DNA from: Terriglobales bacterium
GTDB lineage: Bacteria; Acidobacteriota; Terriglobia; Terriglobales; Acidobacteriaceae
Assembly (NCBI GenBank): GCA_016185365.1
Contig: JACPNP010000060.1
Span: forward strand, 1 to 64,000
Length of the DNA: 64,000 nt
Reading direction: 5' to 3'
A program made the translations under genes and the position numbers. Of the stretch, positions 1 to 64,000 are shown piece by piece. The notes under the pieces were generated by a model. That model searched no databases, was not told the origin of the DNA, and saw nothing but the letters and a program-made list of their open reading frames with translations. Positions within the stretch are counted from its first letter, which is position 1. Each line of letters begins with the position of its first letter.

Positions 1-1614
1 GCCATCTCCGAGCAGGAGGTCCGCGACCTCATGGCGACGCGCGAGGGCGAGCCCTATTCAGAGACTTCATTGCTGGACGACCGTGAGACTGTTTTGAATT
101 TCTACTACAACAAGGGATTCCCAGAAGCGCGCTTTGACGCGATGGCTGAACCCATGCCCGGCGAACCAACGAGTTTCCGTGTCCGCTTGCGCATCGAGGA
201 GGGGACGCAGACCTTTATCCGCAAGGTGATCGTCACCGGGTTGGAACACACGCGGCCGTATGTGGTGGACCGGGAATTGCAGTTGAAAGACGGCGCGCCC
301 CTCAGCCCCACCGCCATGCTCGATACCCAGCGCCGCCTTTACGACCTTGGTATCTTCAACTCAGTGGACGTGGCCGTGCAAAACCCCACCGGCTCGCTGG
401 ATAAAAAGAACGTCATCGTCCGTGTGGAAGAGGCCAAACGCTATACGTTCAATTACGGTATCGGCTTTGAGGTGCAGACCGGCAGCGTGCCCGCAAGCTG
501 CTCCTCCGGCGGCGCGTGCCAGCCACAAGGACGCACCGGCGTGAGTCCTCGGGTCTCCTTCGATGTGACTCGGCTTAATTTCCTGGGCCGCAACCATACC
601 GTGGGATTCAAGGCCCGTGTCGGACGACTTCAGCAACGCGGCCTGATCAGCTATGAGGCGCCGTTCTGGTGGGACAACCCCGACCTCAAGTTCACGTTCA
701 TCTCTTTCTATGAGAAGAAACAGGACGTGAGAACTTTTACAGCGGAACGCATCGAAGGTTCAGCCCAGGTGCAGCAGGCCATCAGCAAATCCACGACGTT
801 CTTATATCGCTTCACCTACCGCCGGGTGCGGGTTGACCAGAGCACCTTGCAGGTGGACCCCAACCTGATCCCCTTGCTGTCCCGCCCGGTGCGCGTGGGC
901 TTCCCCAGTTTCACCTACATCCGCGATACCCGCGACGATCCCACGGACACCCGGCGCGGCGCGTTCACCACGTCTGATTTCAGCATCGCCGCCGGTGCCT
1001 TTGGCTCGGAAAGCAGTTTCGGGCGGCTCTTCTTTCAGAACAGCACCTACCGGCCGTTTTATCGCAAGCGCTGGGTGTTTGCCCGCACCACGCAGGTGGG
1101 TTTCGAAGTGCCGTATGGTTCCCTCTCCAACTCCTTCGTGCCGCTGCCGGAAAAGTTCTTTGCCGGCGGCGGGAACTCGCACCGCGGGTTCGCCATCAAT
1201 CAAGCCGGCCCGCGCGATTTGACCACCGGATTTCCACTCGGCGGCGAGTCGCTGTTCCTGAATACCTTGGAATTGCGGAGCCCGCCCATCGCCCTGCCCT
1301 ACATCGGGGAGAATCTCAGCGCCACCATCTTCCACGACATGGGCAATGTGTTCCCCAAGGCCGGCGACTTGTTCGAGGGATTGAAACGCTTTTCGCAGAA
1401 ATCGCCGGACCAGTGCCGCAATGCCGGCCTCTGCGATTTCCGCTATCTTGCCCACGCCATCGGCGTGGGGGTACGCTACAAGACGCCGATCGGACCGGTG
1501 CGCATCGATCTGGGATACAACCTCACACCCACGGCCTACCCCATCCAGAACCAGAACCGCTCGGAGGAGCTGCGCCGGTTCAATATCTTTTTCAGCATAG
1601 GACAGTCTTTCTGA
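1..1614 (+). CDS. Omp85/BamA-TamA family outer membrane protein (POTRA plus beta-barrel), 5' truncated by window edge
   Basis: Frame is open from base 1 (AISEQEVRDL before the first Met), POTRA-like N-terminus, C-terminal GVGVRYKTPIGPVRIDLGYNL and terminal FSIGQSF typical of Omp85 barrels. Confidence 0.9.
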   Translation, partial: AISEQEVRDLMATREGEPYSETSLLDDRETVLNFYYNKGFPEARFDAMAEPMPGEPTSFRVRLRIEEGTQTFIRKVIVTGLEHTRPYVVDRELQLKDGAPLSPTAMLDTQRRLYDLGIFNSVDVAVQNPTGSLDKKNVIVRVEEAKRYTFNYGIGFEVQTGSVPASCSSGGACQPQGRTGVSPRVSFDVTRLNFLGRNHTVGFKARVGRLQQRGLISYEAPFWWDNPDLKFTFISFYEKKQDVRTFTAERIEGSAQVQQAISKSTTFLYRFTYRRVRVDQSTLQVDPNLIPLLSRPVRVGFPSFTYIRDTRDDPTDTRRGAFTTSDFSIAAGAFGSESSFGRLFFQNSTYRPFYRKRWVFARTTQVGFEVPYGSLSNSFVPLPEKFFAGGGNSHRGFAINQAGPRDLTTGFPLGGESLFLNTLELRSPPIALPYIGENLSATIFHDMGNVFPKAGDLFEGLKRFSQKSPDQCRNAGLCDFRYLAHAIGVGVRYKTPIGPVRIDLGYNLTPTAYPIQNQNRSEELRRFNIFFSIGQSF

Positions 1615-2261
1615 TGAAACGCCTGCTCTTCATCCCGCTGCTGCTCTCCGCGCTCACCGCGGCGCAGGTCGTGGACCGCATCGTGGCCACCGTGAACAAT
1701 CGCGTGGTGACGCAGAGCGACTGGGACGAGCGCGCGCGCTTCGATGCGCTGTTGGCGGGGCGGCCGCCGGAGAGCGCCCAGCCCACAGCGGATGTGCTGG
1801 ACCGGCTGATCGACATGGCCATGGTCCACGAGCAGTTGGAGATCCTGCAGTACACGCGCAGCTCGCCGGAGCAACTCGCGGCCCAGGCTCTGGAGATCCG
1901 CAAGCAGTTGGGTATCAAGGACGACGCGGAGTGGCGCGCGCGACTCAAGTCCTACCGCTTGAGTGAACGGGCGTTTCAGCGCAACCTTGCCGACCAGATG
2001 GATATGCTGCGCTTCATCGACGTGCGCTTCCGTCCGAGCGTGCAGATCGCGCCGCGTGAGGTCGAGGAGTATTTTTCGCGCAATCTGGTCCCGGAACTGA
2101 GCGCCAAGGGCACGCCGCCGGAGAAATTGCCGAGATTGCGCGACGTGGAGGACCAGATCGAGAAGCTTCTAGCGGAGCGCCGCCTGAATACGCTGTTCAA
2201 CTCCTGGCTTCAGAGTCTACGCAAACAAGCCAAGATCCAGCGACTGGCGGCGGTGAAATAA
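1614..2261 (+). CDS. SurA N-terminal domain-like periplasmic chaperone, no PPIase domain seen
   Basis: Signal peptide MKRLLFIPLLLSALTAAQ then VVDRIVATVNNRVVTQSDWD, the SurA N-domain signature; ATG overlaps the preceding TGA. The ORF track start at 1413 overlaps the Omp85 gene and is too early. Confidence 0.8.
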   Translation: MKRLLFIPLLLSALTAAQVVDRIVATVNNRVVTQSDWDERARFDALLAGRPPESAQPTADVLDRLIDMAMVHEQLEILQYTRSSPEQLAAQALEIRKQLGIKDDAEWRARLKSYRLSERAFQRNLADQMDMLRFIDVRFRPSVQIAPREVEEYFSRNLVPELSAKGTPPEKLPRLRDVEDQIEKLLAERRLNTLFNSWLQSLRKQAKIQRLAAVK

Positions 2262-2270
2262 CAGAAACGT

Positions 2271-5200
2271 ATGACAGAGACTGCAAATCCGAAGCCTCGC
2301 CGCCGTTGGAAGCGCTGGATATTTCCGCTTTTCCTGCTGGTGGCGACGGCGCTGGTCTGGTACTTGAACAGTGGCCGCTTCCGTGACAACCTCCGCGCCC
2401 GCCTGGTCTCGGAACTGGAGCGCACCAGCGGCGCCCGCGTGGAATTGAAGCAGTTTGACTGGAGCTGGCGTGAACTTGGATTCACCGCGGACGGCCTCAC
2501 TCTGCATGGCTTGGAGCCTGCCGGAGCGCCGCCGCTTGCCCAGGTGGACCATCTGGCTGTGCGCCTGCAGGTGCTCTCTTACCTCACCGGAGATGTCTGG
2601 CTGCGCACCCTGGAAGTCCGGAAGCCGGAGATCCATATCGTCATAAGTCCCGATGGGCATTCCAACATTCCCGCGCCGAAGACCGCGCCGTCTGACCAGG
2701 GATACGCAAAACTGTTCGAGGTAACGATCGAAAGATTGAACGTGGAAGGGGGCAGTTTCAGGTTGAATGCGGAGAGTTGGCCCCTTGATTTTCAGGCGGA
2801 TGAGCTTAAAGCTGCAATCACGTATTCGATCGAGAATCACCGCTACGACGGAACGGTTGCGATGGGTCGCTCGCTGGCGGCCATCGGAAAACAGCTGCCT
2901 CTGAGTACGACCGCGGAAGCGCACTTCCGGCTTTATCCCACGCGCGCGGAACTCACGGAGTTCCGCGTGACCTCTGCCGGCAGCCATTTGGAAGGCAGCG
3001 CCAGGATCGACGACCTGCGCCAGGTCCATGGGTCGGTCCGATTCACAGGCAGCATCGCGCTGGAGGAGTTCGGCCGGGTGGTGCGTGAACCGGCGCTGCG
3101 CGCCGGTGTGGCTGCTGTGTCCGGAACTTCCCGGTTCACGGGCGCCGGATTCACATCCGAGGGGAAAGTGGCGCTGCGGGATGGATCGTGGCAAAGCCCG
3201 CATCTGCGCGTCAGTGGCGTAAGCGCCGCAGCACGATTTGTCGCGAGCGAGAAGGCGATGGAGTTCGATCGCATCGTCGCTCAACTTCTGGGAGGCACGG
3301 CGCGTGGAGGACTTACGCTTGCCGGTTGGGCGGAAGAAAAATACAGCCCGCGCCGCGTGGGCCAAGGCCGATTCACAGTGGCGGGGGTGGAGGTGGCCAA
3401 AGCGCTTCAATCGGTATCGTCTCCCCTCTTGCCCCTTTCCTCATTGCGCGCCACCGGGGCCGCCGGGGGAAACGTTTCCGTGGATTGGACGGGGGCACAC
3501 ACCAATGCCGTGATCTCTTTCGCCGGAGATGTGGTGCCGCCGCAAGAGTCCGCGCCAGGAGAGGTCCCGGTCCGCGCCAAGGCCGCAGGACGTTTTGACG
3601 GCCTGCACGGCATCTTGACATTCGATTCCTTGGACCTCTCCACGCCCGCAACGACCATCCGGGCCGAAGGGACTTGGGGTACGGACAAAGCCGAGATGAA
3701 GGTGAACATAGCCACCACGGATCTCAGCGAACTGGAGCCGCCGATCGCGCTCTTTGGCGGCCCTTCCCGTATGCCAGTGAGTATTGCGGGCCGCGCGGGC
3801 TTCGAGGGTACGGTCAGCGGGCCGTTGCTGTCGCCAAGAGTGCGCGGCCATTTGCGCGCGAATGATTTCGCTTCACAGATGTGGCTTCCCAGCCGGCCGC
3901 AGCCCGCGCCGCGCCGGATCCACTGGGATTCGCTCGAGGCCGGCGTCGACGCCTCGGCGTCCCGGCTGGTCCTGCGCGAGGTCCGATTGCAGCACGGTGG
4001 TTCGACCATCGAGTTGCAGGCTGACGCCGGGTTACGGCGTTGGCGCTTGACCGACGATTCACCGGTCCGTCTGCAGACAAAAATACGAAATGCATCCTTA
4101 AGGGAAGTGCAGCAGTTGGCAGGGCTTGACTACCCATTCACAGGACAAATGCAGCTTTCGTTGGAACTTGGCGGCACGATGGCTGCCATGCACGGCGAGG
4201 GTGACTTGCAGGTCTCGAATGGGACGCTGTGGGGTGAGCCGTTTGACGGCTTCCGCTCTCCCATCCGGTTCAGTGGCAGTTCCGGAGAGCTCGGCCACTT
4301 CACCGTGTCAAAGGGAAGCAACACCATCACCGGCAGCGTCAGTTTCGACCATCGCGTCCGGACGATCCAGTTTGATCTTTCGGGACACAAGCTGGCACTG
4401 GCGGATTTCCAGCGTCTGCAATTCCCCCGGATCACGCTCACCGGGACGGCGGAGTTGACCGCCGGCGGCCAGGGTCCGCTCGACGCACCCAATGTGCAAG
4501 CCAAGCTGCAAGTCTCTGACCTCACTGTGAACGGGGAGCAGGAAGGGGGCCTCGAAGCAACGGCGCAGTCGCGGGGCCGGCGCCTCGAACTGGACGTCGT
4601 GGGCCGGCTGCGGGATTCGAGGCTGCTAGCCAAGGGTACGGTGGAGATGGCCGGAGCGCTTCCCGCCAATCTCCATTTTGAGATGGATCGTGTCGACCTG
4701 GATCCCCTGCTCGATCTTTATCTCTCCGGCCGGCTTACCGGCCATTCGTCGTTCTCCGGAACCGTCGATCTGGATGGCCCGTTGCGCCGGCCGCGCGAGC
4801 TTGCCCTGGCGGGCAGGCTGGATCAGGTGGCGGTATCGATCGAGAACATCACGCTCAACACCGACCGGCCCGTGGTCTTTCGTGTGGAGCATCAGCGCTT
4901 CCTGCTGAGTGATTTTCATATTCAAGGAGAGGGCACGGACCTCGGCGTTTCCGGCAACGTGGAAATGACGGGTGACCGCCGCCTCGACCTGCGCGCCAAT
5001 GGCCGCGCCAACCTCAAACTCTTTCAAGGATTGAATCGCGAGCTGATCTCTTCGGGCGATCTTGCGGTGGAAATGACGGTCGGCGGCGCCTGGGACAAGC
5101 CCACCATGGCGGGAACAGTGAGCATCCATAACGCCGGAGTCTCCCTCATCGACCTGCCCAACGGATTGAGCAACATCGAGGGCACGATGGCGTTCAATCA

Positions 5201-6251
5201 GAACCGTCTGGAGGTGCAGAGACTCACCGCGCGCACCGGCGGCGGCACCCTCGACCTGGGCGGCACCATCAGCTTCCGCAACGGATTGTTCTTCGATCTC
5301 ACCGCCTCCGGCCGCGACATCCGGCTGCGCTATCCCACCGGCATGAGTTCCTCCGCCAACGCCGACCTGCGCTATGTGGGCACGCTGAAGACGGGCCTGA
5401 TCTCCGGGGATGCCGTGGTGACGCGCATCGGTATAAGCCCGCGCTTCGATCTGGCCACGGTGCTCGCGAACATGAAGCAGGCGCAGACCCGCACCACGAT
5501 CAATCCGGTGCTGGAAGGATACCGCTTGGACATTCACTTGATCTCAGCCGCGGACCTGCGCTTCGAGACCGCTCTGGTTCGCGTGGCCGGCGACGCCGAT
5601 CTCCGCATCCGCGGTTCGCTGGCGCGTCCCAATGTGCTGGGCCGCGTGACCATGGCCGAGGGCGACCTGTCTTTCGCCGGGACCAAGTACCGCCTGGAGC
5701 GCGGCGAGATCTCGTTCACGAATCCTGTGCGCATCGAGCCAACGTTGAATCTGGAGGCCGTGGCGCGCGTCCGCGAGTATGACATCACCATCGCCTTCCG
5801 TGGCCCGGCGGAGAAACTCACCGCCACCTACCGCTCCGAGCCGCCGCTGCCCACGGCCGACATCATCGCGCTGCTCGCCTTTGGGCGCACGCGCCAGGAC
5901 AGCACTGTCAGTTCCACGACCCAGGCTTACAACGAGTCCACCACCAACGCTCTGCTGGGCGAGGCCATTGACGCCGCCATCAGCAGCCGGGTGCAGAAGA
6001 TCTTCGGCGTGAGCCGCATCAAGATCGATCCTTCGGTCGGCGGCGCCACCAACAACCCCAACGCGCGCGTCACCATCGAGCAGCAGGTGACCAACAACGT
6101 GACTCTTATCTACACCACAGACGTGACCCGCTCCGCGCAGCAGGTGATCCAGGCGGAGATCAACGTCACCCGCGACGTTTCCCTGCTGATGGTCCGAGAT
6201 CAGAACGGCGTGTTCAGCGTGGACATCCGGCTGCGTCGGCGCAAGAAATAG
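2271..6251 (+). CDS. TamB/AsmA-like translocation and assembly module protein (DUF490)
   Basis: 1326 aa with one N-terminal TM helix, repetitive beta-rich body and a TamB-like C-terminus (RVTIEQQVTNNVTLIYTTDVTRSAQQVIQAEINVTRDVSLLMVRDQNGVFSVDIRLRRR). Confidence 0.88.
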   Translation: MTETANPKPRRRWKRWIFPLFLLVATALVWYLNSGRFRDNLRARLVSELERTSGARVELKQFDWSWRELGFTADGLTLHGLEPAGAPPLAQVDHLAVRLQVLSYLTGDVWLRTLEVRKPEIHIVISPDGHSNIPAPKTAPSDQGYAKLFEVTIERLNVEGGSFRLNAESWPLDFQADELKAAITYSIENHRYDGTVAMGRSLAAIGKQLPLSTTAEAHFRLYPTRAELTEFRVTSAGSHLEGSARIDDLRQVHGSVRFTGSIALEEFGRVVREPALRAGVAAVSGTSRFTGAGFTSEGKVALRDGSWQSPHLRVSGVSAAARFVASEKAMEFDRIVAQLLGGTARGGLTLAGWAEEKYSPRRVGQGRFTVAGVEVAKALQSVSSPLLPLSSLRATGAAGGNVSVDWTGAHTNAVISFAGDVVPPQESAPGEVPVRAKAAGRFDGLHGILTFDSLDLSTPATTIRAEGTWGTDKAEMKVNIATTDLSELEPPIALFGGPSRMPVSIAGRAGFEGTVSGPLLSPRVRGHLRANDFASQMWLPSRPQPAPRRIHWDSLEAGVDASASRLVLREVRLQHGGSTIELQADAGLRRWRLTDDSPVRLQTKIRNASLREVQQLAGLDYPFTGQMQLSLELGGTMAAMHGEGDLQVSNGTLWGEPFDGFRSPIRFSGSSGELGHFTVSKGSNTITGSVSFDHRVRTIQFDLSGHKLALADFQRLQFPRITLTGTAELTAGGQGPLDAPNVQAKLQVSDLTVNGEQEGGLEATAQSRGRRLELDVVGRLRDSRLLAKGTVEMAGALPANLHFEMDRVDLDPLLDLYLSGRLTGHSSFSGTVDLDGPLRRPRELALAGRLDQVAVSIENITLNTDRPVVFRVEHQRFLLSDFHIQGEGTDLGVSGNVEMTGDRRLDLRANGRANLKLFQGLNRELISSGDLAVEMTVGGAWDKPTMAGTVSIHNAGVSLIDLPNGLSNIEGTMAFNQNRLEVQRLTARTGGGTLDLGGTISFRNGLFFDLTASGRDIRLRYPTGMSSSANADLRYVGTLKTGLISGDAVVTRIGISPRFDLATVLANMKQAQTRTTINPVLEGYRLDIHLISAADLRFETALVRVAGDADLRIRGSLARPNVLGRVTMAEGDLSFAGTKYRLERGEISFTNPVRIEPTLNLEAVARVREYDITIAFRGPAEKLTATYRSEPPLPTADIIALLAFGRTRQDSTVSSTTQAYNESTTNALLGEAIDAAISSRVQKIFGVSRIKIDPSVGGATNNPNARVTIEQQVTNNVTLIYTTDVTRSAQQVIQAEINVTRDVSLLMVRDQNGVFSVDIRLRRRKK

Positions 6252-6316
6252 TCATCGCGCGTTGCCCCGTCTTCGACGCAGGCATAGACTGGCAGCACCC
6301 CTGCTGGAGGCCTTGC

Positions 6317-6994
6317 GTGGCCGTCTCCGCTCCGACCGACCGTTTTGCTTCCGAGCGTTCCACCATGGTGCAGCGCCAGCTTCGCTCCCGGGGCATCCGC
6401 GATGAACGCGTGCTGGCGGCCATGGAGCGCGTCCCGCGGCATGAATTCGTGCCCGCCGCCAGAGAGGCGGAAGCGTATTCCGACCATCCGGTGAACATCG
6501 GCGAGGGCCAGACCATCTCCCAGCCGTACATGGTGGCCTCGATGCTCGAAGCGGCCCGCATCCAGCCCGCGGATGTAGTGCTGGAGATCGGCACCGGCTC
6601 GGGATATCAGACCGCCTTGCTCGCCGAACTTGCCGCCGAGGTCTTTAGCATGGAACGATTCGCCTCGCTGGCTGATGCCGCCCAGCGCCGGCTGGCGCAC
6701 TTGAATTACGCCAACGTGGTGATCGTGGTCAGCGATGGAAGTCAGGGCCTGCCCGGCGCCGCGCCGTTCGATGCCATCGTGGTCGCCGCCGCCGCGCCGG
6801 CCGTGCCGATGGCGCTGGTGGACCAGCTCCGCGACAACGGACGACTCGTGGTGCCGGTCGGCGGACTCGACGAACAAGTGCTGCACCAGGTCTGGAAGCA
6901 TGGCGACGAATCCGTGGACCGGGCCCTCTACGCCTGCCGCTTCGTGCCCCTGATCGGCCGCTACGGCTTTCCTTCCGACCCAACCTGGAATTGA
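6317..6994 (+). CDS. pcm: protein-L-isoaspartate O-methyltransferase (GTG start)
   Basis: MVQRQLRSRGIRDERVLAAMERVPRHEFVP and VLEIGTGSGYQTALLAELAAEVFSMER motifs. Confidence 0.92.
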   Translation: MAVSAPTDRFASERSTMVQRQLRSRGIRDERVLAAMERVPRHEFVPAAREAEAYSDHPVNIGEGQTISQPYMVASMLEAARIQPADVVLEIGTGSGYQTALLAELAAEVFSMERFASLADAAQRRLAHLNYANVVIVVSDGSQGLPGAAPFDAIVVAAAAPAVPMALVDQLRDNGRLVVPVGGLDEQVLHQVWKHGDESVDRALYACRFVPLIGRYGFPSDPTWN

Positions 6995-7605
6995 ACTCTC
7001 AGGCGGAAGACAACCGGGTCACGCTTACCGGTTCGGTGCGGCTCTACCAACACAAACTGGACGCGGAGAAAAAGGCGCGCAAGATCGAGCACGTCCAGGG
7101 CGTGGACAATGACATCGTGGTCCGCGGCAAGACCGTGCCGGACGCGGAACTACGGGAGCGGTTGGCTACGAAACTCCGTTATGACCGCTCCGCCCAGGGT
7201 AATGTCTTCAATGCTCTCGAGCTGAGCGTGAGAAATGGCGCGGTGGAGCTGAACGGCCATGTGCGCACGGAGACCGACCGCGATTCCGCGCTGGCTCAGG
7301 TCGCCGGCACGGAAGGCGTGAAAGATGTGCGCGCCTCCATCCAGGTGGCGCCGGCTTCTTTCATGGATGATCAGCTCCGGGTTCGCATCGTGGACCGGCT
7401 GTACCGCGACCCCGTGCTGCAGAAATATGCGGGCGATCCGCAGGCGCCGCTCCGGGTCGTGGTCGAGCATGGCCACGTGACCCTGTATGGCACGGTCTCG
7501 AATGAGATGGACAAGACTGTGGCCGGGATGCGCGCCCGCGAGGTCTCCGGCTCGTTCAGCGTGGAGAACCGCATCGTGGTGGAAAAGGAACAATCGCGGA
7601 AGTAG
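6991..7605 (+). CDS. BON domain protein, no signal peptide visible, probably N-terminally truncated
   Basis: Tandem BON repeats (VTLTGSVRLYQHKLDAEKKARKIEHVQGVDNDIVV; VELNGHVRTETDRDSALAQVAGTEGVKDVRASIQV; VTLYGTVSNEMDKTVAGMRAREV); TTG start inside the pcm stop. Confidence 0.75.
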   Translation: MNSQAEDNRVTLTGSVRLYQHKLDAEKKARKIEHVQGVDNDIVVRGKTVPDAELRERLATKLRYDRSAQGNVFNALELSVRNGAVELNGHVRTETDRDSALAQVAGTEGVKDVRASIQVAPASFMDDQLRVRIVDRLYRDPVLQKYAGDPQAPLRVVVEHGHVTLYGTVSNEMDKTVAGMRAREVSGSFSVENRIVVEKEQSRK

Positions 7606-7619
7606 TTGCGGCGCGAATG

Positions 7620-7650
7620 GGCGCCGGGTGACGGACCCGGCGCCTTATTT
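7620..7650. terminator. bidirectional intrinsic terminator between BON gene and hspR
   Basis: Perfect 10-bp stem GGCGCCGGGT-gacgg-ACCCGGCGCC followed by TTATTTC, between convergent genes. Confidence 0.75.
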
Positions 7651-8034
7651 CTTCCGCTTGTCCGCCGGCGGCGTTGACACAGGCCGGCGGTACGGCACGA
7701 TGGCGCCATGGGCTGCGTTTTGCGAACGCGACATGACTTCTTTCTGCACGTAGCCGATGAACTCCTGCATCTGCTGTTGCATGTTCTCGATGCGCTCGCG
7801 CATCTGCAGGATGATGGCGATGCCGGCGATGTTCACGCCCAGCTCCCGTGCCAGGCTCAGGATGAACTCCAGCCGCTTCAGGTCCTCTTCCGTGTACAGC
7901 CGCGTGTTCCCTTCCGTGCGCGAGGGCTTGAGCAGTCCTTCCCGCTCGTAGAGGCGGAGCGTCTGGGGATGGATGTCATACATCTCGGCCACGACCGAGA
8001 TCATGTAAGCGCCGGGTTTTTTCCGTCGGGCCAT
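7645..8034 (-). CDS. hspR: MerR-family heat shock regulator HspR
   Basis: ISVVAEMYDIHPQTLRLYEREGLLKPSRTEGNTRLYTEEDLKRLEFILSLARELGVNIAGI; linked to dnaJ and dnaK. Confidence 0.88.
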   Translation of the reverse strand: MARRKKPGAYMISVVAEMYDIHPQTLRLYEREGLLKPSRTEGNTRLYTEEDLKRLEFILSLARELGVNIAGIAIILQMRERIENMQQQMQEFIGYVQKEVMSRSQNAAHGAIVPYRRPVSTPPADKRKK

Positions 8035-8388
8035 TTATTCTTCTTGATATTGAATCTCGACACCCATTACTGAATTTGATTTGTGCACATTTTTCAAATA
8101 GCGAGGGTAGGTCACAAGCAGCTTTGAATCAGCCATCCAACTGACTTCGATTGATGCTGTACCGTCGTCAACGCCAAATACATTCCCTGGTTCGTTAGGT
8201 ACATCTTCACTTGCATCGATAATCATGACTTGCGTGTAGGCCCTCGTGGTTGCGCCGCAGTCTCGGTCAAACACAACAGCCTTTAATCTTCGGTTCGGTG
8301 AATAGGCCTCCTTCCACACGTCATTTCCGCACAAGTCTGAACATCCGGAAAGACCCAGCAGAAGTACCAACGAAAGAACCCGATTCAT
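8035..8388 (-). CDS. small AT-rich lipoprotein of unknown function
   Basis: MNRVLSLVLLLGLSGC lipobox; body SPNRRLKAVVFDRDCGATT resembles a widespread hypothetical family. Confidence 0.6.
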   Translation of the reverse strand: MNRVLSLVLLLGLSGCSDLCGNDVWKEAYSPNRRLKAVVFDRDCGATTRAYTQVMIIDASEDVPNEPGNVFGVDDGTASIEVSWMADSKLLVTYPRYLKNVHKSNSVMGVEIQYQEE

Positions 8389-9410
8389 ATCTTGCTCCAC
8401 AACTCGGCGCGCGGGTCCTGTGGATTCAGCCTGGCCAGTTCGCGCAGGATCTCTTTGGAACGCTCATCCTGGATGGGCGGCACCACCACTTTCACTTCCA
8501 CGATCTGGTCGCCCACCGCGCCGTCTTTGGTCGCCGACTTCACGCCCTTCTCCCGCATGCGCAGCTTTTGCCCGCTCTGGGTGCCCGGCGGGATCTTCAG
8601 GTGGGCGCGTCCGCCATGCGGACCGGAGTCGCCGATGGTCGGCACCTCGATCTTCGCCCCCAGCGCCGCTTCCGTGGGCGTGATGGGCACGGTGATGAAG
8701 ATGTTGTCGCCTTCGCGCCGGAACACCGGATGCTCACCGGTGCGGATGATGAGATACAGGTCACCCGCCGGGCCATGCTTCGCTCCGGGATAGCCTTTGC
8801 CGGGGACCCGGATGCGCTGCCCGTCGCGCGTGCCCGGCTTCAGCCGCACTTCCACCGGTTCGAGGCGGACCTGCCCGTTCGGCTCATGGCGCTGGATGTT
8901 GATGCGCACCGTGCCCCCGCGGATCGCGTCCCAGAATCCGACGTTGGCCTGATACTCCAGGTCCTGCCCCGGCATAGGGCCGCTGGGCTCGCCGCCGAAG
9001 CCGGAGAACATATTGCTGAAGATGTCCTTGAAGCCGCGCCGTCCGCCCTCCGCTTCGCTGAAATCAAAATCGCCGAAGTCGAAGTGGACCTCCTGCGCGC
9101 CGCCGGGGCCGGTGCGCACGCGCTGGCTGCCTCCGGGAAATCCGCCGCGGGCATAGGCCTCGGCCGCCGCCGGGTCGATGTTGTCCGAGTAATATCCCAG
9201 TTGGTCGTAGATCTTTCGCTTCTTGGGCTCGCTGAGGACATCATTGGCTTCAGATATCTCTTTGAACTTCTCCTCGGCGGTCTTGTTGTTGGGATTGACG
9301 TCCGGATGGTACTTGCGCGCGAGCTTCTTGAAGGCTTTACGGATGTCCTCTGTCGAAGCCGTCTTCTTCACGCCGAGCAGCGCGTAGTAATCTTTGGTCT
9401 GTGCGGACAT
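8385..9410 (-). CDS. DnaJ/CbpA-type J-domain co-chaperone without the zinc-finger cysteine repeats
   Basis: DYYALLGVKKTASTEDIRKAFKKLARKYHPDVNP J-domain with HPD; C-terminal DnaJ domain; no CxxCxGxG motifs. Confidence 0.92.
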   Translation of the reverse strand: MSAQTKDYYALLGVKKTASTEDIRKAFKKLARKYHPDVNPNNKTAEEKFKEISEANDVLSEPKKRKIYDQLGYYSDNIDPAAAEAYARGGFPGGSQRVRTGPGGAQEVHFDFGDFDFSEAEGGRRGFKDIFSNMFSGFGGEPSGPMPGQDLEYQANVGFWDAIRGGTVRINIQRHEPNGQVRLEPVEVRLKPGTRDGQRIRVPGKGYPGAKHGPAGDLYLIIRTGEHPVFRREGDNIFITVPITPTEAALGAKIEVPTIGDSGPHGGRAHLKIPPGTQSGQKLRMREKGVKSATKDGAVGDQIVEVKVVVPPIQDERSKEILRELARLNPQDPRAELWSKI

Positions 9411-9420
9411 GGAATGATTG

Positions 9421-9566
9421 GTGATTTGCGATTTACGATTTACGAATTACGATTTGGGAATTTTCTCCATGAAATCTGGTTACCGCCTTTGGTTCCGAAA
9501 CCCAATGTCAGAGATCACAAATCAGAGATCACAAATCGAACATCGTACTTCGTAAATCGAACATTC
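9421..9566. repeat. degenerate period-7 arrays, two blocks in inverted relation
   Basis: GATTTGC GATTTAC GATTTAC GAATTAC GATTTGG, then AGAGATC ACAAATC AGAGATC ACAAATC GAACATC GTACTTC GTAAATC GAACATT. Confidence 0.85.
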
Positions 9567-10072
9567 TATTTCGCCGCCGGCTCGGCCTGCTTGGTCGCCT
9601 GCCAGGCCACCGCCTGCCAGCGGCCGTTGCGCTTCACGAATGTGCCCGTGTTCAGGTAATAGGCTGTTTCCACCTTGCCGTCTTTCTCCGTCCGGCCCAC
9701 AAGGCGGAAGGCCAGCACCGCGGTGTTGCCGTACTGGTGGATCTGGATGTCTTCCGCGCTGTAGGTGACCTTGGGGTCATCCGGCTTGGGAGGCGGTGCG
9801 GAAGATACGCCCTTCATGATGTCCGCTTTCGTGCGGCGGACGCCCCCGGAGCCGGTGTAGATCAGGTCGTCGGCCCAGAACTTGTTATGGATGGCCGCAT
9901 CATTCCGCCCGGCGCCGTCAAGAAACTCGGTGAGCAGCGCTTTGAGTGCGACTGAGGCCGAAGCCTGAGTTGCCCCGGACTTGGCCTTGGTGGGATTCAC
10001 GCCCTGCCCCGTTGCCAGCGCGCTGGCCAGCAGGATCATGGCCACCGCCTGCGGGATATGAAGATTGCGCAT
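9566..10072 (-). CDS. secreted DUF4440/NTF2-like (SnoaL fold) protein
   Basis: Signal peptide; ALLTEFLDGAGRNDAAIHNKFWADDLIYTGSGG and TYYLNTGTFVKRNGRWQAVAWQAT-like ending. Confidence 0.75.
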   Translation of the reverse strand: MRNLHIPQAVAMILLASALATGQGVNPTKAKSGATQASASVALKALLTEFLDGAGRNDAAIHNKFWADDLIYTGSGGVRRTKADIMKGVSSAPPPKPDDPKVTYSAEDIQIHQYGNTAVLAFRLVGRTEKDGKVETAYYLNTGTFVKRNGRWQAVAWQATKQAEPAAK

Positions 10073-10088
10073 GCAAATCTCCTTCTAA

Positions 10089-10140
10089 CCGCAAAGGACA
10101 CAAAGGTTTCTCTCTTCCGATCCCTTCGTGTCCTTCGTGG
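10089..10140. repeat. 18-nt imperfect inverted repeat between dnaK and the DUF4440 gene
   Basis: CCGCAAAGGACACAAAGG ... CCTTCGTGTCCTTCGTGG; arms differ at three positions, all purine transitions. Confidence 0.7.
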
Positions 10141-10148
10141 TTCGATCG

Positions 10149-12062
10149 TTATTTCTTCTCGTCCACGTCCACGTACTCGGCGTCGATCACGCCTTCCTCT
10201 TTTTTGGCTTCCGTTTCCGGAGGCGCACCGGCGGCGGCCTCGCCGCCCGGCGCGCCCGCGCCGGCCGCTTTGTACATCTGCTCGGCCAGCTTGTGCGACG
10301 CCGTGACCAGGCGCTCGCGCGCCGAGTCGATGATGGCCTTGTCCTCGCCTTCCAGCGCCTTCTTGGCGTCGGCCAGCGCGGACTCGACCGCGGACTTCTC
10401 GTCGCCCGAGATCTTGTCGCCGTGCTCCTTCAGCATCTTCTCCACGCTGTAGACCAGCGAGTCGAGCTGATTGCGGCTCTCCACCACCTCGCGCTTCTCC
10501 TTGTCCTCGGCGGCGTGCGCATCGGCCTCTTTGGCCATGCGGTCCACTTCGTCCTTGCTCAGGCCGGACGACGACGTGATGGTGATCTTCTGGTCCTTGT
10601 TGGTGGCCTTGTCCCGCGCGGTGACGTTGAGGATTCCGTTGGCGTCGATGTCGAACGTGACCTCGATCTGGGGCACGCCCCGCGGCGCCGGCGGGATCCC
10701 GCTCAGGTGGAACTTGCCCAGTGTGCGGTTGTCCCGGGCGAATTGACGTTCACCTTGCAGGATATGCACCTCCACCGACGACTGGCTGTCCGCCGCCGTG
10801 GAGAAGACCTCCGTCTTCTTGGTTGGGATGGTGGTATTGCGCGGGATCATGACCGTACTCACGCCGCCCAGCGTCTCGATGGAGAGCGAGAGCGGGGTCA
10901 CGTCCAGCAGCAACAGGTCTTTCACCTCGCCCGCCAGCACGCCGGCCTGCACCGCCGCGCCGATGGCCACCACTTCATCCGGATTCACGCCCTTGTGCGG
11001 TTCTTTGCCGAACAATTCCTTCACCAAGGCCTGGATGCGCGGCATGCGCGTCTGTCCGCCGACCAGAACCACTTCATCGATCTTGCTCTTGTCGACACCT
11101 GCGTCCTTAAGTGCTTTGACACAAGGCTCCACCGAGCGCTGGATGATGTCTTCGATCAGCGACTCGAGTTTCGCCCGGGTCATGGTCTTCACCAAGTGCT
11201 TGGGCCCGGAGGCGTCCGCCGTGATGAACGGCAGGTTGATCTCCGTCTGCATGGTGGTGGAGAGCTCGATCTTGGCCTTCTCGGCCGCGTCGCGCAGACG
11301 CTGCAGCGCCATCTCATTGCCCTTGGCGCGCAGGTCGAGGCCTTCGTCCTTCTTGAACTCATCCGCCAGCCATTCCACGATGCGCTGGTCGATGTTGTCA
11401 CCGCCCAGGTGGGTGTCGCCATTCGTGGACTTCACTTCGATCACGCCTTCGCCGACTTCGAGGATGGAAATGTCGAACGTGCCGCCGCCGAAGTCATAGA
11501 CGGCTATGGTCTCGTCCTTCTTCTTGTCGAGTCCATAGGCGAGCGCGGCCGCCGTGGGCTCGTTCACGATGCGCTTCACGTCCAGTCCGGCGATCTTGCC
11601 GGCGTCCTTGGTCGCCTGGCGCTGCGCGTCATTGAAGTACGCGGGCACGGTGATGACGGCTTCCGTCACCGAACTGCCGAGGTAGTCTTCGGCCGCCTTC
11701 TTCAGTTTTTGCAGGATCATGGCCGAGACTTGCGGCGGGGTGTACTCCTTGCCCTGCGCCATCACGGCCACATGGTCACCCGATTTGATGACCTTGTACG
11801 GCACCATCTTGGCTTCTTCGGTGATCTCGTCATTGCGACGGCCCATGAAGCGCTTGATGGAGTAAACAGTGTTCTCCGGATTGGTGATGGCCTGCCGCTT
11901 GGCTACCTGCCCCACCAGCCGCTCCCCGGATTTGGTGAAACCAACCACCGAGGGCGTGGTCCGGCCACCCTCTTCGTTCGCGATGACCTTGGGCTCGCCG
12001 CCCTCCATGACTGCGACCACAGAGTTCGTGGTTCCCAGGTCTATTCCGATTATCTTGCCCAT
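10149..12062 (-). CDS. dnaK: molecular chaperone DnaK (Hsp70)
   Basis: [27 protein letters not shown] start, preceded by [21 protein letters not shown]-terminal [13 protein letters not shown]. The upstream extension to 12224 is rejected. Confidence 0.98.
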
Positions 12063-12116
12063 TGCTTTCCGCCTCCTGCGTATAAGTGCTTTACTATCAA
12101 TTAATTGTAGTGAAAC

Positions 12117-12153
12117 CAAAGCTAGTATAAAACTTGAGTGACTTATTGTCAAG
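12117..12153 (-). promoter_or_regulatory. dnaK sigma70-type promoter overlapped by a HAIR-like HspR operator
   Basis: Minus strand TTGACA-N17-TATACT (12152..12124). Plus strand CTTGAGT-N7-TGTCAAG (12133-12153) against HAIR consensus CTTGAGT-N7-ACTCAAG. Confidence 0.85.
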
Positions 12154-12200
12154 CATTGGATGCGCCGGGAAACCAGCCGGATGCGCGGAATCAAAGAGTT

Positions 12201-12224
12201 ATGGGCGGGCCGAAGCCCGCCCAT
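12201..12224 (-). terminator. hairpin terminator of the porin-like gene with UUCG tetraloop
   Basis: Perfect stem ATGGGCGGGC/GCCCGCCCAT; on the minus strand the loop is C(TTCG)G. Confidence 0.65.
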
Positions 12225-12247
12225 CGGGGGAGGTTGAGTTGGATCGG

Positions 12248-12790
12248 CTATTTACCGCCGAAGCGGAACAATATGCCTGTGGAGTAGCGGAAGTGATTCT
12301 GACTATCCCCGCCAAAACGGGTGAATTGATAGTCTGTTTGCGCCAGGCGCCAGGCAAAATGCTTGGCCAGATTCAGATCGAGCCCGCCGCCGAACGTCAT
12401 GGCGAATGCGTTGTCGCTGGTGGAGATGCCGGCCAGGCGATTGTTGACGTGAGCGCCGCCGAAGAGCGCGTGGGTAAAGACGTTGAACCGGTCCCGGCGC
12501 AGAGTGAATCGCGGACCGAATTCATACGTGTAGAGGTCGCTGTTCAGACCGGTGCCTCCCAGGTCCCGGCCAAAGGACCCGTTGAAATCGCCTTCCAGCC
12601 CGAAGTAACGGTTGACGTTGAATGCGGCGGAAGTATCGAACCCGTTGAAGTTCTGTCCGCCCACCCCTCCGCCCGGATTCGCCCGCAGGTAGGAGTAGCC
12701 GGCGAAGATCTCGCTCTTCGGCACATCCTGGGCGAACGAAGCACATGCAAGTACAGCAAAAGTAAATACGACTGCTATCAATCTTTTCAT
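12248..12790 (-). CDS. outer membrane beta-barrel protein
   Basis: Signal peptide [21 protein letters not shown], alternating beta pattern ([16 protein letters not shown]), C-terminal [12 protein letters not shown]. Confidence 0.8.
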
Positions 12791-13088
12791 GAATGGGTCC
12801 CTTTCTTCGTTTATGTGTTGGAACGGACCGCTCCCGCTCTCCGGCATGGGCGGAGAGGCTTGTAAGACATCGGGCATGTCTTTCTTGCAAAGCGGCGGGA
12901 ACAGCGTTGACTTAATCTCAATAGATGAATATTTGCCGCGTGGGGTTGCTCCGCACGGCGATGGCCCGGAGGGGTACGAAGCGCGGAAATTTCCGTGCAC
13001 GACTTTCTGATTCTGCTACTATCGCCAACATTCTGCCGGTTGATTTCTCGGCCGGTGAAAATCGCTGCCCGCTTCAGAAAGGACTTCG

Positions 13089-14447
13089 ATGAACGCACCC
13101 TCGCGCCACCGCGCGCGCAAGCTCACCACCCTCCCATTGATCGCCGCCACCTTCTTCATGGTGGCCGGCGGTTCCTACGGTCTGGAAGAGATGATCGCCA
13201 AGACCGGGTTCTCCACCTCCATCCTCATCCTGCTGCTTGTGCCTCTCGTCTGGAGCCTGCCCACGGCCCTCATGCTGGCCGAGCTCTCCAGCGCGCTGCC
13301 CGCGGAGGGCGGCTTCTACGTCTGGGTGCGCCGCGCCCTGGGCCCGTTCTGGGGGTTCCAGGAAGCCTGGCTCTCGCTGGTGGCCAGCATCTTTGACATG
13401 GCCATCTACCCCACCATCTTTGTGCTCTATCTGGCCAAGCTCTGGCCGTGGGCCGGTGAAGGCGGCCACGGCATGATGATCGGCGCGGCGCTCATCACCG
13501 CTTGCACGCTGTGGAACCTGCGCGGCGCGCGCGCCGTGGGGGATTCATCAATCCTTTTCGCGCTGGCGCTGCTAAGTCCATTCTTTGTGATGACCGTGCT
13601 GGGTCTCTGGAAGGGACACGGCTCTCTGGTACTCGCGCCGGATACCAACCGTCACGCCGATCTCCTCGGCGGGATCCTCGTGGGTATGTGGAACTTCATG
13701 GGCTGGGACAACGCTTCCACCGTCGCCGGCGAGGTGGAGAACCCGCAGCGGACGTATCCCCTGGCGATGATCGGCGCGGTGCTGCTCGTGACCATTGATT
13801 ACGCTCTGCCGGTGATGGCCGTGAGCCGCACCGGCATCGACGCCAGCTCGTGGGACACCGGTTCCTGGGTGGACGCCGCCGCATACATTGGCGGACCGTG
13901 GCTGGGCTACGGGGTGATCGTGGGCGGGATGCTCTGCGGCGCGGGCATGTTCAATGCGCTCATCATGTCCTATTCGCGGCTGCCGATGGTGTTGGCGGAG
14001 GACGGTTATCTGCCGAAAGTCTTTGCCCGGCGCATCGAGAGCACGCAAGTCCCCTGGGTCTCTGTCATCTCGTGCGCGGTGGCCTGGTCCGTGGCGCTGG
14101 GACTGAACTTCGAGCGGCTGATCATGATCGACGTGCTGCTCTATGGCGCGGCGCTGGTGCTGGAGTTCATCGCGTTGGTCGCTCTGCGCATTCTGGAGCC
14201 GGAGTTGCCCCGTCCCTTCCGCGTGCCCGGCGGGACCGTGGGTGCGGTGCTGGTGGGCATTGTTCCGACTGCGCTGATCGCCATCGCTTTCATCAAGAAC
14301 CGTGACGAACAGATCGGCGGCATCAGCGCGCTCTGGCTGGCGCTGTTTCTGATCGTGCTGGGACCATTGCTGTATGGATTCGCGGAGTGGCGCAAAGCGC
14401 GAAGCGCGCGTCTTCCCGTCCCGCAGACAGATGATGCCGGGATCTGA
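13089..14447 (+). CDS. APC family amino acid permease
   Basis: Multi-TM APC fold; GGSYGLEEMI, LPAEGGFYVWVRRALGPFWGF, WNFMGWDNASTVAGEVENPQRTYPLA. Confidence 0.88.
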   Translation: MNAPSRHRARKLTTLPLIAATFFMVAGGSYGLEEMIAKTGFSTSILILLLVPLVWSLPTALMLAELSSALPAEGGFYVWVRRALGPFWGFQEAWLSLVASIFDMAIYPTIFVLYLAKLWPWAGEGGHGMMIGAALITACTLWNLRGARAVGDSSILFALALLSPFFVMTVLGLWKGHGSLVLAPDTNRHADLLGGILVGMWNFMGWDNASTVAGEVENPQRTYPLAMIGAVLLVTIDYALPVMAVSRTGIDASSWDTGSWVDAAAYIGGPWLGYGVIVGGMLCGAGMFNALIMSYSRLPMVLAEDGYLPKVFARRIESTQVPWVSVISCAVAWSVALGLNFERLIMIDVLLYGAALVLEFIALVALRILEPELPRPFRVPGGTVGAVLVGIVPTALIAIAFIKNRDEQIGGISALWLALFLIVLGPLLYGFAEWRKARSARLPVPQTDDAGI

Positions 14448-14452
14448 AAAAC

Positions 14453-14480
14453 AAGGCCATGCGGCGAGCATGGCCTTATT
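14453..14480. terminator. terminator between APC permease and DUF1272 gene
   Basis: 9-bp stem AAGGCCATG-cggcgag-CATGGCCTT then ATTCATTTC. Confidence 0.7.
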
Positions 14481-14659
14481 CATTTCTTCTTGCGGGTCGG
14501 GCGCGGCAGGAGTTCCCCGCTGCAATTCGGACAGACGTGCTTCATCGCGGCCGTGCATGACGGACAGAACGTGCACTCATAGGAACAGATGAACGCGGCG
14601 CCATCCATCGCCAGCGCCGCTCCGCATTTCTCGCACTTCGCGCGCATCTCTAATGCCAT
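14480..14659 (-). CDS. DUF1272 family small zinc-ribbon-like protein (59 aa), absent from ORF track
   Basis: Hand translation: MALEMRAKCEKCGAALAMDGAAFICSYECTFCPSCTAAMKHVCPNCSGELLPRPTRKKK*. Confidence 0.85.
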   Translation of the reverse strand: MALEMRAKCEKCGAALAMDGAAFICSYECTFCPSCTAAMKHVCPNCSGELLPRPTRKKK

Positions 14660-14710
14660 GATGGTTTCCCGGCCTCGATCGGTTTCTATTTCCCTCTTAC
14701 CTGCGCACTT

Positions 14711-14787
14711 GCCTTTGCTTTCGCATTTTTACTTGTTTTAGCTTTTGGTTTTGCTGACAACTGACTACTGACGACTGATTTCTGATT
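14711..14787. repeat. period-6 array followed by period-7 array
   Basis: TTGCCT TTGCTT TCGCAT TTTTAC ... then GACAACT GACTACT GACGACT GATTTCT GATTCTC. Confidence 0.85.
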
Positions 14788-14788
14788 C

Positions 14789-15535
14789 TCAATCGTACCG
14801 TTCGAACACGATCTGTTTCTTGTCCCATCCGAAGGTCTCGCCCAACAGTTTGCGATTGGCGGAGACCATCAGGTTCAAGCCGCAGATGTAAGCGTCCATC
14901 TCATCCTTGCCATGACCGGCGCGCGCTTCCAGTATCTCCTGCACGCGGTCCTGCACGTAGCCTTTCCTGCCGGTCCAGCTTTCCTGCGGACGGCTGAGCG
15001 TGGGCTGGTAATGGAAATTCGGGTGTTGCTCCGCCATCGCCTTGAAATAGTCGGCGTAATAAAGCTCGGCCTCGGTGCGGGTTCCGTAAATGAGGTAGAT
15101 CTCGCGGCCCTCGTGTCTCAGTTGGTCCCCGGCGAAGAGCCACTCCACAAAGCCGCGCATCGGCGCCACGCCGGTCCCGGTGGCGATGAACAGGCAGTCC
15201 CGCAATGGCTGGCGCAGCACAAAATGACCATGCGGACCGTGCAACTGGACCGTCTGGTCCTGTTCCAGGTCACAGAGATAGTTGGAGAAGAAGCCGTTTT
15301 CCACCCGGTTGAGGCACAGGTCGAAGCGATTGTTGCCCTTGGGCCCGGAGGCGATGGAATACGCCCGGGTCATCTGCTTCTCTTCCTTCTTGGCCAGCAT
15401 GGAGACGAACTGTCCGGCGGTGAACTCGAAGCGCTCCAGTTCCTCCACCACGAATTCCAGGTGTTTGCACTGGGCGCGTTCGGAAAGCGTCTCGGACTGG
15501 AGAAGGCGGGCGGTGTAGATCGGTCGCTGGACCAC
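14789..15535 (-). CDS. ferredoxin/flavodoxin-NADP+ reductase family protein
   Basis: FTAGQFVSMLAKKEEKQMTRAYSIASGP, LFIATGTGVAPMRGFVEWLF, DAYICGLNLMV. Confidence 0.85.
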   Translation of the reverse strand: MVQRPIYTARLLQSETLSERAQCKHLEFVVEELERFEFTAGQFVSMLAKKEEKQMTRAYSIASGPKGNNRFDLCLNRVENGFFSNYLCDLEQDQTVQLHGPHGHFVLRQPLRDCLFIATGTGVAPMRGFVEWLFAGDQLRHEGREIYLIYGTRTEAELYYADYFKAMAEQHPNFHYQPTLSRPQESWTGRKGYVQDRVQEILEARAGHGKDEMDAYICGLNLMVSANRKLLGETFGWDKKQIVFERYD

Positions 15536-15573
15536 GCGGTTCGGTTCCCTCTATTCGTTCTTTCGATTGTAAG

Positions 15574-16500
15574 TCATGCCGCCGGGACCAGGTCGATAAC
15601 GGTGACTTCCGGCCGCGCCCGGAAGCGCACCCGCGGCGCCCGGCCGCCTTCCATCCCGATGCCGCGATTCACATACAGCCAGGTCGGCCCCACATGGTAA
15701 AGCCCGGCCTCGTATTTCTTGTCATAGCGGGAATATGTGACCAGCGCGCCGTAGAACGGGAGCGCCACCTGGCCGCCGTGCGTGTGACCCGCGAGATAAA
15801 GATCAATACCTTCGCCTGAGACTTCTTGTATTCGGTCCGGGAAATGATGAACGAAGATGCGGAACTCTTCTTTAGGGACAGCGAAGAATGCGTATTCGAC
15901 CGAATCCGGGCTGTTCGCCCCCAATCCTGAAATGACCAGCTCCTGGCCACGAATGTTCAATCTCTGTGCTTGTCCGTTCAGTTCGGTCACTCCGGTGCCC
16001 TTGTGGATCGCCGTCACCTCGCGAAAATAATCCCAATTGCCCCGGACAACAAACGTGGGCGCGATCGCGCTCAGCTTGCGCATCAACCCTTGGAATCGCC
16101 CGATCGCCTCGTAATCATTCACCGCGTCCCCGGCGAAGACGATCAGGTCCGGCTTTTGCTCGGCAATGACCTGGGCCAGGCGGTCTTCCAGCCGCGGCTT
16201 GGCGTCACAGTGCAGGTCGCTGATCTCAACGATGCGGATCGGTTGCGATCCCTTGGGAAGTTTACTGGTCGCGATCCGCACGGGCATCACTTCCAGCCAG
16301 TAGGGCTCGACGTAGTGACCGAAGGCCACGCAGACTGCACCCAAAGCCGCCAGAGAAAGTACGGCTTTCGAACGCCAGCTCAGGGGACGCGGTTTGCGCA
16401 AGAACTTCCGCGCAAGCCATTCAAGAGAGATCAGCCCGGCGGTGGAGAACACCGCCAGCACGACTGTAAGAAACAACAAGACGCGCAGTTCCGGGCGCAA
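15574..16500 (-). CDS. membrane-anchored metallophosphoesterase
   Basis: VEISDLHCD, DLIVFAGDAVND, VVRGNWDYF, LYLAGHTHGGQVALPF; two N-terminal TM helices. TTG start near 16500 just after glmS. Confidence 0.88.
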   Translation of the reverse strand: MRPELRVLLFLTVVLAVFSTAGLISLEWLARKFLRKPRPLSWRSKAVLSLAALGAVCVAFGHYVEPYWLEVMPVRIATSKLPKGSQPIRIVEISDLHCDAKPRLEDRLAQVIAEQKPDLIVFAGDAVNDYEAIGRFQGLMRKLSAIAPTFVVRGNWDYFREVTAIHKGTGVTELNGQAQRLNIRGQELVISGLGANSPDSVEYAFFAVPKEEFRIFVHHFPDRIQEVSGEGIDLYLAGHTHGGQVALPFYGALVTYSRYDKKYEAGLYHVGPTWLYVNRGIGMEGGRAPRVRFRARPEVTVIDLVPAA

Positions 16501-16507
16501 GGGCGGA

Positions 16508-17734
16508 TCACTCCACCGTGACCGACTTGGCCAGGTTGCGCGGCTGGTCCACGTCGCAGCCGCGGCGCACCGCGATGTGATACGCCAGCAACTGCATGGG
16601 CACCACTTCCAGGATGGGCGAAAGCAGTTCCGGCGCCGCCGGCACATAGATCACGTGGTCCACGGATTCCTTGATCTCCTCATCGCCTTCCGTGGCCACC
16701 GCGATCACGATGCCGGAACGCGCCTTCACTTCCTTCACGTTGGAAATGGTCTTTTCGTAGCGCAGCACGGAATCCGGGTCATTCTTGTCATGGGTGCAGA
16801 CCACGACCACGGGCAGGTTCTCGTCGATGAGCGCGTTGGGCCCGTGCTTCATCTCGCCCGCCGGATAGCCCTCGGCATGGATGTAGGAGATCTCCTTCAG
16901 CTTGAGGGCGCCTTCCAGCGCGATGGGATAGTGGATCCCGCGGCCCAGGAACAGGAAGTCCTGCACCTTCGAATACTGCTTGGCCAGGTCCTCCACCAGC
17001 GCATCCTGGGCCAGCAACGACTCGAGCTTTCCCGGCATCAGCATCAGCTCATTCATCAGCTTGCGGGCTTCGTCCGCTGTGAGCGTGCCCCGCACCTGCG
17101 CCAGATAGAGCGAAAAGACGAACAGCGCGGTCAATTGGGCCGTGAACGCCTTGGTGGAGGCCACGCCGATCTCCGGACCCGCATGGGTGTAGATGGTGCC
17201 CGCGGCTTCGCGGGCGATCATCGCTCCCACCACGTTGCAGATGGCCAGCGTCTTGCAGCCTTTGGCCTTGGCCTCGCGTTGCGCGGCGATGGTGTCCGCG
17301 GTCTCGCCGGACTGCGTGATCAGGAGCGTAAGGTCTTCGCCGGCCTCGACGATCGGGTCGCGATACCGCCACTCGCTGGCGTAGTCCACTTCCACCGGGA
17401 TGCGGGCCAACCGCTCGATCATGAACTTGCCCGCCAGCGCCGCGTGCCAGCTTGTCCCGCAGGCCGCGATATTGATCTTCTTCACCTGGCGCAGCTCGGC
17501 TTCCGTGATCTCCATCTCCTCGAGGAAGACCTTGCCGGAATCCAGCGACACTCGGCCCAGGGTGGTATAGCGCACCGCGCGCGGCTGCTCATAGATCTCC
17601 TTGAGCATGAAATGCTTAAAGCCGCCCTTTTCCGCCATGATCGGGTCCCAGGTGATGTGTTGCACCTTGGGCTCGTGCGCCTTAGAACAGATCACGGGTA
17701 TGGTGCAGGATGGCGGGCACGTCTGACGCCACAA
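16508..17734 (-). CDS. glmS: GlmS C-terminal SIS isomerase part of a split glmS
   Basis: [29 protein letters not shown] ... [21 protein letters not shown] ... [15 protein letters not shown]; different frame from the GATase part. Confidence 0.92.
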
Positions 17735-18323
17735 AATACTCGTTCTTGCCCAGCCCGATCACCGCCGGCGGGCCGTTGCGTGCGGCCACGATCTTTTCCG
17801 GCTCATCCGAGCAGATCACGCCCAGCGCGAACACGCCCGTCAGTTGCTTGACGGTCTTGCGTACCGCTTCTTCCAGGCTGGGCCGTTTCCCATTGCCGGT
17901 CTGATAGAGATTTTTTTCGACGAGGTGGGCGATGACCTCGGTATCGGTCTCAGTGGTGAACTTGTGTCCCTCTTCGATCAACTTCCTCTTGAGGGACATG
18001 TAATTCTCAACGATGCCGTTGTGCACCACCACGATCTTTCCGGTGCAGTCGCGATGCGGATGGGCGTTCTCTTCGGTGGGACGGCCGTGCGTGGCCCAGC
18101 GGGTGTGGCCGATGCCATAGGTGCCGTTGAGCGGCTTGAGGCGGATGGACTCCTCCAGGTTGCGCAGCTTGCCTTCCGCCCGGCGGACCTGCAACGCCTC
18201 GCCGTTATTGGCTACGGCGATGCCGGCCGAGTCATAGCCCCGATACTCCAGCCGTTTAAGGCCATCGAGGATGACCTCGACCACCTGTTTCTTCTCACCG
18301 ACGTATCCAACGATTCCGCACAT
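17682..18323 (-). CDS. glmS: GlmS N-terminal glutaminase part of a split glmS
   Basis: [37 protein letters not shown] ... [21 protein letters not shown] ... [19 protein letters not shown]. Confidence 0.92.
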
Positions 18324-18358
18324 GGTGTGAGCCTTTTCCGCCGGCTGGGTCCGGCGTC

Positions 18359-18604
18359 TTAATCCTGGATCCGGTACTGGAACTCTTCGATCACCGGGTT
18401 GGTGAGTACTTCACGGGCGATGCGCTCCACCTCGGCGTTGGCCGCGGTCTTGTCCAGCCCTTCGCGCAACGTGACCTCGAAGAATTTCCCCTGCCGCACA
18501 TCGGCAATGTCCTGGTAACCCATTTTCTTCAAGGCGGAGTGGATGGTCTTGCCCTGGGGGTCCAGGACCGTCTTCTTCAGCGATACGAACACATGGGCCT
18601 TCAT
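18359..18604 (-). CDS. purS: phosphoribosylformylglycinamidine synthase subunit PurS
   Basis: [46 protein letters not shown]. Confidence 0.92.
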
Positions 18605-18703
18605 GTTGATTGGATTATAACCGTTTACTTCCAAGTGTTTAGAGGTCACTGTGGTACCTCCCATCTGTTACTCTAGTGAATCTTTCGAGCAAGAGGAGCC
18701 CGT

Positions 18704-20137
18704 TTGGCCGCCACAGGGAGCACAGACCAGCACGCCCTGCTCCGCAAGACCATGGGTCTGTGGGATGTGGTCCTCTTCAACATCGCGGCCGTGCTCGGCC
18801 CCCGCTGGATCGCGCGCGCCGCCCACAATGGCGAGTCGTCTCTGACCCTGTGGGTGCTGGCTGCGTTCCTGTTTTTCCTGCCCACGGCGCTGATCATCGT
18901 CGAACTCTCCTCCCGTTATCCGCATGAGGGCGGCATCTACGTCTGGACCAAGGAAGCATTCGGCGACTTTCACGGGTTCGTCGCCGGATGGTGCTACTGG
19001 GTCTACACGCTCCTCTATTTTCCCGGTCTGCTCACGGCCAGCGTGGCCATGAGCGCTTACATCGGTGGCGCCGGTTCGGCCTGGCTGGCGGACAACAAGA
19101 CCTACATCATCGCCGCTTCCATCGTGACCTTGCTCCTCGCCGCCGGACTCAACCTGGTGGGCTTGAACATCGGCAAATGGCTGCAGAATGCGGGCGGCGT
19201 GGGCACCTATGTGCCTCTGGTCATGTTGTTGATGATCGCCGGAGTGGTCTGGATGCGCTTCGGTACGCAGAATGCCATTGACCCGCACAAGCTGATGCCC
19301 AAGTTCGACCTTGATACGGTGAATTTCTGGTCGGGCATCGCCTTTGCCTTCACCGGGATGGAACTGGTCTGTTCCATGAGCGAAGAAGTGAAGGACACGC
19401 GCCGCACCATGCGCCGCGCCATCTACATCTCCGGCATTTTGATCGCGGTGATATACATCCTGGGCACGGTGGCGGTGCTGTCGCTCATCAACCCTGCGGC
19501 GGTCAATACGCAGAATGGTGTGTTTCAGGCGATTACCCACGGCTCCACCCTGATGGGTGTGGCCTGGATCGGGGTGATCGCCGCGTTGATGGTCACGGCC
19601 GGAAACGCCGGCGGGGTTGGCGCCACCGTGGCCGGAGTCTCGCGTATCCCATTCGTCGTCGGCATCGACCGCTATCTCCCGGCAGCCTTTGGGAAACTCC
19701 ATCCCACCTGGCGGACGCCGTATGTCGCCATCCTGGTCCAGGCGGCGCTCTCGGCGGCCGTCTTGGTCCTCGCGAATCTGAATGAGACGATCTCAGGCGC
19801 GTACGAAGTGTTGATTAATGCCACCATCATCGTCTACTTCATCCCGTTCATGTACATGTATGCCGCGGCCATCAAGCTGGCTTATCGGCCGGACCGGGAT
19901 TCCGACCCTCACGTGGCCTTAGTGCCTGGGGGCAAGGTAGGCATTTGGCTGGCCGGGGCGCTGGGATTGCTGGTCACGGCGGTGTCGATCGTGCTTTCGT
20001 TGGTCCCCAGCGCGGACGTGACCGACAAATCCGGCTATTTTTTGAAGGTTTTTGGGGGCACGGTGGTTTCGGTCTCCATCGGTTTGACCCTGTATTTCCG
20101 CGGGAAATTGAGCAAGGCGGCCTCGGCAATTGGCTGA
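18704..20137 (+). CDS. APC family amino acid permease (TTG start)
   Basis: YPHEGGIYVWTKEAFGDFHGFVAGWCYW and FAFTGMELVCSMSEEVKDTRRTMRRA. Confidence 0.88.
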   Translation: MAATGSTDQHALLRKTMGLWDVVLFNIAAVLGPRWIARAAHNGESSLTLWVLAAFLFFLPTALIIVELSSRYPHEGGIYVWTKEAFGDFHGFVAGWCYWVYTLLYFPGLLTASVAMSAYIGGAGSAWLADNKTYIIAASIVTLLLAAGLNLVGLNIGKWLQNAGGVGTYVPLVMLLMIAGVVWMRFGTQNAIDPHKLMPKFDLDTVNFWSGIAFAFTGMELVCSMSEEVKDTRRTMRRAIYISGILIAVIYILGTVAVLSLINPAAVNTQNGVFQAITHGSTLMGVAWIGVIAALMVTAGNAGGVGATVAGVSRIPFVVGIDRYLPAAFGKLHPTWRTPYVAILVQAALSAAVLVLANLNETISGAYEVLINATIIVYFIPFMYMYAAAIKLAYRPDRDSDPHVALVPGGKVGIWLAGALGLLVTAVSIVLSLVPSADVTDKSGYFLKVFGGTVVSVSIGLTLYFRGKLSKAASAIG

Positions 20138-20273
20138 ATAGCGGTTCACTGCCGTCGTTACCAACGTACCTGGACTTGGGGCATCCCCCGGCAGGCTGTA
20201 TCCTAGTCCGGAGACAACGAAAACATTCCATGGCCGCATCCAATCAATCGGGATAGTGGCCTGAGCTGACGAC

Positions 20274-21179
20274 TTGGCCCAGACACGGAAAAGCCCAGAG
20301 CAAGCGATCAACGAAGCCGCAGCCATCGAGAAGGCGAAAGCCGGCGATGGGGGGGCCTTCGAGGTCCTGTACACGATGCACAAGCGGCGCGTGTACTCGC
20401 TCTGCCTGAGGATGCTGGGCAACACCGCGGAGGCGGAAGACCTGGCGCAGGAAGCGTTCCTGCAGCTCTTCCGCAAGATCAGCATGTTCCGCGGAGAGTC
20501 GGCCTTCTCCACCTGGCTGCACCGGCTCACGGTGAACGTGGTGCTGATGCACCTGAGAAAGAAAGGGCTCAATCAGGTCTCGCTGGACGAGTATCTGGAG
20601 CCGCAGGAAGATGACGGACCGCGGCGCGATGTGGGCCTGCCGGACAATGTCCTGGCCGGTTCGGTGGACCGGGTCACACTGGAACGCTGCGTCGAGGAGT
20701 TACCGCCGGGGTACAAGGTCTTCTTCGTGCTGCATGACGTGGAAGGATACGAGCATAATGAGATCGCCGATATGGTCGGCTGTTCCATCGGCAACAGTAA
20801 GTCGCAATTACATAAGGCCCGGATGAAGCTGCGCGACCGGCTGAAGACCGGTCGTTGGGCGGCGGCCGCGGCGGCCATTGTGATCGCTTTCAGTGTCTAC
20901 CAGTACACGGGTAAGACGGTGGTTGCGCCGGTCACGAATGAGGCGGTGGTGGACATCGAGCCGGAAGATGCCCAGGTGCTGGCCGAGGTGGAGCGTCGCG
21001 CCCCAGATTCCAAGGCGGTTTACGAAAAGAACCTGAAGCAGGTCAATGCCTCGATCCACGAAGCCAAACGCCTGGTGAAAGAACGTCCGGGTGACCGCGA
21101 CGCCCAGGGCTACTTGCGCGATGCCTATGCCCAGAAAGCTCAGATCTACGACAAGGCAACGACCAGATCGCTCGAATAG
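20274..21179 (+). CDS. ECF sigma factor fused to a TM helix and a C-terminal domain resembling an acidobacterial anti-sigma extracytoplasmic domain
   Basis: Sigma2 ([41 protein letters not shown]), Sigma4 ([51 protein letters not shown]), then [19 protein letters not shown] and a helical tail. Confidence 0.85.
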
Positions 21180-21232
21180 CGGTACTATGTCCGGAGATCC
21201 CGGATGCGTCTGCACGAGGAGAAAATGATCGT

Positions 21233-22084
21233 ATGAAGCCGATGCCCAGACCGATCGCACTGATGGCGGCCGCGCTGCTTGTTCTGTCCGCCTCCGCGAC
21301 AGCCCAGATCCGCAAGGAAGCGCGGTTCACGGTGGCGCCCGGGTCCACGCTCTCGGTGATCAACATGAATGGCAACGTCTCCATCCGCCCGTCCACGGGC
21401 GGCAAGGTCGTGATCACCTCCACCGCGCAATCGGACAAGGTGGAAGTGGGCAGCCGGCAGATGGGCAACCGCATCGATATCCGCACCCATAATGCGCGCC
21501 AGGCCAAAGGGGACGAGACCCGCGTGGACTATGACATCATGGTCCCCGCCGACGCCCAGGTGAAGATCGATTCCGGCGAAGGGCAGATCAAGGTGGAAGG
21601 CATGCGGGCCGCGGTGGACGTCGATTCCGAATCCAGCGACGTGGAAGTGCGCCACGCGACCGGCGGTTCTGTCCGGGTACAGTCCGTGGGCGGAAATGTG
21701 ACGCTCACGAGCATCCGCCAGACCCGCATCCAGGCAGTATCGACCGGCGGGGACATTGCCCTTTATGACGTGACCGGCCCCACCGTCGTGGCCAAGACCA
21801 GCAGTGGCGCGATCCGCTATGGCGGGGATTGTGGCAGCGGCGGTTCCTATACCTTTACCAGCCATTCCGGCGATATTGAATTGAATCTCTCTTCCAAAGC
21901 TTCTGTGGACCTCACCGCCCGCTCGGTCAAGGGCGCCGTCGATACCGACTTTCCCTTCCAGAAGCGCGACCACGAGGGCTTTGCCGCTTCGCCGGGACGT
22001 GCCTTCGCGGGCACCTCTCTCACCGGCGCTTCCTCGGTCGAACTGCGTTCGTTCAGTGGTAAAATCCGCGTCAAGAAGCAATAA
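21233..22084 (+). CDS. secreted DUF4097-like beta-helical protein
   Basis: Signal peptide; INMNGNVSIRPSTGGKVVITS ... SVGGNVTLTSIRQTRIQAVSTGGDIALYDV. Confidence 0.8.
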   Translation: MKPMPRPIALMAAALLVLSASATAQIRKEARFTVAPGSTLSVINMNGNVSIRPSTGGKVVITSTAQSDKVEVGSRQMGNRIDIRTHNARQAKGDETRVDYDIMVPADAQVKIDSGEGQIKVEGMRAAVDVDSESSDVEVRHATGGSVRVQSVGGNVTLTSIRQTRIQAVSTGGDIALYDVTGPTVVAKTSSGAIRYGGDCGSGGSYTFTSHSGDIELNLSSKASVDLTARSVKGAVDTDFPFQKRDHEGFAASPGRAFAGTSLTGASSVELRSFSGKIRVKKQ

Positions 22085-22114
22085 GCGGGACGAAGGGACG
22101 CGGACCCCCTATCT

Positions 22115-22666
22115 TTGGCCAAGGCCCAACCATCCACCGGCGACACCCGTTTGGTGTGCCTGATCGGCTTCATGGGCGCGGGTAAGACCAGCGTGGGCCG
22201 CATCGTCGCCCGCCGCCTTGTCTGGGACTTTGTGGATCTGGACGAAGCCATCGAAGAATATGAGCGCCAAAGCATCACTGAGATCTTCAGCCGTTCCGGC
22301 CAGTCGGCCTTCCGCCAGTCGGAGACGGCCGCCCTGCAGCGCGTGCTCGAAGCCGCGCACAAGCGCTCCATGATCCTGTCCATCGGAGGCGGCGCATTCT
22401 CGAAACCGGAAAACCGCGAAATGTTGACGGCGCGCAGGGCCTTCATCATCCTGCTCAAGGCGGGACTGGAGACCCTGTGGCAACGGGCCCAGATGGACCG
22501 CTCCCGCGAGCGGCCGCTGCTCCGGGACCGGCAGTCGTTCGAATTGCTGTACCGCAACCGCCTGCCTGATTTTGAAAAGGCGCACGCACAGGTGAATACG
22601 GAAGATCGCACTTTGGAGATCGTTGCGAACGAGATTGAGACGCTGGTGCACACGAATCTTGCTTAG
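22115..22666 (+). CDS. aroK: shikimate kinase (TTG start)
   Basis: VCLIGFMGAGKTSVGRIVARRLVWDFVDLDEAIEE, FRQSETAALQ, SIGGGAF. Confidence 0.85.
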   Translation: MAKAQPSTGDTRLVCLIGFMGAGKTSVGRIVARRLVWDFVDLDEAIEEYERQSITEIFSRSGQSAFRQSETAALQRVLEAAHKRSMILSIGGGAFSKPENREMLTARRAFIILLKAGLETLWQRAQMDRSRERPLLRDRQSFELLYRNRLPDFEKAHAQVNTEDRTLEIVANEIETLVHTNLA

Positions 22667-22676
22667 GAGAGGCCCC

Positions 22677-23411
22677 ATGACGTTGCCAACCGTGTTGTTG
22701 CCCATCGCCCTGCTTGCCCTGGCGCCGGTCAAGTTGACGGCGGAGGACCGTCCCGCTCCCGGCCGGGTCGTTGATTCCGGCACCTTCGGCATCATCGTCA
22801 ACGGGAACCGTGTGGCCACCGAGACGTTCCGCATGGAGCAGAATGCCGCGGTGAATGTCGTCACCGCGCAGCTGAAGCAGGAAGCGGGTGGCGCGGCCAC
22901 ACAGACCGTGGAGATGCAGATCAATGCCAACGGCGAGCTCCGGAAATACGTGTGGAAAGAAGCAGCGCCGACCAAGGCCCAGATCGTGGTGGAGCCCCAG
23001 GACCACGACTTCATCGTCCGCCGGGTGAGCGAGGATGAGAAGCAGCCCTCCAAGGACACGACCCATCCGGTCTCCGCCAGCACCCCCATCCTCGATGACA
23101 ACTACTACTCCCAGATGGAAGTGTTGCTTTGGAAATATATGGCCATGGGCTGCCAGACGAATCCGCAAGGCGGGCAGGATTGCAACCTGCTGGAGACCAG
23201 GATGCCGGTCTTCAATCCTCATCAGGGCGAGTCGCAACTCTTGACTTTGAAATTCCTGGGCACTCAGAGATTGAAATGGAAGGGACAGGACAAGGTGATG
23301 AACCTTTTCTCCGTCAAGAGTGAGGGCACGGAAGCGATGGTCTGGCTGGACGGCTACTCGCTCGTGCGGGTGCTGGTGCCGGCGGAGCATACCGAGGTGC
23401 TGCGCGACTAG
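22677..23411 (+). CDS. secreted hypothetical protein
   Basis: Signal peptide MTLPTVLLPIALLALAPVKLTAE; no family recognised. Confidence 0.65.
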   Translation: MTLPTVLLPIALLALAPVKLTAEDRPAPGRVVDSGTFGIIVNGNRVATETFRMEQNAAVNVVTAQLKQEAGGAATQTVEMQINANGELRKYVWKEAAPTKAQIVVEPQDHDFIVRRVSEDEKQPSKDTTHPVSASTPILDDNYYSQMEVLLWKYMAMGCQTNPQGGQDCNLLETRMPVFNPHQGESQLLTLKFLGTQRLKWKGQDKVMNLFSVKSEGTEAMVWLDGYSLVRVLVPAEHTEVLRD

Positions 23412-23412
23412 G

Positions 23413-23508
23413 ATGCCCATGCGCGACAACCACCGTTCGGACATCCTCTTTGGCGTGGCCCTGCTGCTCGGGTTTTATGTCGCCTGGCGCGTGATCGACG
23501 TCTCTTAG
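23413..23508 (+). pseudogene. N-terminal remnant of AI-2E family transporter
   Basis: MPMRDNHRSDILFGVALLLGFYVAWRVIDVS* matches the start of AI-2E proteins, then stops. Confidence 0.65.
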
Positions 23509-23551
23509 CGAGTGGCTTCGGCCACCTCGGGGCGGCCTACTTCTAACGGGA

Positions 23552-23806
23552 TTAGTATTCCTCAATGAGCCGGTCTTTCATCCAGATCTTCAAACCGTCA
23601 AGGGATTTTCCGTCTTCAGAAACAATATATTCAAATTGGCACTCTTCTGCCGGCTGAAGGATGCGCCAGCGTCCTTTAAACAAAACTGCGGTTGCCCAAA
23701 GTTCTTCATCGTTCCGCGGACCCCAAATTTTGATCACAGTCGGTTTGTGAAACGGACGGATTTGCTTGCCGGCTAATGGCTTGTTGATATGCCGGAAAAC
23801 ATACGG
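23552..23806 (-). other. AT-richer fragment encoding the C-terminal part of an unidentified protein, embedded in the AI-2E gene
   Basis: PFHKPTVIKIWGPRNDEELWATAVLFKGRWRILQPAEECQFEYIVSEDGKSLDGLKIWMKDRLIEEY*; base composition differs visibly from flanks. Confidence 0.5.
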
Positions 23807-24458
23807 CGAATTGATCGGAGGCGTGTTCGGGCTGTTCAAGGGAGTGGCCGGCGGAGTCTTCGGACTTTTTAGTTGGATCATCATCACCACGTATTTCATC
23901 CTCGACGGCGAGCGCGCGTTTTACTGGGCCCTCTCCATGTTCTCGCGCCCGCAACGCGACCGCCTGGAGAGCACCATGGTCCGCGCGGAAAAGCGCATGC
24001 GCCACTGGCTGGTGGGCCAGGCGATCCTGATGGTGACCCTGGGTTCGCTCAGCTTCATGGTGTTTGGCGCGCTGCAGCTGAAATATTTCTACGCGCTTGC
24101 GGTCTTTGCCGGATTGGCCAACATCGTTCCCATCATCGGCCCGATAGCGGCGGTCACCGTCGCCAGCCTGGTGGCGCTGGTGGATTCACCGGGCAAGATG
24201 CTAGGCGTTCTTATCTTTTTCGCGATCTACCAGCAGTTTGAGACGGCCTTCCTTACACCTCGAGTGATGAAGACCACCGTAGACCTGCCGCCGCTCGCCG
24301 TGATCATCTCCCTCAGCCTGGGCGGAGCGATGGCCGGCGTGCTTGGCGCGCTTGTTGCCGTGCCCACCGCCGCCCTCTGTGCCGTGATCATTGACGAATA
24401 CCTGGTCAAACGCGACGCCCGGCCCGTACCTTCGCCCAGCGCGCCCGCCTCGCCCTAA
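23766..24458 (+). CDS. AI-2E family transporter, C-terminal portion
   Basis: FSWIIITTYFILDGERAFYW ... YFYALAVFAGLANIVPIIGPIAAV ... LIFFAIYQQFETAFLTPRVM. Confidence 0.8.
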   Translation: MPANGLLICRKTYGELIGGVFGLFKGVAGGVFGLFSWIIITTYFILDGERAFYWALSMFSRPQRDRLESTMVRAEKRMRHWLVGQAILMVTLGSLSFMVFGALQLKYFYALAVFAGLANIVPIIGPIAAVTVASLVALVDSPGKMLGVLIFFAIYQQFETAFLTPRVMKTTVDLPPLAVIISLSLGGAMAGVLGALVAVPTAALCAVIIDEYLVKRDARPVPSPSAPASP

Positions 24459-24518
24459 GTTCCCAGGCCTCCCGACCCGGGCCGCTCATCCGTTTCTTGT
24501 AAACTTGAGTTTCTACCC

Positions 24519-25577
24519 ATGGCGCAGAAAATCCCTGTTGGCATCCTTGGCGCGACCGGCACTGTAGGCCAGCGCTTCATTCAGTTGCTGGAGGACCATC
24601 CTTGGTTCGAAGTGGCCTGGCTGGCCGCCTCGGACCGCTCCGCAGGCCTTCCCTACGCCGACGCCACCAAGTGGAAGCTGACCTCGCCCATCCCCGCGCG
24701 TATCGCGGCCATGAAAGTCTCGCCCGCCGGGCCGGCGGACGCGCCCAAAGTCATCTTTGCTTCCGTGGATGCCGCCATCGCGCAGGAACTGGAGCCCCGC
24801 TTCGCCGCCGCCGGATGCGCGGTCATCACCAACTCCAGCGCCTTTCGCATGCAGGCGGACGTCCCCCTCGTGGTCCCGGAGATCAATGCCGACCATCTCG
24901 CGCTGATCGAGCAACAGAGCTGGCGCAAACAATCCGGCGGATTCATCGTCACGAACTCCAATTGTTCGGTGATGGGATTGGTCATGGCTCTGGCGCCGCT
25001 TCAGCCATTCGGCCTTGAAAAGGTCCTGGCCGTGACCATGCAGGCGGTGAGTGGCGCGGGATACCCGGGCGTGGCTTCCATGGACATACTGGGCAACGTG
25101 ATCCCCTACGTGCCCAAAGAAGAAGAGAAGATGGAAGCCGAAGCGAAGAAGATGCTCGGCCGCCTTGCGGGTCCCGTCATCACCGACGCCGGATTCGCCA
25201 TCAGCGCGCATTGTAACCGTGTACCGGTCCTCGACGGGCACACGGAATCTGTTTCCATCAAATTGCGCGTGACGGCCACGCGCGAACAGGTCCTTGCCGC
25301 ATGGGTCGGATTCGATGATAGGAATCAGATCTCCGGTCTTGGCTTGCCCTCCGCGCCCAAACATTTTGTCCGGTATGACGACCGCCCCGACCGGCCCCAG
25401 CCGCGGCTTGACGTTGACACCGGCGCGGGTATGACCGCCGTCACCGGACGCCTGCGCAAGTGCGGCGTGCTGGACTGGAAATTCACTGTACTCGCGCACA
25501 ATGTCATCCGTGGCGCCGCCGGCGCGGCCGTTCTCAACGCGGAACTGCTCAAGGTGAAGGGATACCTCGGCCGATGA
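24519..25577 (+). CDS. asd: aspartate-semialdehyde dehydrogenase
   Basis: KIPVGILGATGTVGQRFIQLLEDHPWFEV ... VTNSNCSVMGLVMALAPLQPFGL. Confidence 0.95.
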   Translation: MAQKIPVGILGATGTVGQRFIQLLEDHPWFEVAWLAASDRSAGLPYADATKWKLTSPIPARIAAMKVSPAGPADAPKVIFASVDAAIAQELEPRFAAAGCAVITNSSAFRMQADVPLVVPEINADHLALIEQQSWRKQSGGFIVTNSNCSVMGLVMALAPLQPFGLEKVLAVTMQAVSGAGYPGVASMDILGNVIPYVPKEEEKMEAEAKKMLGRLAGPVITDAGFAISAHCNRVPVLDGHTESVSIKLRVTATREQVLAAWVGFDDRNQISGLGLPSAPKHFVRYDDRPDRPQPRLDVDTGAGMTAVTGRLRKCGVLDWKFTVLAHNVIRGAAGAAVLNAELLKVKGYLGR

Positions 25578-26974
25578 TCGTCATGAAGTTCGGCGGGACC
25601 TCGGTCGAAGACGCCGCGGCCATCGACCGCGCCGCCGCCATCGTCCGCGGCCGCCTGCCCGATCAGCCCGCGGTCGTGGTGAGCGCGCTGGCCCGGGTCA
25701 CGGACACGCTTCTCGCCACCGCCCGCGCCGCCGGCCAGGGTGATCGCGAAAAAGCCCTGGAACTCTCGCGCGGCCTGCGCGAACGCCACTATGCCACCGC
25801 CGGAGAACTTCTGGGCACCGGGATCTTCACCCGCTTCCATGGCGAGTTGGAAGCGGAATTCGATTCTCTGGATGAATTACTGCGCGGCGTCTCCGCCGTG
25901 GGAGAACTCACGCCGCGCACCTTGGACCACGTGGCCGGCTTCGGCGAGCGCATCGCCAGCAAGATGGTGGCCGAGGCCTTTTCCGCCCGCGGCCTCGATG
26001 CCTCGCAGGTGGACAGCCGCCAGTGCATCGTCACGGATTCGACATTCACCCGCGCTATCCCGCAGTTTGATGAGACGAATCTCAAGCTGGAAAAGATCGT
26101 GCGTCCGTTGTTCGAACAACGCCGCGTGCCTGTGATGGGCGGCTATATCGCCGCCACCCGCGACGGCGTCACCACCACGCTCGGTCGCGGCGGGTCCGAT
26201 TTCACCGCCGCCATCCTCGGCGCCGGACTCAGCGCGGAACGCATCGAGATCTGGACCGATGTGGATGGCATGATGACCACCGACCCGGCACTGTGCGCGA
26301 ATGCGCGCCGCATCAAGTCGATCAGCTTTGATGAGGCCGCCGAGCTCGCCTACTTTGGCGCCAAGGTGCTGCATCCGGCCACGTTGCTTCCGGCGGTGCA
26401 GAAGAACATTCCCGTGCGGGTGCTGAATTCCCGTAATCCGAAGAATGAAGGGACGGTCATCACCGCGCGCGCGCCCAAGTGTCGCAACCTCTTCAAAGCC
26501 ATCGCCGCCAAGAGGCGCATCACTATCGTGGACGTGGTGGCCACGCGGATGTTGATGGCCCACGGTTATCTTCGTTCGATCTTTGAAGTATTCGACCGCC
26601 ACAAGTGCCCGGTGGACATGGTGTCCACCTCCGAAGTCAGCGTCTCCCTCACCGTGGACTCGAATGAGGCCATTCCCGCGGTCGCCGCCGATCTGCAAAA
26701 GCTTGCGGACGTGAAATATGAGGGCCGCAAAGCCATCGTTTGCCTGGTGGGAGAGAATATCCGCAACACGCCGGGTATTGCCGCCAAGGTTTTCGGCGCC
26801 ATACCGGACCTCAGCGTGCGCATGATCTCGCAAGGGGCGTCAGAGATCAATCTGAGCTTCGTCATCGATGAAGACGATGTGCCCCGTTGCGTGCAGGCAC
26901 TGCACGCCGCATTCTTCGCGGACCCCGACCCGGAGGTCTTTGGCGAGGTCATGCAGGATCGAGGCCGCAAATGA
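25574..26974 (+). CDS. lysC: aspartate kinase
   Basis: MIVMKFGGTSVEDAAAIDRAA ... TTLGRGGSDFTAAILGAGLSAERIEIWTDVDGMMTTDP. Confidence 0.95.
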   Translation: MIVMKFGGTSVEDAAAIDRAAAIVRGRLPDQPAVVVSALARVTDTLLATARAAGQGDREKALELSRGLRERHYATAGELLGTGIFTRFHGELEAEFDSLDELLRGVSAVGELTPRTLDHVAGFGERIASKMVAEAFSARGLDASQVDSRQCIVTDSTFTRAIPQFDETNLKLEKIVRPLFEQRRVPVMGGYIAATRDGVTTTLGRGGSDFTAAILGAGLSAERIEIWTDVDGMMTTDPALCANARRIKSISFDEAAELAYFGAKVLHPATLLPAVQKNIPVRVLNSRNPKNEGTVITARAPKCRNLFKAIAAKRRITIVDVVATRMLMAHGYLRSIFEVFDRHKCPVDMVSTSEVSVSLTVDSNEAIPAVAADLQKLADVKYEGRKAIVCLVGENIRNTPGIAAKVFGAIPDLSVRMISQGASEINLSFVIDEDDVPRCVQALHAAFFADPDPEVFGEVMQDRGRK

Positions 26975-27660
26975 ACCTTCTCATCCTGGGCAGGGGCAAG
27001 ACGGGCGCGCTGGTGGCGGACGTCGCCCGCGAGCGCGGCCATCAGGTCACCGTCGCTGGATCGGCGGAAAATGCGGAGGGCGCGGCCGTGCGGCCGGACC
27101 GCCTGGCCGGGATCGATGTCGTCATCGACTTCACCGCGCCGGACGCCGTCATTCACAACATCTCCGCCGTGATGCGCGCGAAGAAGTGCATGGTGGTCGG
27201 CACCACCGGCTGGTCGCAGCACGCCGCCCGGGTGCGCGAGCTGGTGGGGTTGAGCGGCGCCGGCTTCGTCTACGGGTCGAATTTTTCCATCGGCGTGAAT
27301 CTTTTTTTTGAGATCGCGCGCACGGCCGCTAGTGCTTTGGACTTCGACTATCAGTACCGCATCATGGAACGGCACCACGCCCACAAGAAGGACGCGCCCT
27401 CAGGCACCGCGGCCACCATACAGAAGATCCTGCATGAGGCACACCCGGACGCAGAACAAAGCGAGATCGTCAGCGTGCGTGAAGGCGAGACCATCGGCAC
27501 GCACGCCTTGCTGCTGGACTCACCGCATGACACCATGATGCTCACCCATGACGCCAAATCGCGCCGGGGTTTTGCCGAAGGCGCGGTGCGCGCGGCCGTG
27601 TGGATCGCCGGCAAGCAGGGGTTTTACGAGTTCAAAGATATTTTTCGCGACCTGAAGTAG
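26971..27660 (+). CDS. dapB: 4-hydroxy-tetrahydrodipicolinate reductase
   Basis: MNLLILGRGKTGALVADVA, IDFTAPDAV, VVGTTGW, GSNFSIGVNLFFE, ERHHAHKKDAPSGTA. Confidence 0.93.
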   Translation: MNLLILGRGKTGALVADVARERGHQVTVAGSAENAEGAAVRPDRLAGIDVVIDFTAPDAVIHNISAVMRAKKCMVVGTTGWSQHAARVRELVGLSGAGFVYGSNFSIGVNLFFEIARTAASALDFDYQYRIMERHHAHKKDAPSGTAATIQKILHEAHPDAEQSEIVSVREGETIGTHALLLDSPHDTMMLTHDAKSRRGFAEGAVRAAVWIAGKQGFYEFKDIFRDLK

Positions 27661-27672
27661 AGGAGTGATCGC

Positions 27673-28554
27673 ATGAGACTGCAAGGCTGTGGCACTGCGC
27701 TGGTCACGCCCTTTCGCGCCGATGGCGCGATCGACGAGGCCGCGCTGCGCAAGCTGGTGGAATGGCAGATCGCGTCGAAGATCGATTTCCTCGTCCCCTG
27801 CGGCACCACCGGCGAGACACCTACCCTTTCGCATGACGAATGGCTGCGCGTGATCGATCTGGTGATCGAGACCGCCGCCGGCCGCGTGCCCATCGTGGCC
27901 GGGGCCACCTCCAACAACACCCGCGAGGCGGTGGAGAAGGCCAGGCTGGTCTCGTCACGGAAGGGAGTGGATTACATCCTCAGCGCTTCGCCGTATTACA
28001 ACAAGCCCACGCAAGAGGGTCAGTATCAGCACTTCAAGGCCATTGCGGAAGCCGTGACCAAGCCGGTCATTCTCTACAACGTGCCCGGCCGCACCGCCGC
28101 CAACATCGAGCCGGCCACACTGGCGCGCCTGGCGGAAGTAAAGAACATCGCCGGAGTGAAAGAGGCCAGCGGCAACATCTCCCAGATCGCGGATGTGTGC
28201 AATGCCGTGCCCGATGGATTCCTGGTCTTCTCCGGCGACGACGCCATCACTTTGCCTGTCATTTCGCTGGGCGGAGTTGGCATCATCTCCGTGGCCTCGA
28301 ATGAGATACCGCGTGAGATGGCGGAGATGACGCGCCACGCGCTTGCCGGGCGCTGGGACGATGCCCGCGCGATCCATCGCAGGTTCCTGCCGCTGATGCA
28401 GGCCAACTTCATCGAATCGAATCCCATGCCGGTCAAAGCGGCGCTGGCCATGATGGGGCGCATCGAAGAACATTACCGCCTGCCCATGGTACGAATGAAA
28501 GCAGACACCCGCGCCCGGCTGGAGACGGTGCTCCGCAACTGCGGCGTTTTGTGA
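27673..28554 (+). CDS. dapA: 4-hydroxy-tetrahydrodipicolinate synthase
   Basis: GCGTALVTPFRADGAID ... PCGTTGETPTLSHDEW ... SASPYYNKPTQEGQYQHFKAIAEA ... ILYNVPGRTAANI. Confidence 0.96.
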   Translation: MRLQGCGTALVTPFRADGAIDEAALRKLVEWQIASKIDFLVPCGTTGETPTLSHDEWLRVIDLVIETAAGRVPIVAGATSNNTREAVEKARLVSSRKGVDYILSASPYYNKPTQEGQYQHFKAIAEAVTKPVILYNVPGRTAANIEPATLARLAEVKNIAGVKEASGNISQIADVCNAVPDGFLVFSGDDAITLPVISLGGVGIISVASNEIPREMAEMTRHALAGRWDDARAIHRRFLPLMQANFIESNPMPVKAALAMMGRIEEHYRLPMVRMKADTRARLETVLRNCGVL

Positions 28555-28564
28555 CGGAGAAACC

Positions 28565-29941
28565 ATGCAGGACCTGACCAAAGGCTCGATCACCAAGAAC
28601 ATCCTGGCCATGACCAGCTTCATGCTGGTCACCATGGTGGTGCAGACCCTCTATTTCCTGGTGGACCTCTACTTTGTGGGCCGGCTGGGGAAGGAAGCGG
28701 TGGCCGCGGTCAGCCTCTCCGGCAACCTGATGTTCATCGTCCTGGCCGTTACCCAGATGCTGGGGGTGGGCACCACCGCCCTGATCGCGCAGGCCATCGG
28801 CCGCAAAGACAAAGAAGACGCGCTGCTCATCTTCAATCAGTCGCAGGTGATGGGCGTGCTGGTCGGCGCGATCTTTCTTTTTGTCGGGATGGTCCTCCGC
28901 GGCATGTACGCGAACGCTCTCGCCGCGGACCCTGTGACCGCGGAGCTGGCCAAGCAATACATGAGCTGGTTCATTCCGGCCATGGCGCTGCAGTTCCTGC
29001 TGGTCGGCACCGGCGCGGCGCTGCGCGGGACCGGCAACTTCAAACCCGGCATGATCGTCTCCACCGCGACCATCCTGCTCAATATGATCCTGGCGCCGGT
29101 CCTGATCTTTGGCTGGGGTACAGGACATCCTTTGGGCGTGGCCGGCGCGGCGCTGGCCAGCTTCATCGCCATCATCGTCGGCGTAGTCTGGCTGACTGTG
29201 TACGTGGTCCGACACGAGGTGTATCTCCAATTTGAATCCAAGGACTGGGGCGTGCGCTTCGACATTTGGAAGCGGATGCTCAAGATCGGCCTGCCCGCCG
29301 GCGCGGAGTTCGCGCTGATGTGGGTGTATCTGGTGATCATTTACTTCGTGGCCAAGCCGTTCGGCGCCGCCGCCCAGGCCGGATTCGGGATCGGGTTGCG
29401 CGTGGTCCAGGCGTTCTTTCTGCCGGTGGTGGCGCTGGGCTTTGCCGTGTCCCCGGTGGCCGGGCAGAACTTTGGAGCGCAACTGGCGGACCGCGTGCGC
29501 GAGACCTTCCGCTCCGGCGCCACCATGGCCACCTCGTTGATGCTGCTCTTCACCGCGCTTGCTCACATCGCGCCGGAGGCGTCCATCCGGGTGTTTTCCT
29601 CGGACCCGCAGGTGATCGCGGTGGGCGCGGAGTATCTCCGTATCATCTCTTTCAACTTCATCGCGTCAGGACTGGTCTTTGTCAGCTCCAGCATGTTTCA
29701 GGCCATGGGCAATACTCTGCCGCCGCTGTTCAGCTCGGCGAGCCGTATCGTGTTGCTGGCCATCCCCGCGCTGGTCCTCGCGAAGCTGCCGGGATTCGAC
29801 CTGCGCTGGATCTGGTATCTTTCGGTGGGTTCGGTGACGCTGCAGATGGTGCTGAATCTGTATCTGTTGCAGCGGGAGTTTGCGCGGAAGTTGCAGTTCC
29901 AGGTCAAGTTGCCTGCGCAACCCGAAATCGCGCCGGCATGA
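28565..29941 (+). CDS. MATE family efflux transporter
   Basis: 12-TM MATE pattern: LYFLVDLYFVGRLGKEAVAAVSLSGNLMFI, LIAQAIGRKDKEDA, PVAGQNFGAQLADRVRETFRSG. Confidence 0.92.
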   Translation: MQDLTKGSITKNILAMTSFMLVTMVVQTLYFLVDLYFVGRLGKEAVAAVSLSGNLMFIVLAVTQMLGVGTTALIAQAIGRKDKEDALLIFNQSQVMGVLVGAIFLFVGMVLRGMYANALAADPVTAELAKQYMSWFIPAMALQFLLVGTGAALRGTGNFKPGMIVSTATILLNMILAPVLIFGWGTGHPLGVAGAALASFIAIIVGVVWLTVYVVRHEVYLQFESKDWGVRFDIWKRMLKIGLPAGAEFALMWVYLVIIYFVAKPFGAAAQAGFGIGLRVVQAFFLPVVALGFAVSPVAGQNFGAQLADRVRETFRSGATMATSLMLLFTALAHIAPEASIRVFSSDPQVIAVGAEYLRIISFNFIASGLVFVSSSMFQAMGNTLPPLFSSASRIVLLAIPALVLAKLPGFDLRWIWYLSVGSVTLQMVLNLYLLQREFARKLQFQVKLPAQPEIAPA

Positions 29942-29970
29942 TCAGAAGCGTTGCAGTCTGCTAAGCCGGC

Positions 29971-31125
29971 TTACACGCCCGCCAGTCCCTGCTCCAGGTC
30001 GGCCAGGATGTCTTCCACGTCTTCGATCCCCACGGAGATCCGCACCATGCCGTCGGTCAGGCCGATGGCGGCGCGCCCCTCAGCGCCCAGCGCGGCATGG
30101 GTCATGGTGGCCGGGTGTGAGATCAGCGTCTCCACCCCACCCAGCGATTCGCCCAGCGTGCACACCTTGAGCCGGCGCAGGAATTTGTTGGCATTGTCCT
30201 GCGAGCCCAGGTCGAAGGTGATCATCGAGCCAAAACCCTTCATCTGTTTCTTGGCCAGCTCGTATTGCGGATGGTCCTTCAGTCCCGGATAGAGCACGGT
30301 CTTGATCTTCTTCTGACCCTTGAGGAACTCCGCGACTTTGCGCCCATTCACGTCATGCTGCTCCATGCGCACAGCCAGCGTCTTCACGCCGCGCAACACC
30401 AGCCAGCACTCGAAGGGCGACATGATCGCGCCGGTGGCCTTCTGGATGTAGGCCAGCTTTTCCGCATGGTCCGGCGTTGTGCCCACCAGTACGCCGCCCA
30501 GCCCGTCGCTATGGCCGTTCAGGAATTTCGTGGTCGAGTGCATGACCACGTCCGCGCCCAGCTCGATGGGCTTCTGGAAATACGGCGACGCGAACGTGTT
30601 GTCCACCACCAGTTGCGCGCCGTGCGCGCGCGCCACTTTGGCCACGGCGGCGATATCGGTGAGCTGCATCAGCGGATTGGTGGGGGTCTCGATCCATACG
30701 AAGCGCGTGTTCTTGCGCAGCGCCTTCTGCACGTTCTCCGTGACCGAGGTGTCCACGTAGCTGACTTCGAGTCCGAAGTTCGCCCACACGGTGTTGAACA
30801 TCCGGGGCACGCCGCCATAGACGTTCGATCCGCAGATCACATGGTCGCCGGCCTTGGCGTACATGGAGACATAGGCGTTGGTCGCGGCCATACCGCTGGC
30901 GAAGACGTGCGCCGAGCTTCCACCCTCCAGCGCCGCCAGGTTCTGCTCCAGGCGTGTGCGCGTGGGGTTGGAGACCCGCGCGTACTCGTATCCCTTGTGC
31001 TTGCCGATCTCTTCCTGCGCGTAGGTGGAGGTGGGATGGATGGGCGGCGCCACCGACCCGGTGACCGGATCCGGCTCCTGCCCCACATGGATGGCCCGGG
31101 TGGAAAAGCCTTTTTTCTCTGACAT
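29971..31125 (-). CDS. Cys/Met metabolism PLP-dependent enzyme (cystathionine gamma-lyase/synthase-like)
   Basis: GFSTRAIHVGQEPDPVTGSVAPPIHPTSTYAQ ... VMHSTTKFLNGHSDGLGGVLV ... ESLGGVETLISHPATMTHA. Confidence 0.9.
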   Translation of the reverse strand: MSEKKGFSTRAIHVGQEPDPVTGSVAPPIHPTSTYAQEEIGKHKGYEYARVSNPTRTRLEQNLAALEGGSSAHVFASGMAATNAYVSMYAKAGDHVICGSNVYGGVPRMFNTVWANFGLEVSYVDTSVTENVQKALRKNTRFVWIETPTNPLMQLTDIAAVAKVARAHGAQLVVDNTFASPYFQKPIELGADVVMHSTTKFLNGHSDGLGGVLVGTTPDHAEKLAYIQKATGAIMSPFECWLVLRGVKTLAVRMEQHDVNGRKVAEFLKGQKKIKTVLYPGLKDHPQYELAKKQMKGFGSMITFDLGSQDNANKFLRRLKVCTLGESLGGVETLISHPATMTHAALGAEGRAAIGLTDGMVRISVGIEDVEDILADLEQGLAGV

Positions 31126-31197
31126 AGTGGATTGGATTCTCTGAGCGGACGATGGATTCAATCAAGGATTTAGTTGACCTGATGTTGCCCTGTGTAC

Positions 31198-31250
31198 GAT
31201 CGCAAATTGCAGATTTTGAAATTGAAAATTTGAGATTTCAAGATTTGCAA
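31198..31250. repeat. degenerate period-7/8 AT-rich array abutting the cysK stop
   Basis: GCAAATT GCAGATT TTGAAATT GAAAATT TGAGATT TCAAGATT TGCAATT. Confidence 0.75.
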
Positions 31251-32210
31251 TTACTTCCCGCCTTCAAAGATCCCCTTCGACAAATACCGTTCCGCGGAAT
31301 CGGGAATGACGGTGACCACGCGCTTGCCCGGGCCCAATTCTTTGGCGATACGCAGCGCCGCCGCCATTACGGCGCCGCCGCTGGATCCGGCCAGCACGCC
31401 TTCTTTGCGGGCAAGTTCCTTCACCATTTGAAACGCCTCTTCATCGTGGATCATCAAGACGCGGTCAGCCATCGTTGGATCGAATGTCTTGGGGATGAAA
31501 CTTACTCCGATGCCTTCCACCTTGTGCGGCCCCGGCGCCCCGCCTTGCAGGATCGAGCCCTGCGACTCCACGGCCACGCCCATCACCTGCGGGTTCTTCG
31601 ATTTCAGCAGCCGGGTCACGCCGGTAAAGGTCCCGCCTGTGCCCACGCCCAGCACCACGGCGTCCACCTTGCCGCCCATCTGTTCCCAGATCTCACGTCC
31701 GGTGGTCTCGTAGTGATAATCGGGATTGGCTTGGTTCTCGAACTGGAGGGCGACGAAGGAACCGGGGATGGTGGCGGCGATCTCTTTGGCTTTGCGGATG
31801 GCGCCCTGCATGCCTTCGGCCTCGGGCGTGCGCAGCACCTCCGCCCCCAGCGCCTGCATGATCTTGACCTTCTCCTCGGAGAACTGCTCCGGCACGCAGA
31901 AGATCACGCGATACCCTTTGTTCACGCCGATCAGCGCCAGTCCCACGCCGGTGTTGCCGGCCGTGGCCTCGATGATGGTGGAGCCTTCCTTCAGCCGGCC
32001 TTCGGCCTCCGCGCGCTGGATCATCCCGATGGCCGCGCGGTCTTTCACGCTGAATCCCGGGTTGATGTACTCCAGCTTGGCGTAGATGTCGGCGGAACCG
32101 GCCGGTGTGATCCGCCGCAAATGCAGCATGGGCGTCTGACCGACCAGATCGGTGATGTTCTCAGCGATTCGGAGCGCGGAAGCAGCCTGTTGGGCGTTCA
32201 TGGTTGGCAT
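31251..32210 (-). CDS. cysK: cysteine synthase / OAS-TL family
   Basis: ITDLVGQTPMLHLRRI, YINPGFSVKDRAAIGMIQRAEAEG, EATAGNTGVGLALIG, GVGTGGTFTGVTRLLKSKNP. Confidence 0.92.
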   Translation of the reverse strand: MPTMNAQQAASALRIAENITDLVGQTPMLHLRRITPAGSADIYAKLEYINPGFSVKDRAAIGMIQRAEAEGRLKEGSTIIEATAGNTGVGLALIGVNKGYRVIFCVPEQFSEEKVKIMQALGAEVLRTPEAEGMQGAIRKAKEIAATIPGSFVALQFENQANPDYHYETTGREIWEQMGGKVDAVVLGVGTGGTFTGVTRLLKSKNPQVMGVAVESQGSILQGGAPGPHKVEGIGVSFIPKTFDPTMADRVLMIHDEEAFQMVKELARKEGVLAGSSGGAVMAAALRIAKELGPGKRVVTVIPDSAERYLSKGIFEGGK

Positions 32211-32306
32211 TTCTGAGAGTACTCATTAGCCTACCGGAAATCGTCGGACAGGGCCACCGATTTGATGGGTTTGGCCGTCTCCGGATGCGGCGGTCGCGTA
32301 AGAAAC

Positions 32307-33467
32307 CTATTTTTTCGGTTTTACCGGCTCCGGCTTGGCGGTCGCCTGCTTTTGCGGCCCGGCGTAATATCCGCTGCGGGTGCGGGCCGCCACCTTTTGT
32401 CCCCCGGCTTTCACTTCCACGCGCACGCTGCGGAACCCCGCTTCCGTCAGCGGACGCAGCGGCTTGTACCCGATGGCATATTGATTGCGGATGTCATACG
32501 CCACATCTTTTGTGACAGCGTCGACCTCTTCGAATTTCTCCGGAAAATAGGCCATCCCGCCGCTGGTCTGGGCCAGGTTGTTCATGGCCCGCTTGGCCTT
32601 GCGCGCCACTTTCCTGTCCTCATCCTCCAGCAGGCCGATCATGTAGACGGTGACGTCGCTGAAATCCTCCTGCAGGAAGCGCAGTGTCTCCTCCAGTGTC
32701 AGTTGGCTGGCGTTGTCCTCGCCGTCGGTGACGACCAGCAGGACTTTCTTGTCCCGTCGCGCGCCTTTGTGCAGATGGCCGGCGGCGGCGTAGACCGCGT
32801 CATAGAGCGCGGTGGTGGAGCGCGCCTGGATCTGGTCCAGCGCGTCCTTCAGTTTGACCAGGTCGGCGGTGTAATCCTGATCGAGGTTGGCCTCGAAATC
32901 GAAGTTGACAACGAACACTTCATCGTCCGGGTTCGAGGCGCGCACGAAGTTCAGCGCCGCCTGGTTCACCGAGGGGCGCTTCTTGCGCATGCTGGCGGAG
33001 TTGTCGATCACCAGTCCCACGGAGACGGGAATGTCCTCGTTGCGGAACGAAGTGATCGGCTGGGCCACATTGTCTTCGAAGACGGTGAACGCCGGGCGCC
33101 CCAGCTTGGTGATGAACCGCCCTTTGGCGTCCATCACCGTGGCGTGCAGGACCACCTCATCCACTTTCTTGCGGAACAGGAATCCGGACTGCCGTTCCCC
33201 CGGTTCGCGTTCGCGCAATTGCGGATTTTTCTTTTCTTCCTCCGCGGCCGCTTCGGTCGCGGATTTTTCCGCTTCCAGCGCTTTGCGCTCCATCTCCGCG
33301 TCGGAAGGCGGCGTGAGGTCTTCCACTTTTTGCGGTTCCGTGGGTTTTTGTTCCGGCGCGGTGGGTTGTTGCGCCCATGGAGCGCCGCAGGTCAATAACA
33401 GGAATGTAAGGAGGAACAGCCGGCTCTTACTGCTGTGGCGCGTAATAGCCCTGGCGTGCGTGGACAT
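32307..33467 (-). CDS. secreted VWFA-domain protein
   Basis: Signal peptide; VGLVIDNSASMRKKRPSVNQAALNFV MIDAS-like motif; LLVVTDGEDNASQ. Confidence 0.82.
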   Translation of the reverse strand: MSTHARAITRHSSKSRLFLLTFLLLTCGAPWAQQPTAPEQKPTEPQKVEDLTPPSDAEMERKALEAEKSATEAAAEEEKKNPQLREREPGERQSGFLFRKKVDEVVLHATVMDAKGRFITKLGRPAFTVFEDNVAQPITSFRNEDIPVSVGLVIDNSASMRKKRPSVNQAALNFVRASNPDDEVFVVNFDFEANLDQDYTADLVKLKDALDQIQARSTTALYDAVYAAAGHLHKGARRDKKVLLVVTDGEDNASQLTLEETLRFLQEDFSDVTVYMIGLLEDEDRKVARKAKRAMNNLAQTSGGMAYFPEKFEEVDAVTKDVAYDIRNQYAIGYKPLRPLTEAGFRSVRVEVKAGGQKVAARTRSGYYAGPQKQATAKPEPVKPKK

Positions 33468-34449
33468 TGAGGAGCGGCAATCCTTTCGGCGCATTGAGTT
33501 TGACCTTCAATTTGCGCCACTTCCCGTCGCGCATCTTGTTACTTGGACGGTAGCCCAGGACATATTGGTTGCGCAACTCCACGCCGATCTTTACCGCCGT
33601 GTCGCTCAACTCGCTGACGTCATTGATGGAGAACGTGCGTCCCCCGGTGGCGTCTGTCAATTGCGAAAGCAGGTAGGGCCCGCGGATCTCCTCTTCCGTG
33701 CTGCGATAGAGGTCGTAGATGCCGATGGCGTAGATCTGCACGTCGGCCTCCTGCACCAGTTTTTTGATCTCATTGTCCGTGTACCGGCTGTGATTGTCGC
33801 CGCCGTCGGAGATCATCAGCAATGCCTTCTTGGGGTGCCTGGCGGTGCGCATCTTGTTCATCGCCAGGTAGACGGCGTCCAGCAGCGCCGTTTGCCCGTT
33901 GGGCACCGCATAGACCAGCTTGCCCTGGATGTCCTCGATCGAGGTGGTGAAGTCATGCAGCAGCTCCGGACGGTTGGCGAACGTGACCATGAAGAACTCG
34001 TCCTGCGGGTTCGCCGTCTTGAAGAACTCGATCACCGCATCCTTGGCCTTGTCGATCTTGTTCTTCATGCTGCCGCTCAGGTCAAAGACCACCCCCAGCG
34101 AGATGGGCGCATCTTCGCTGGAAAAGTGCCGGATGTCCTGCTTGATGTTCTGTTCCAGGATGACGAAGTTGTCTTTTTCCAGCCCGGTCACCAGGCGGTT
34201 CAACGGGTCGGTCACGGTGACGCTCACCAGCACCAGGTCCACATCGCTGCGGATGGGCTTGCCGAACTGTTTCAGCTCGTCAGTCGACAGTTCCTGGGGA
34301 TTAGCGGGCGGTTTATCGGTTTTGAGCCGTGGCTGGGTGTTGATGGTCTGTTCCGCGCCCTGTCCCAGGGCCGCGCACGCAAGTAAAGACACCAAGAGCA
34401 GAAGCTTCGCCGGCAGGACGCCGGAGCTTTTCTGGACCGCGGCCAACAC
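33427..34449 (-). CDS. secreted VWFA-domain protein (paralogue of neighbour)
   Basis: LGVVFDLSGSMKNKIDKAKDAVIEFFKTANPQDEFFMVTF; ALLMISDGGDNHSRY. Confidence 0.82.
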   Translation of the reverse strand: MLAAVQKSSGVLPAKLLLLVSLLACAALGQGAEQTINTQPRLKTDKPPANPQELSTDELKQFGKPIRSDVDLVLVSVTVTDPLNRLVTGLEKDNFVILEQNIKQDIRHFSSEDAPISLGVVFDLSGSMKNKIDKAKDAVIEFFKTANPQDEFFMVTFANRPELLHDFTTSIEDIQGKLVYAVPNGQTALLDAVYLAMNKMRTARHPKKALLMISDGGDNHSRYTDNEIKKLVQEADVQIYAIGIYDLYRSTEEEIRGPYLLSQLTDATGGRTFSINDVSELSDTAVKIGVELRNQYVLGYRPSNKMRDGKWRKLKVKLNAPKGLPLLNVHARQGYYAPQQ

Positions 34450-34619
34450 CGTTAGGACCCTCAGTTCTTACGCGAATGTTAGCACAGGCCCAACGGTGGG
34501 AAAAGGAGGTGTGGGACGAATCGCGCCTGCCTTGCGCACGCGTTTCACGGGCCCGTGACATTTGAACTGCCGCCTGCTTCCCTTTACTATCAGTGGCGAG
34601 CGAATCCGCACTCTCTCCC

Positions 34620-35853
34620 ATGGCCAACGTCCGCCCGTTCAACGCCCTCCGGTTCGATACCGGCAAAGTCCAGCTGGAAAATGTCCTCACCCAGCCGTAT
34701 GACAAGATCACGCCGGAGATGCAGGCCGGATACTACGCCAAAAGCCCGCACAGCCTCATCCCCATCGAGCTGGGACGAGCCGACGCAGCGTTTCGAAGTA
34801 CCCAATGCTCCCGGCGAATGGCGCACACGCGCCGGATTCATCGGGCTGTGCCGGCTGTACGACTATCCGGAACACGTGGTCCATCGTCACGAACAGACGC
34901 TCTCCAAGCCCAAGGCGGACCGGCTGGATCTGTTGCGGGCCACGCACACCCACTCCGGCCAGATCTTCTTGTTGTATTCCGACCCGGAATCCGAGGTCGA
35001 CTCGCTCCTGGCGAAATCCATCGACCCCAACCGCTCCACGGCCTCCATGGTGGACGAGTACGATGTGCGCCATACCATCTGGCGGATCAATGACCCGATG
35101 ATCATCGCCCAGCTCAGCGCCCTGATGAAGGACAAGAAGCTCATCATCGCCGACGGCCATCACCGCTATGAGACCGCGCTCGCCTATCGCAACGAGTGCC
35201 GATCGCGCCATCTTGAAAAACCCGCGGAAGAAGGCCGCACCGGCCAGTTGGTGATCGACGGCCACGCGCCCTATGAATTCGTGATGGCCACGTTCATCAA
35301 CATGGACTCGCCGGACCTCCTCATCCTGCCCACGCATCGCGTCGTCTTCGGGCTGCCGGGATTTGACGCGCGCGTCATGATCGACGCCGCCATGACCTAC
35401 TTCGATGTGGAAGGCATGCCCGCCGGAGCCACCGCCGAGACCGCCATGAACACGCTGAGCGCGCTTGCCTCCGCGCGCACTTCGTTCGTGGCCGCCACTG
35501 CCGACGGCGCCTGGGTGCTTAAGGCGAAACGGACCGCGATCGATCATCTGCTGGCCAGGACGCCGCATTTGCAACGCGAACTGGATGTGGTGCAGCTTCA
35601 TAAAGTGCTGTTGGAAGAAGTCCTCGGCATCTCGGAAGAAGACATCCGCAACCAGACGTACCTTCAATATCTGCGCAGTGCGGAGGAAGCCATGGCGCGC
35701 GTCCGTTCCGGCGCGAACGTGGCCTTCCTGATGAATCCGGTGCGCATGAGCCAGATGCGCGATGTCTCGTTCGCACTGGAAGTCATGCCGCAAAAGTCCA
35801 CCGATTTCTACCCCAAGCTGATGAGCGGGCTCACGCTGTATGCGCTCGACTGA
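34620..35853 (+). pseudogene. DUF1015 family protein, interrupted by an internal deletion/frameshift near 34775-34790
   Basis: MANVRPFNALRFDTGKVQLENVLTQPYDKITPEMQAGYYAKSPHSLIPIELG in one frame; FEVPNAPGEWRTRAGFIGLCRLYDYPEHVVHRHEQTLSKPKADRLDLLRATHTHSGQIFLLYSDP ... IIADGHHRYETAL in another. Confidence 0.78.
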
Positions 35854-37330
35854 CGTCCGCCGACTCGCCGCGTTGGCGGTCCTTGCCGTGCTTGTCGCCG
35901 CTGTTCTTCCCTGGGTCACGCGCTCGGCGGAAGAAAAGCGCCTCTACGTGTTCACGCCCGCCGGCATCTCCTCGATCTCGATCACGGACCAGGACAGGCA
36001 CGAATACATCGCGCTGCAGGACCTGCTGCCCAACCTGGGTCAAGTCGGCATCCGCCGAGAGCGTGACGTCGTTCGCCTGCGCGTGGGCGCGGTGGAAGGC
36101 GAGTTTCGCGATGGACGCAACCGCTTCCGCATCGGGAAGATGCAGGTCGAGTCCGCGCTGAAGGTCCGCATCGACGAGAGCGGACGCGTCCTGGTCCCCC
36201 TGGATCTGCTGCCGGAGATCATCAAGCAATACACCGGGGCCGAACCGGAGCTCCGGCTCGCAAGTCACAAACTTTATTTGCGCGGCGTGGCGCAATACGT
36301 ATCCATCGAGCTCCGGCGGACCGATCCAAGCACGCTTGTGCTGACATTTCCCGTGGCCGTCAGCCCGAACATCACCAACGAGGGCGGCCGGGTGCGGCTG
36401 TCCTTCACGCATGAGCCGGTGTTGATGAGCGCCGATCGCATTGATTATCAGGACAAGCTCATTCAGTCCATCGCCTTCAGTGAACCCAATGGCGCCTCTG
36501 AGATCACCGTGCAGGGCGCCGCGCCGCTGCTCACAGGATTCAGTGAAGGCGGCCGCGTGATCACACTTAGCGCCGCGCCGGCTCCGCCGAAGATCGCGCA
36601 GGCTCCGGCGCAGCCTCCGCCTTCAACCTCGCCTATCGCGGCCCCGGTCACGCCGGGCCGGCTTCCGGCCACCGCATCGCCGGGATTGCCGGAGACGCCG
36701 CTCCCCGTCCATGGCGTGGTCCCGTTTTTCGTGATGATCGACCCCGGACACGGCGGCGATGACAGCGGTGCCCGCTTCAGTGAGAAGTTTCAGGAGAAAG
36801 ACGTCACCCTTGCCATCGCCCGCCGCCTGCGCGCGGAATTGCAGGACCGCGGCATCACGGCCGTGCTTCTGCGCGACTCGGATACGACCCTGCCCCTGGA
36901 ACAGCGGGCGGAGGGAGCGAATCTGCGCCGCGCGGGCATGTTCATCAGTCTTCATGCGGGCGGACCCGGAGTGGGCGTTCGCGTGTATACCGCGCTCGTG
37001 CCGCCTGCCGACCCCAAGGTGCGGGAGCAAGCGGGGCCCTTTATTCCCTGGCAAAGCGTGCATGCTGCGTTCCTGGATAAGAGCCGCGTGCTGGGCGAGC
37101 AGATGGTCAGTGAATTGGCGGGACGCAAGGTGGACGCACAACTGATGCCGGCGTCTATCGCGCCGTTGAGCCGTGTGGCGTCGCCGGCGGTGGCGCTGGA
37201 AGTGGCACCGCCGCGGGACAATCCATCGCTGGATGGTTTGAATGCACCTGCCTATCAGCAAGCGGTTGCCCAGGCGGCCGCCGCCGCGGTGGTGGGCGCA
37301 CTGGCCCACATGTTGGAGGAGCACAAGTGA
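35840..37330 (+). CDS. N-acetylmuramoyl-L-alanine amidase (Amidase_3)
   Basis: FVMIDPGHGGDDSGARFSEKFQEKDVTLAIARRLRAELQDRGITAVLLRDSDTTLPLEQRAEGANLRRAGMFISLHAG. Confidence 0.85.
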   Translation: MRSTDVRRLAALAVLAVLVAAVLPWVTRSAEEKRLYVFTPAGISSISITDQDRHEYIALQDLLPNLGQVGIRRERDVVRLRVGAVEGEFRDGRNRFRIGKMQVESALKVRIDESGRVLVPLDLLPEIIKQYTGAEPELRLASHKLYLRGVAQYVSIELRRTDPSTLVLTFPVAVSPNITNEGGRVRLSFTHEPVLMSADRIDYQDKLIQSIAFSEPNGASEITVQGAAPLLTGFSEGGRVITLSAAPAPPKIAQAPAQPPPSTSPIAAPVTPGRLPATASPGLPETPLPVHGVVPFFVMIDPGHGGDDSGARFSEKFQEKDVTLAIARRLRAELQDRGITAVLLRDSDTTLPLEQRAEGANLRRAGMFISLHAGGPGVGVRVYTALVPPADPKVREQAGPFIPWQSVHAAFLDKSRVLGEQMVSELAGRKVDAQLMPASIAPLSRVASPAVALEVAPPRDNPSLDGLNAPAYQQAVAQAAAAAVVGALAHMLEEHK

Positions 37331-37923
37331 TCTCACGCCAACTACAGATCACCATCGCGCTGCTGCTGATCGCATTGCTCGCCGGAGGAGTGTATATGTA
37401 CGAACTCCGCCGCCGCGACGAGCGCAACCTGCTGCAGAGCGCGGATGCGCGTCCCGTGACAGCTCCCGTGGCCGGCCCCAAGGTCCCGGTCACGCTGGTC
37501 GTCGCGTTCGATGATGATGGTGTATTGATGCGCCGGCAGGCCGAGGTCGCCTTGCCGGACGATCCCAGCGGACGGGCGCGTGAAGTCCTGCGCGCGTTGC
37601 TGGCGGAGTATTTGCAGCATCCCGCTCCTCACAAGGTCGGCGAGGGCGCGGACGTGGATGCTGTGTATCTTGTGGAAGGTGGATTGTGCGTGGTGGACAT
37701 GAACGCCAAGTTCGCCACCGGACATCCCTCCGGCGTCCTGCTGGAGCAGTTCACCGTGGCTACCATGATCGAGACCCTGGCCGTGAACATACCCGGCGTA
37801 CGGCGCGTGAAATTCCTGGTGGAGGGCAAGGAGCGCGAGACGCTGGCCGGACACGCCGATCTCACTACCATGTATGACGTGGATGCGGTCCACCAGATCG
37901 TGACCGGATTGGAGAAACATTGA
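37327..37923 (+). CDS. GerMN-domain membrane-anchored protein
   Basis: N-terminal TM helix; VTLVVAFDDDGVLMRRQAEVALPDDPSGRAREVLRALL ... AVYLVEGGLCVVDMNAKFA ... LLEQFTVATMIETLAVNIPGVRRVKFLVEG; GTG start overlaps amidase stop. Confidence 0.8.
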   Translation: MISRQLQITIALLLIALLAGGVYMYELRRRDERNLLQSADARPVTAPVAGPKVPVTLVVAFDDDGVLMRRQAEVALPDDPSGRAREVLRALLAEYLQHPAPHKVGEGADVDAVYLVEGGLCVVDMNAKFATGHPSGVLLEQFTVATMIETLAVNIPGVRRVKFLVEGKERETLAGHADLTTMYDVDAVHQIVTGLEKH

Positions 37924-38714
37924 AACAGCGGCCCCTCATCGGTGTGTTCGACTCCGGCGTCGGCGGCCTCACTGTGCTTGCCGAGCTGCTGCGCCAGGTC
38001 CCGAACGCGGACTACGTCTACTTCGGTGATACCGCGCGGCTCCCCTATGGATCGAAATCCGCCGCCACCGTGGCCAAGTACGCCATCGGCGCCGCCCACT
38101 ATCTTGAGCAGCAAGGCATCGACTTTCTGGTCATCGGCTGTAATACCGCCTGCGCGCAGGCGTATGACAGTGTCCGCGCCGCGGTGAAGACGCCGATGAT
38201 CGGCGTGATCGAGCCCGGCGCGGAGGCTGCCGCGGGCGTCAGCCGGAAGAAAGACGTGATCGTCCTGGCCACGGAAGGAACGGTGAATAGTCATGCCTAT
38301 CGCAAGGCGCTCGAAGCCCGAGGGATCAAGGCGGAGGAAAAGGCCTGCCCGCTCTTCGTCCCGCTGGTGGAAGAGGGATGGGGCGAGCACAGCGTCACCG
38401 AGCAAGTCGCGCACATTTATCTGGATGACCTGTTCAAGGGGGCGGCGGATGTGATGGTGCTGGGCTGTACGCACTATCCCCTGCTCCGTCCGCTGCTTCG
38501 CCGCATCACGCCGGAGCGCATCCAGATCATCGACTCGGCGGAGTCCACCGCGCGCAAGGTGGCGGAGGCGCTGCCGCACGCGGCTTCCGGCGGCGTATCG
38601 GCTCCGGATGTCCGCTTCTTTGCCACCGATTCGGTGGAGAAGTTCCGCCGCGCCGGGGAAAAGTTCCTCGGCCAAAGGATCGTGGACGTCACCCATGTAG
38701 ACTTGGAGTCGTGA
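37920..38714 (+). CDS. murI: glutamate racemase (TTG start overlapping GerMN stop)
   Basis: IGVFDSGVGGLTVLAELLRQVPNADYVYFGDTARLPYGSKS ... VIGCNTACAQAYD ... LGCTHYPLLRPLL. Confidence 0.95.
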   Translation: MKQRPLIGVFDSGVGGLTVLAELLRQVPNADYVYFGDTARLPYGSKSAATVAKYAIGAAHYLEQQGIDFLVIGCNTACAQAYDSVRAAVKTPMIGVIEPGAEAAAGVSRKKDVIVLATEGTVNSHAYRKALEARGIKAEEKACPLFVPLVEEGWGEHSVTEQVAHIYLDDLFKGAADVMVLGCTHYPLLRPLLRRITPERIQIIDSAESTARKVAEALPHAASGGVSAPDVRFFATDSVEKFRRAGEKFLGQRIVDVTHVDLES

Positions 38715-38773
38715 TTCCACGGTCTGCTCATTGTGGTTTGTTCTGGACCGGTTATTCCCTGGGTAATGCTCTT

Positions 38774-38803
38774 CTGGAAACTTGAAACTGGAAACTCGAA
38801 ACG
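38774..38803. repeat. period-7 array
   Basis: CTGGAAA CTTGAAA CTGGAAA CTCGAAA CGG. Confidence 0.8.
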
Positions 38804-38810
38804 GATTCTC

Positions 38811-39548
38811 ATGCGTAACGACAACCGCGCTCCCGAGCAGATGCGTCCCGTGGTCCTCACCCCGGACTATCTCTCCATGCCGGAAGGCTCGGCGCTGATC
38901 GAAGTGGGCCACACCAAGGTGATCTGCACGGCCACCATCGAGGAGTCCGTGCCTCAGTTCCTGCGCAACTCCGGCAAGGGCTGGATCACCGCTGAATACG
39001 CTATGATCCCGCGGGCCACGCTCACCCGCACCCCGCGCGAATCGAGCAAAGGACGCGTGGGCGGGCGCACCCATGAGATCCAGCGGCTCATCGGACGGTC
39101 GCTGCGCGCGGTCTGCGACCTGAAAAAGATCGGCGAACGCACTATCACGCTGGACTGCGACGTGATCCAGGCCGATGGCGGCACCCGCACCGCGTCCATC
39201 ACCGGGGCCTTCGTCGCGCTCGGTCTTGCGGTGGAGCGCCTGCTGGCCAGCGGCACGCTCAAGCAGTCGCCTATCCTTGATTTTGTCGCCGCCACCAGCG
39301 CCGGCATCGTGGACGGCCAGGTCGTGCTCGACCTTCCCTACGAAGAGGATTCCCGCGCCGAGGTGGACATGAACTTTGTCATGACCGGCAGCGGCCGGTT
39401 CGTGGAACTCCAGGCCACCGCCGAACAGAACGCCTTCGATGACGCCCAACTCGCCGAGCTTCTGCGCCTGGCCAAGAAAGGCTGCGCGGAACTCATCGCC
39501 AAACAGCGTGACGTGCTGAAGCAACTGCCCGTGGCTAAAGGCAAGTGA
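38811..39548 (+). CDS. rph: ribonuclease PH
   Basis: [42 protein letters not shown] ... [14 protein letters not shown] ... [23 protein letters not shown]. Confidence 0.95.
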
Positions 39549-39550
39549 TT

Positions 39551-39725
39551 GCTCGAAATTCCGCAGTTCCGCACTTCCCCAATGATTTCGTGTCATTCTG
39601 AGCGTAGCGAAGAATCTGCTTCTCCTAACGCCTAAGGCCCAGGGCCTACCGCCTCTCAGGGCGCGTCGAGGGACCTTGGTTCGGTTCCTTTCAATTCTGC
39701 AATTCCGCAGTTCCGCAATTTCCAA
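39551..39725. repeat. two period-8 arrays flanking a dispersed D-family repeat (39592-39620)
   Basis: AATTCCGC AGTTCCGC ACTTCCCC; GTCATTCTGAGCGTAGCGAAGAATCTGCT; AATTCTGC AATTCCGC AGTTCCGC AATTTCC. Confidence 0.8.
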
Positions 39726-39729
39726 TAGA

Positions 39730-40731
39730 ATGGCTCCCATGTCCCTCACTCCCGGAAAGCTCGCAGGCATGAAGGCGGTATCCGACAAGCGTGGCGTGAT
39801 CGCCGCCGCGGCCATGGACCAGCGTGGCTCGCTGCAGAAGTCTCTGGCCAAGGAAAAAGGCGCCGAGATCACCGACCGTGACATGGAAGAGTTCAAGGAG
39901 ATCGTCACCGCCGTCCTTACCAAGCACGCCTCCGCCATCCTACTTGATCCCGAGTGGGGTCTCTCTGCCGCCAAGAAGCGCGCGCCGGGAAGCGGATTGT
40001 TGCTGGCCTACGAAAAGACCGGATACGACAAGACCGGGCCCGGCCGCCTGCCAGACCTGCTTGACAACTGGAGCGTGAAGCGCCTGAAGGAAGCCGGCGC
40101 CGATTGCATCAAGATACTGCTGTATTACACCCCCACCGACGGCCCCAAGATCAATGACATCAAGCACGCCTGGGTGGAGCGACTGGGCGACGAATGCCGC
40201 GCCAATGACATTCCTTTCTTCCTTGAGTTCGTCGGCTACGAAGAAGGTGTGGACGAGAAGGGCCTGGAGTTCGCGAAGAAGAAACCGCAGATCGTCATCG
40301 GCTCCATGGAGGAGTTCACCAAGGACCGCTACGGCGTGGACGTGATGAAGGTCGAGGTCCCCATCAACATGAAGTTCGTGGAAGGCGCCAAGAGCTGCAC
40401 CGGACAGGCGGCGTACACCAAGGCCGAGGCCATCGAGCATTTCCGCAAGGCGGCCAAGGTCTCCACCAAGCCGTTCATCTATCTTTCCGCCGGCGTGAGC
40501 AACGAGGAGTTCAATGAGTCTCTGGCGCTCGCGGCCGAGTCCGGCGTGAAGTTCAATGGCGTGCTCTGCGGACGCGCCACCTGGAAAGACGGCATCCCCA
40601 TCTTCGGCAAACAGGGCGCCAAGGCGTTCGAACAATGGCTGAGCACCAAGGGCGTGGAGAACATCAACAACGTCAACAACAGCCTCAAGGCGGCCACATC
40701 CTGGTTCAGCATCTACGGGGTCAAGGCCTAG
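39730..40731 (+). CDS. tagatose 1,6-diphosphate aldolase-like (LacD family)
   Basis: AAAMDQRGSLQKSL ... ILLDPEWGLSAAKKRAPGSGLLLAYEKTGYD ... GADCIKILLYYTPTD ... SAGVSNEEFNESLALAAESGVKFNGVLCGRATWKDG. Confidence 0.88.
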   Translation: MAPMSLTPGKLAGMKAVSDKRGVIAAAAMDQRGSLQKSLAKEKGAEITDRDMEEFKEIVTAVLTKHASAILLDPEWGLSAAKKRAPGSGLLLAYEKTGYDKTGPGRLPDLLDNWSVKRLKEAGADCIKILLYYTPTDGPKINDIKHAWVERLGDECRANDIPFFLEFVGYEEGVDEKGLEFAKKKPQIVIGSMEEFTKDRYGVDVMKVEVPINMKFVEGAKSCTGQAAYTKAEAIEHFRKAAKVSTKPFIYLSAGVSNEEFNESLALAAESGVKFNGVLCGRATWKDGIPIFGKQGAKAFEQWLSTKGVENINNVNNSLKAATSWFSIYGVKA

Positions 40732-40750
40732 GGTTAGAGGTTTTCCTGCC

Positions 40751-40776
40751 GACTACTGACTACCGACTACCGACTT
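40751..40776. repeat. period-7 array
   Basis: GACTACT GACTACC GACTACC GACTT. Confidence 0.8.
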
Positions 40777-40780
40777 AATC

Positions 40781-41590
40781 ATGGTTGCCCCCGCCTACTT
40801 CGCCGCCGTCAGCTCTAAGCGCTTCCCCACCGCGCTGATCACCGGCGCGTCCGGTGGGATCGGCTATGAGCTGGCCCGCTGCTTCGCCCGCGACGGCTGG
40901 GGCCTGGCCCTGGTCGCGCGCGACAAGGCCAAACTCGACAAGGTCGCCGATGAACTGCGCAAGCTGGGCAGTCCATTGGTCACTGTCATGGCCAAGGACC
41001 TCGCCGAACTGGAATCACCGGATGAGATCTTTCAAGCGACGGAGCGGGCGGGTCTTCAGATCGACGCGCTGGTGAACAACGCCGGATTCGGCTGGCGCGG
41101 CGACTTTGTGAAGCAGGACCTCGACGACATCCTGGACATGGTCCAGGTCAACATCGTCGCCCTCACCCACCTTACCCGGCTGTACTTGCCGCAGATGGTG
41201 GCGCGCAAGAGCGGCCGCATCCTCAATGTAGCTTCCACCGCCGCGTTTCAACCCGGCCCGCTGCTGAGCGAGTACTACGCCACAAAATCGTTCGTTCTTT
41301 TCCTGTCAGAAGGCTTGTATGAGGAGTTGCGCGGCACCGGCGTGACCGTTACCTGTCTTTGCCCGGGCGCGACCCACACCGGCTTCGCCGCGCGCGCCGC
41401 CATGACGGACAGCAAGCTCTTCAAGGCGGGCGCCGCTGACGCGCGCAAGGTCGCAGAGGCCGGCTACCGCGCCATGCGGAAAGGCAAGGCCGTGGTCATC
41501 ACTGGATTCGTGAATCGGCTGGTGGCTCAATCGGTTCGATTGGGGCCACGCTGGCTGGTGCGCAAGATCACCAAGTGGATCTCGGAATAA
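40781..41590 (+). CDS. SDR family oxidoreductase
   Basis: ALITGASGGIGYELARCFARDGWGLALVARDKAKL, VNNAGFG, YYATKSFVLFLSEGL. Confidence 0.9.
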   Translation: MVAPAYFAAVSSKRFPTALITGASGGIGYELARCFARDGWGLALVARDKAKLDKVADELRKLGSPLVTVMAKDLAELESPDEIFQATERAGLQIDALVNNAGFGWRGDFVKQDLDDILDMVQVNIVALTHLTRLYLPQMVARKSGRILNVASTAAFQPGPLLSEYYATKSFVLFLSEGLYEELRGTGVTVTCLCPGATHTGFAARAAMTDSKLFKAGAADARKVAEAGYRAMRKGKAVVITGFVNRLVAQSVRLGPRWLVRKITKWISE

Positions 41591-41618
41591 CGGCCCTTCA
41601 TTCAGAACCATCACGAAT

Positions 41619-41685
41619 GTACCGCCAGCGTCCCAAACGTACCGCCGGCGTCTCGCCGGCTGTGGCGGCGGCATCTTGCCGCCGC
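41619..41685. repeat. dispersed B-family double-hairpin repeat with partial tandem copy
   Basis: GTACCGCCGGCGTCTCGCCGGCTGTGGCGGCGGCATCTTGCCGCCGC; nearly identical at 45879-45929. Confidence 0.85.
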
Positions 41686-41749
41686 ACCCGCCCGACCCGG
41701 CCTCTACATTTGTCGTCCCGTGCAGACGCGAAGCGCACGCCGCGCCTTT

Positions 41750-41790
41750 GTCATTCCGAGCGAGGCGCGCCGAGTCGAGGAATCCCTTTG
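41750..41790. repeat. dispersed D-family repeat
   Basis: GTCATTCCGAGCGAGGCGCGCCGAGTCGAGGAATCCCTTTG; cognate at 56262-56306. Confidence 0.85.
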
Positions 41791-41847
41791 TCCTGCACGG
41801 ACCCACACGTCACCGAAAATGAGCCCGGAACATGCCTCGCCCAGTCG

Positions 41848-42615
41848 TCACTTCAGCGCGTAGCCAAGCCAAGTTTCGTCAAGCGGCGCGTATTTCGCCT
41901 TGTCGGTAAGTGACTTATCTCGTAAGAACTTCCAGGCATCTTCCAGGAGTTCTCCATACCGGCCGCCAAAGTCATGGCCTGCGCCCGAAATTTCCCTGTA
42001 CTCCAGCTTTATCCCCCGCTTGCGCACGGCGTCCCGCGTGGGATGCGCCTCGGCCAGCGGGTACACCTTGTCTTCCCCGCCGATGAAATATGCCAGCGGG
42101 ATCTTGCGCTTCACGTGGTCAAGCATCGCAAACTGCCTTTGACGGAGCGAGCCGGCGAACATCACGGCGGCGGCGTAATACTGCGATTGCTGCGGAGCGA
42201 TGTAAAACGCCATATCCGCCCCGTTCGAATAGCCGAACAGGTACACGCGCCGGCCATCCACCGGCAGCTCTTTCTTCACTTGCTCGACCACGTCATACAG
42301 GAACTCGGGACCATCGATGGGGACCTGCCAGCCGTACTTGCCTTTTCCGGTCGGCGCGACAAGAAGGACCGCTTCTCGTTCCGCGAGCTTCTTCCAAGCC
42401 TCGATCTGTTCCCTGCCGTCTCCACCCGTTCCATGCAACAGAACGACCAGTGGCAGAGGTGAGGATTTCCTGACCGCTGGTTTTTCCGGGATGAATAGAT
42501 AAAAGGCCCGCTCTTGCCCGCCGGAGCGAATGCTGCGATGCGATATGCCGGTCCCACCCGCCTGCGCCTGCGCCGACTGGAGCAAACCACCCGCCAGCAC
42601 AATGCTCGCGGTCAT
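41848..42615 (-). CDS. secreted alpha/beta-hydrolase (PHB depolymerase/esterase-like)
   Basis: Signal peptide; LPLVVLLHGTGGDG, LFGYSNGADMAFYIA (GxSxG), ISGAGHDFGGR. Confidence 0.82.
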   Translation of the reverse strand: MTASIVLAGGLLQSAQAQAGGTGISHRSIRSGGQERAFYLFIPEKPAVRKSSPLPLVVLLHGTGGDGREQIEAWKKLAEREAVLLVAPTGKGKYGWQVPIDGPEFLYDVVEQVKKELPVDGRRVYLFGYSNGADMAFYIAPQQSQYYAAAVMFAGSLRQRQFAMLDHVKRKIPLAYFIGGEDKVYPLAEAHPTRDAVRKRGIKLEYREISGAGHDFGGRYGELLEDAWKFLRDKSLTDKAKYAPLDETWLGYALK

Positions 42616-42820
42616 GAAACTTGAAACTCGAAACTTGAAACTGGCTTTCCTCACTCCCACTCGTTTGCCCTGGACCAGTGTCCTTTGTGTTTCTTTTTTG
42701 CTTCGTGTCTTAGTATTTGCTTCCGTGCCTTAGCCTTTGTCTTTGTTTTTTTGCAATTGTTTTTGCTTTTGAATCTCAATTTCCAGATTACCCGATTACC
42801 CGATTCCGCAATGCCTCACC
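42615..42820. repeat. period-7, period-6 then period-8 arrays filling the esterase-guaA spacer
   Basis: TGAAACT TGAAACT CGAAACT TGAAACT (42615-42642); GCCTTA GCCTTT GTCTTT GTTTTT (about 42730-42755); ACCCGATT ACCCGATT CCGCAATG (about 42785-42812). Confidence 0.8.
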
Positions 42821-44395
42821 TCACTCCCACTCGATGGTCCCCGGCGGTTTCGACGTGATGTCATACACCACGCGGTTGATGCCGCGCACCTCGCTCACGA
42901 TGCGGCTGCTGATCTTACGCAGCAGTTCATGGGGCAGCGGCACCCAGTCCGCGGTCATGCCGTCCTCCGAATGCACCGCGCGGATGGCGCAGGCATTGGC
43001 ATAGGTGCGCTGGTCGCCCATCACGCCCACACTCATCACCGGCAGCAGCACGGCGAATGACTGCCACACCTGCGTGTAGAGTCCGGCCGCCTTGATCTCG
43101 CTGACCACGATGTCATCCGCCTCCTGCAGCAGGCGCACGCGCTCCGGCGTCACCTCGCCCAGGATGCGCACCGCCAGGCCCGGCCCGGGGAACGGCTGGC
43201 GCTGCAGGATCTCCTCCGGCATGCCCAGATCGCGGCCGATGCGCCGCACCTCGTCCTTGAACAGGTTGCGCAGCGGTTCGATGAGCTTCAGCTTCATCGA
43301 CTCCGGCAGCCCCCCGACGTTGTGGTGTGTTTTGATGGTCTGCGACGGCCCGCGCACACTCACGCTCTCGATCACGTCCGGATAAAGCGTGCCCTGCACC
43401 AGCCACTCCACCTCACCCTCGTTCTTCCAGATGCGCTCGGCTTCCACGTCGAACACTTCGATGAACGTGTTGCCGATGATCTTCCGCTTCTGTTCGGGGT
43501 CGGTCACGCCCTCCAGCCGCCCGAGAAAGCTCGCGCTGGCGTCCACCGCGATCAGGTGCAAGCCCAGCTTGTCACGCAGGTTCTGCTGGACCTTTTCGAA
43601 CTCGTTCTTGCGCAGCACGCCATTGTTCACGAAGACACAGGTCAGGCGGTCGCCGATGGCCTTGTGCACCAGCACCGCGGCCACCGCCGAATCCACGCCG
43701 CCGGAGAGAGCGCAGATGGCGCGGCCTTTCTCGCCCACCGTGGCGCGTACCGCGCGCACCGTCTCCTCGATGAATTGTTGCGCGGTCCAATCGCCGCGCG
43801 CCCCGCAGATCTCCATCACGAAATTCCGGAGCAGCTCCTTGCCCCGCGGGGTGTGGTGCACTTCGGAATGGAACTGGATGGCCCAGATCTTGCGCGCTTC
43901 GTCCTGGATCGCCGCCGGCGCATTCGCTGTATTCGCGATCAGATCGAAGCCGGGCGGGATCTTCTCCGCGTCATCGCCATGGCTCATCCATACTTGCAAT
44001 GTCTCCGGCAATCCTGCGAACAGGCGTGACTTCGCACCCGCGACAAGATTCACCTCGGCATGGCCGTATTCCCGGCGCGGCGCCGGCTTCACCGAGCCGC
44101 CCAGCTTGTAGACGATCAGCTGAAATCCGTAGCAGACGCCCAGGATGGGCATACCCATCGCCAGCACACGGTCATCGAACTTGGGCGCGTCCGCGTCATA
44201 GACGGAACTCGGCCCGCCGCTCAGGATCACGCCGATGGGCGAATGCTTGCGGATCTCTTCCAGGCTGGCGGTGCAGGGCAGCACCACGGAGAACACTTTC
44301 AGCTCGCGCACCCGCCGCGCGATCAGCTGCGTGTACTGCGAACCGAAGTCCAGGATGACGATGGATTGATGCGGGGGATGGAGGTGGCTTTCCAC
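42821..44395 (-). CDS. guaA: GMP synthase (glutamine-hydrolysing)
   Basis: [21 protein letters not shown] ... [15 protein letters not shown] ... [38 protein letters not shown] ... [11 protein letters not shown] start at 44395 preferred over TTG 44410. Confidence 0.96.
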
Positions 44396-44451
44396 GGAAC
44401 AGTGTAGCAAACCACGCGCCGGGGCGGATATACTCAGCGCCGGGGCACGCC

Positions 44452-44889
44452 ATGGGCAACCACTACGAGTACCGGCTCGAGGTGCCAGGCAAGCCGGCGC
44501 AGGCCTTCGCCGTGCTCACCGACTGGGAAGCGTGGCGTCATTCCACCGTCTGGGGTGATATCCAATGGATCGAAGGCGAGCCCTGGCAGCCGGGCAGCCG
44601 CCGGCGGATGGAAGCGCTGGTCCCGTTCCGCTATTCCGTCGAGCAGAAGATACTGCACTTCTCCGCGCCGCAGACCTTCACCGCCGTGACCCACGGCTAC
44701 GGCTTCACCAACACCATCACCTTCTGGTTACAGGAAGCCAGGCAAGACACCACGCGCATCGAGATCCAGCTCGACATGGCGGGCGTCACCGCGACCTTGT
44801 TCGGCGTGGCCATCGACCAATTGATCAGCCGCTTTATGGAAGCGTACGTGAAGGAGTTGAGGGAACGTTGCGTTCGCGCGGCGGGATAA
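44452..44889 (+). CDS. SRPBCC family protein
   Basis: [50 protein letters not shown]. Confidence 0.7.
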
Positions 44890-44895
44890 GGGACC

Positions 44896-45780
44896 TCAGG
44901 GCGCCGTCGTTCCGTCCCACTCCGCGATCCGCACCCACGCGGCCAGCCTGGCGATCGACAGGAAATTGGCGACGGCGGAGTACAGCATGGCCCACAGCAG
45001 CAGCACCAGCCACGCAAGCTTCGCCGGCGCTTGGGCCACAATGCCCAGCAGCGTCATAAGAACGATGAACCCGATGACCCACGCTACCAGCCTCAGGAAC
45101 CCGAACAGTCCGCCCACCCAAGCGAACTGGCTGACCCTCTGCTTCGCGCACTCCGCCGCCGCGCCGATGGACGCGAACACGCCCCGGTCGTCACGCACGG
45201 AGAAGATCGGCGCCAGCATCAGGAACCAGCTGAGGCCGGACCAGACGCAGCCGATGACGAAAACGAGAGGTAGGAACAAAAGATAAAACTTGCCCGGATC
45301 GTGCGCATGCGCTGACGTGCGCGAGAACGCGCCCGCCAGCGCGAACGCGGCCACATACGCCAGCCACGCCGCCACCATCACGAGGATGCGCAATTCGTGG
45401 ATGCGCAACACAACGACCAGCCGGCCCAGACGCCCCGGCAGCATCGCGCGCAATGTGGCCAGGCGTCCGATGCTGGCCGCCACCCACCACAACAGCGCCA
45501 CGCCCAGCAAGGCCACGGAGACGATGCGCACCAGGCGCGGCCCGCTTCCGCGGAAAATATTGGCCAGCGCCGGCCCCACCGTCCCGGGGACCACGTTGGC
45601 CAGGCCGAACAGGTCACGGTCGCTGACCAGGAGTGTGTCCAGATAGCCCAGGATGGCGTAGGCCAGCACCATCGCCGCCGCGGTGGTGAAGGCCCACCGC
45701 CACATCAATTCGGCGAAAAAGATCTCCGGCCGCTTGAGGACGCTGAGAAACCCGGTGCGCACTGCTCGCGATCGCGACAT
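44896..45780 (-). CDS. multi-TM membrane protein of unknown function
   Basis: Several hydrophobic helices; no family recognised. Confidence 0.65.
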   Translation of the reverse strand: MSRSRAVRTGFLSVLKRPEIFFAELMWRWAFTTAAAMVLAYAILGYLDTLLVSDRDLFGLANVVPGTVGPALANIFRGSGPRLVRIVSVALLGVALLWWVAASIGRLATLRAMLPGRLGRLVVVLRIHELRILVMVAAWLAYVAAFALAGAFSRTSAHAHDPGKFYLLFLPLVFVIGCVWSGLSWFLMLAPIFSVRDDRGVFASIGAAAECAKQRVSQFAWVGGLFGFLRLVAWVIGFIVLMTLLGIVAQAPAKLAWLVLLLWAMLYSAVANFLSIARLAAWVRIAEWDGTTAP

Positions 45781-45812
45781 GAGGATTAGTGTTCCACACC
45801 TTGGGACTCGGC

Positions 45813-45860
45813 GGCACTGGAGCCTGCCCTGAGCGAAGTCGAAGGGCCCTCGGCTGTGCC
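45813..45860. repeat. dispersed A-family palindromic element, copy 1
   Basis: GGCACTGGAGCCTGCCCTGAGCGAAGTCGAAGGGCCCTCGGCTGTGCC; inner stem GCCCT/AGGGC, outer GGCACtG/CTGTGCC. Confidence 0.9.
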
Positions 45861-45878
45861 GCTCGCGCCGTCCTCTCG

Positions 45879-45929
45879 CGTACCGCCGGCGTCCTCGCCG
45901 GCTGTGGCGGCGGCATCTTGCCGCCGCAA
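45879..45929. repeat. dispersed B-family double-hairpin repeat, copy 2
   Basis: CGTACCGCCGGCGTCCTCGCCGGCTGTGGCGGCGGCATCTTGCCGCCGCA. Confidence 0.88.
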
Positions 45930-45984
45930 GCCAAAGGAAAGCATCCTCTCCGGTCGCCTCTCCTTCACTGTACTGTCAACGCGT

Positions 45985-48540
<2,556 letters not shown>

Positions 48541-48554
48541 CAGTGCCACATCCT

Positions 48555-48705
48555 CAGATCCTCGATCTGCAATTTGCGATCTGCTATCTGCAATCACAAA
48601 TCTGCAATGTTTTCTCGATTCTGCACTTCGGCAATTCGGCAGCTCCGCAATATGCTCCCCTCACCCTTGAAGTGTCATTCTGAGCGCGCCGCGCGAAGAA
48701 TCTGC
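48555..48705. repeat. period-7 array, period-8 array and D-family repeat (48673-48705)
   Basis: GATCTGC AATTTGC GATCTGC TATCTGC AATCACA AATCTGC; GATTCTGC ACTTCGGC AATTCGGC AGCTCCGC; GTCATTCTGAGCGCGCCGCGCGAAGAATCTGCT. Confidence 0.85.
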
Positions 48706-48784
48706 TTTTCCCATTCCTCGATCTCCCAGCCAATCTCATCTCGAGCGATGTGCCAAGACACCCTGATTCTCGAGAAACGCGGAA

Positions 48785-49750
48785 CTAAGGACCAGAAACC
48801 AACTTCTTCAGCGCTTCCACGTTCCTCAGATCATCCCCCGGCTCGTCGATCGGCGTTTCCGCGATGAACGCCGCATGGGCCAGACGCGGATCGTTCAGCA
48901 ATCGCTGGAACGGCTTCTTTCCGATCGTTCCCTGCCCGATGTGCTCATGCCGGTCCAGCTTCGAGCCGCAAGGCTTTTTCGCGTCATTGCAGTGCCAGAC
49001 GCGAACATGCTCCAAGCCAATGGTCGCTTGCAGCTGACGCAGCGTCTCTTCATACCCTGTGTCGCTGGTAATGTCATACCCCGCGACGTGCGTGTGGCAG
49101 GTGTCGATGCAGGCGCCGACCGGGACCACTGGCCGCAATCGTTCCAACAACTCCCCTACCTGCTCGAACGAACCACCCAGGGAAAACTCCGCGCCCGCCG
49201 TGTTCTCGATGAGGATCTGCAAGCCCCCGGCGGCTAGATCCAGTCCTTCGACCGACTTGGCGATGGATTCGGCGGCGGTGCGCAGCCCCTCTTCCCGCGT
49301 CATTCCGCGGAACGACCCCGGATGCAGCACCAGGTATTCGGCCTTGAGAGACAAAGCGCGCTCCACCTCGCCGCGGAATGCTGCGATCGACTTGGCCCGG
49401 AACAGAGGCGTGGCGCTGCAAACGTTCACCAGATAATTCGTATGCACCACCAGCGGCGCAAGGTCGTAGGTGGCACGCGACCGCTGCATCTCATCCGATT
49501 GCTCCGGTCGGATGCTCACCCCCCGCCACTGCCGCGGGCTGGAGGAAAAGATCTGCAGCGCATTGCAACCCAGCCGATACGCCCGTTCGGCCGCCAACGC
49601 CACGCCCCCGCTGGTGGAGGTATGGATGCCGATGCGCAACCGGGTCCGCTTCGGCGGCCGCTTGGCCGCCGGCCACTTCAGGACATCGAAATCTCCGCCG
49701 CCCTCTTCGCCGGGCTTCTTCGCGGCCTTCCGGTTGATCGTGCGCGGCAT
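48785..49750 (-). CDS. nfo: deoxyribonuclease IV (AP endonuclease family 2)
   Basis: IGIHTSTSGGVALAAERAYRLGCNALQIFSSSPRQW, YLVLHPGSF, ENTAGAEFSLGGSFEQVGELL, IDTCHTHVAGYD, WHCNDAKKPCGSKLDRHEHIGQGTIG. Confidence 0.92.
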   Translation of the reverse strand: MPRTINRKAAKKPGEEGGGDFDVLKWPAAKRPPKRTRLRIGIHTSTSGGVALAAERAYRLGCNALQIFSSSPRQWRGVSIRPEQSDEMQRSRATYDLAPLVVHTNYLVNVCSATPLFRAKSIAAFRGEVERALSLKAEYLVLHPGSFRGMTREEGLRTAAESIAKSVEGLDLAAGGLQILIENTAGAEFSLGGSFEQVGELLERLRPVVPVGACIDTCHTHVAGYDITSDTGYEETLRQLQATIGLEHVRVWHCNDAKKPCGSKLDRHEHIGQGTIGKKPFQRLLNDPRLAHAAFIAETPIDEPGDDLRNVEALKKLVSGP

Positions 49751-49918
49751 GGGGGCTGAATCTTCGATTCTAACAAACGTTGCCCGCTGCCTAACTGGAG
49801 TCTGGTGCCCCACGTTCGCGAAGCTAACGTGGGGCTTGTAACTGGCTATCCAAGAAAAGATGGTGCTACTCTTCCAATTTTCAATTACCCGATCATCGGA
49901 TTTGCAATCTAAGGGGTC

Positions 49919-50168
49919 GCACAGGAGCCTGCCCTGAGCGAAGTCGAAGGGCCCTCGGCTGTGCCGACCACTCCGTCTCCGCATGGTCCGGCACGAACAG
50001 TCGCATGACCGAAAAAGAGGGCGGCTTCAGCCGCCCGGCTAGGCCTCGATTAGGAACGGGGCTTCAGCCCCTTGCCTTGGTGCCCATGGGGGCCTGTCCT
50101 GAGCGAAGTCGAAGGACCTTCGGCTGTGTTGTTTCCCATCTGTGTGGCACAGCCGCCCTCGGCTGTGC
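49919..50168. repeat. hairpin island: two A-family elements plus three perfect hairpins
   Basis: A2 49919-49965; GGGCGGCT-TC-AGCCGCCC 50019-50036; GGGGCT-TC-AGCCCC 50058-50071; A3 50091-50128; GCACAGCCG-CCCT-CGGCTGTGC 50147-50168. Confidence 0.88.
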
Positions 50169-50224
50169 AGCTCTGGCCCAGCCCCCTTATCCCCGCCTGC
50201 GTTACACTCCTGCCGGAGACTCCC

Positions 50225-50698
50225 ATGCAAAAAACCCCTGCGCTATTTCTCATCCTCTCCTTCGCCGGAATCGCTTGTCTCTCCGGAGCATCCAACGCGG
50301 AGGAGAAACGTATGCATCGTCACATCAATCTGCCCCGAGCGACGGAATTGGCCCGGAAGGCGCCATTCAGTGACGCGGTCCTCGCCGGTAATACTCTTTA
50401 TCTCTCCGGACGCATCGGCCTCGACCCCAAGACCAATCAGGTCCCGGCCACGCCGGAAGAAGAAGCCCGCAATGTCATGGAACAGTTCCGCGGCGTGCTT
50501 AAGGAAGCCGGAATGGACTTCGAGGATGTGGTGTCCGTCCAGGTCTTTTGTTCGGACGTGGCCCACTTCGACAAGTTCAATTCCGTCTATCGCACCTACT
50601 TCAAGGAAGACGAGTATCCGGCGCGGGCCTTCCTCGGCTCGGGAAAGCTGCTCTTCAACGCCCGCTTCGAGGTCCAGATGATCGCCGTCAAGCGATAG
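50225..50698 (+). CDS. RidA/YjgF family protein with apparent signal peptide
   Basis: MQKTPALFLILSFAGIACLSGASNAEE then LPRATELARKAPFSDAVLAGNTLYLSGRIGLDPKTNQV. Confidence 0.85.
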   Translation: MQKTPALFLILSFAGIACLSGASNAEEKRMHRHINLPRATELARKAPFSDAVLAGNTLYLSGRIGLDPKTNQVPATPEEEARNVMEQFRGVLKEAGMDFEDVVSVQVFCSDVAHFDKFNSVYRTYFKEDEYPARAFLGSGKLLFNARFEVQMIAVKR

Positions 50699-50714
50699 AA
50701 CACGTCCTAGGAGT

Positions 50715-50775
50715 CTTGCCTTGGTTTTGATTTTGTTGTTGCTGACAGCTGATAGCTGACGGCTGATTGCTGCTA
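50715..50775. repeat. period-6 array followed by period-7 array overlapping the sulfatase stop
   Basis: TTGCCT TGGTTT TGATTT TGTTGT then GCTGACA GCTGATA GCTGACG GCTGATT GCTGCTA. Confidence 0.85.
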
Positions 50776-52875
50776 CTTATTCAGCCAGTCCGCGAACGTC
50801 TCCGGTTTGGGGCCGTAGTTGTAGAAATTCGCGATGTCCTTGATGTCATACAGGATCACCGGCTTCAGCCGGTCACGCACGTTGTCATCCACCAGATTCT
50901 TGGTGGCCTTGGGGTCGGCGGCCAGGTCGAAGTACATCTCCTGATGGTTTACCGTGTCCACGATGAACAGTTTGGCGCCGTTCTCCTTCAGTATGCCGTA
51001 CGTCGCCGCATAATCCGATGCGATCAGGTAGTGGTCGCGCAGGTAGGGCGTTTGCTCCTCGAGCGATTCCGTGAAAAGCGGCCGCCCCAGCACCGGATTG
51101 TTGCGGATGGGCCGGTGGCCGAGCAGGTAATACAGCGAAGGCACCAGGTCGATATTGAACGCCGGGGGCGCGGGATCGTACTGCACCTTGGCCCGCATCG
51201 CCGCCGGTAGGTGCACGATCAACGGGATCTTCAGCACCTCCGGATACAGGATTGACGAGTGTCCGCGGCGGCCATCCTGTTCGGCAAACGCATCCCCGTG
51301 GTCGGAAGTCACCACCACGATGCTGTTGTCATAGAGCTTGTTGGCCTTTAGATAGCGTAGAAACTGTCCCAGGCAGGCATCGGCGCGCTGCAGGGCCCCG
51401 GCATAGACCGCGTCGAACCCCGGATACGCGCGTTTGTCGGGTTCGTGCGTGCCCCATTGTTGCAGCGCCAGCATGTGCACATTGCTGGGCTGGGAAAAGA
51501 AGAACAATGGTTTTGACTTGTCCCGCTTCTCGCCCATCTTCTGTTGGAAATCCTGCACGGTGTCGCAAAAATCGAAGTCGGGCCAATTCTTGACGTCAGC
51601 CTGCAATCGCACCATCGGCTTGCTCATGTCCAGTATCTGCGCCAGCACCGGCTCCGCCATCACAAAACTCTGGTAGCCGTCGAATTCGGACAATTTCTGC
51701 AGGCTGTTCAGCGGATGGAACGGCTGGATGTAATGCTTGTGCAGTTGCATCGCGCCGCCCCAGATCGCGGGCACCGAAAGGCTGGTGCCGGCGTAGCGCG
51801 TGTAGGCGTTCTTCACCACGATGGAGTCCTTGGCGAACGCGGCGATGTTCGGGGTGAAATCCACCTCCGGGTTGTACGGCGCGGTGTAATCCGCGCGCAG
51901 GCTGTCGAACACCACGATGATGATGTTCGGCGGCGCCTTCGCCGGCTCCATCTCGTCCACCAGCCGCAGATCGATGGGCTTCACGTCCACGGAATTGGGG
52001 ATGTTGGTGTGCCGGCTCAGGTAGCCGCAGTAGTCGTCACACGGGTCTTTGGCCGGGCCGGAGAAAAAATCGTTGACCACTTTGAATGAGACATCGAACC
52101 CCGCATATCGTTCCAGGGTCGCGTCCACGTTCATGCGCTGGCCTTTGATGAGCCGCGGCCAGAACGGCTGCGTCGCTGCCAGGCCCATGTAAACGCCCAC
52201 GCACGCGATCGCCACCACCGTAAGCGCGAACACGGAGTACGTTTTCTCTTCTTTTCTAGGTCCGTAGTGGTAGATGGCGACGCTGGCCACTGACCAGAAC
52301 AGGATCACCCAGACCTTCTGGAACAGGAAGTTCCAGTCCATGCCGGCGATCAAGGCCGGTCCGGTGAAGGCCATGCCCGCGAGCACGAACATCACCAGCG
52401 CGCGCTCCAGCTCCCTGCGAATGCCTTTTCCAGACGCCGGCGCAGCTTCGTCCTTTTGCGCGGCGACCGCCATGCGCCAGCGCAGGATCAATCCGCTGAC
52501 CGCCCCAACAAAGACCAGGCTGAAGATCACGGCATAGAGATCCGCGCCTTTGCCTTTGAATGTCAGCGCGGCATGGATGAACTGCCGCAGCAGGATGGCC
52601 ATCGCCGCCCACGCCAGCAATACATTCAGGACGTAATGCGCCCGGGCAGGCTTCTTGAAGCGCCGCGCCAGCGTGCCCGCCAGGTTGAGCGCGCTGACCA
52701 GGAGCAGTCCGAGCAGGATGTGCGCCACCACGCTCCAGGCGGTCATCAACAGGCCGCTCTCGCCGAAGATGATCACCTGATTCACCAGATAGGAACGGGT
52801 GTAGGCCATGCCCGCGCACAGGGTCGAGACCAGGGTGGCGCACATGATCCCGATGGAGAGCGGCAGTGCCGGCAC
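50773..52875 (-). CDS. membrane-anchored sulfatase/alkaline phosphatase superfamily protein; N-terminus apparently displaced by a frameshift (first TM in the 53104 frame)
   Basis: Several TM helices then PPNIIIVVFDSLRADYTAPYNPEVDFTPNIAAFAKDSIVVKNAYTRYAGTSLSVPAI and VVVTSDHGDAFAEQDGRRGHSS. Confidence 0.85.
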   Translation of the reverse strand: MPALPLSIGIMCATLVSTLCAGMAYTRSYLVNQVIIFGESGLLMTAWSVVAHILLGLLLVSALNLAGTLARRFKKPARAHYVLNVLLAWAAMAILLRQFIHAALTFKGKGADLYAVIFSLVFVGAVSGLILRWRMAVAAQKDEAAPASGKGIRRELERALVMFVLAGMAFTGPALIAGMDWNFLFQKVWVILFWSVASVAIYHYGPRKEEKTYSVFALTVVAIACVGVYMGLAATQPFWPRLIKGQRMNVDATLERYAGFDVSFKVVNDFFSGPAKDPCDDYCGYLSRHTNIPNSVDVKPIDLRLVDEMEPAKAPPNIIIVVFDSLRADYTAPYNPEVDFTPNIAAFAKDSIVVKNAYTRYAGTSLSVPAIWGGAMQLHKHYIQPFHPLNSLQKLSEFDGYQSFVMAEPVLAQILDMSKPMVRLQADVKNWPDFDFCDTVQDFQQKMGEKRDKSKPLFFFSQPSNVHMLALQQWGTHEPDKRAYPGFDAVYAGALQRADACLGQFLRYLKANKLYDNSIVVVTSDHGDAFAEQDGRRGHSSILYPEVLKIPLIVHLPAAMRAKVQYDPAPPAFNIDLVPSLYYLLGHRPIRNNPVLGRPLFTESLEEQTPYLRDHYLIASDYAATYGILKENGAKLFIVDTVNHQEMYFDLAADPKATKNLVDDNVRDRLKPVILYDIKDIANFYNYGPKPETFADWLNK

Positions 52876-53285
52876 CGGCCGCTCGTCCCGCCATTCGATG
52901 GTCCGCCAGGCCGCGCGATGGTCCAGCCAGCACAGCCAGCCCAGAGTGAGCAGAGCGCCCAGGCTCCACCACAGGCTGCTCAGGTCGTTTCTTACGTGCT
53001 CGGAACGCCAGCAGGCAATAGATCGACGTCATCAGGAAAAAGGTGGAGACCACCACCCTTCCGGTCAGGAACAACTGTCGTTTTCGGCTCGCAGAGATGC
53101 CCATGGGGACCCGATGGATCGGCTTCGCGTCTCTATTATCGCCGCAATGCGCCCGGTGTGCTTAAGCGCCCGGTCATGGCCCACGGTACCTCGGTACCGG
53201 GCCGCCCCTCACTTTGTACTTGCCATTCGCCGCCGGGTCAGAAAGAATATGCGCGGAAAGAACGTCCCAAGGAGAAGCGCTCCGC

Positions 53286-53867
53286 GTGCTCAAAAAAGGG
53301 AACGTCAGATCCAATCAGGTCCTGCTGTTTGCCCGCAATTTCCTCAAGAATCCGCGTGCGGTCGGCTCCATCATCCCCAGTTCTCCGTTCCTGATCCGCT
53401 CCATGCTGGCGCAGGTCCGGTGGCCGGAGGCCCGCGTCCTGGTGGAGTATGGTCCCGGCACCGGCAGCGTGACCCGCGAGATCCTCGCCAACATGGCGCC
53501 GGACGCCACCCTCATTTCCATCGAGATGAATGAGGAGTTCGTCCGCAATCTGACTCAGCGCTTCCCGGATCCGCGCTTGCGCGTGGTCCGCGACTCCGCC
53601 GCCAATGTCCGCGATGTGCTCCGCCGGTACGGATTTGAAAGCGCCGACTACATCCTCAGCAGCCTGCCCTTCGCCAATATGCCGGTCAGCCTCCGCGGTC
53701 AGATCCTTTGGGAGACTTCGCAGGCCATTGGTCCATCGGGCGCGCTGGTGCTTTATCAATATTCCCCGCGGCTGGAATCGACCTTGGGACCCATTTTCGA
53801 ACACGTGGACCGCGACCTGGTCCTGCGCAACTTCCCGCCCGCCCTTTGTTATCGCTGCTCCCGCTGA
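53286..53867 (+). CDS. SAM-dependent methyltransferase, phospholipid N-methyltransferase/rRNA dimethyltransferase-like
   Basis: FLKNPRAVGSIIPSSPFLIRSML ... VLVEYGPGTGSVTREILANMAPDATLISIEMNEEFVRNL; GTG start. Confidence 0.8.
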   Translation: MLKKGNVRSNQVLLFARNFLKNPRAVGSIIPSSPFLIRSMLAQVRWPEARVLVEYGPGTGSVTREILANMAPDATLISIEMNEEFVRNLTQRFPDPRLRVVRDSAANVRDVLRRYGFESADYILSSLPFANMPVSLRGQILWETSQAIGPSGALVLYQYSPRLESTLGPIFEHVDRDLVLRNFPPALCYRCSR

Positions 53868-53963
53868 TTCAGCGACCTTTCGGCCCCCTGCGCGTCCCAT
53901 CAGCGGGCCGGACTTTGCCCCGCACACTGGTGGCGCGATACACTGAAAGACCCAGGAGACCTC

Positions 53964-55037
53964 ATGCTCGTCGTCATGCAGGCAGGCGCGACCCCGCAAC
54001 AGGTGGACGCGGTCTGCAAGCGCATCGAAGAACTCGGATACGTGCCCCACAACATGCCCGGGGCACAGCGCACCGCCATCGGCATCACCGGCAATCGCGG
54101 GACTATCGATCCCGCGTCGATCGAGGAATTGCCCGGTGTGGGCGAGGTCATCCGCGTCTCCAAGCCGTACAAACTGGTAAGCCGCGAGGTCAAGCCGGAC
54201 GACACCATCATCCGCTTCCCCGGGACAGACGCCACCATCGGCGGACGCGAGCTGGCCGTGATCGCCGGCCCATGCTCGGTCGAGTCCCGCGACCAGGCTC
54301 TGACCACCGCCGAGCGCGTGCACCGCGCCGGCGCTCGTTTTTTCCGCGGCGGCGCCTTTAAGCCGCGCACTTCGCCATATACGTTTCAGGGCCTGGCGGA
54401 AGACGGTTTGAAGATCCTGGCTGAGATCCGCGAGCGTTTTGGCCTGCGCATCGTCACCGAGGCCGTGGACCATGAGTCCATGGACCAGGTGGAGCAGTAC
54501 GCCGACGTCATCCAGATCGGCGCGCGCAATATGCAGAACTTCTCTTTGCTCAAGCGCGCCGGACGCTCCCGCAAGCCTGTCCTGCTGAAGCGCGGCATCG
54601 CGGCCACGCTCGAGGAGTTCCTGATGGCCGCCGAGTACATCCTGAGCGAGGGCAATTACAACGTCATACTTTGTGAGCGCGGCATCCGTACCTTTGCCGA
54701 CCACACCCGCAACACGCTCGATCTTAGTATCGTGCCCGCGGTGCAGCGTCTGAGCCACTTGCCCATCATCGTGGACCCCAGCCATGGCACGGGAAAGCGC
54801 AACAAAGTGACACCGCTTTCTCGGGCCGCGGTGGCCGTTGGCGCCAGCGGCTTGATCGTCGAGGTCCACTGCAACCCGGAAAAAGCACTGTCGGACGGCA
54901 TGCAGTCCATCTTCCCCGACCAGTTCGACACTCTGATGGACCATATCCGCCCCATCGCGGCCGTGCTCGAACGCAGCGTGGCCCCGCGCAACCAAGCCGC
55001 CGAGCCGATCACCGTCACCTCGGCCGCTTCGCGCTGA
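53964..55037 (+). CDS. aroF: 3-deoxy-7-phosphoheptulonate synthase with N-terminal ferredoxin-like domain
   Basis: [49 protein letters not shown] ... [11 protein letters not shown]. Confidence 0.93.
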
Positions 55038-55084
55038 TCGCTTCAGCGTTCCAGAAACCGTCTTTTGCTATCCTTGATTCCGCC

Positions 55085-56227
55085 TTGCATAGACTCCTCC
55101 TCACATCCGTACTCTTGCTGCTCACCGCCTGCACCCAGGAAGATCCGCGCAAGCGGGAGTATTTGTATGTTTCGAACGGCGGCTCGCACGATGTCACCGT
55201 GATCGACGCCCTCGATTTTCAGGTGATCAAGTCGCTGAAGGTCGGGCAAAATCCAACGGGCATCACCGCCAATCCGCGCCGTAATGAGGTGTATGCCGTC
55301 AACTCCGGCTCCGCCTCCGTCAGCGTGATCGACGCGGAAAAAAATGAGGTGGTGGCCACCATCCTGGTGCAGCAGCGGCCCTACTTTGTCTCGGTCTCGC
55401 AGGATGGTGCCCGCGCCTACGTGGCCAACGCCGGCTCCGGCAGTGTCTCCGTGATCGATATTCCCGCGCGCAAAGTCGTGGCCAACGTTCCCGTCGGAGC
55501 GGCGCCCGGATTGGCGATCGTCTCGCCCGATGGAAGCACCCTGGTCGTCTCTCTGCGGGAAGAGGACACGGTCGCGCTGCTCGACACGAAGTCGCTCGCG
55601 GTGCGCAGCCGCATCAAGGTCTGCAAACAGCCCACGGACGTTGTCATCCTGCCCGATTCCACCAAGGCCTTCATCGCCTGCAGCGGTTCGGCGCAAGTCG
55701 CCAGCGTGCAATTGCGAAAGTTGGACGCGCATCCCGCGCAGGACGCCGATGCCCTGGTCGCGATTTTGAACGTCGGACGCACGCCTGTGCATCTTGCCCT
55801 CAAACCCGATGGCGGCGAGCTCTTCGTCTCCAATTTCGCAGGGGATTCTTTTTCTGAGGTGGCAACGTCGGCGAATGACGTGGGCGGGACCTACTTGATC
55901 GGCAAGGGGCCGGTGCGTGGTGTGGTGGCAGCCGACAATGCCACGCTGTACATCAGCAACTTCAACTCCGACACCGTGGCCGCGTATGACATCACCATCA
56001 ACCGTCTGCTGGCCACGTTCGAGGTCGGCCGCCGGCCCGATGCCATCATCCTCTCCACCGGCCAGCAATATCTGTTTGTCGCGGGCAGCGGCTCCGGCGA
56101 CGTGGCCGTGCTGCGCACCACCTCCGCCCGCGCCACCGATGCCAAGGCCGCGCGCAGATTGCTCACCATCATCCCCACCGGCTCACGACCCAACGCCATG
56201 GCCATCAAAGCGTTGATGGTGAAGTGA
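55085..56227 (+). CDS. YncE-like beta-propeller lipoprotein (TTG start)
   Basis: MHRLLLTSVLLLLTAC lipobox; repeated YVSNGGSHDVTVIDALDFQVIKSLKVGQNPTGI-type blades. Confidence 0.85.
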   Translation: MHRLLLTSVLLLLTACTQEDPRKREYLYVSNGGSHDVTVIDALDFQVIKSLKVGQNPTGITANPRRNEVYAVNSGSASVSVIDAEKNEVVATILVQQRPYFVSVSQDGARAYVANAGSGSVSVIDIPARKVVANVPVGAAPGLAIVSPDGSTLVVSLREEDTVALLDTKSLAVRSRIKVCKQPTDVVILPDSTKAFIACSGSAQVASVQLRKLDAHPAQDADALVAILNVGRTPVHLALKPDGGELFVSNFAGDSFSEVATSANDVGGTYLIGKGPVRGVVAADNATLYISNFNSDTVAAYDITINRLLATFEVGRRPDAIILSTGQQYLFVAGSGSGDVAVLRTTSARATDAKAARRLLTIIPTGSRPNAMAIKALMVK

Positions 56228-56261
56228 CTCGTTCGCTTCAGGTTGTCATTCGATGAAGATT

Positions 56262-56306
56262 GTCATTCCGAGTGAGGCGCGCAGCGCCGAGTCGAGGAAT
56301 CCCTTT
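56262..56306. repeat. dispersed D-family repeat
   Basis: GTCATTCCGAGTGAGGCGCGCAGCGCCGAGTCGAGGAATCCCTTT. Confidence 0.85.
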
Positions 56307-56348
56307 CTCACCGAATCATCAGTCGCGCAGCGACGCCATACCGGATAG

Positions 56349-56437
56349 CCCCGCACGTCAGTGCGGGGTAGGCGTTTCCTCAAAAGGACGAGTCGGCTTT
56401 AGCCGACGACACAAAACGGCCCGCGTTTCGCGGGCCG
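56349..56437. terminator. three consecutive perfect hairpins between convergent genes; the last is terminator-like
   Basis: CCCCGCAC-GTCA-GTGCGGGG; GTCGGCT-TT-AGCCGAC; CGGCCCGCG-TTT-CGCGGGCCG with AAAA before and TCTTTCT after. Confidence 0.7.
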
Positions 56438-56457
56438 CTGGTCTTTCTGTAAGTTAT

Positions 56458-56895
56458 TTACTGTCCGCCTACCGCTGACCTCGCGCAGAACTTGTCGAAG
56501 GCTGATGTCAATTCCGCAGCGATCGAGGCCGCGTCCCGGGTCTCGATCTGGTGCCGTTCCATCATGTACACCAGCTTCCCGTCGCGCAGCAGTCCGATGC
56601 TCGGCGACGACGGCGCATACCCCACGAAGTACGCGCGCGCCTTCTCCGTCGCGTCGCGGTCCTGGCCGGCGAACACCGTGATGCTCTTGTCCGGCACCAC
56701 GTTGTGCTTCATGGCCATGCCCACCGCCGGACGCATCTTGCCCGCGGCGCATCCGCACACCGAATTCACGATCACCATCACCGTGCCCGGCGTTTCCTTC
56801 ACCGCCCGTTCCACATCGGCGGCCGTACGAGTCTCCGCCACGCCGAAACGCGATAGCTCCTGCCGCATCGGCGCGATCATTGGCTCTGGATACAT
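56458..56895 (-). CDS. BrxA/BrxB family bacilliredoxin
   Basis: MYPEPMIAPMRQELSRFGV ... VNSVCGCAAGKMRPAVGMAM (CGC motif) ... FVGYAPSSPSIGLLRDGKLVYMMERHQIE. Confidence 0.9.
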   Translation of the reverse strand: MYPEPMIAPMRQELSRFGVAETRTAADVERAVKETPGTVMVIVNSVCGCAAGKMRPAVGMAMKHNVVPDKSITVFAGQDRDATEKARAYFVGYAPSSPSIGLLRDGKLVYMMERHQIETRDAASIAAELTSAFDKFCARSAVGGQ

Positions 56896-57041
56896 GTCGT
56901 CGACTCTCCTGTAAGTGTGTCTTCCCTCATTATAGTGGACTTCCATAACGTAGACGCTGGACTTTCGCAAATCCTTGGCTGGCGACCGCTCTTGTGAATG
57001 CGGTCTCTGAGATTCTTCGCTGCGGTCACTCGCCTTGGCCT

Positions 57042-57136
57042 TGGTATGGGTCTTGGCCCCCGGCTCTCGGCTCTTTGTCTTATGTTTTGATTGTGATTTT
57101 GATTTTCAATTACCAGATTTCTCAATTACCCGATTA
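57042..57136. repeat. period-6 then period-8 array overlapping the murB stop
   Basis: GCCTTG GCCTTG GTATGG GTCTTG ... TTTGAT TGTGAT TTTGAT then ACCAGATT TCTCAATT ACCCGATT ATTCAATG. Confidence 0.8.
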
Positions 57137-58246
57137 TTCAATGGAACCGAATCCCACCATCACCGGCTCGCGCTGCAGCTCGATCCCCCATGCCTTCCGC
57201 ACGCCGGTGCGCACCTCTTCGCTGAATGCTGCGATCTCGGCCGCCGTCGCGCCGCCGCGGTTCACGATCGCCAGCGTGTGCTTCTTCGAGATGCCGACGC
57301 GTCCGCTTCCAAATCCCTTCGGGAATCCCGCATTCTCCACCAGCCATGCAGCCGAAAGTTTTGCCTGTCCCCCGCCCGCCGGATAGCGGGGCGGTTCGCG
57401 CTCCACACCCTGCTCGCGCGCCATCACCGCGACCTCGGCTGCTTTCTCGTCGCGCACGATGGGATTCTTGAAGAACGACCCCGCGCTGCGGCAATCGTCG
57501 TCACCGGGCACGATCAGCATGGCTTTGCTCTCCCGGATCTGGCGCACTGCGTCACGTGTCTCCTTCAGCGTCGGCGTGCCGGGATGGTTCGCAAAACGCT
57601 TTTGCAGGTCGGCATAGGCCATCCGCGGCGCGCCTCCCGGAGTCAAGGCGTAGGTCACGTGCAAGACGATGTACCTTTCTCGCTCCGTGGTATTGAAAAT
57701 ACTCGTACGGTAGGAAAACCCGCATTCGGCGTTGCTCAGTTCGCGCACTTTCAGGTTTTGCAGATCCAACACCCGCACCGCGACGATGGTCTCAGAGACT
57801 TCCTGACCGTAAGCGCCCACATTCTGCACCGGCGTTCCGCCCACGGTCCCGGGGATCCCGCTCAACGCTTCGACCCCGGCGCATCCGTCCTCGACCGTGC
57901 GGGCGACGAATGCGTCCCACTCTTCTCCCGCCCCGACGACATAATGCCTGGGTCCGTGTGGCACAGAAGCCTGCCCTGAGCGCGGTCGAAGGGCCCTGGG
58001 CTGTGCTGTGCCGTCATCTTCAATCCCCCGTATCCCGATCTTCAGCACCAGCCCCGGCCAGCCTTCGTCCGCTACCACCAGATTGCTGCCTCCGCCGAGT
58101 ACGAACAATCGCAGGTTGTTGGCCCGCGCGTGGATCACGGCATCGATCACATCCTTCTCGTCCTCAGCCTCCACGAAATATCGCGCCGGCCCTCCCACCC
58201 GGAAGGTCGTCATCGGAGCCAGTGGAACGTGTTCCTGGAGGTGCAT
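57134..58246 (-). CDS. murB: UDP-N-acetylmuramate dehydrogenase containing an in-frame A-family repeat
   Basis: LGGGSNLVVADEGWPGLVLKIGIRGIE ... YVVGAGEEWDAFVARTVEDGCAGVEALSGIPGTVGGTPVQNVGAYGQEVSETI. Confidence 0.93.
   Translation of the reverse strand: MHLQEHVPLAPMTTFRVGGPARYFVEAEDEKDVIDAVIHARANNLRLFVLGGGSNLVVADEGWPGLVLKIGIRGIEDDGTAQPRALRPRSGQASVPHGPRHYVVGAGEEWDAFVARTVEDGCAGVEALSGIPGTVGGTPVQNVGAYGQEVSETIVAVRVLDLQNLKVRELSNAECGFSYRTSIFNTTERERYIVLHVTYALTPGGAPRMAYADLQKRFANHPGTPTLKETRDAVRQIRESKAMLIVPGDDDCRSAGSFFKNPIVRDEKAAEVAVMAREQGVEREPPRYPAGGGQAKLSAAWLVENAGFPKGFGSGRVGISKKHTLAIVNRGGATAAEIAAFSEEVRTGVRKAWGIELQREPVMVGFGSIE
57956..58012. repeat. dispersed A-family palindromic element, copy 4, inside murB
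   Basis: GTGTGGCACAGAAGCCTGCCCTGAGCGCGGTCGAAGGGCCCTGGGCTGTGCTGTGCC; inner stem GCCCT/AGGGC, outer GGCACAG/CTGTGCC. Confidence 0.88.
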
Positions 58247-58385
58247 CTCGAGTCAGAGTATCAGGGAATCTGTGACGACAGATTGCAGATTGCCCATCAC
58301 ACCTTTTGATGTCCGTTTTTATGGCTTGTCATACCAGGCTAGCGCCACGGCTTTGGGCGGTGGGCAGAGCGACCCCGGGATCGAT

Positions 58386-58436
58386 ATTCAATCGGCAATT
58401 TCCAATCTGCATTCTGCAATGATTTCAATTCCGCAA
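58386..58436. repeat. degenerate period-7/8 array
   Basis: AATCGGC AATTTCC AATCTGC ATTCTGC AATGATTTC AATTCCGC AATGC. Confidence 0.75.
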
Positions 58437-58447
58437 TGCACCAGCCC

Positions 58448-59146
58448 TCAACGTCCCGTCATTAGCTCCATCAGCTTCGCCCGCTCCTCCGCCAGTGCCT
58501 GGCCCGGCGTGCCCTGTCTCTCGATCCGGCCTTCGCGCATCACCACCACCTGATCGCCGAGCGAAAACGCTTCATGCAACACATGGGTGACATAAAGGAT
58601 CGGGACGCGCCGTTCGCGGTTCCAGGCGCGCAGGTCATCCAGGATGCCGAGCTTGGTCCCCATATCGAGCGCGGAGAGCGGCTCATCCAGGAGGAGCGCG
58701 CGCGGCTCGGTCACAAGAGTCCGCGCCAGAGCCACCCGCTGCTTCTCGCCACCGCTGATCCGGCCGGGACGCTGCTCCGCAACGTGTGCGATACGGAACC
58801 GTTCCATCGCTTCCTGCGCGCGCCGTCGCCGTTCCCCGGTGGGCAATGCGTGCAGACCGTATTCGATATTCTCCCGCCCCGTCATGTGCGGGAATAACGC
58901 CGGCGACTGGAACACGTATCCCACGCCCCGCCGCGAAGGCGGCAGAGACGTGATCTCTTTTCCGCCGAGGTGAATGTGGCCGCGGTCCGGACGCTGGATC
59001 CCCGCCACACATTCGAGCACGGTCGTTTTTCCCGCCCCGGAAGGCCCGAACAGGACCGTCACGCCGGAAGCGGCTTCGAAAGCGACAGCCACGCGGAAGC
59101 CCCGCGCCCCGCCGAACGTCTTCTCGATCTGGATCGCCAATCCCAA
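58448..59146 (-). CDS. modC: molybdate-type ABC transporter ATP-binding protein
   Basis: VTVLFGPSGAGKTTVLECVAGIQRPDRGHI (Walker A), ISGGEKQRVALARTLVTEPRALLLDEPLSALD; next to modB/modA. Confidence 0.88.
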   Translation of the reverse strand: MGLAIQIEKTFGGARGFRVAVAFEAASGVTVLFGPSGAGKTTVLECVAGIQRPDRGHIHLGGKEITSLPPSRRGVGYVFQSPALFPHMTGRENIEYGLHALPTGERRRRAQEAMERFRIAHVAEQRPGRISGGEKQRVALARTLVTEPRALLLDEPLSALDMGTKLGILDDLRAWNRERRVPILYVTHVLHEAFSLGDQVVVMREGRIERQGTPGQALAEERAKLMELMTGR

Positions 59147-59150
59147 TTGC

Positions 59151-59267
59151 TTTGCCTTTGCTTATGCTTTTGCCCTTGCTCTTGTCTTTGCCTTTGCTAT
59201 TCCTGACGACTAACGACTACCGACTAACGACTGCCTCTTGCCTTTCCTGATGACTGACCACTGGCTA
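59151..59267. repeat. period-6 then two period-7 arrays inside the mod operon
   Basis: TTGCTT TGCCTT TGCTTA TGCTTT TGCCCT TGCTCT TGTCTT TGCCTT; GACTAAC GACTACC GACTAAC GACTGCC; CTGATGA CTGACCA CTGGCTA CTGCTTC. Confidence 0.88.
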
Positions 59268-59942
59268 CTGCTTCCCCAACCATCCTTGCCACAGGTGCCG
59301 GTTCATGCCGTACACCGCGGCCAATACCGCAAAGGAAAAGACCAGGAGTACGAGTGAGGTCTGGTTCGCCGACGCGTACTCCAGCGCCTGGACGCGGTCG
59401 TAAATATCGATCGAGACCGTGCGCGTCACCCCCGGGATGTTCCCGCCCACCATGAGGACCACTCCGAACTCGCCCACCGTGTGGGCGAAACTCAGCACCA
59501 TGCCGGTCACCACGCCACCCAGCGAGAGCGGCAGGATCACGCGCGCAAACGTCCGCATGCGCGAAGCGCCCAGCAACTCCGAGGCGGCGAGCAGTCGCTC
59601 ATCCACGGCTGCGAACGCCGCGACGAATGGCTGCACCGCGAAGGGCAGGCTGTACAGAACGCTGGCCACCACCAGGCCTTCGAACGAGAAGGCCAGCGGA
59701 TGACCCAACGTCTCAGCGAACCAGCGCCCCAATGGACTCCTCGTGCCCAGCCCTACCAGCACGTAATAGCCGAGCACCGTCGGCGGCAGCACCAGTGGCA
59801 AGGCCACCACGGCTTCGATCAGAAACTTGGACCGGAAGCGCGTGAACGCCAACCAGTACGCCAGCGGCAGCCCGATCACCACTAGAAGGGCCGCTACCAC
59901 CGATGCCAGCTTCACCGTCAATCCGATCGCCTGCCAATCCAC
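59265..59942 (-). CDS. modB: molybdate ABC transporter permease
   Basis: VVALPLVLPPTVLGYYVLVGLG ... SFAHTVGEFGVVLMVGGNIPGVTRTVSIDIYDRVQALEYASANQ. Confidence 0.93.
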   Translation of the reverse strand: MDWQAIGLTVKLASVVAALLVVIGLPLAYWLAFTRFRSKFLIEAVVALPLVLPPTVLGYYVLVGLGTRSPLGRWFAETLGHPLAFSFEGLVVASVLYSLPFAVQPFVAAFAAVDERLLAASELLGASRMRTFARVILPLSLGGVVTGMVLSFAHTVGEFGVVLMVGGNIPGVTRTVSIDIYDRVQALEYASANQTSLVLLVFSFAVLAAVYGMNRHLWQGWLGKQ

Positions 59943-59960
59943 TTTTGCCGCTCCTTCTCC

Positions 59961-60761
59961 CTACTGCGCTATTTTTTTGTCGTCCTCCGGGATGACCACC
60001 GCGAAGCCGTGACTCCGCAAGATTCTCTTCGCCTCGATTGAATCCAGGAATCCAAGAAATCTCTTGGCGGCGTCTTTGTCCGTGGTCCGGTTCAAGATCA
60101 CCCCGCCCTGTTCGAGCGGAGGTTCCAAGAAATGCGGTAGCACACCCACAGTCGTCGAATCCCTCAATCCTGGCGCCATGGCCAGTGAATGGGACACGAT
60201 GCCCACGTCCGCGTTGCCGGATTCCACGAATTGCGTGGCCTGGGCCACGTTCTCGGCAAGCAGCAGCTTGTCTTTCACTTTCTCGTACAGTGGCGGGACT
60301 AGTACGTAACGGATCGCGGCACGGCCGTAGGGTGCGTGGGCCGGATTGGCGATGGCGATCTTTTTCACCCTCGCATCCAGGAAAATGGCGTTGCTCGCCA
60401 CTTCCTCCCGCGTGAATCCCAGGTCCCGGCGATAGAGCACCGCCAGGCTTCCTGCCGCATAACTCCGCAGCGTGCCCGATAGGGCCAGACCCGCCTCCTC
60501 CAGTTTTTTCGGGTACTCCATGTCCGCCGAGAGGAACACATCGAAGGGCGCGCCGTTCTGGATCTGCGCGAACAGGGTCCCGGAAGCGCCATACGTGATC
60601 GTGACTTTCGCCCCGGACGTCGTTTCAAATGCCTTCACGATCTCCGGCATCACGAAGCGCAGGTCGCTCGCTGCCGCGACGCGGACCTCCTGTGCATTGA
60701 CCGATCCCGCGGATAGTACGGCGCAAATCAGCGCCGCCAGGGTTCGACTAAGGCCGGACAA
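59961..60761 (-). CDS. modA: molybdate-binding periplasmic protein
   Basis: VRVAAASDLRFVMPEIVKAFETTSGAKVTITYGASGTLFAQIQNGAPFDVFLSADMEYPKKL. Confidence 0.93.
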   Translation of the reverse strand: MSGLSRTLAALICAVLSAGSVNAQEVRVAAASDLRFVMPEIVKAFETTSGAKVTITYGASGTLFAQIQNGAPFDVFLSADMEYPKKLEEAGLALSGTLRSYAAGSLAVLYRRDLGFTREEVASNAIFLDARVKKIAIANPAHAPYGRAAIRYVLVPPLYEKVKDKLLLAENVAQATQFVESGNADVGIVSHSLAMAPGLRDSTTVGVLPHFLEPPLEQGGVILNRTTDKDAAKRFLGFLDSIEAKRILRSHGFAVVIPEDDKKIAQ

Positions 60762-61158
60762 TCATCACCTCCGTGCTTTTGATCAGGGCCGCCGCCGTCT
60801 CTCCGACCTTCAGTCCCATCTCCCGGACGGCATCCGCGGTGATGATGCTGGTGATGACCTGACCGCCGATGGAGAGCTTCACCTGCGCCATCAGTCCGCT
60901 GACCTTCACCTCCGTCACCCGTCCCGTCAACTGGTTCCGGCCGCTCACCCGGCGATACCCCGAACGGCGCTCCCCAATGTCCCGGCTGCGCCCGGACCGG
61001 AGGTGCAGGAATTTGTCCAATTCGCTCTCCGGGATGCGGTGATGCCCGCCGGAGGTCTTCACCGACCGGATCTTGTGCTGGTAGATCCACTGCTTAACGG
61101 TGGGATAAGAGACGCCGAGCCGTCCCGCCACTTCTTTGGGCTTCAACAAGGTCGCCAT
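60748..61158 (-). CDS. HTH (MerR/excisionase-like) plus TOBE molybdate-responsive regulator
   Basis: LLKPKEVAGRLGVSYPTVKQWIYQHKIRSVKTSGGHHRIPESEL followed by NQLTGRVTEVKVSGLMAQVKLSIGGQVITSIITADAVREMGLKVGETAAALIKSTEVMIV. Confidence 0.88.
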   Translation of the reverse strand: MATLLKPKEVAGRLGVSYPTVKQWIYQHKIRSVKTSGGHHRIPESELDKFLHLRSGRSRDIGERRSGYRRVSGRNQLTGRVTEVKVSGLMAQVKLSIGGQVITSIITADAVREMGLKVGETAAALIKSTEVMIVRP

Positions 61159-61328
61159 AAGTATGCGATTCTATGCCAAGATAATCGATATGTATAGATG
61201 AAATAGTACGAATAATACAATCTCCCTGGCTCCCGCCGCTCGCTTATGGCAAAGGGCCCGCCCGCGCACCTTTTCTCCGGGAATGGTGTTTAGAATCAAT
61301 AGATAGAGATTCTCCCAACGGACGGACT

Positions 61329-62858
61329 GTGACGAACAAGAAGATTTGGACCCCCATCCTCGTCGTCGTATTGATCGCCGGCGCGTATTACTACATCAAG
61401 GCTGATGGCAAAGCCGCCGCTCCTTACTTCACCGCGACGGTCGAACGCGGGAATATTCGTTCCCAGGTGGAAGCCACTGGTACCATCAACGCGGTCACGA
61501 CCGTACAGGTCGGTTCGCAGGTCTCCGGCACCATCTCTCAGTTGAACGTGGACTTCAATTCCCGGGTCCGCAAGGACATGGTGGTGGCCCGCATCGACGA
61601 TTCCCTGTTCCAGGGCGCCCTCAATCAGGCCCGCGCCGACTTTGAGAATGCCAAGGCCAATCTCGCCGCCGCCAAGGCCAACCTTGAGCGGTCAAAAGCG
61701 GCCTCGGTCCAGACCAAAGCGGACTACGCCCGCACCGAACCGCTGGCCCGGGAGGGTGTGGTCAGCGCCCAGCAGCTCGATCTGGCCAAAGCCAATTGGG
61801 ACTCCGCTGTGGCCCAAGTCAATTCTTCCCAGGCGCAGGTGACGCAAGCCGATGCCCAGATGCAGCAGAAAGCCGCGGCCGTGCAGGTGGCCAAGATCAA
61901 TCTCGACCACACCGTGATCACCGCGCCCATCGACGGCACCGTGATCGCGCGCTCGGTCGATATCGGGCAGACCGTCGCCGCGTCCCTGCAGGCGCCCACG
62001 CTGTTCACCATCGCCCAGGACCTGACCAAGATGCTGGTCTACACCAAGACCGATGAGTCTGACATCGGCCGCATCCGGCCCGGCCAGCCGGTCATCTTCC
62101 GCGTGGATGCGTTCCCCAACGAGGCCTTCCGCGGCCGGGTGAAGGAAGTCCGCATGAACGCGACCGTCGTTCAGAACGTGGTCACCTACGACACCATCAT
62201 CGAATTCGATAATCCCGATCGCAAGCTCTTTCCCGGCATGACGGCTTACGTCACCATCCCCGTGGCCCGCGCCGATGACGTGCTCAAGGTCTCCAACGGC
62301 GCGCTCCGCTTCAAGCCTGACCTGAAACCGGCGGAGATCAAAGCGCTCTATGCCAAGTACAACATTCAGACCGGTGGACGTGGTGGCGATACGGAAGACG
62401 ACTCCGCCATGATCCGCCCCGCGTCCGCGCAAGCCGCCGCGGCTTCCCCAGCCGCGAAGGCCGGCGACCCGCAGCCAAAGTCCGGTGACGGCCGGGCCCA
62501 GGGTGATTCGTCGGGCCACAAGAAAGGGGATTGGCAGGGTCGCGGTCAGCGTGATGCCAACGGCATGAAGCCGGCGCAACCCGGCGACCAGCAGCACAAC
62601 GGCGCGTCCGGTACCCATGCGACCGCGCGCCAATCCGATGTCACCGAACCCACGCGCACCTACGTCGTCTGGAAGCTGCTTCCGGACAAGACATTGCAAC
62701 CTGTCAAGATCAAGACCGGCATCACCGACTTCACCTTTACTGCGCTCGTGGCCGGAGACCTGAAAGAAGGCGATCTGCTGATCACGGGTTCGCAGGGCGC
62801 GCGTCCTGCCGCCGGCGCATCACCTCTCGGTCAGGGCGGAGGTCAGCAGCGTCGCTAG
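61329..62858 (+). CDS. efflux RND/MacA-like periplasmic adaptor subunit
   Basis: VEATGTINAVTTVQVGSQVSGTISQLNVDFNSRVRKDMVVARID ... ITAPIDGTVIARSVDIGQTVAASLQAPTLFTIAQDL. Confidence 0.9.
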   Translation: MTNKKIWTPILVVVLIAGAYYYIKADGKAAAPYFTATVERGNIRSQVEATGTINAVTTVQVGSQVSGTISQLNVDFNSRVRKDMVVARIDDSLFQGALNQARADFENAKANLAAAKANLERSKAASVQTKADYARTEPLAREGVVSAQQLDLAKANWDSAVAQVNSSQAQVTQADAQMQQKAAAVQVAKINLDHTVITAPIDGTVIARSVDIGQTVAASLQAPTLFTIAQDLTKMLVYTKTDESDIGRIRPGQPVIFRVDAFPNEAFRGRVKEVRMNATVVQNVVTYDTIIEFDNPDRKLFPGMTAYVTIPVARADDVLKVSNGALRFKPDLKPAEIKALYAKYNIQTGGRGGDTEDDSAMIRPASAQAAAASPAAKAGDPQPKSGDGRAQGDSSGHKKGDWQGRGQRDANGMKPAQPGDQQHNGASGTHATARQSDVTEPTRTYVVWKLLPDKTLQPVKIKTGITDFTFTALVAGDLKEGDLLITGSQGARPAAGASPLGQGGGQQRR

Positions 62859-62860
62859 TC

Positions 62861-63655
62861 ATGACCACCGTGCCCCGATCCGTCCCGGAAACCGTCGCGG
62901 CAAAAGCCTCCGGCGCCGTCATCCGCGTCCAGGACCTGCATAAGTACTACGTGATGGGTGACAATCGCGTACACGCGCTGCGCGGCGTCACGCTGGAGAT
63001 CGCGCGCGGCGAATTCGTCGCCGTGATGGGCGCCAGCGGCAGCGGCAAATCCACCTTCATGAACATCCTGGGTTGCCTCGACAAGCCGACTTCCGGCCAC
63101 TATTACCTGGAAGGCACGGACGTGGCCCGGTTCACCAAGGGCGACCTGGCCAAGATCCGCAACCAACGCATCGGATTCGTCTTCCAGGGCTTCAACCTTC
63201 TGGCCCGCACCACGGCGCTCGAGAATACCGAGTTGCCAGCGCTCTATTCCCGCCTCCCGCGCGAGGAGCGGCACAAGCGCGCCATGGAAGCGCTGAACAT
63301 GGTGGGCCTCGCCGATCGCCACGATCACTATCCTTCCCAGCTCTCCGGCGGACAGCAACAGCGCGTGGCCATCGCCCGCGGGCTGGTCAATCAACCGTCG
63401 ATCCTGCTGGCCGACGAGCCCACCGGCAATCTCGACAGCCGCACCTCGGTCGAGATCATGGAGATCTTTCAGGACCTGAATAAGAACAACGGCCTCACCA
63501 TCATCATGGTGACGCATGAGATGGACATCGCCCAGTTCGCCAGGCGCCAGATCGTCTTCCGCGACGGCACCGTGCGCTCCGACCGCTACACCCCGCCCAA
63601 CGACTGCGTGGATGCGGCCTACGTGCTCAAGTCCATGCCCACGCTGGAGGACTGA
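62861..63655 (+). CDS. MacB-type ABC transporter ATP-binding protein
   Basis: VIRVQDLHKYYVMGDNRVHALRGVTLEIARGEFVAVMGASGSGKSTFMNILGCLDKPTSGHY; LSGGQQQRVAIARGLVNQPSILLADEPTGNLDS. Confidence 0.93.
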   Translation: MTTVPRSVPETVAAKASGAVIRVQDLHKYYVMGDNRVHALRGVTLEIARGEFVAVMGASGSGKSTFMNILGCLDKPTSGHYYLEGTDVARFTKGDLAKIRNQRIGFVFQGFNLLARTTALENTELPALYSRLPREERHKRAMEALNMVGLADRHDHYPSQLSGGQQQRVAIARGLVNQPSILLADEPTGNLDSRTSVEIMEIFQDLNKNNGLTIIMVTHEMDIAQFARRQIVFRDGTVRSDRYTPPNDCVDAAYVLKSMPTLED

Positions 63656-63656
63656 T

Positions 63657-64000
63657 ATGGACTTCCTCTCCACCATGCGGCTCGCTCTGCGCGCGTTGGC
63701 GCGCAACAAGATGCGCTCCGGCCTGACCATGCTGGGCATCATCATCGGCGTGGGCGCCGTGATCGCCATGGTCGGCATCGGCCAGGGCGCCGACCGCCAG
63801 ATCCAGGACCAGATCGCCGCCCTCGGTTCCAACATGCTCTTCGTCGGCTCCGGCTCGGTGAACCGTGGCGGCATGCGCATGGGTTCCGGCGCCACCAAGA
63901 CCCTGGTGCAGGACGACGCCGCCGCCATCCTGCGCGAGTGTCCGCAAGTGGCCGCCGGCTCCGCCGGGACCGTCACCGGCGCGCAAGTGGTCCATGAGAA
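63657..64000 (+). CDS. MacB-type ABC transporter permease, 3' truncated by window edge
   Basis: Hand translation MDFLSTMRLALRALARNKMRSGLTMLGIIIGVGAVIAMVGIGQGADRQIQDQIAALGSNMLFVGSGSVNRGGM; open to the window end. Confidence 0.88.
   Translation, partial: MDFLSTMRLALRALARNKMRSGLTMLGIIIGVGAVIAMVGIGQGADRQIQDQIAALGSNMLFVGSGSVNRGGMRMGSGATKTLVQDDAAAILRECPQVAAGSAGTVTGAQVVHE

Follow-up and report, generated by a model that had tools for sequence, protein, structure and literature searches.

An in-frame REP copy inside murB of a Terriglobales bacterium and related insertions in other acidobacterial genes

The murB gene, an essential gene of cell-wall synthesis that encodes UDP-N-acetylenolpyruvoylglucosamine reductase, carries a palindromic repeat inside its coding sequence in the window analysed here, a stretch of 64,000 nucleotides from an uncultured bacterium whose assembly comprises 2.38 Mb in 70 contigs and is ~89% complete (Table 1). 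The reading frame is open through all 370 codons, and in the profile search the protein is matched end to end by MurB families (FAD_binding_4, MurB_C and, above cut-off, the NCBIfam UDP-N-acetylmuramate dehydrogenase), in agreement with the initial annotation, which had described the frame as kept and the downstream part as intact. A genome search returned one murB match in the whole assembly, and the relatives of the protein found in the homologue search are acidobacterial. Residues that are invariant in a 43-row alignment, such as R180, S257 and E360, are retained.

REP-type hairpin repeats are usually intergenic in bacteria, and short palindromes tend to be regarded as extragenic. The repeat in murB was nevertheless found at the position where it had been annotated, within the coding frame. 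Of the span originally proposed, 57956-58012, the 51 bp from 57956 to 58006 belong to the consensus unit, GTGT-GGCACAG...GGCTGTGC, and the last bases, 58007-58012 (TGTGCC), lie outside it. In the plus direction, the murB copy reads GTGT GGCACAG AAG CCTGCCCTGAGCGCGGTCGAAGGG CCCTG GGCTGTGC, and it supplies 17 codons in frame, in line with the 17-20 extra residues that had been estimated. To map the insert on the protein, we used the 43-row alignment, in which residues 61-79 and 100-112 are filled in 42 of 42 orthologues and residues 81-96 in only 0-7 of the 42. By codon arithmetic, residues 81-96 correspond to bases 57959-58006, so the unaligned block falls within the repeat, as the proposed alignment check had anticipated. 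The segment that bears the insert has 27 residues in this MurB versus 7-20 (mode 11) in 88 orthologues, so equally long loops of unrelated sequence, which the initial annotation had named as the contrary finding, did not occur among them. The turn is naturally variable, and the present protein is the longest form seen in the comparison with these 88 orthologues. Solved MurB homologues likewise show a gap at the insert site. An exact empty site was not seen, because no same-genus genome without the murB copy was found.

The AlphaFold2 model of the insert-bearing protein (mean pLDDT 90.5, pTM 0.87) matches solved MurB structures and places the insert between strands 75-77 and 100-105. The insert is modelled with low confidence, with pLDDT <50 at residues 83-88; further low-confidence residues are 138-140 and 142-145. 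The loop modelling suggested at the outset thus predicts a disordered turn in an otherwise intact and confidently modelled MurB fold.

Table 1. Positions in the window of murB, its insert and related repeats.
Feature	Position	Strand	Remarks
murB (UDP-N-acetylenolpyruvoylglucosamine reductase, carries insert)	57134..58246	-	370 codons + stop; family matches; single copy
REP type A with core, 51 bp	57956..58006	+	in frame inside murB when read on minus strand
Codons of MurB residues 81-96	57959..58006	-	near-absent in orthologues, predicted disordered; coordinates by codon arithmetic
Inner core CCCTGAGCGCGGTCGAAGGG	57974..57993	+	core match search
REP type A with core	45813..45859	+	spacer
REP type A with core	49918..49965	+	spacer
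Diverged core-bearing REP	50084..50129	+	spacer
REP type A without core	50146..50167	+	core-less relative in window
REP type B (GTAG-type) without core	41640..41662	+	second palindrome type in window

The core CCCTGAGCGNNGTCGAAGGG has four matches in the window at ≤2 mismatches, against 0.01 expected from shuffled sequences, and the three core-bearing copies outside murB all lie in spacers, as had been noted. Genome-wide, the core CCTGAGCGNNGTCGAAGG occurs in 57 copies (≤1 mismatch), and its reversed control in none. A literature search found no mention of the core sequence itself. The unit is a hairpin in which the inner core CCTGCCCTGAGCGNNGTCGAAGGG is enclosed by an outer palindrome, and one core is common to three such palindromes: type A (GTGTGGCACAG...CTGTGC, the murB type), type B (GTAGCGCCGGC...GCCGGCTGTGGC) and type C (TAGCCCGGCAC...GTGCCGGG). 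The same core thus sits in the loop of all three, as though unrelated REP hairpins had acquired it by insertion or had swapped it among themselves (L001-L030, L076-L099). Types A and B also exist without the core, with 80 genome matches for core-less type A, a few of which are both strands of one site, and 29 for type B. Head-to-tail arrays of type A were also observed, with a unit of ~39 bp without the core and 63 bp with it (L092 C43; L160 C3:39406-39779; L029 C3:36101-36313). The tag before the stem is GTGT or GGGT in type A and GTAG in type B; lacking the GTAG tag, type A was not placed in the GTAG superfamily.

Arm pairs of type C change together between copies (GGCAC/GTGCC, GGGAC/GTCCC, CGGAC/GTCCG, CGCAC/GTGCG), and these compensating changes support the hairpin. 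Compared with shuffles, folding is strong for core-less type A (z -6.3) and type C (z -3.1) and weak for type A with the core (z -1.9). Weak values were also obtained for the murB copy (z -0.8 to -1.4), whose folding does not exceed that of shuffled sequences, implying that its hairpin has decayed. This copy also has its own core variant, GCGCGG, which none of the other listed core copies of the genome has. Type A units with the core typically measure 51 bp, a length divisible by three, and five of their six frames contain no stop codon, so that translation can pass through an entire copy.

The profile search gave 16 Y1_Tnp matches in the genome. Core-less type A REPs form inverted pairs around three of these genes (C66:40421-40669, C66:51671-51925 and C37:19138-19323), and type B REPs form an inverted pair around a fourth (C21:25290-25523). 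No inverted pair of core-bearing copies was found around such a gene in this genome, the inverted pairs being of core-less palindromes only, and the two core copies that flank C3:18766 have the same orientation. Inverted REPs around Y1_Tnp genes are the arrangement of REP-associated Y1/HUH transposases (RAYTs), from which we infer that the family is, or formerly was, copied by such enzymes. As the type A outer palindrome flanks RAYT-like genes, the murB repeat is assigned to the REPs and not to the Rickettsia palindromic elements (RPEs). Separately, the RAYT-like ORF on C21 extends across the type B REPs on either side, and these would give it REP-coded head and tail peptides (AGVPPAVAGASRPR... 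and ...HTTAGETPALQK; L070).

Searching the genome for the repeat inside coding sequences, as had been proposed, covered the regions surrounding repeat copies and revealed further in-frame copies in Ddl, TsaD, NrdJ (twice) and ValS. TsaD contains three tandem in-frame REPs, giving 53 residues versus 13 in 20 of 24 relatives. ValS contains a type B REP without the core, giving 34 residues versus 2 in 1gax; it also has, in the part that aligns between 1gax residues 203 and 206, a tandem peptide repeat, SQGAGLPAPNATP, of ~4 units, which is unrelated to the REPs (L172:1-3255). Neither of the two NrdJ inserts is present in the NrdJ stretch of the relative G080 (locus L370). The NrdJ reading frame is broken between them, which may reflect either misassembly or a genuine frameshift (L023, G000:C61). 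In Ddl, the REP-coded stretch lies in a segment of 36 residues versus 25-33 in closer relatives. We rejected a simple insertion there because in those relatives a variable segment of that length is native to the site, which points to a replacement with slight growth.

Among relatives, the core is patchy, being present in 32 of 101 genomes. Of 250 core copies examined in 13 acidobacterial genomes, 28 (~11%) lie in frame inside 26 family-matched genes; some of these matches are fragments at locus ends, below the full-length cut-off, with the family named by the best match. MurB, Ddl, TsaD and NrdJ represent the present genome, and 22 further genes come from relatives: RecG, MutM, an Lhr-like helicase and DnaE2 in G084; MutM, an Lhr-like helicase, DnaX, SelA, an SDR, a GlpC-like protein, a glycosylhydrolase and a HAD protein in G056; TrmD, BshB1, PcrA/UvrD and an ATP-dependent DNA ligase (twice) in G026; an Lhr-like helicase and a Ser/Thr kinase in G072; PrmC in G023; HpnE in G073; DnaE2 in G008; and a Dpp5-like protein in G067. 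The coding-bias filter was relaxed after it had missed several true in-frame cases. Many repeat-spanning ORFs were left out as spurious antisense frames or as N-terminal extensions upstream of DnaE, AccA, FolD, TrpB and PurL, and one more (L269) was left out of the count for lack of a family match. The 28 copies use the open frames unevenly (PALSEVEG 11, LRLRSGQ 7, PSTSLRAG 6, PFDSAQG 3, ACPERSRR 1; chi-square p 0.03), the rarest of the five being the cysteine-bearing one.

Replication and repair genes account for 11 of the 26 in-frame targets and for none of the 30 controls (Fisher p 5e-5), a p value to be read with a classification that is our own and post hoc, a neighbour-gene background that is imperfect and not corrected for gene length, and genomes that are related. 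As controls, 40 genes next to non-inserted copies were taken, of which the 30 with a family annotation were counted; targets were named by NCBIfam and controls by Pfam, and NrdJ was left out of the 11. The targets so classed are RecG, the Lhr-like helicase (three), DnaE2 (two), MutM (two), DnaX, PcrA/UvrD and the ATP-dependent DNA ligase (L240, L241, L243, L250, L251, L256, L263, L317, L331, L345, L375).

The initial annotation had likened the insert to RPEs. The likeness holds in behaviour: both are palindromes that lie in frame in conserved proteins, are read through and appear to be tolerated, here in a loop of an essential enzyme. Membership does not hold, since RPEs are Rickettsia elements of 105-146 bp (PMC2229807) and the murB repeat is 51 bp, resides in Acidobacteriota and has a RAYT-linked outer palindrome; by host and size it is not an RPE, and the resemblance is one of analogy. 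RPE-4 and RPE-6 are described as short CGTC-type repeats (PMC2229807 and PMC3733652). With REPs, the family of the murB repeat shares a hairpin-capable palindrome, a high and mostly intergenic copy number, and inverted copies of the outer palindrome flanking Y1_Tnp genes; as in RAYT/REP (TnpA-REP) systems, Y1/HUH transposase genes are flanked by inverted multicopy REPs, and what differs is that several REP types and the 16 Y1_Tnp matches occur together in one 2.4 Mb assembly. The murB copy further lies entirely inside the ORF of a known protein and is absent from orthologues, as an intragenic REP would be.

The closest precedent was described by Di Nocera et al. (2013). According to that report (PMC3733652), which treats RPEs as a related case, REPs occur inside genes, many of them repair genes; the GTAG/CGTC REPs lie in frame in conserved genes, sometimes two per gene, with UvrD, DnaE2, DNA ligase and tRNA-related genes among the targets, and the GTAG REPs are RAYT-associated. 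The acidobacterial repeats are alike in being multicopy in-frame palindromes with double hits, replication and repair targets and a RAYT link, but differ in that three outer palindromes enclose one common core and that type A carries GTGT or GGGT instead of GTAG. MurB, Ddl, TsaD, MutM, RecG, the Lhr-like helicase, DnaX, PrmC and TrmD are not named as targets in the available part of PMC3733652. Since intragenic REPs, including those in repair genes, were reported there in 2013 for other bacteria, the murB copy is a clean new example of a phenomenon that is already known but has received little study. As far as we have found, the phylum, the acidobacterial family, the targets MurB, Ddl, TsaD and MutM, the presence of one core within three outer palindromes, and the controlled look at repair-gene bias are new.

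We consider it very probable that the murB feature is a REP copy that inserted into this gene and has persisted there owing to its small burden. The unit would most likely have been copied as single-stranded DNA by one of the RAYTs of this genome, a step suggested because inverted type A REPs flank three such genes. A complete 51-bp copy would then be read through in frame, lengthening a naturally variable turn between two MurB strands by ~16 predicted disordered residues, and would be retained for its low cost. The insert would be a selfish element that is probably translated and harmless, with a near-neutral effect on the enzyme. The turn ranges from 7 to 20 residues among orthologues, so one might ask whether MurB simply has an ordinary long loop that resembles the repeat by chance or convergence; this is strongly disfavoured, to the point of being hardly credible, by the chance expectation of 0.01 matches per window, by the coincidence of the unaligned residues with the repeat, and by the same pattern in five genes of one genome. 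Misassembly of the metagenome could also have put a multicopy repeat into murB, given the fragmented assembly and the NrdJ frame break in the same genome. We regard this as quite improbable, because MurB is in frame on both sides, unlike a chimeric join, its GCGCGG core variant is private among the listed core copies, and similar inserts appear in independent assemblies.

Co-option, in which the insert alters how the host protein is regulated or how active it is, for instance through mRNA folding or as mutator repair proteins, and is kept by selection, draws on the excess of replication and repair genes, on the recurrence of MutM, the Lhr-like helicase and DnaE2 across genomes, and on a proposal made for other REPs by Di Nocera et al. 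(PMC3733652). For murB we judge it unlikely: MurB is no repair gene, its insert is predicted to be disordered, its hairpin has decayed, and the uneven frame use also fits purifying selection against cysteine-rich frames.

With retention at low cost as the preferred reading for murB, the sequences suggest that one REP family adds ~16-residue peptides to the essential enzymes MurB, Ddl, TsaD and NrdJ, and a sister type to ValS, all within a single small genome; the same family also reaches repair enzymes of relatives. The in-frame copies amount to dozens of natural loop-insertion experiments, and their peptides (LRLRSGQ, PALSEVEG) are recognisable and otherwise confuse annotation and alignments. 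On this sample, together with its control, the idea put forward in 2013 that repair genes are hit preferentially can also be tested. Tentatively, and with the odds somewhat against it, in-frame REPs may accumulate non-randomly in replication and repair genes across phyla, by target choice or as favoured mutator-like variants; if so, the Acidobacteriota would be an independent, countable case, and MurB, Ddl and TsaD would be the tolerated background.
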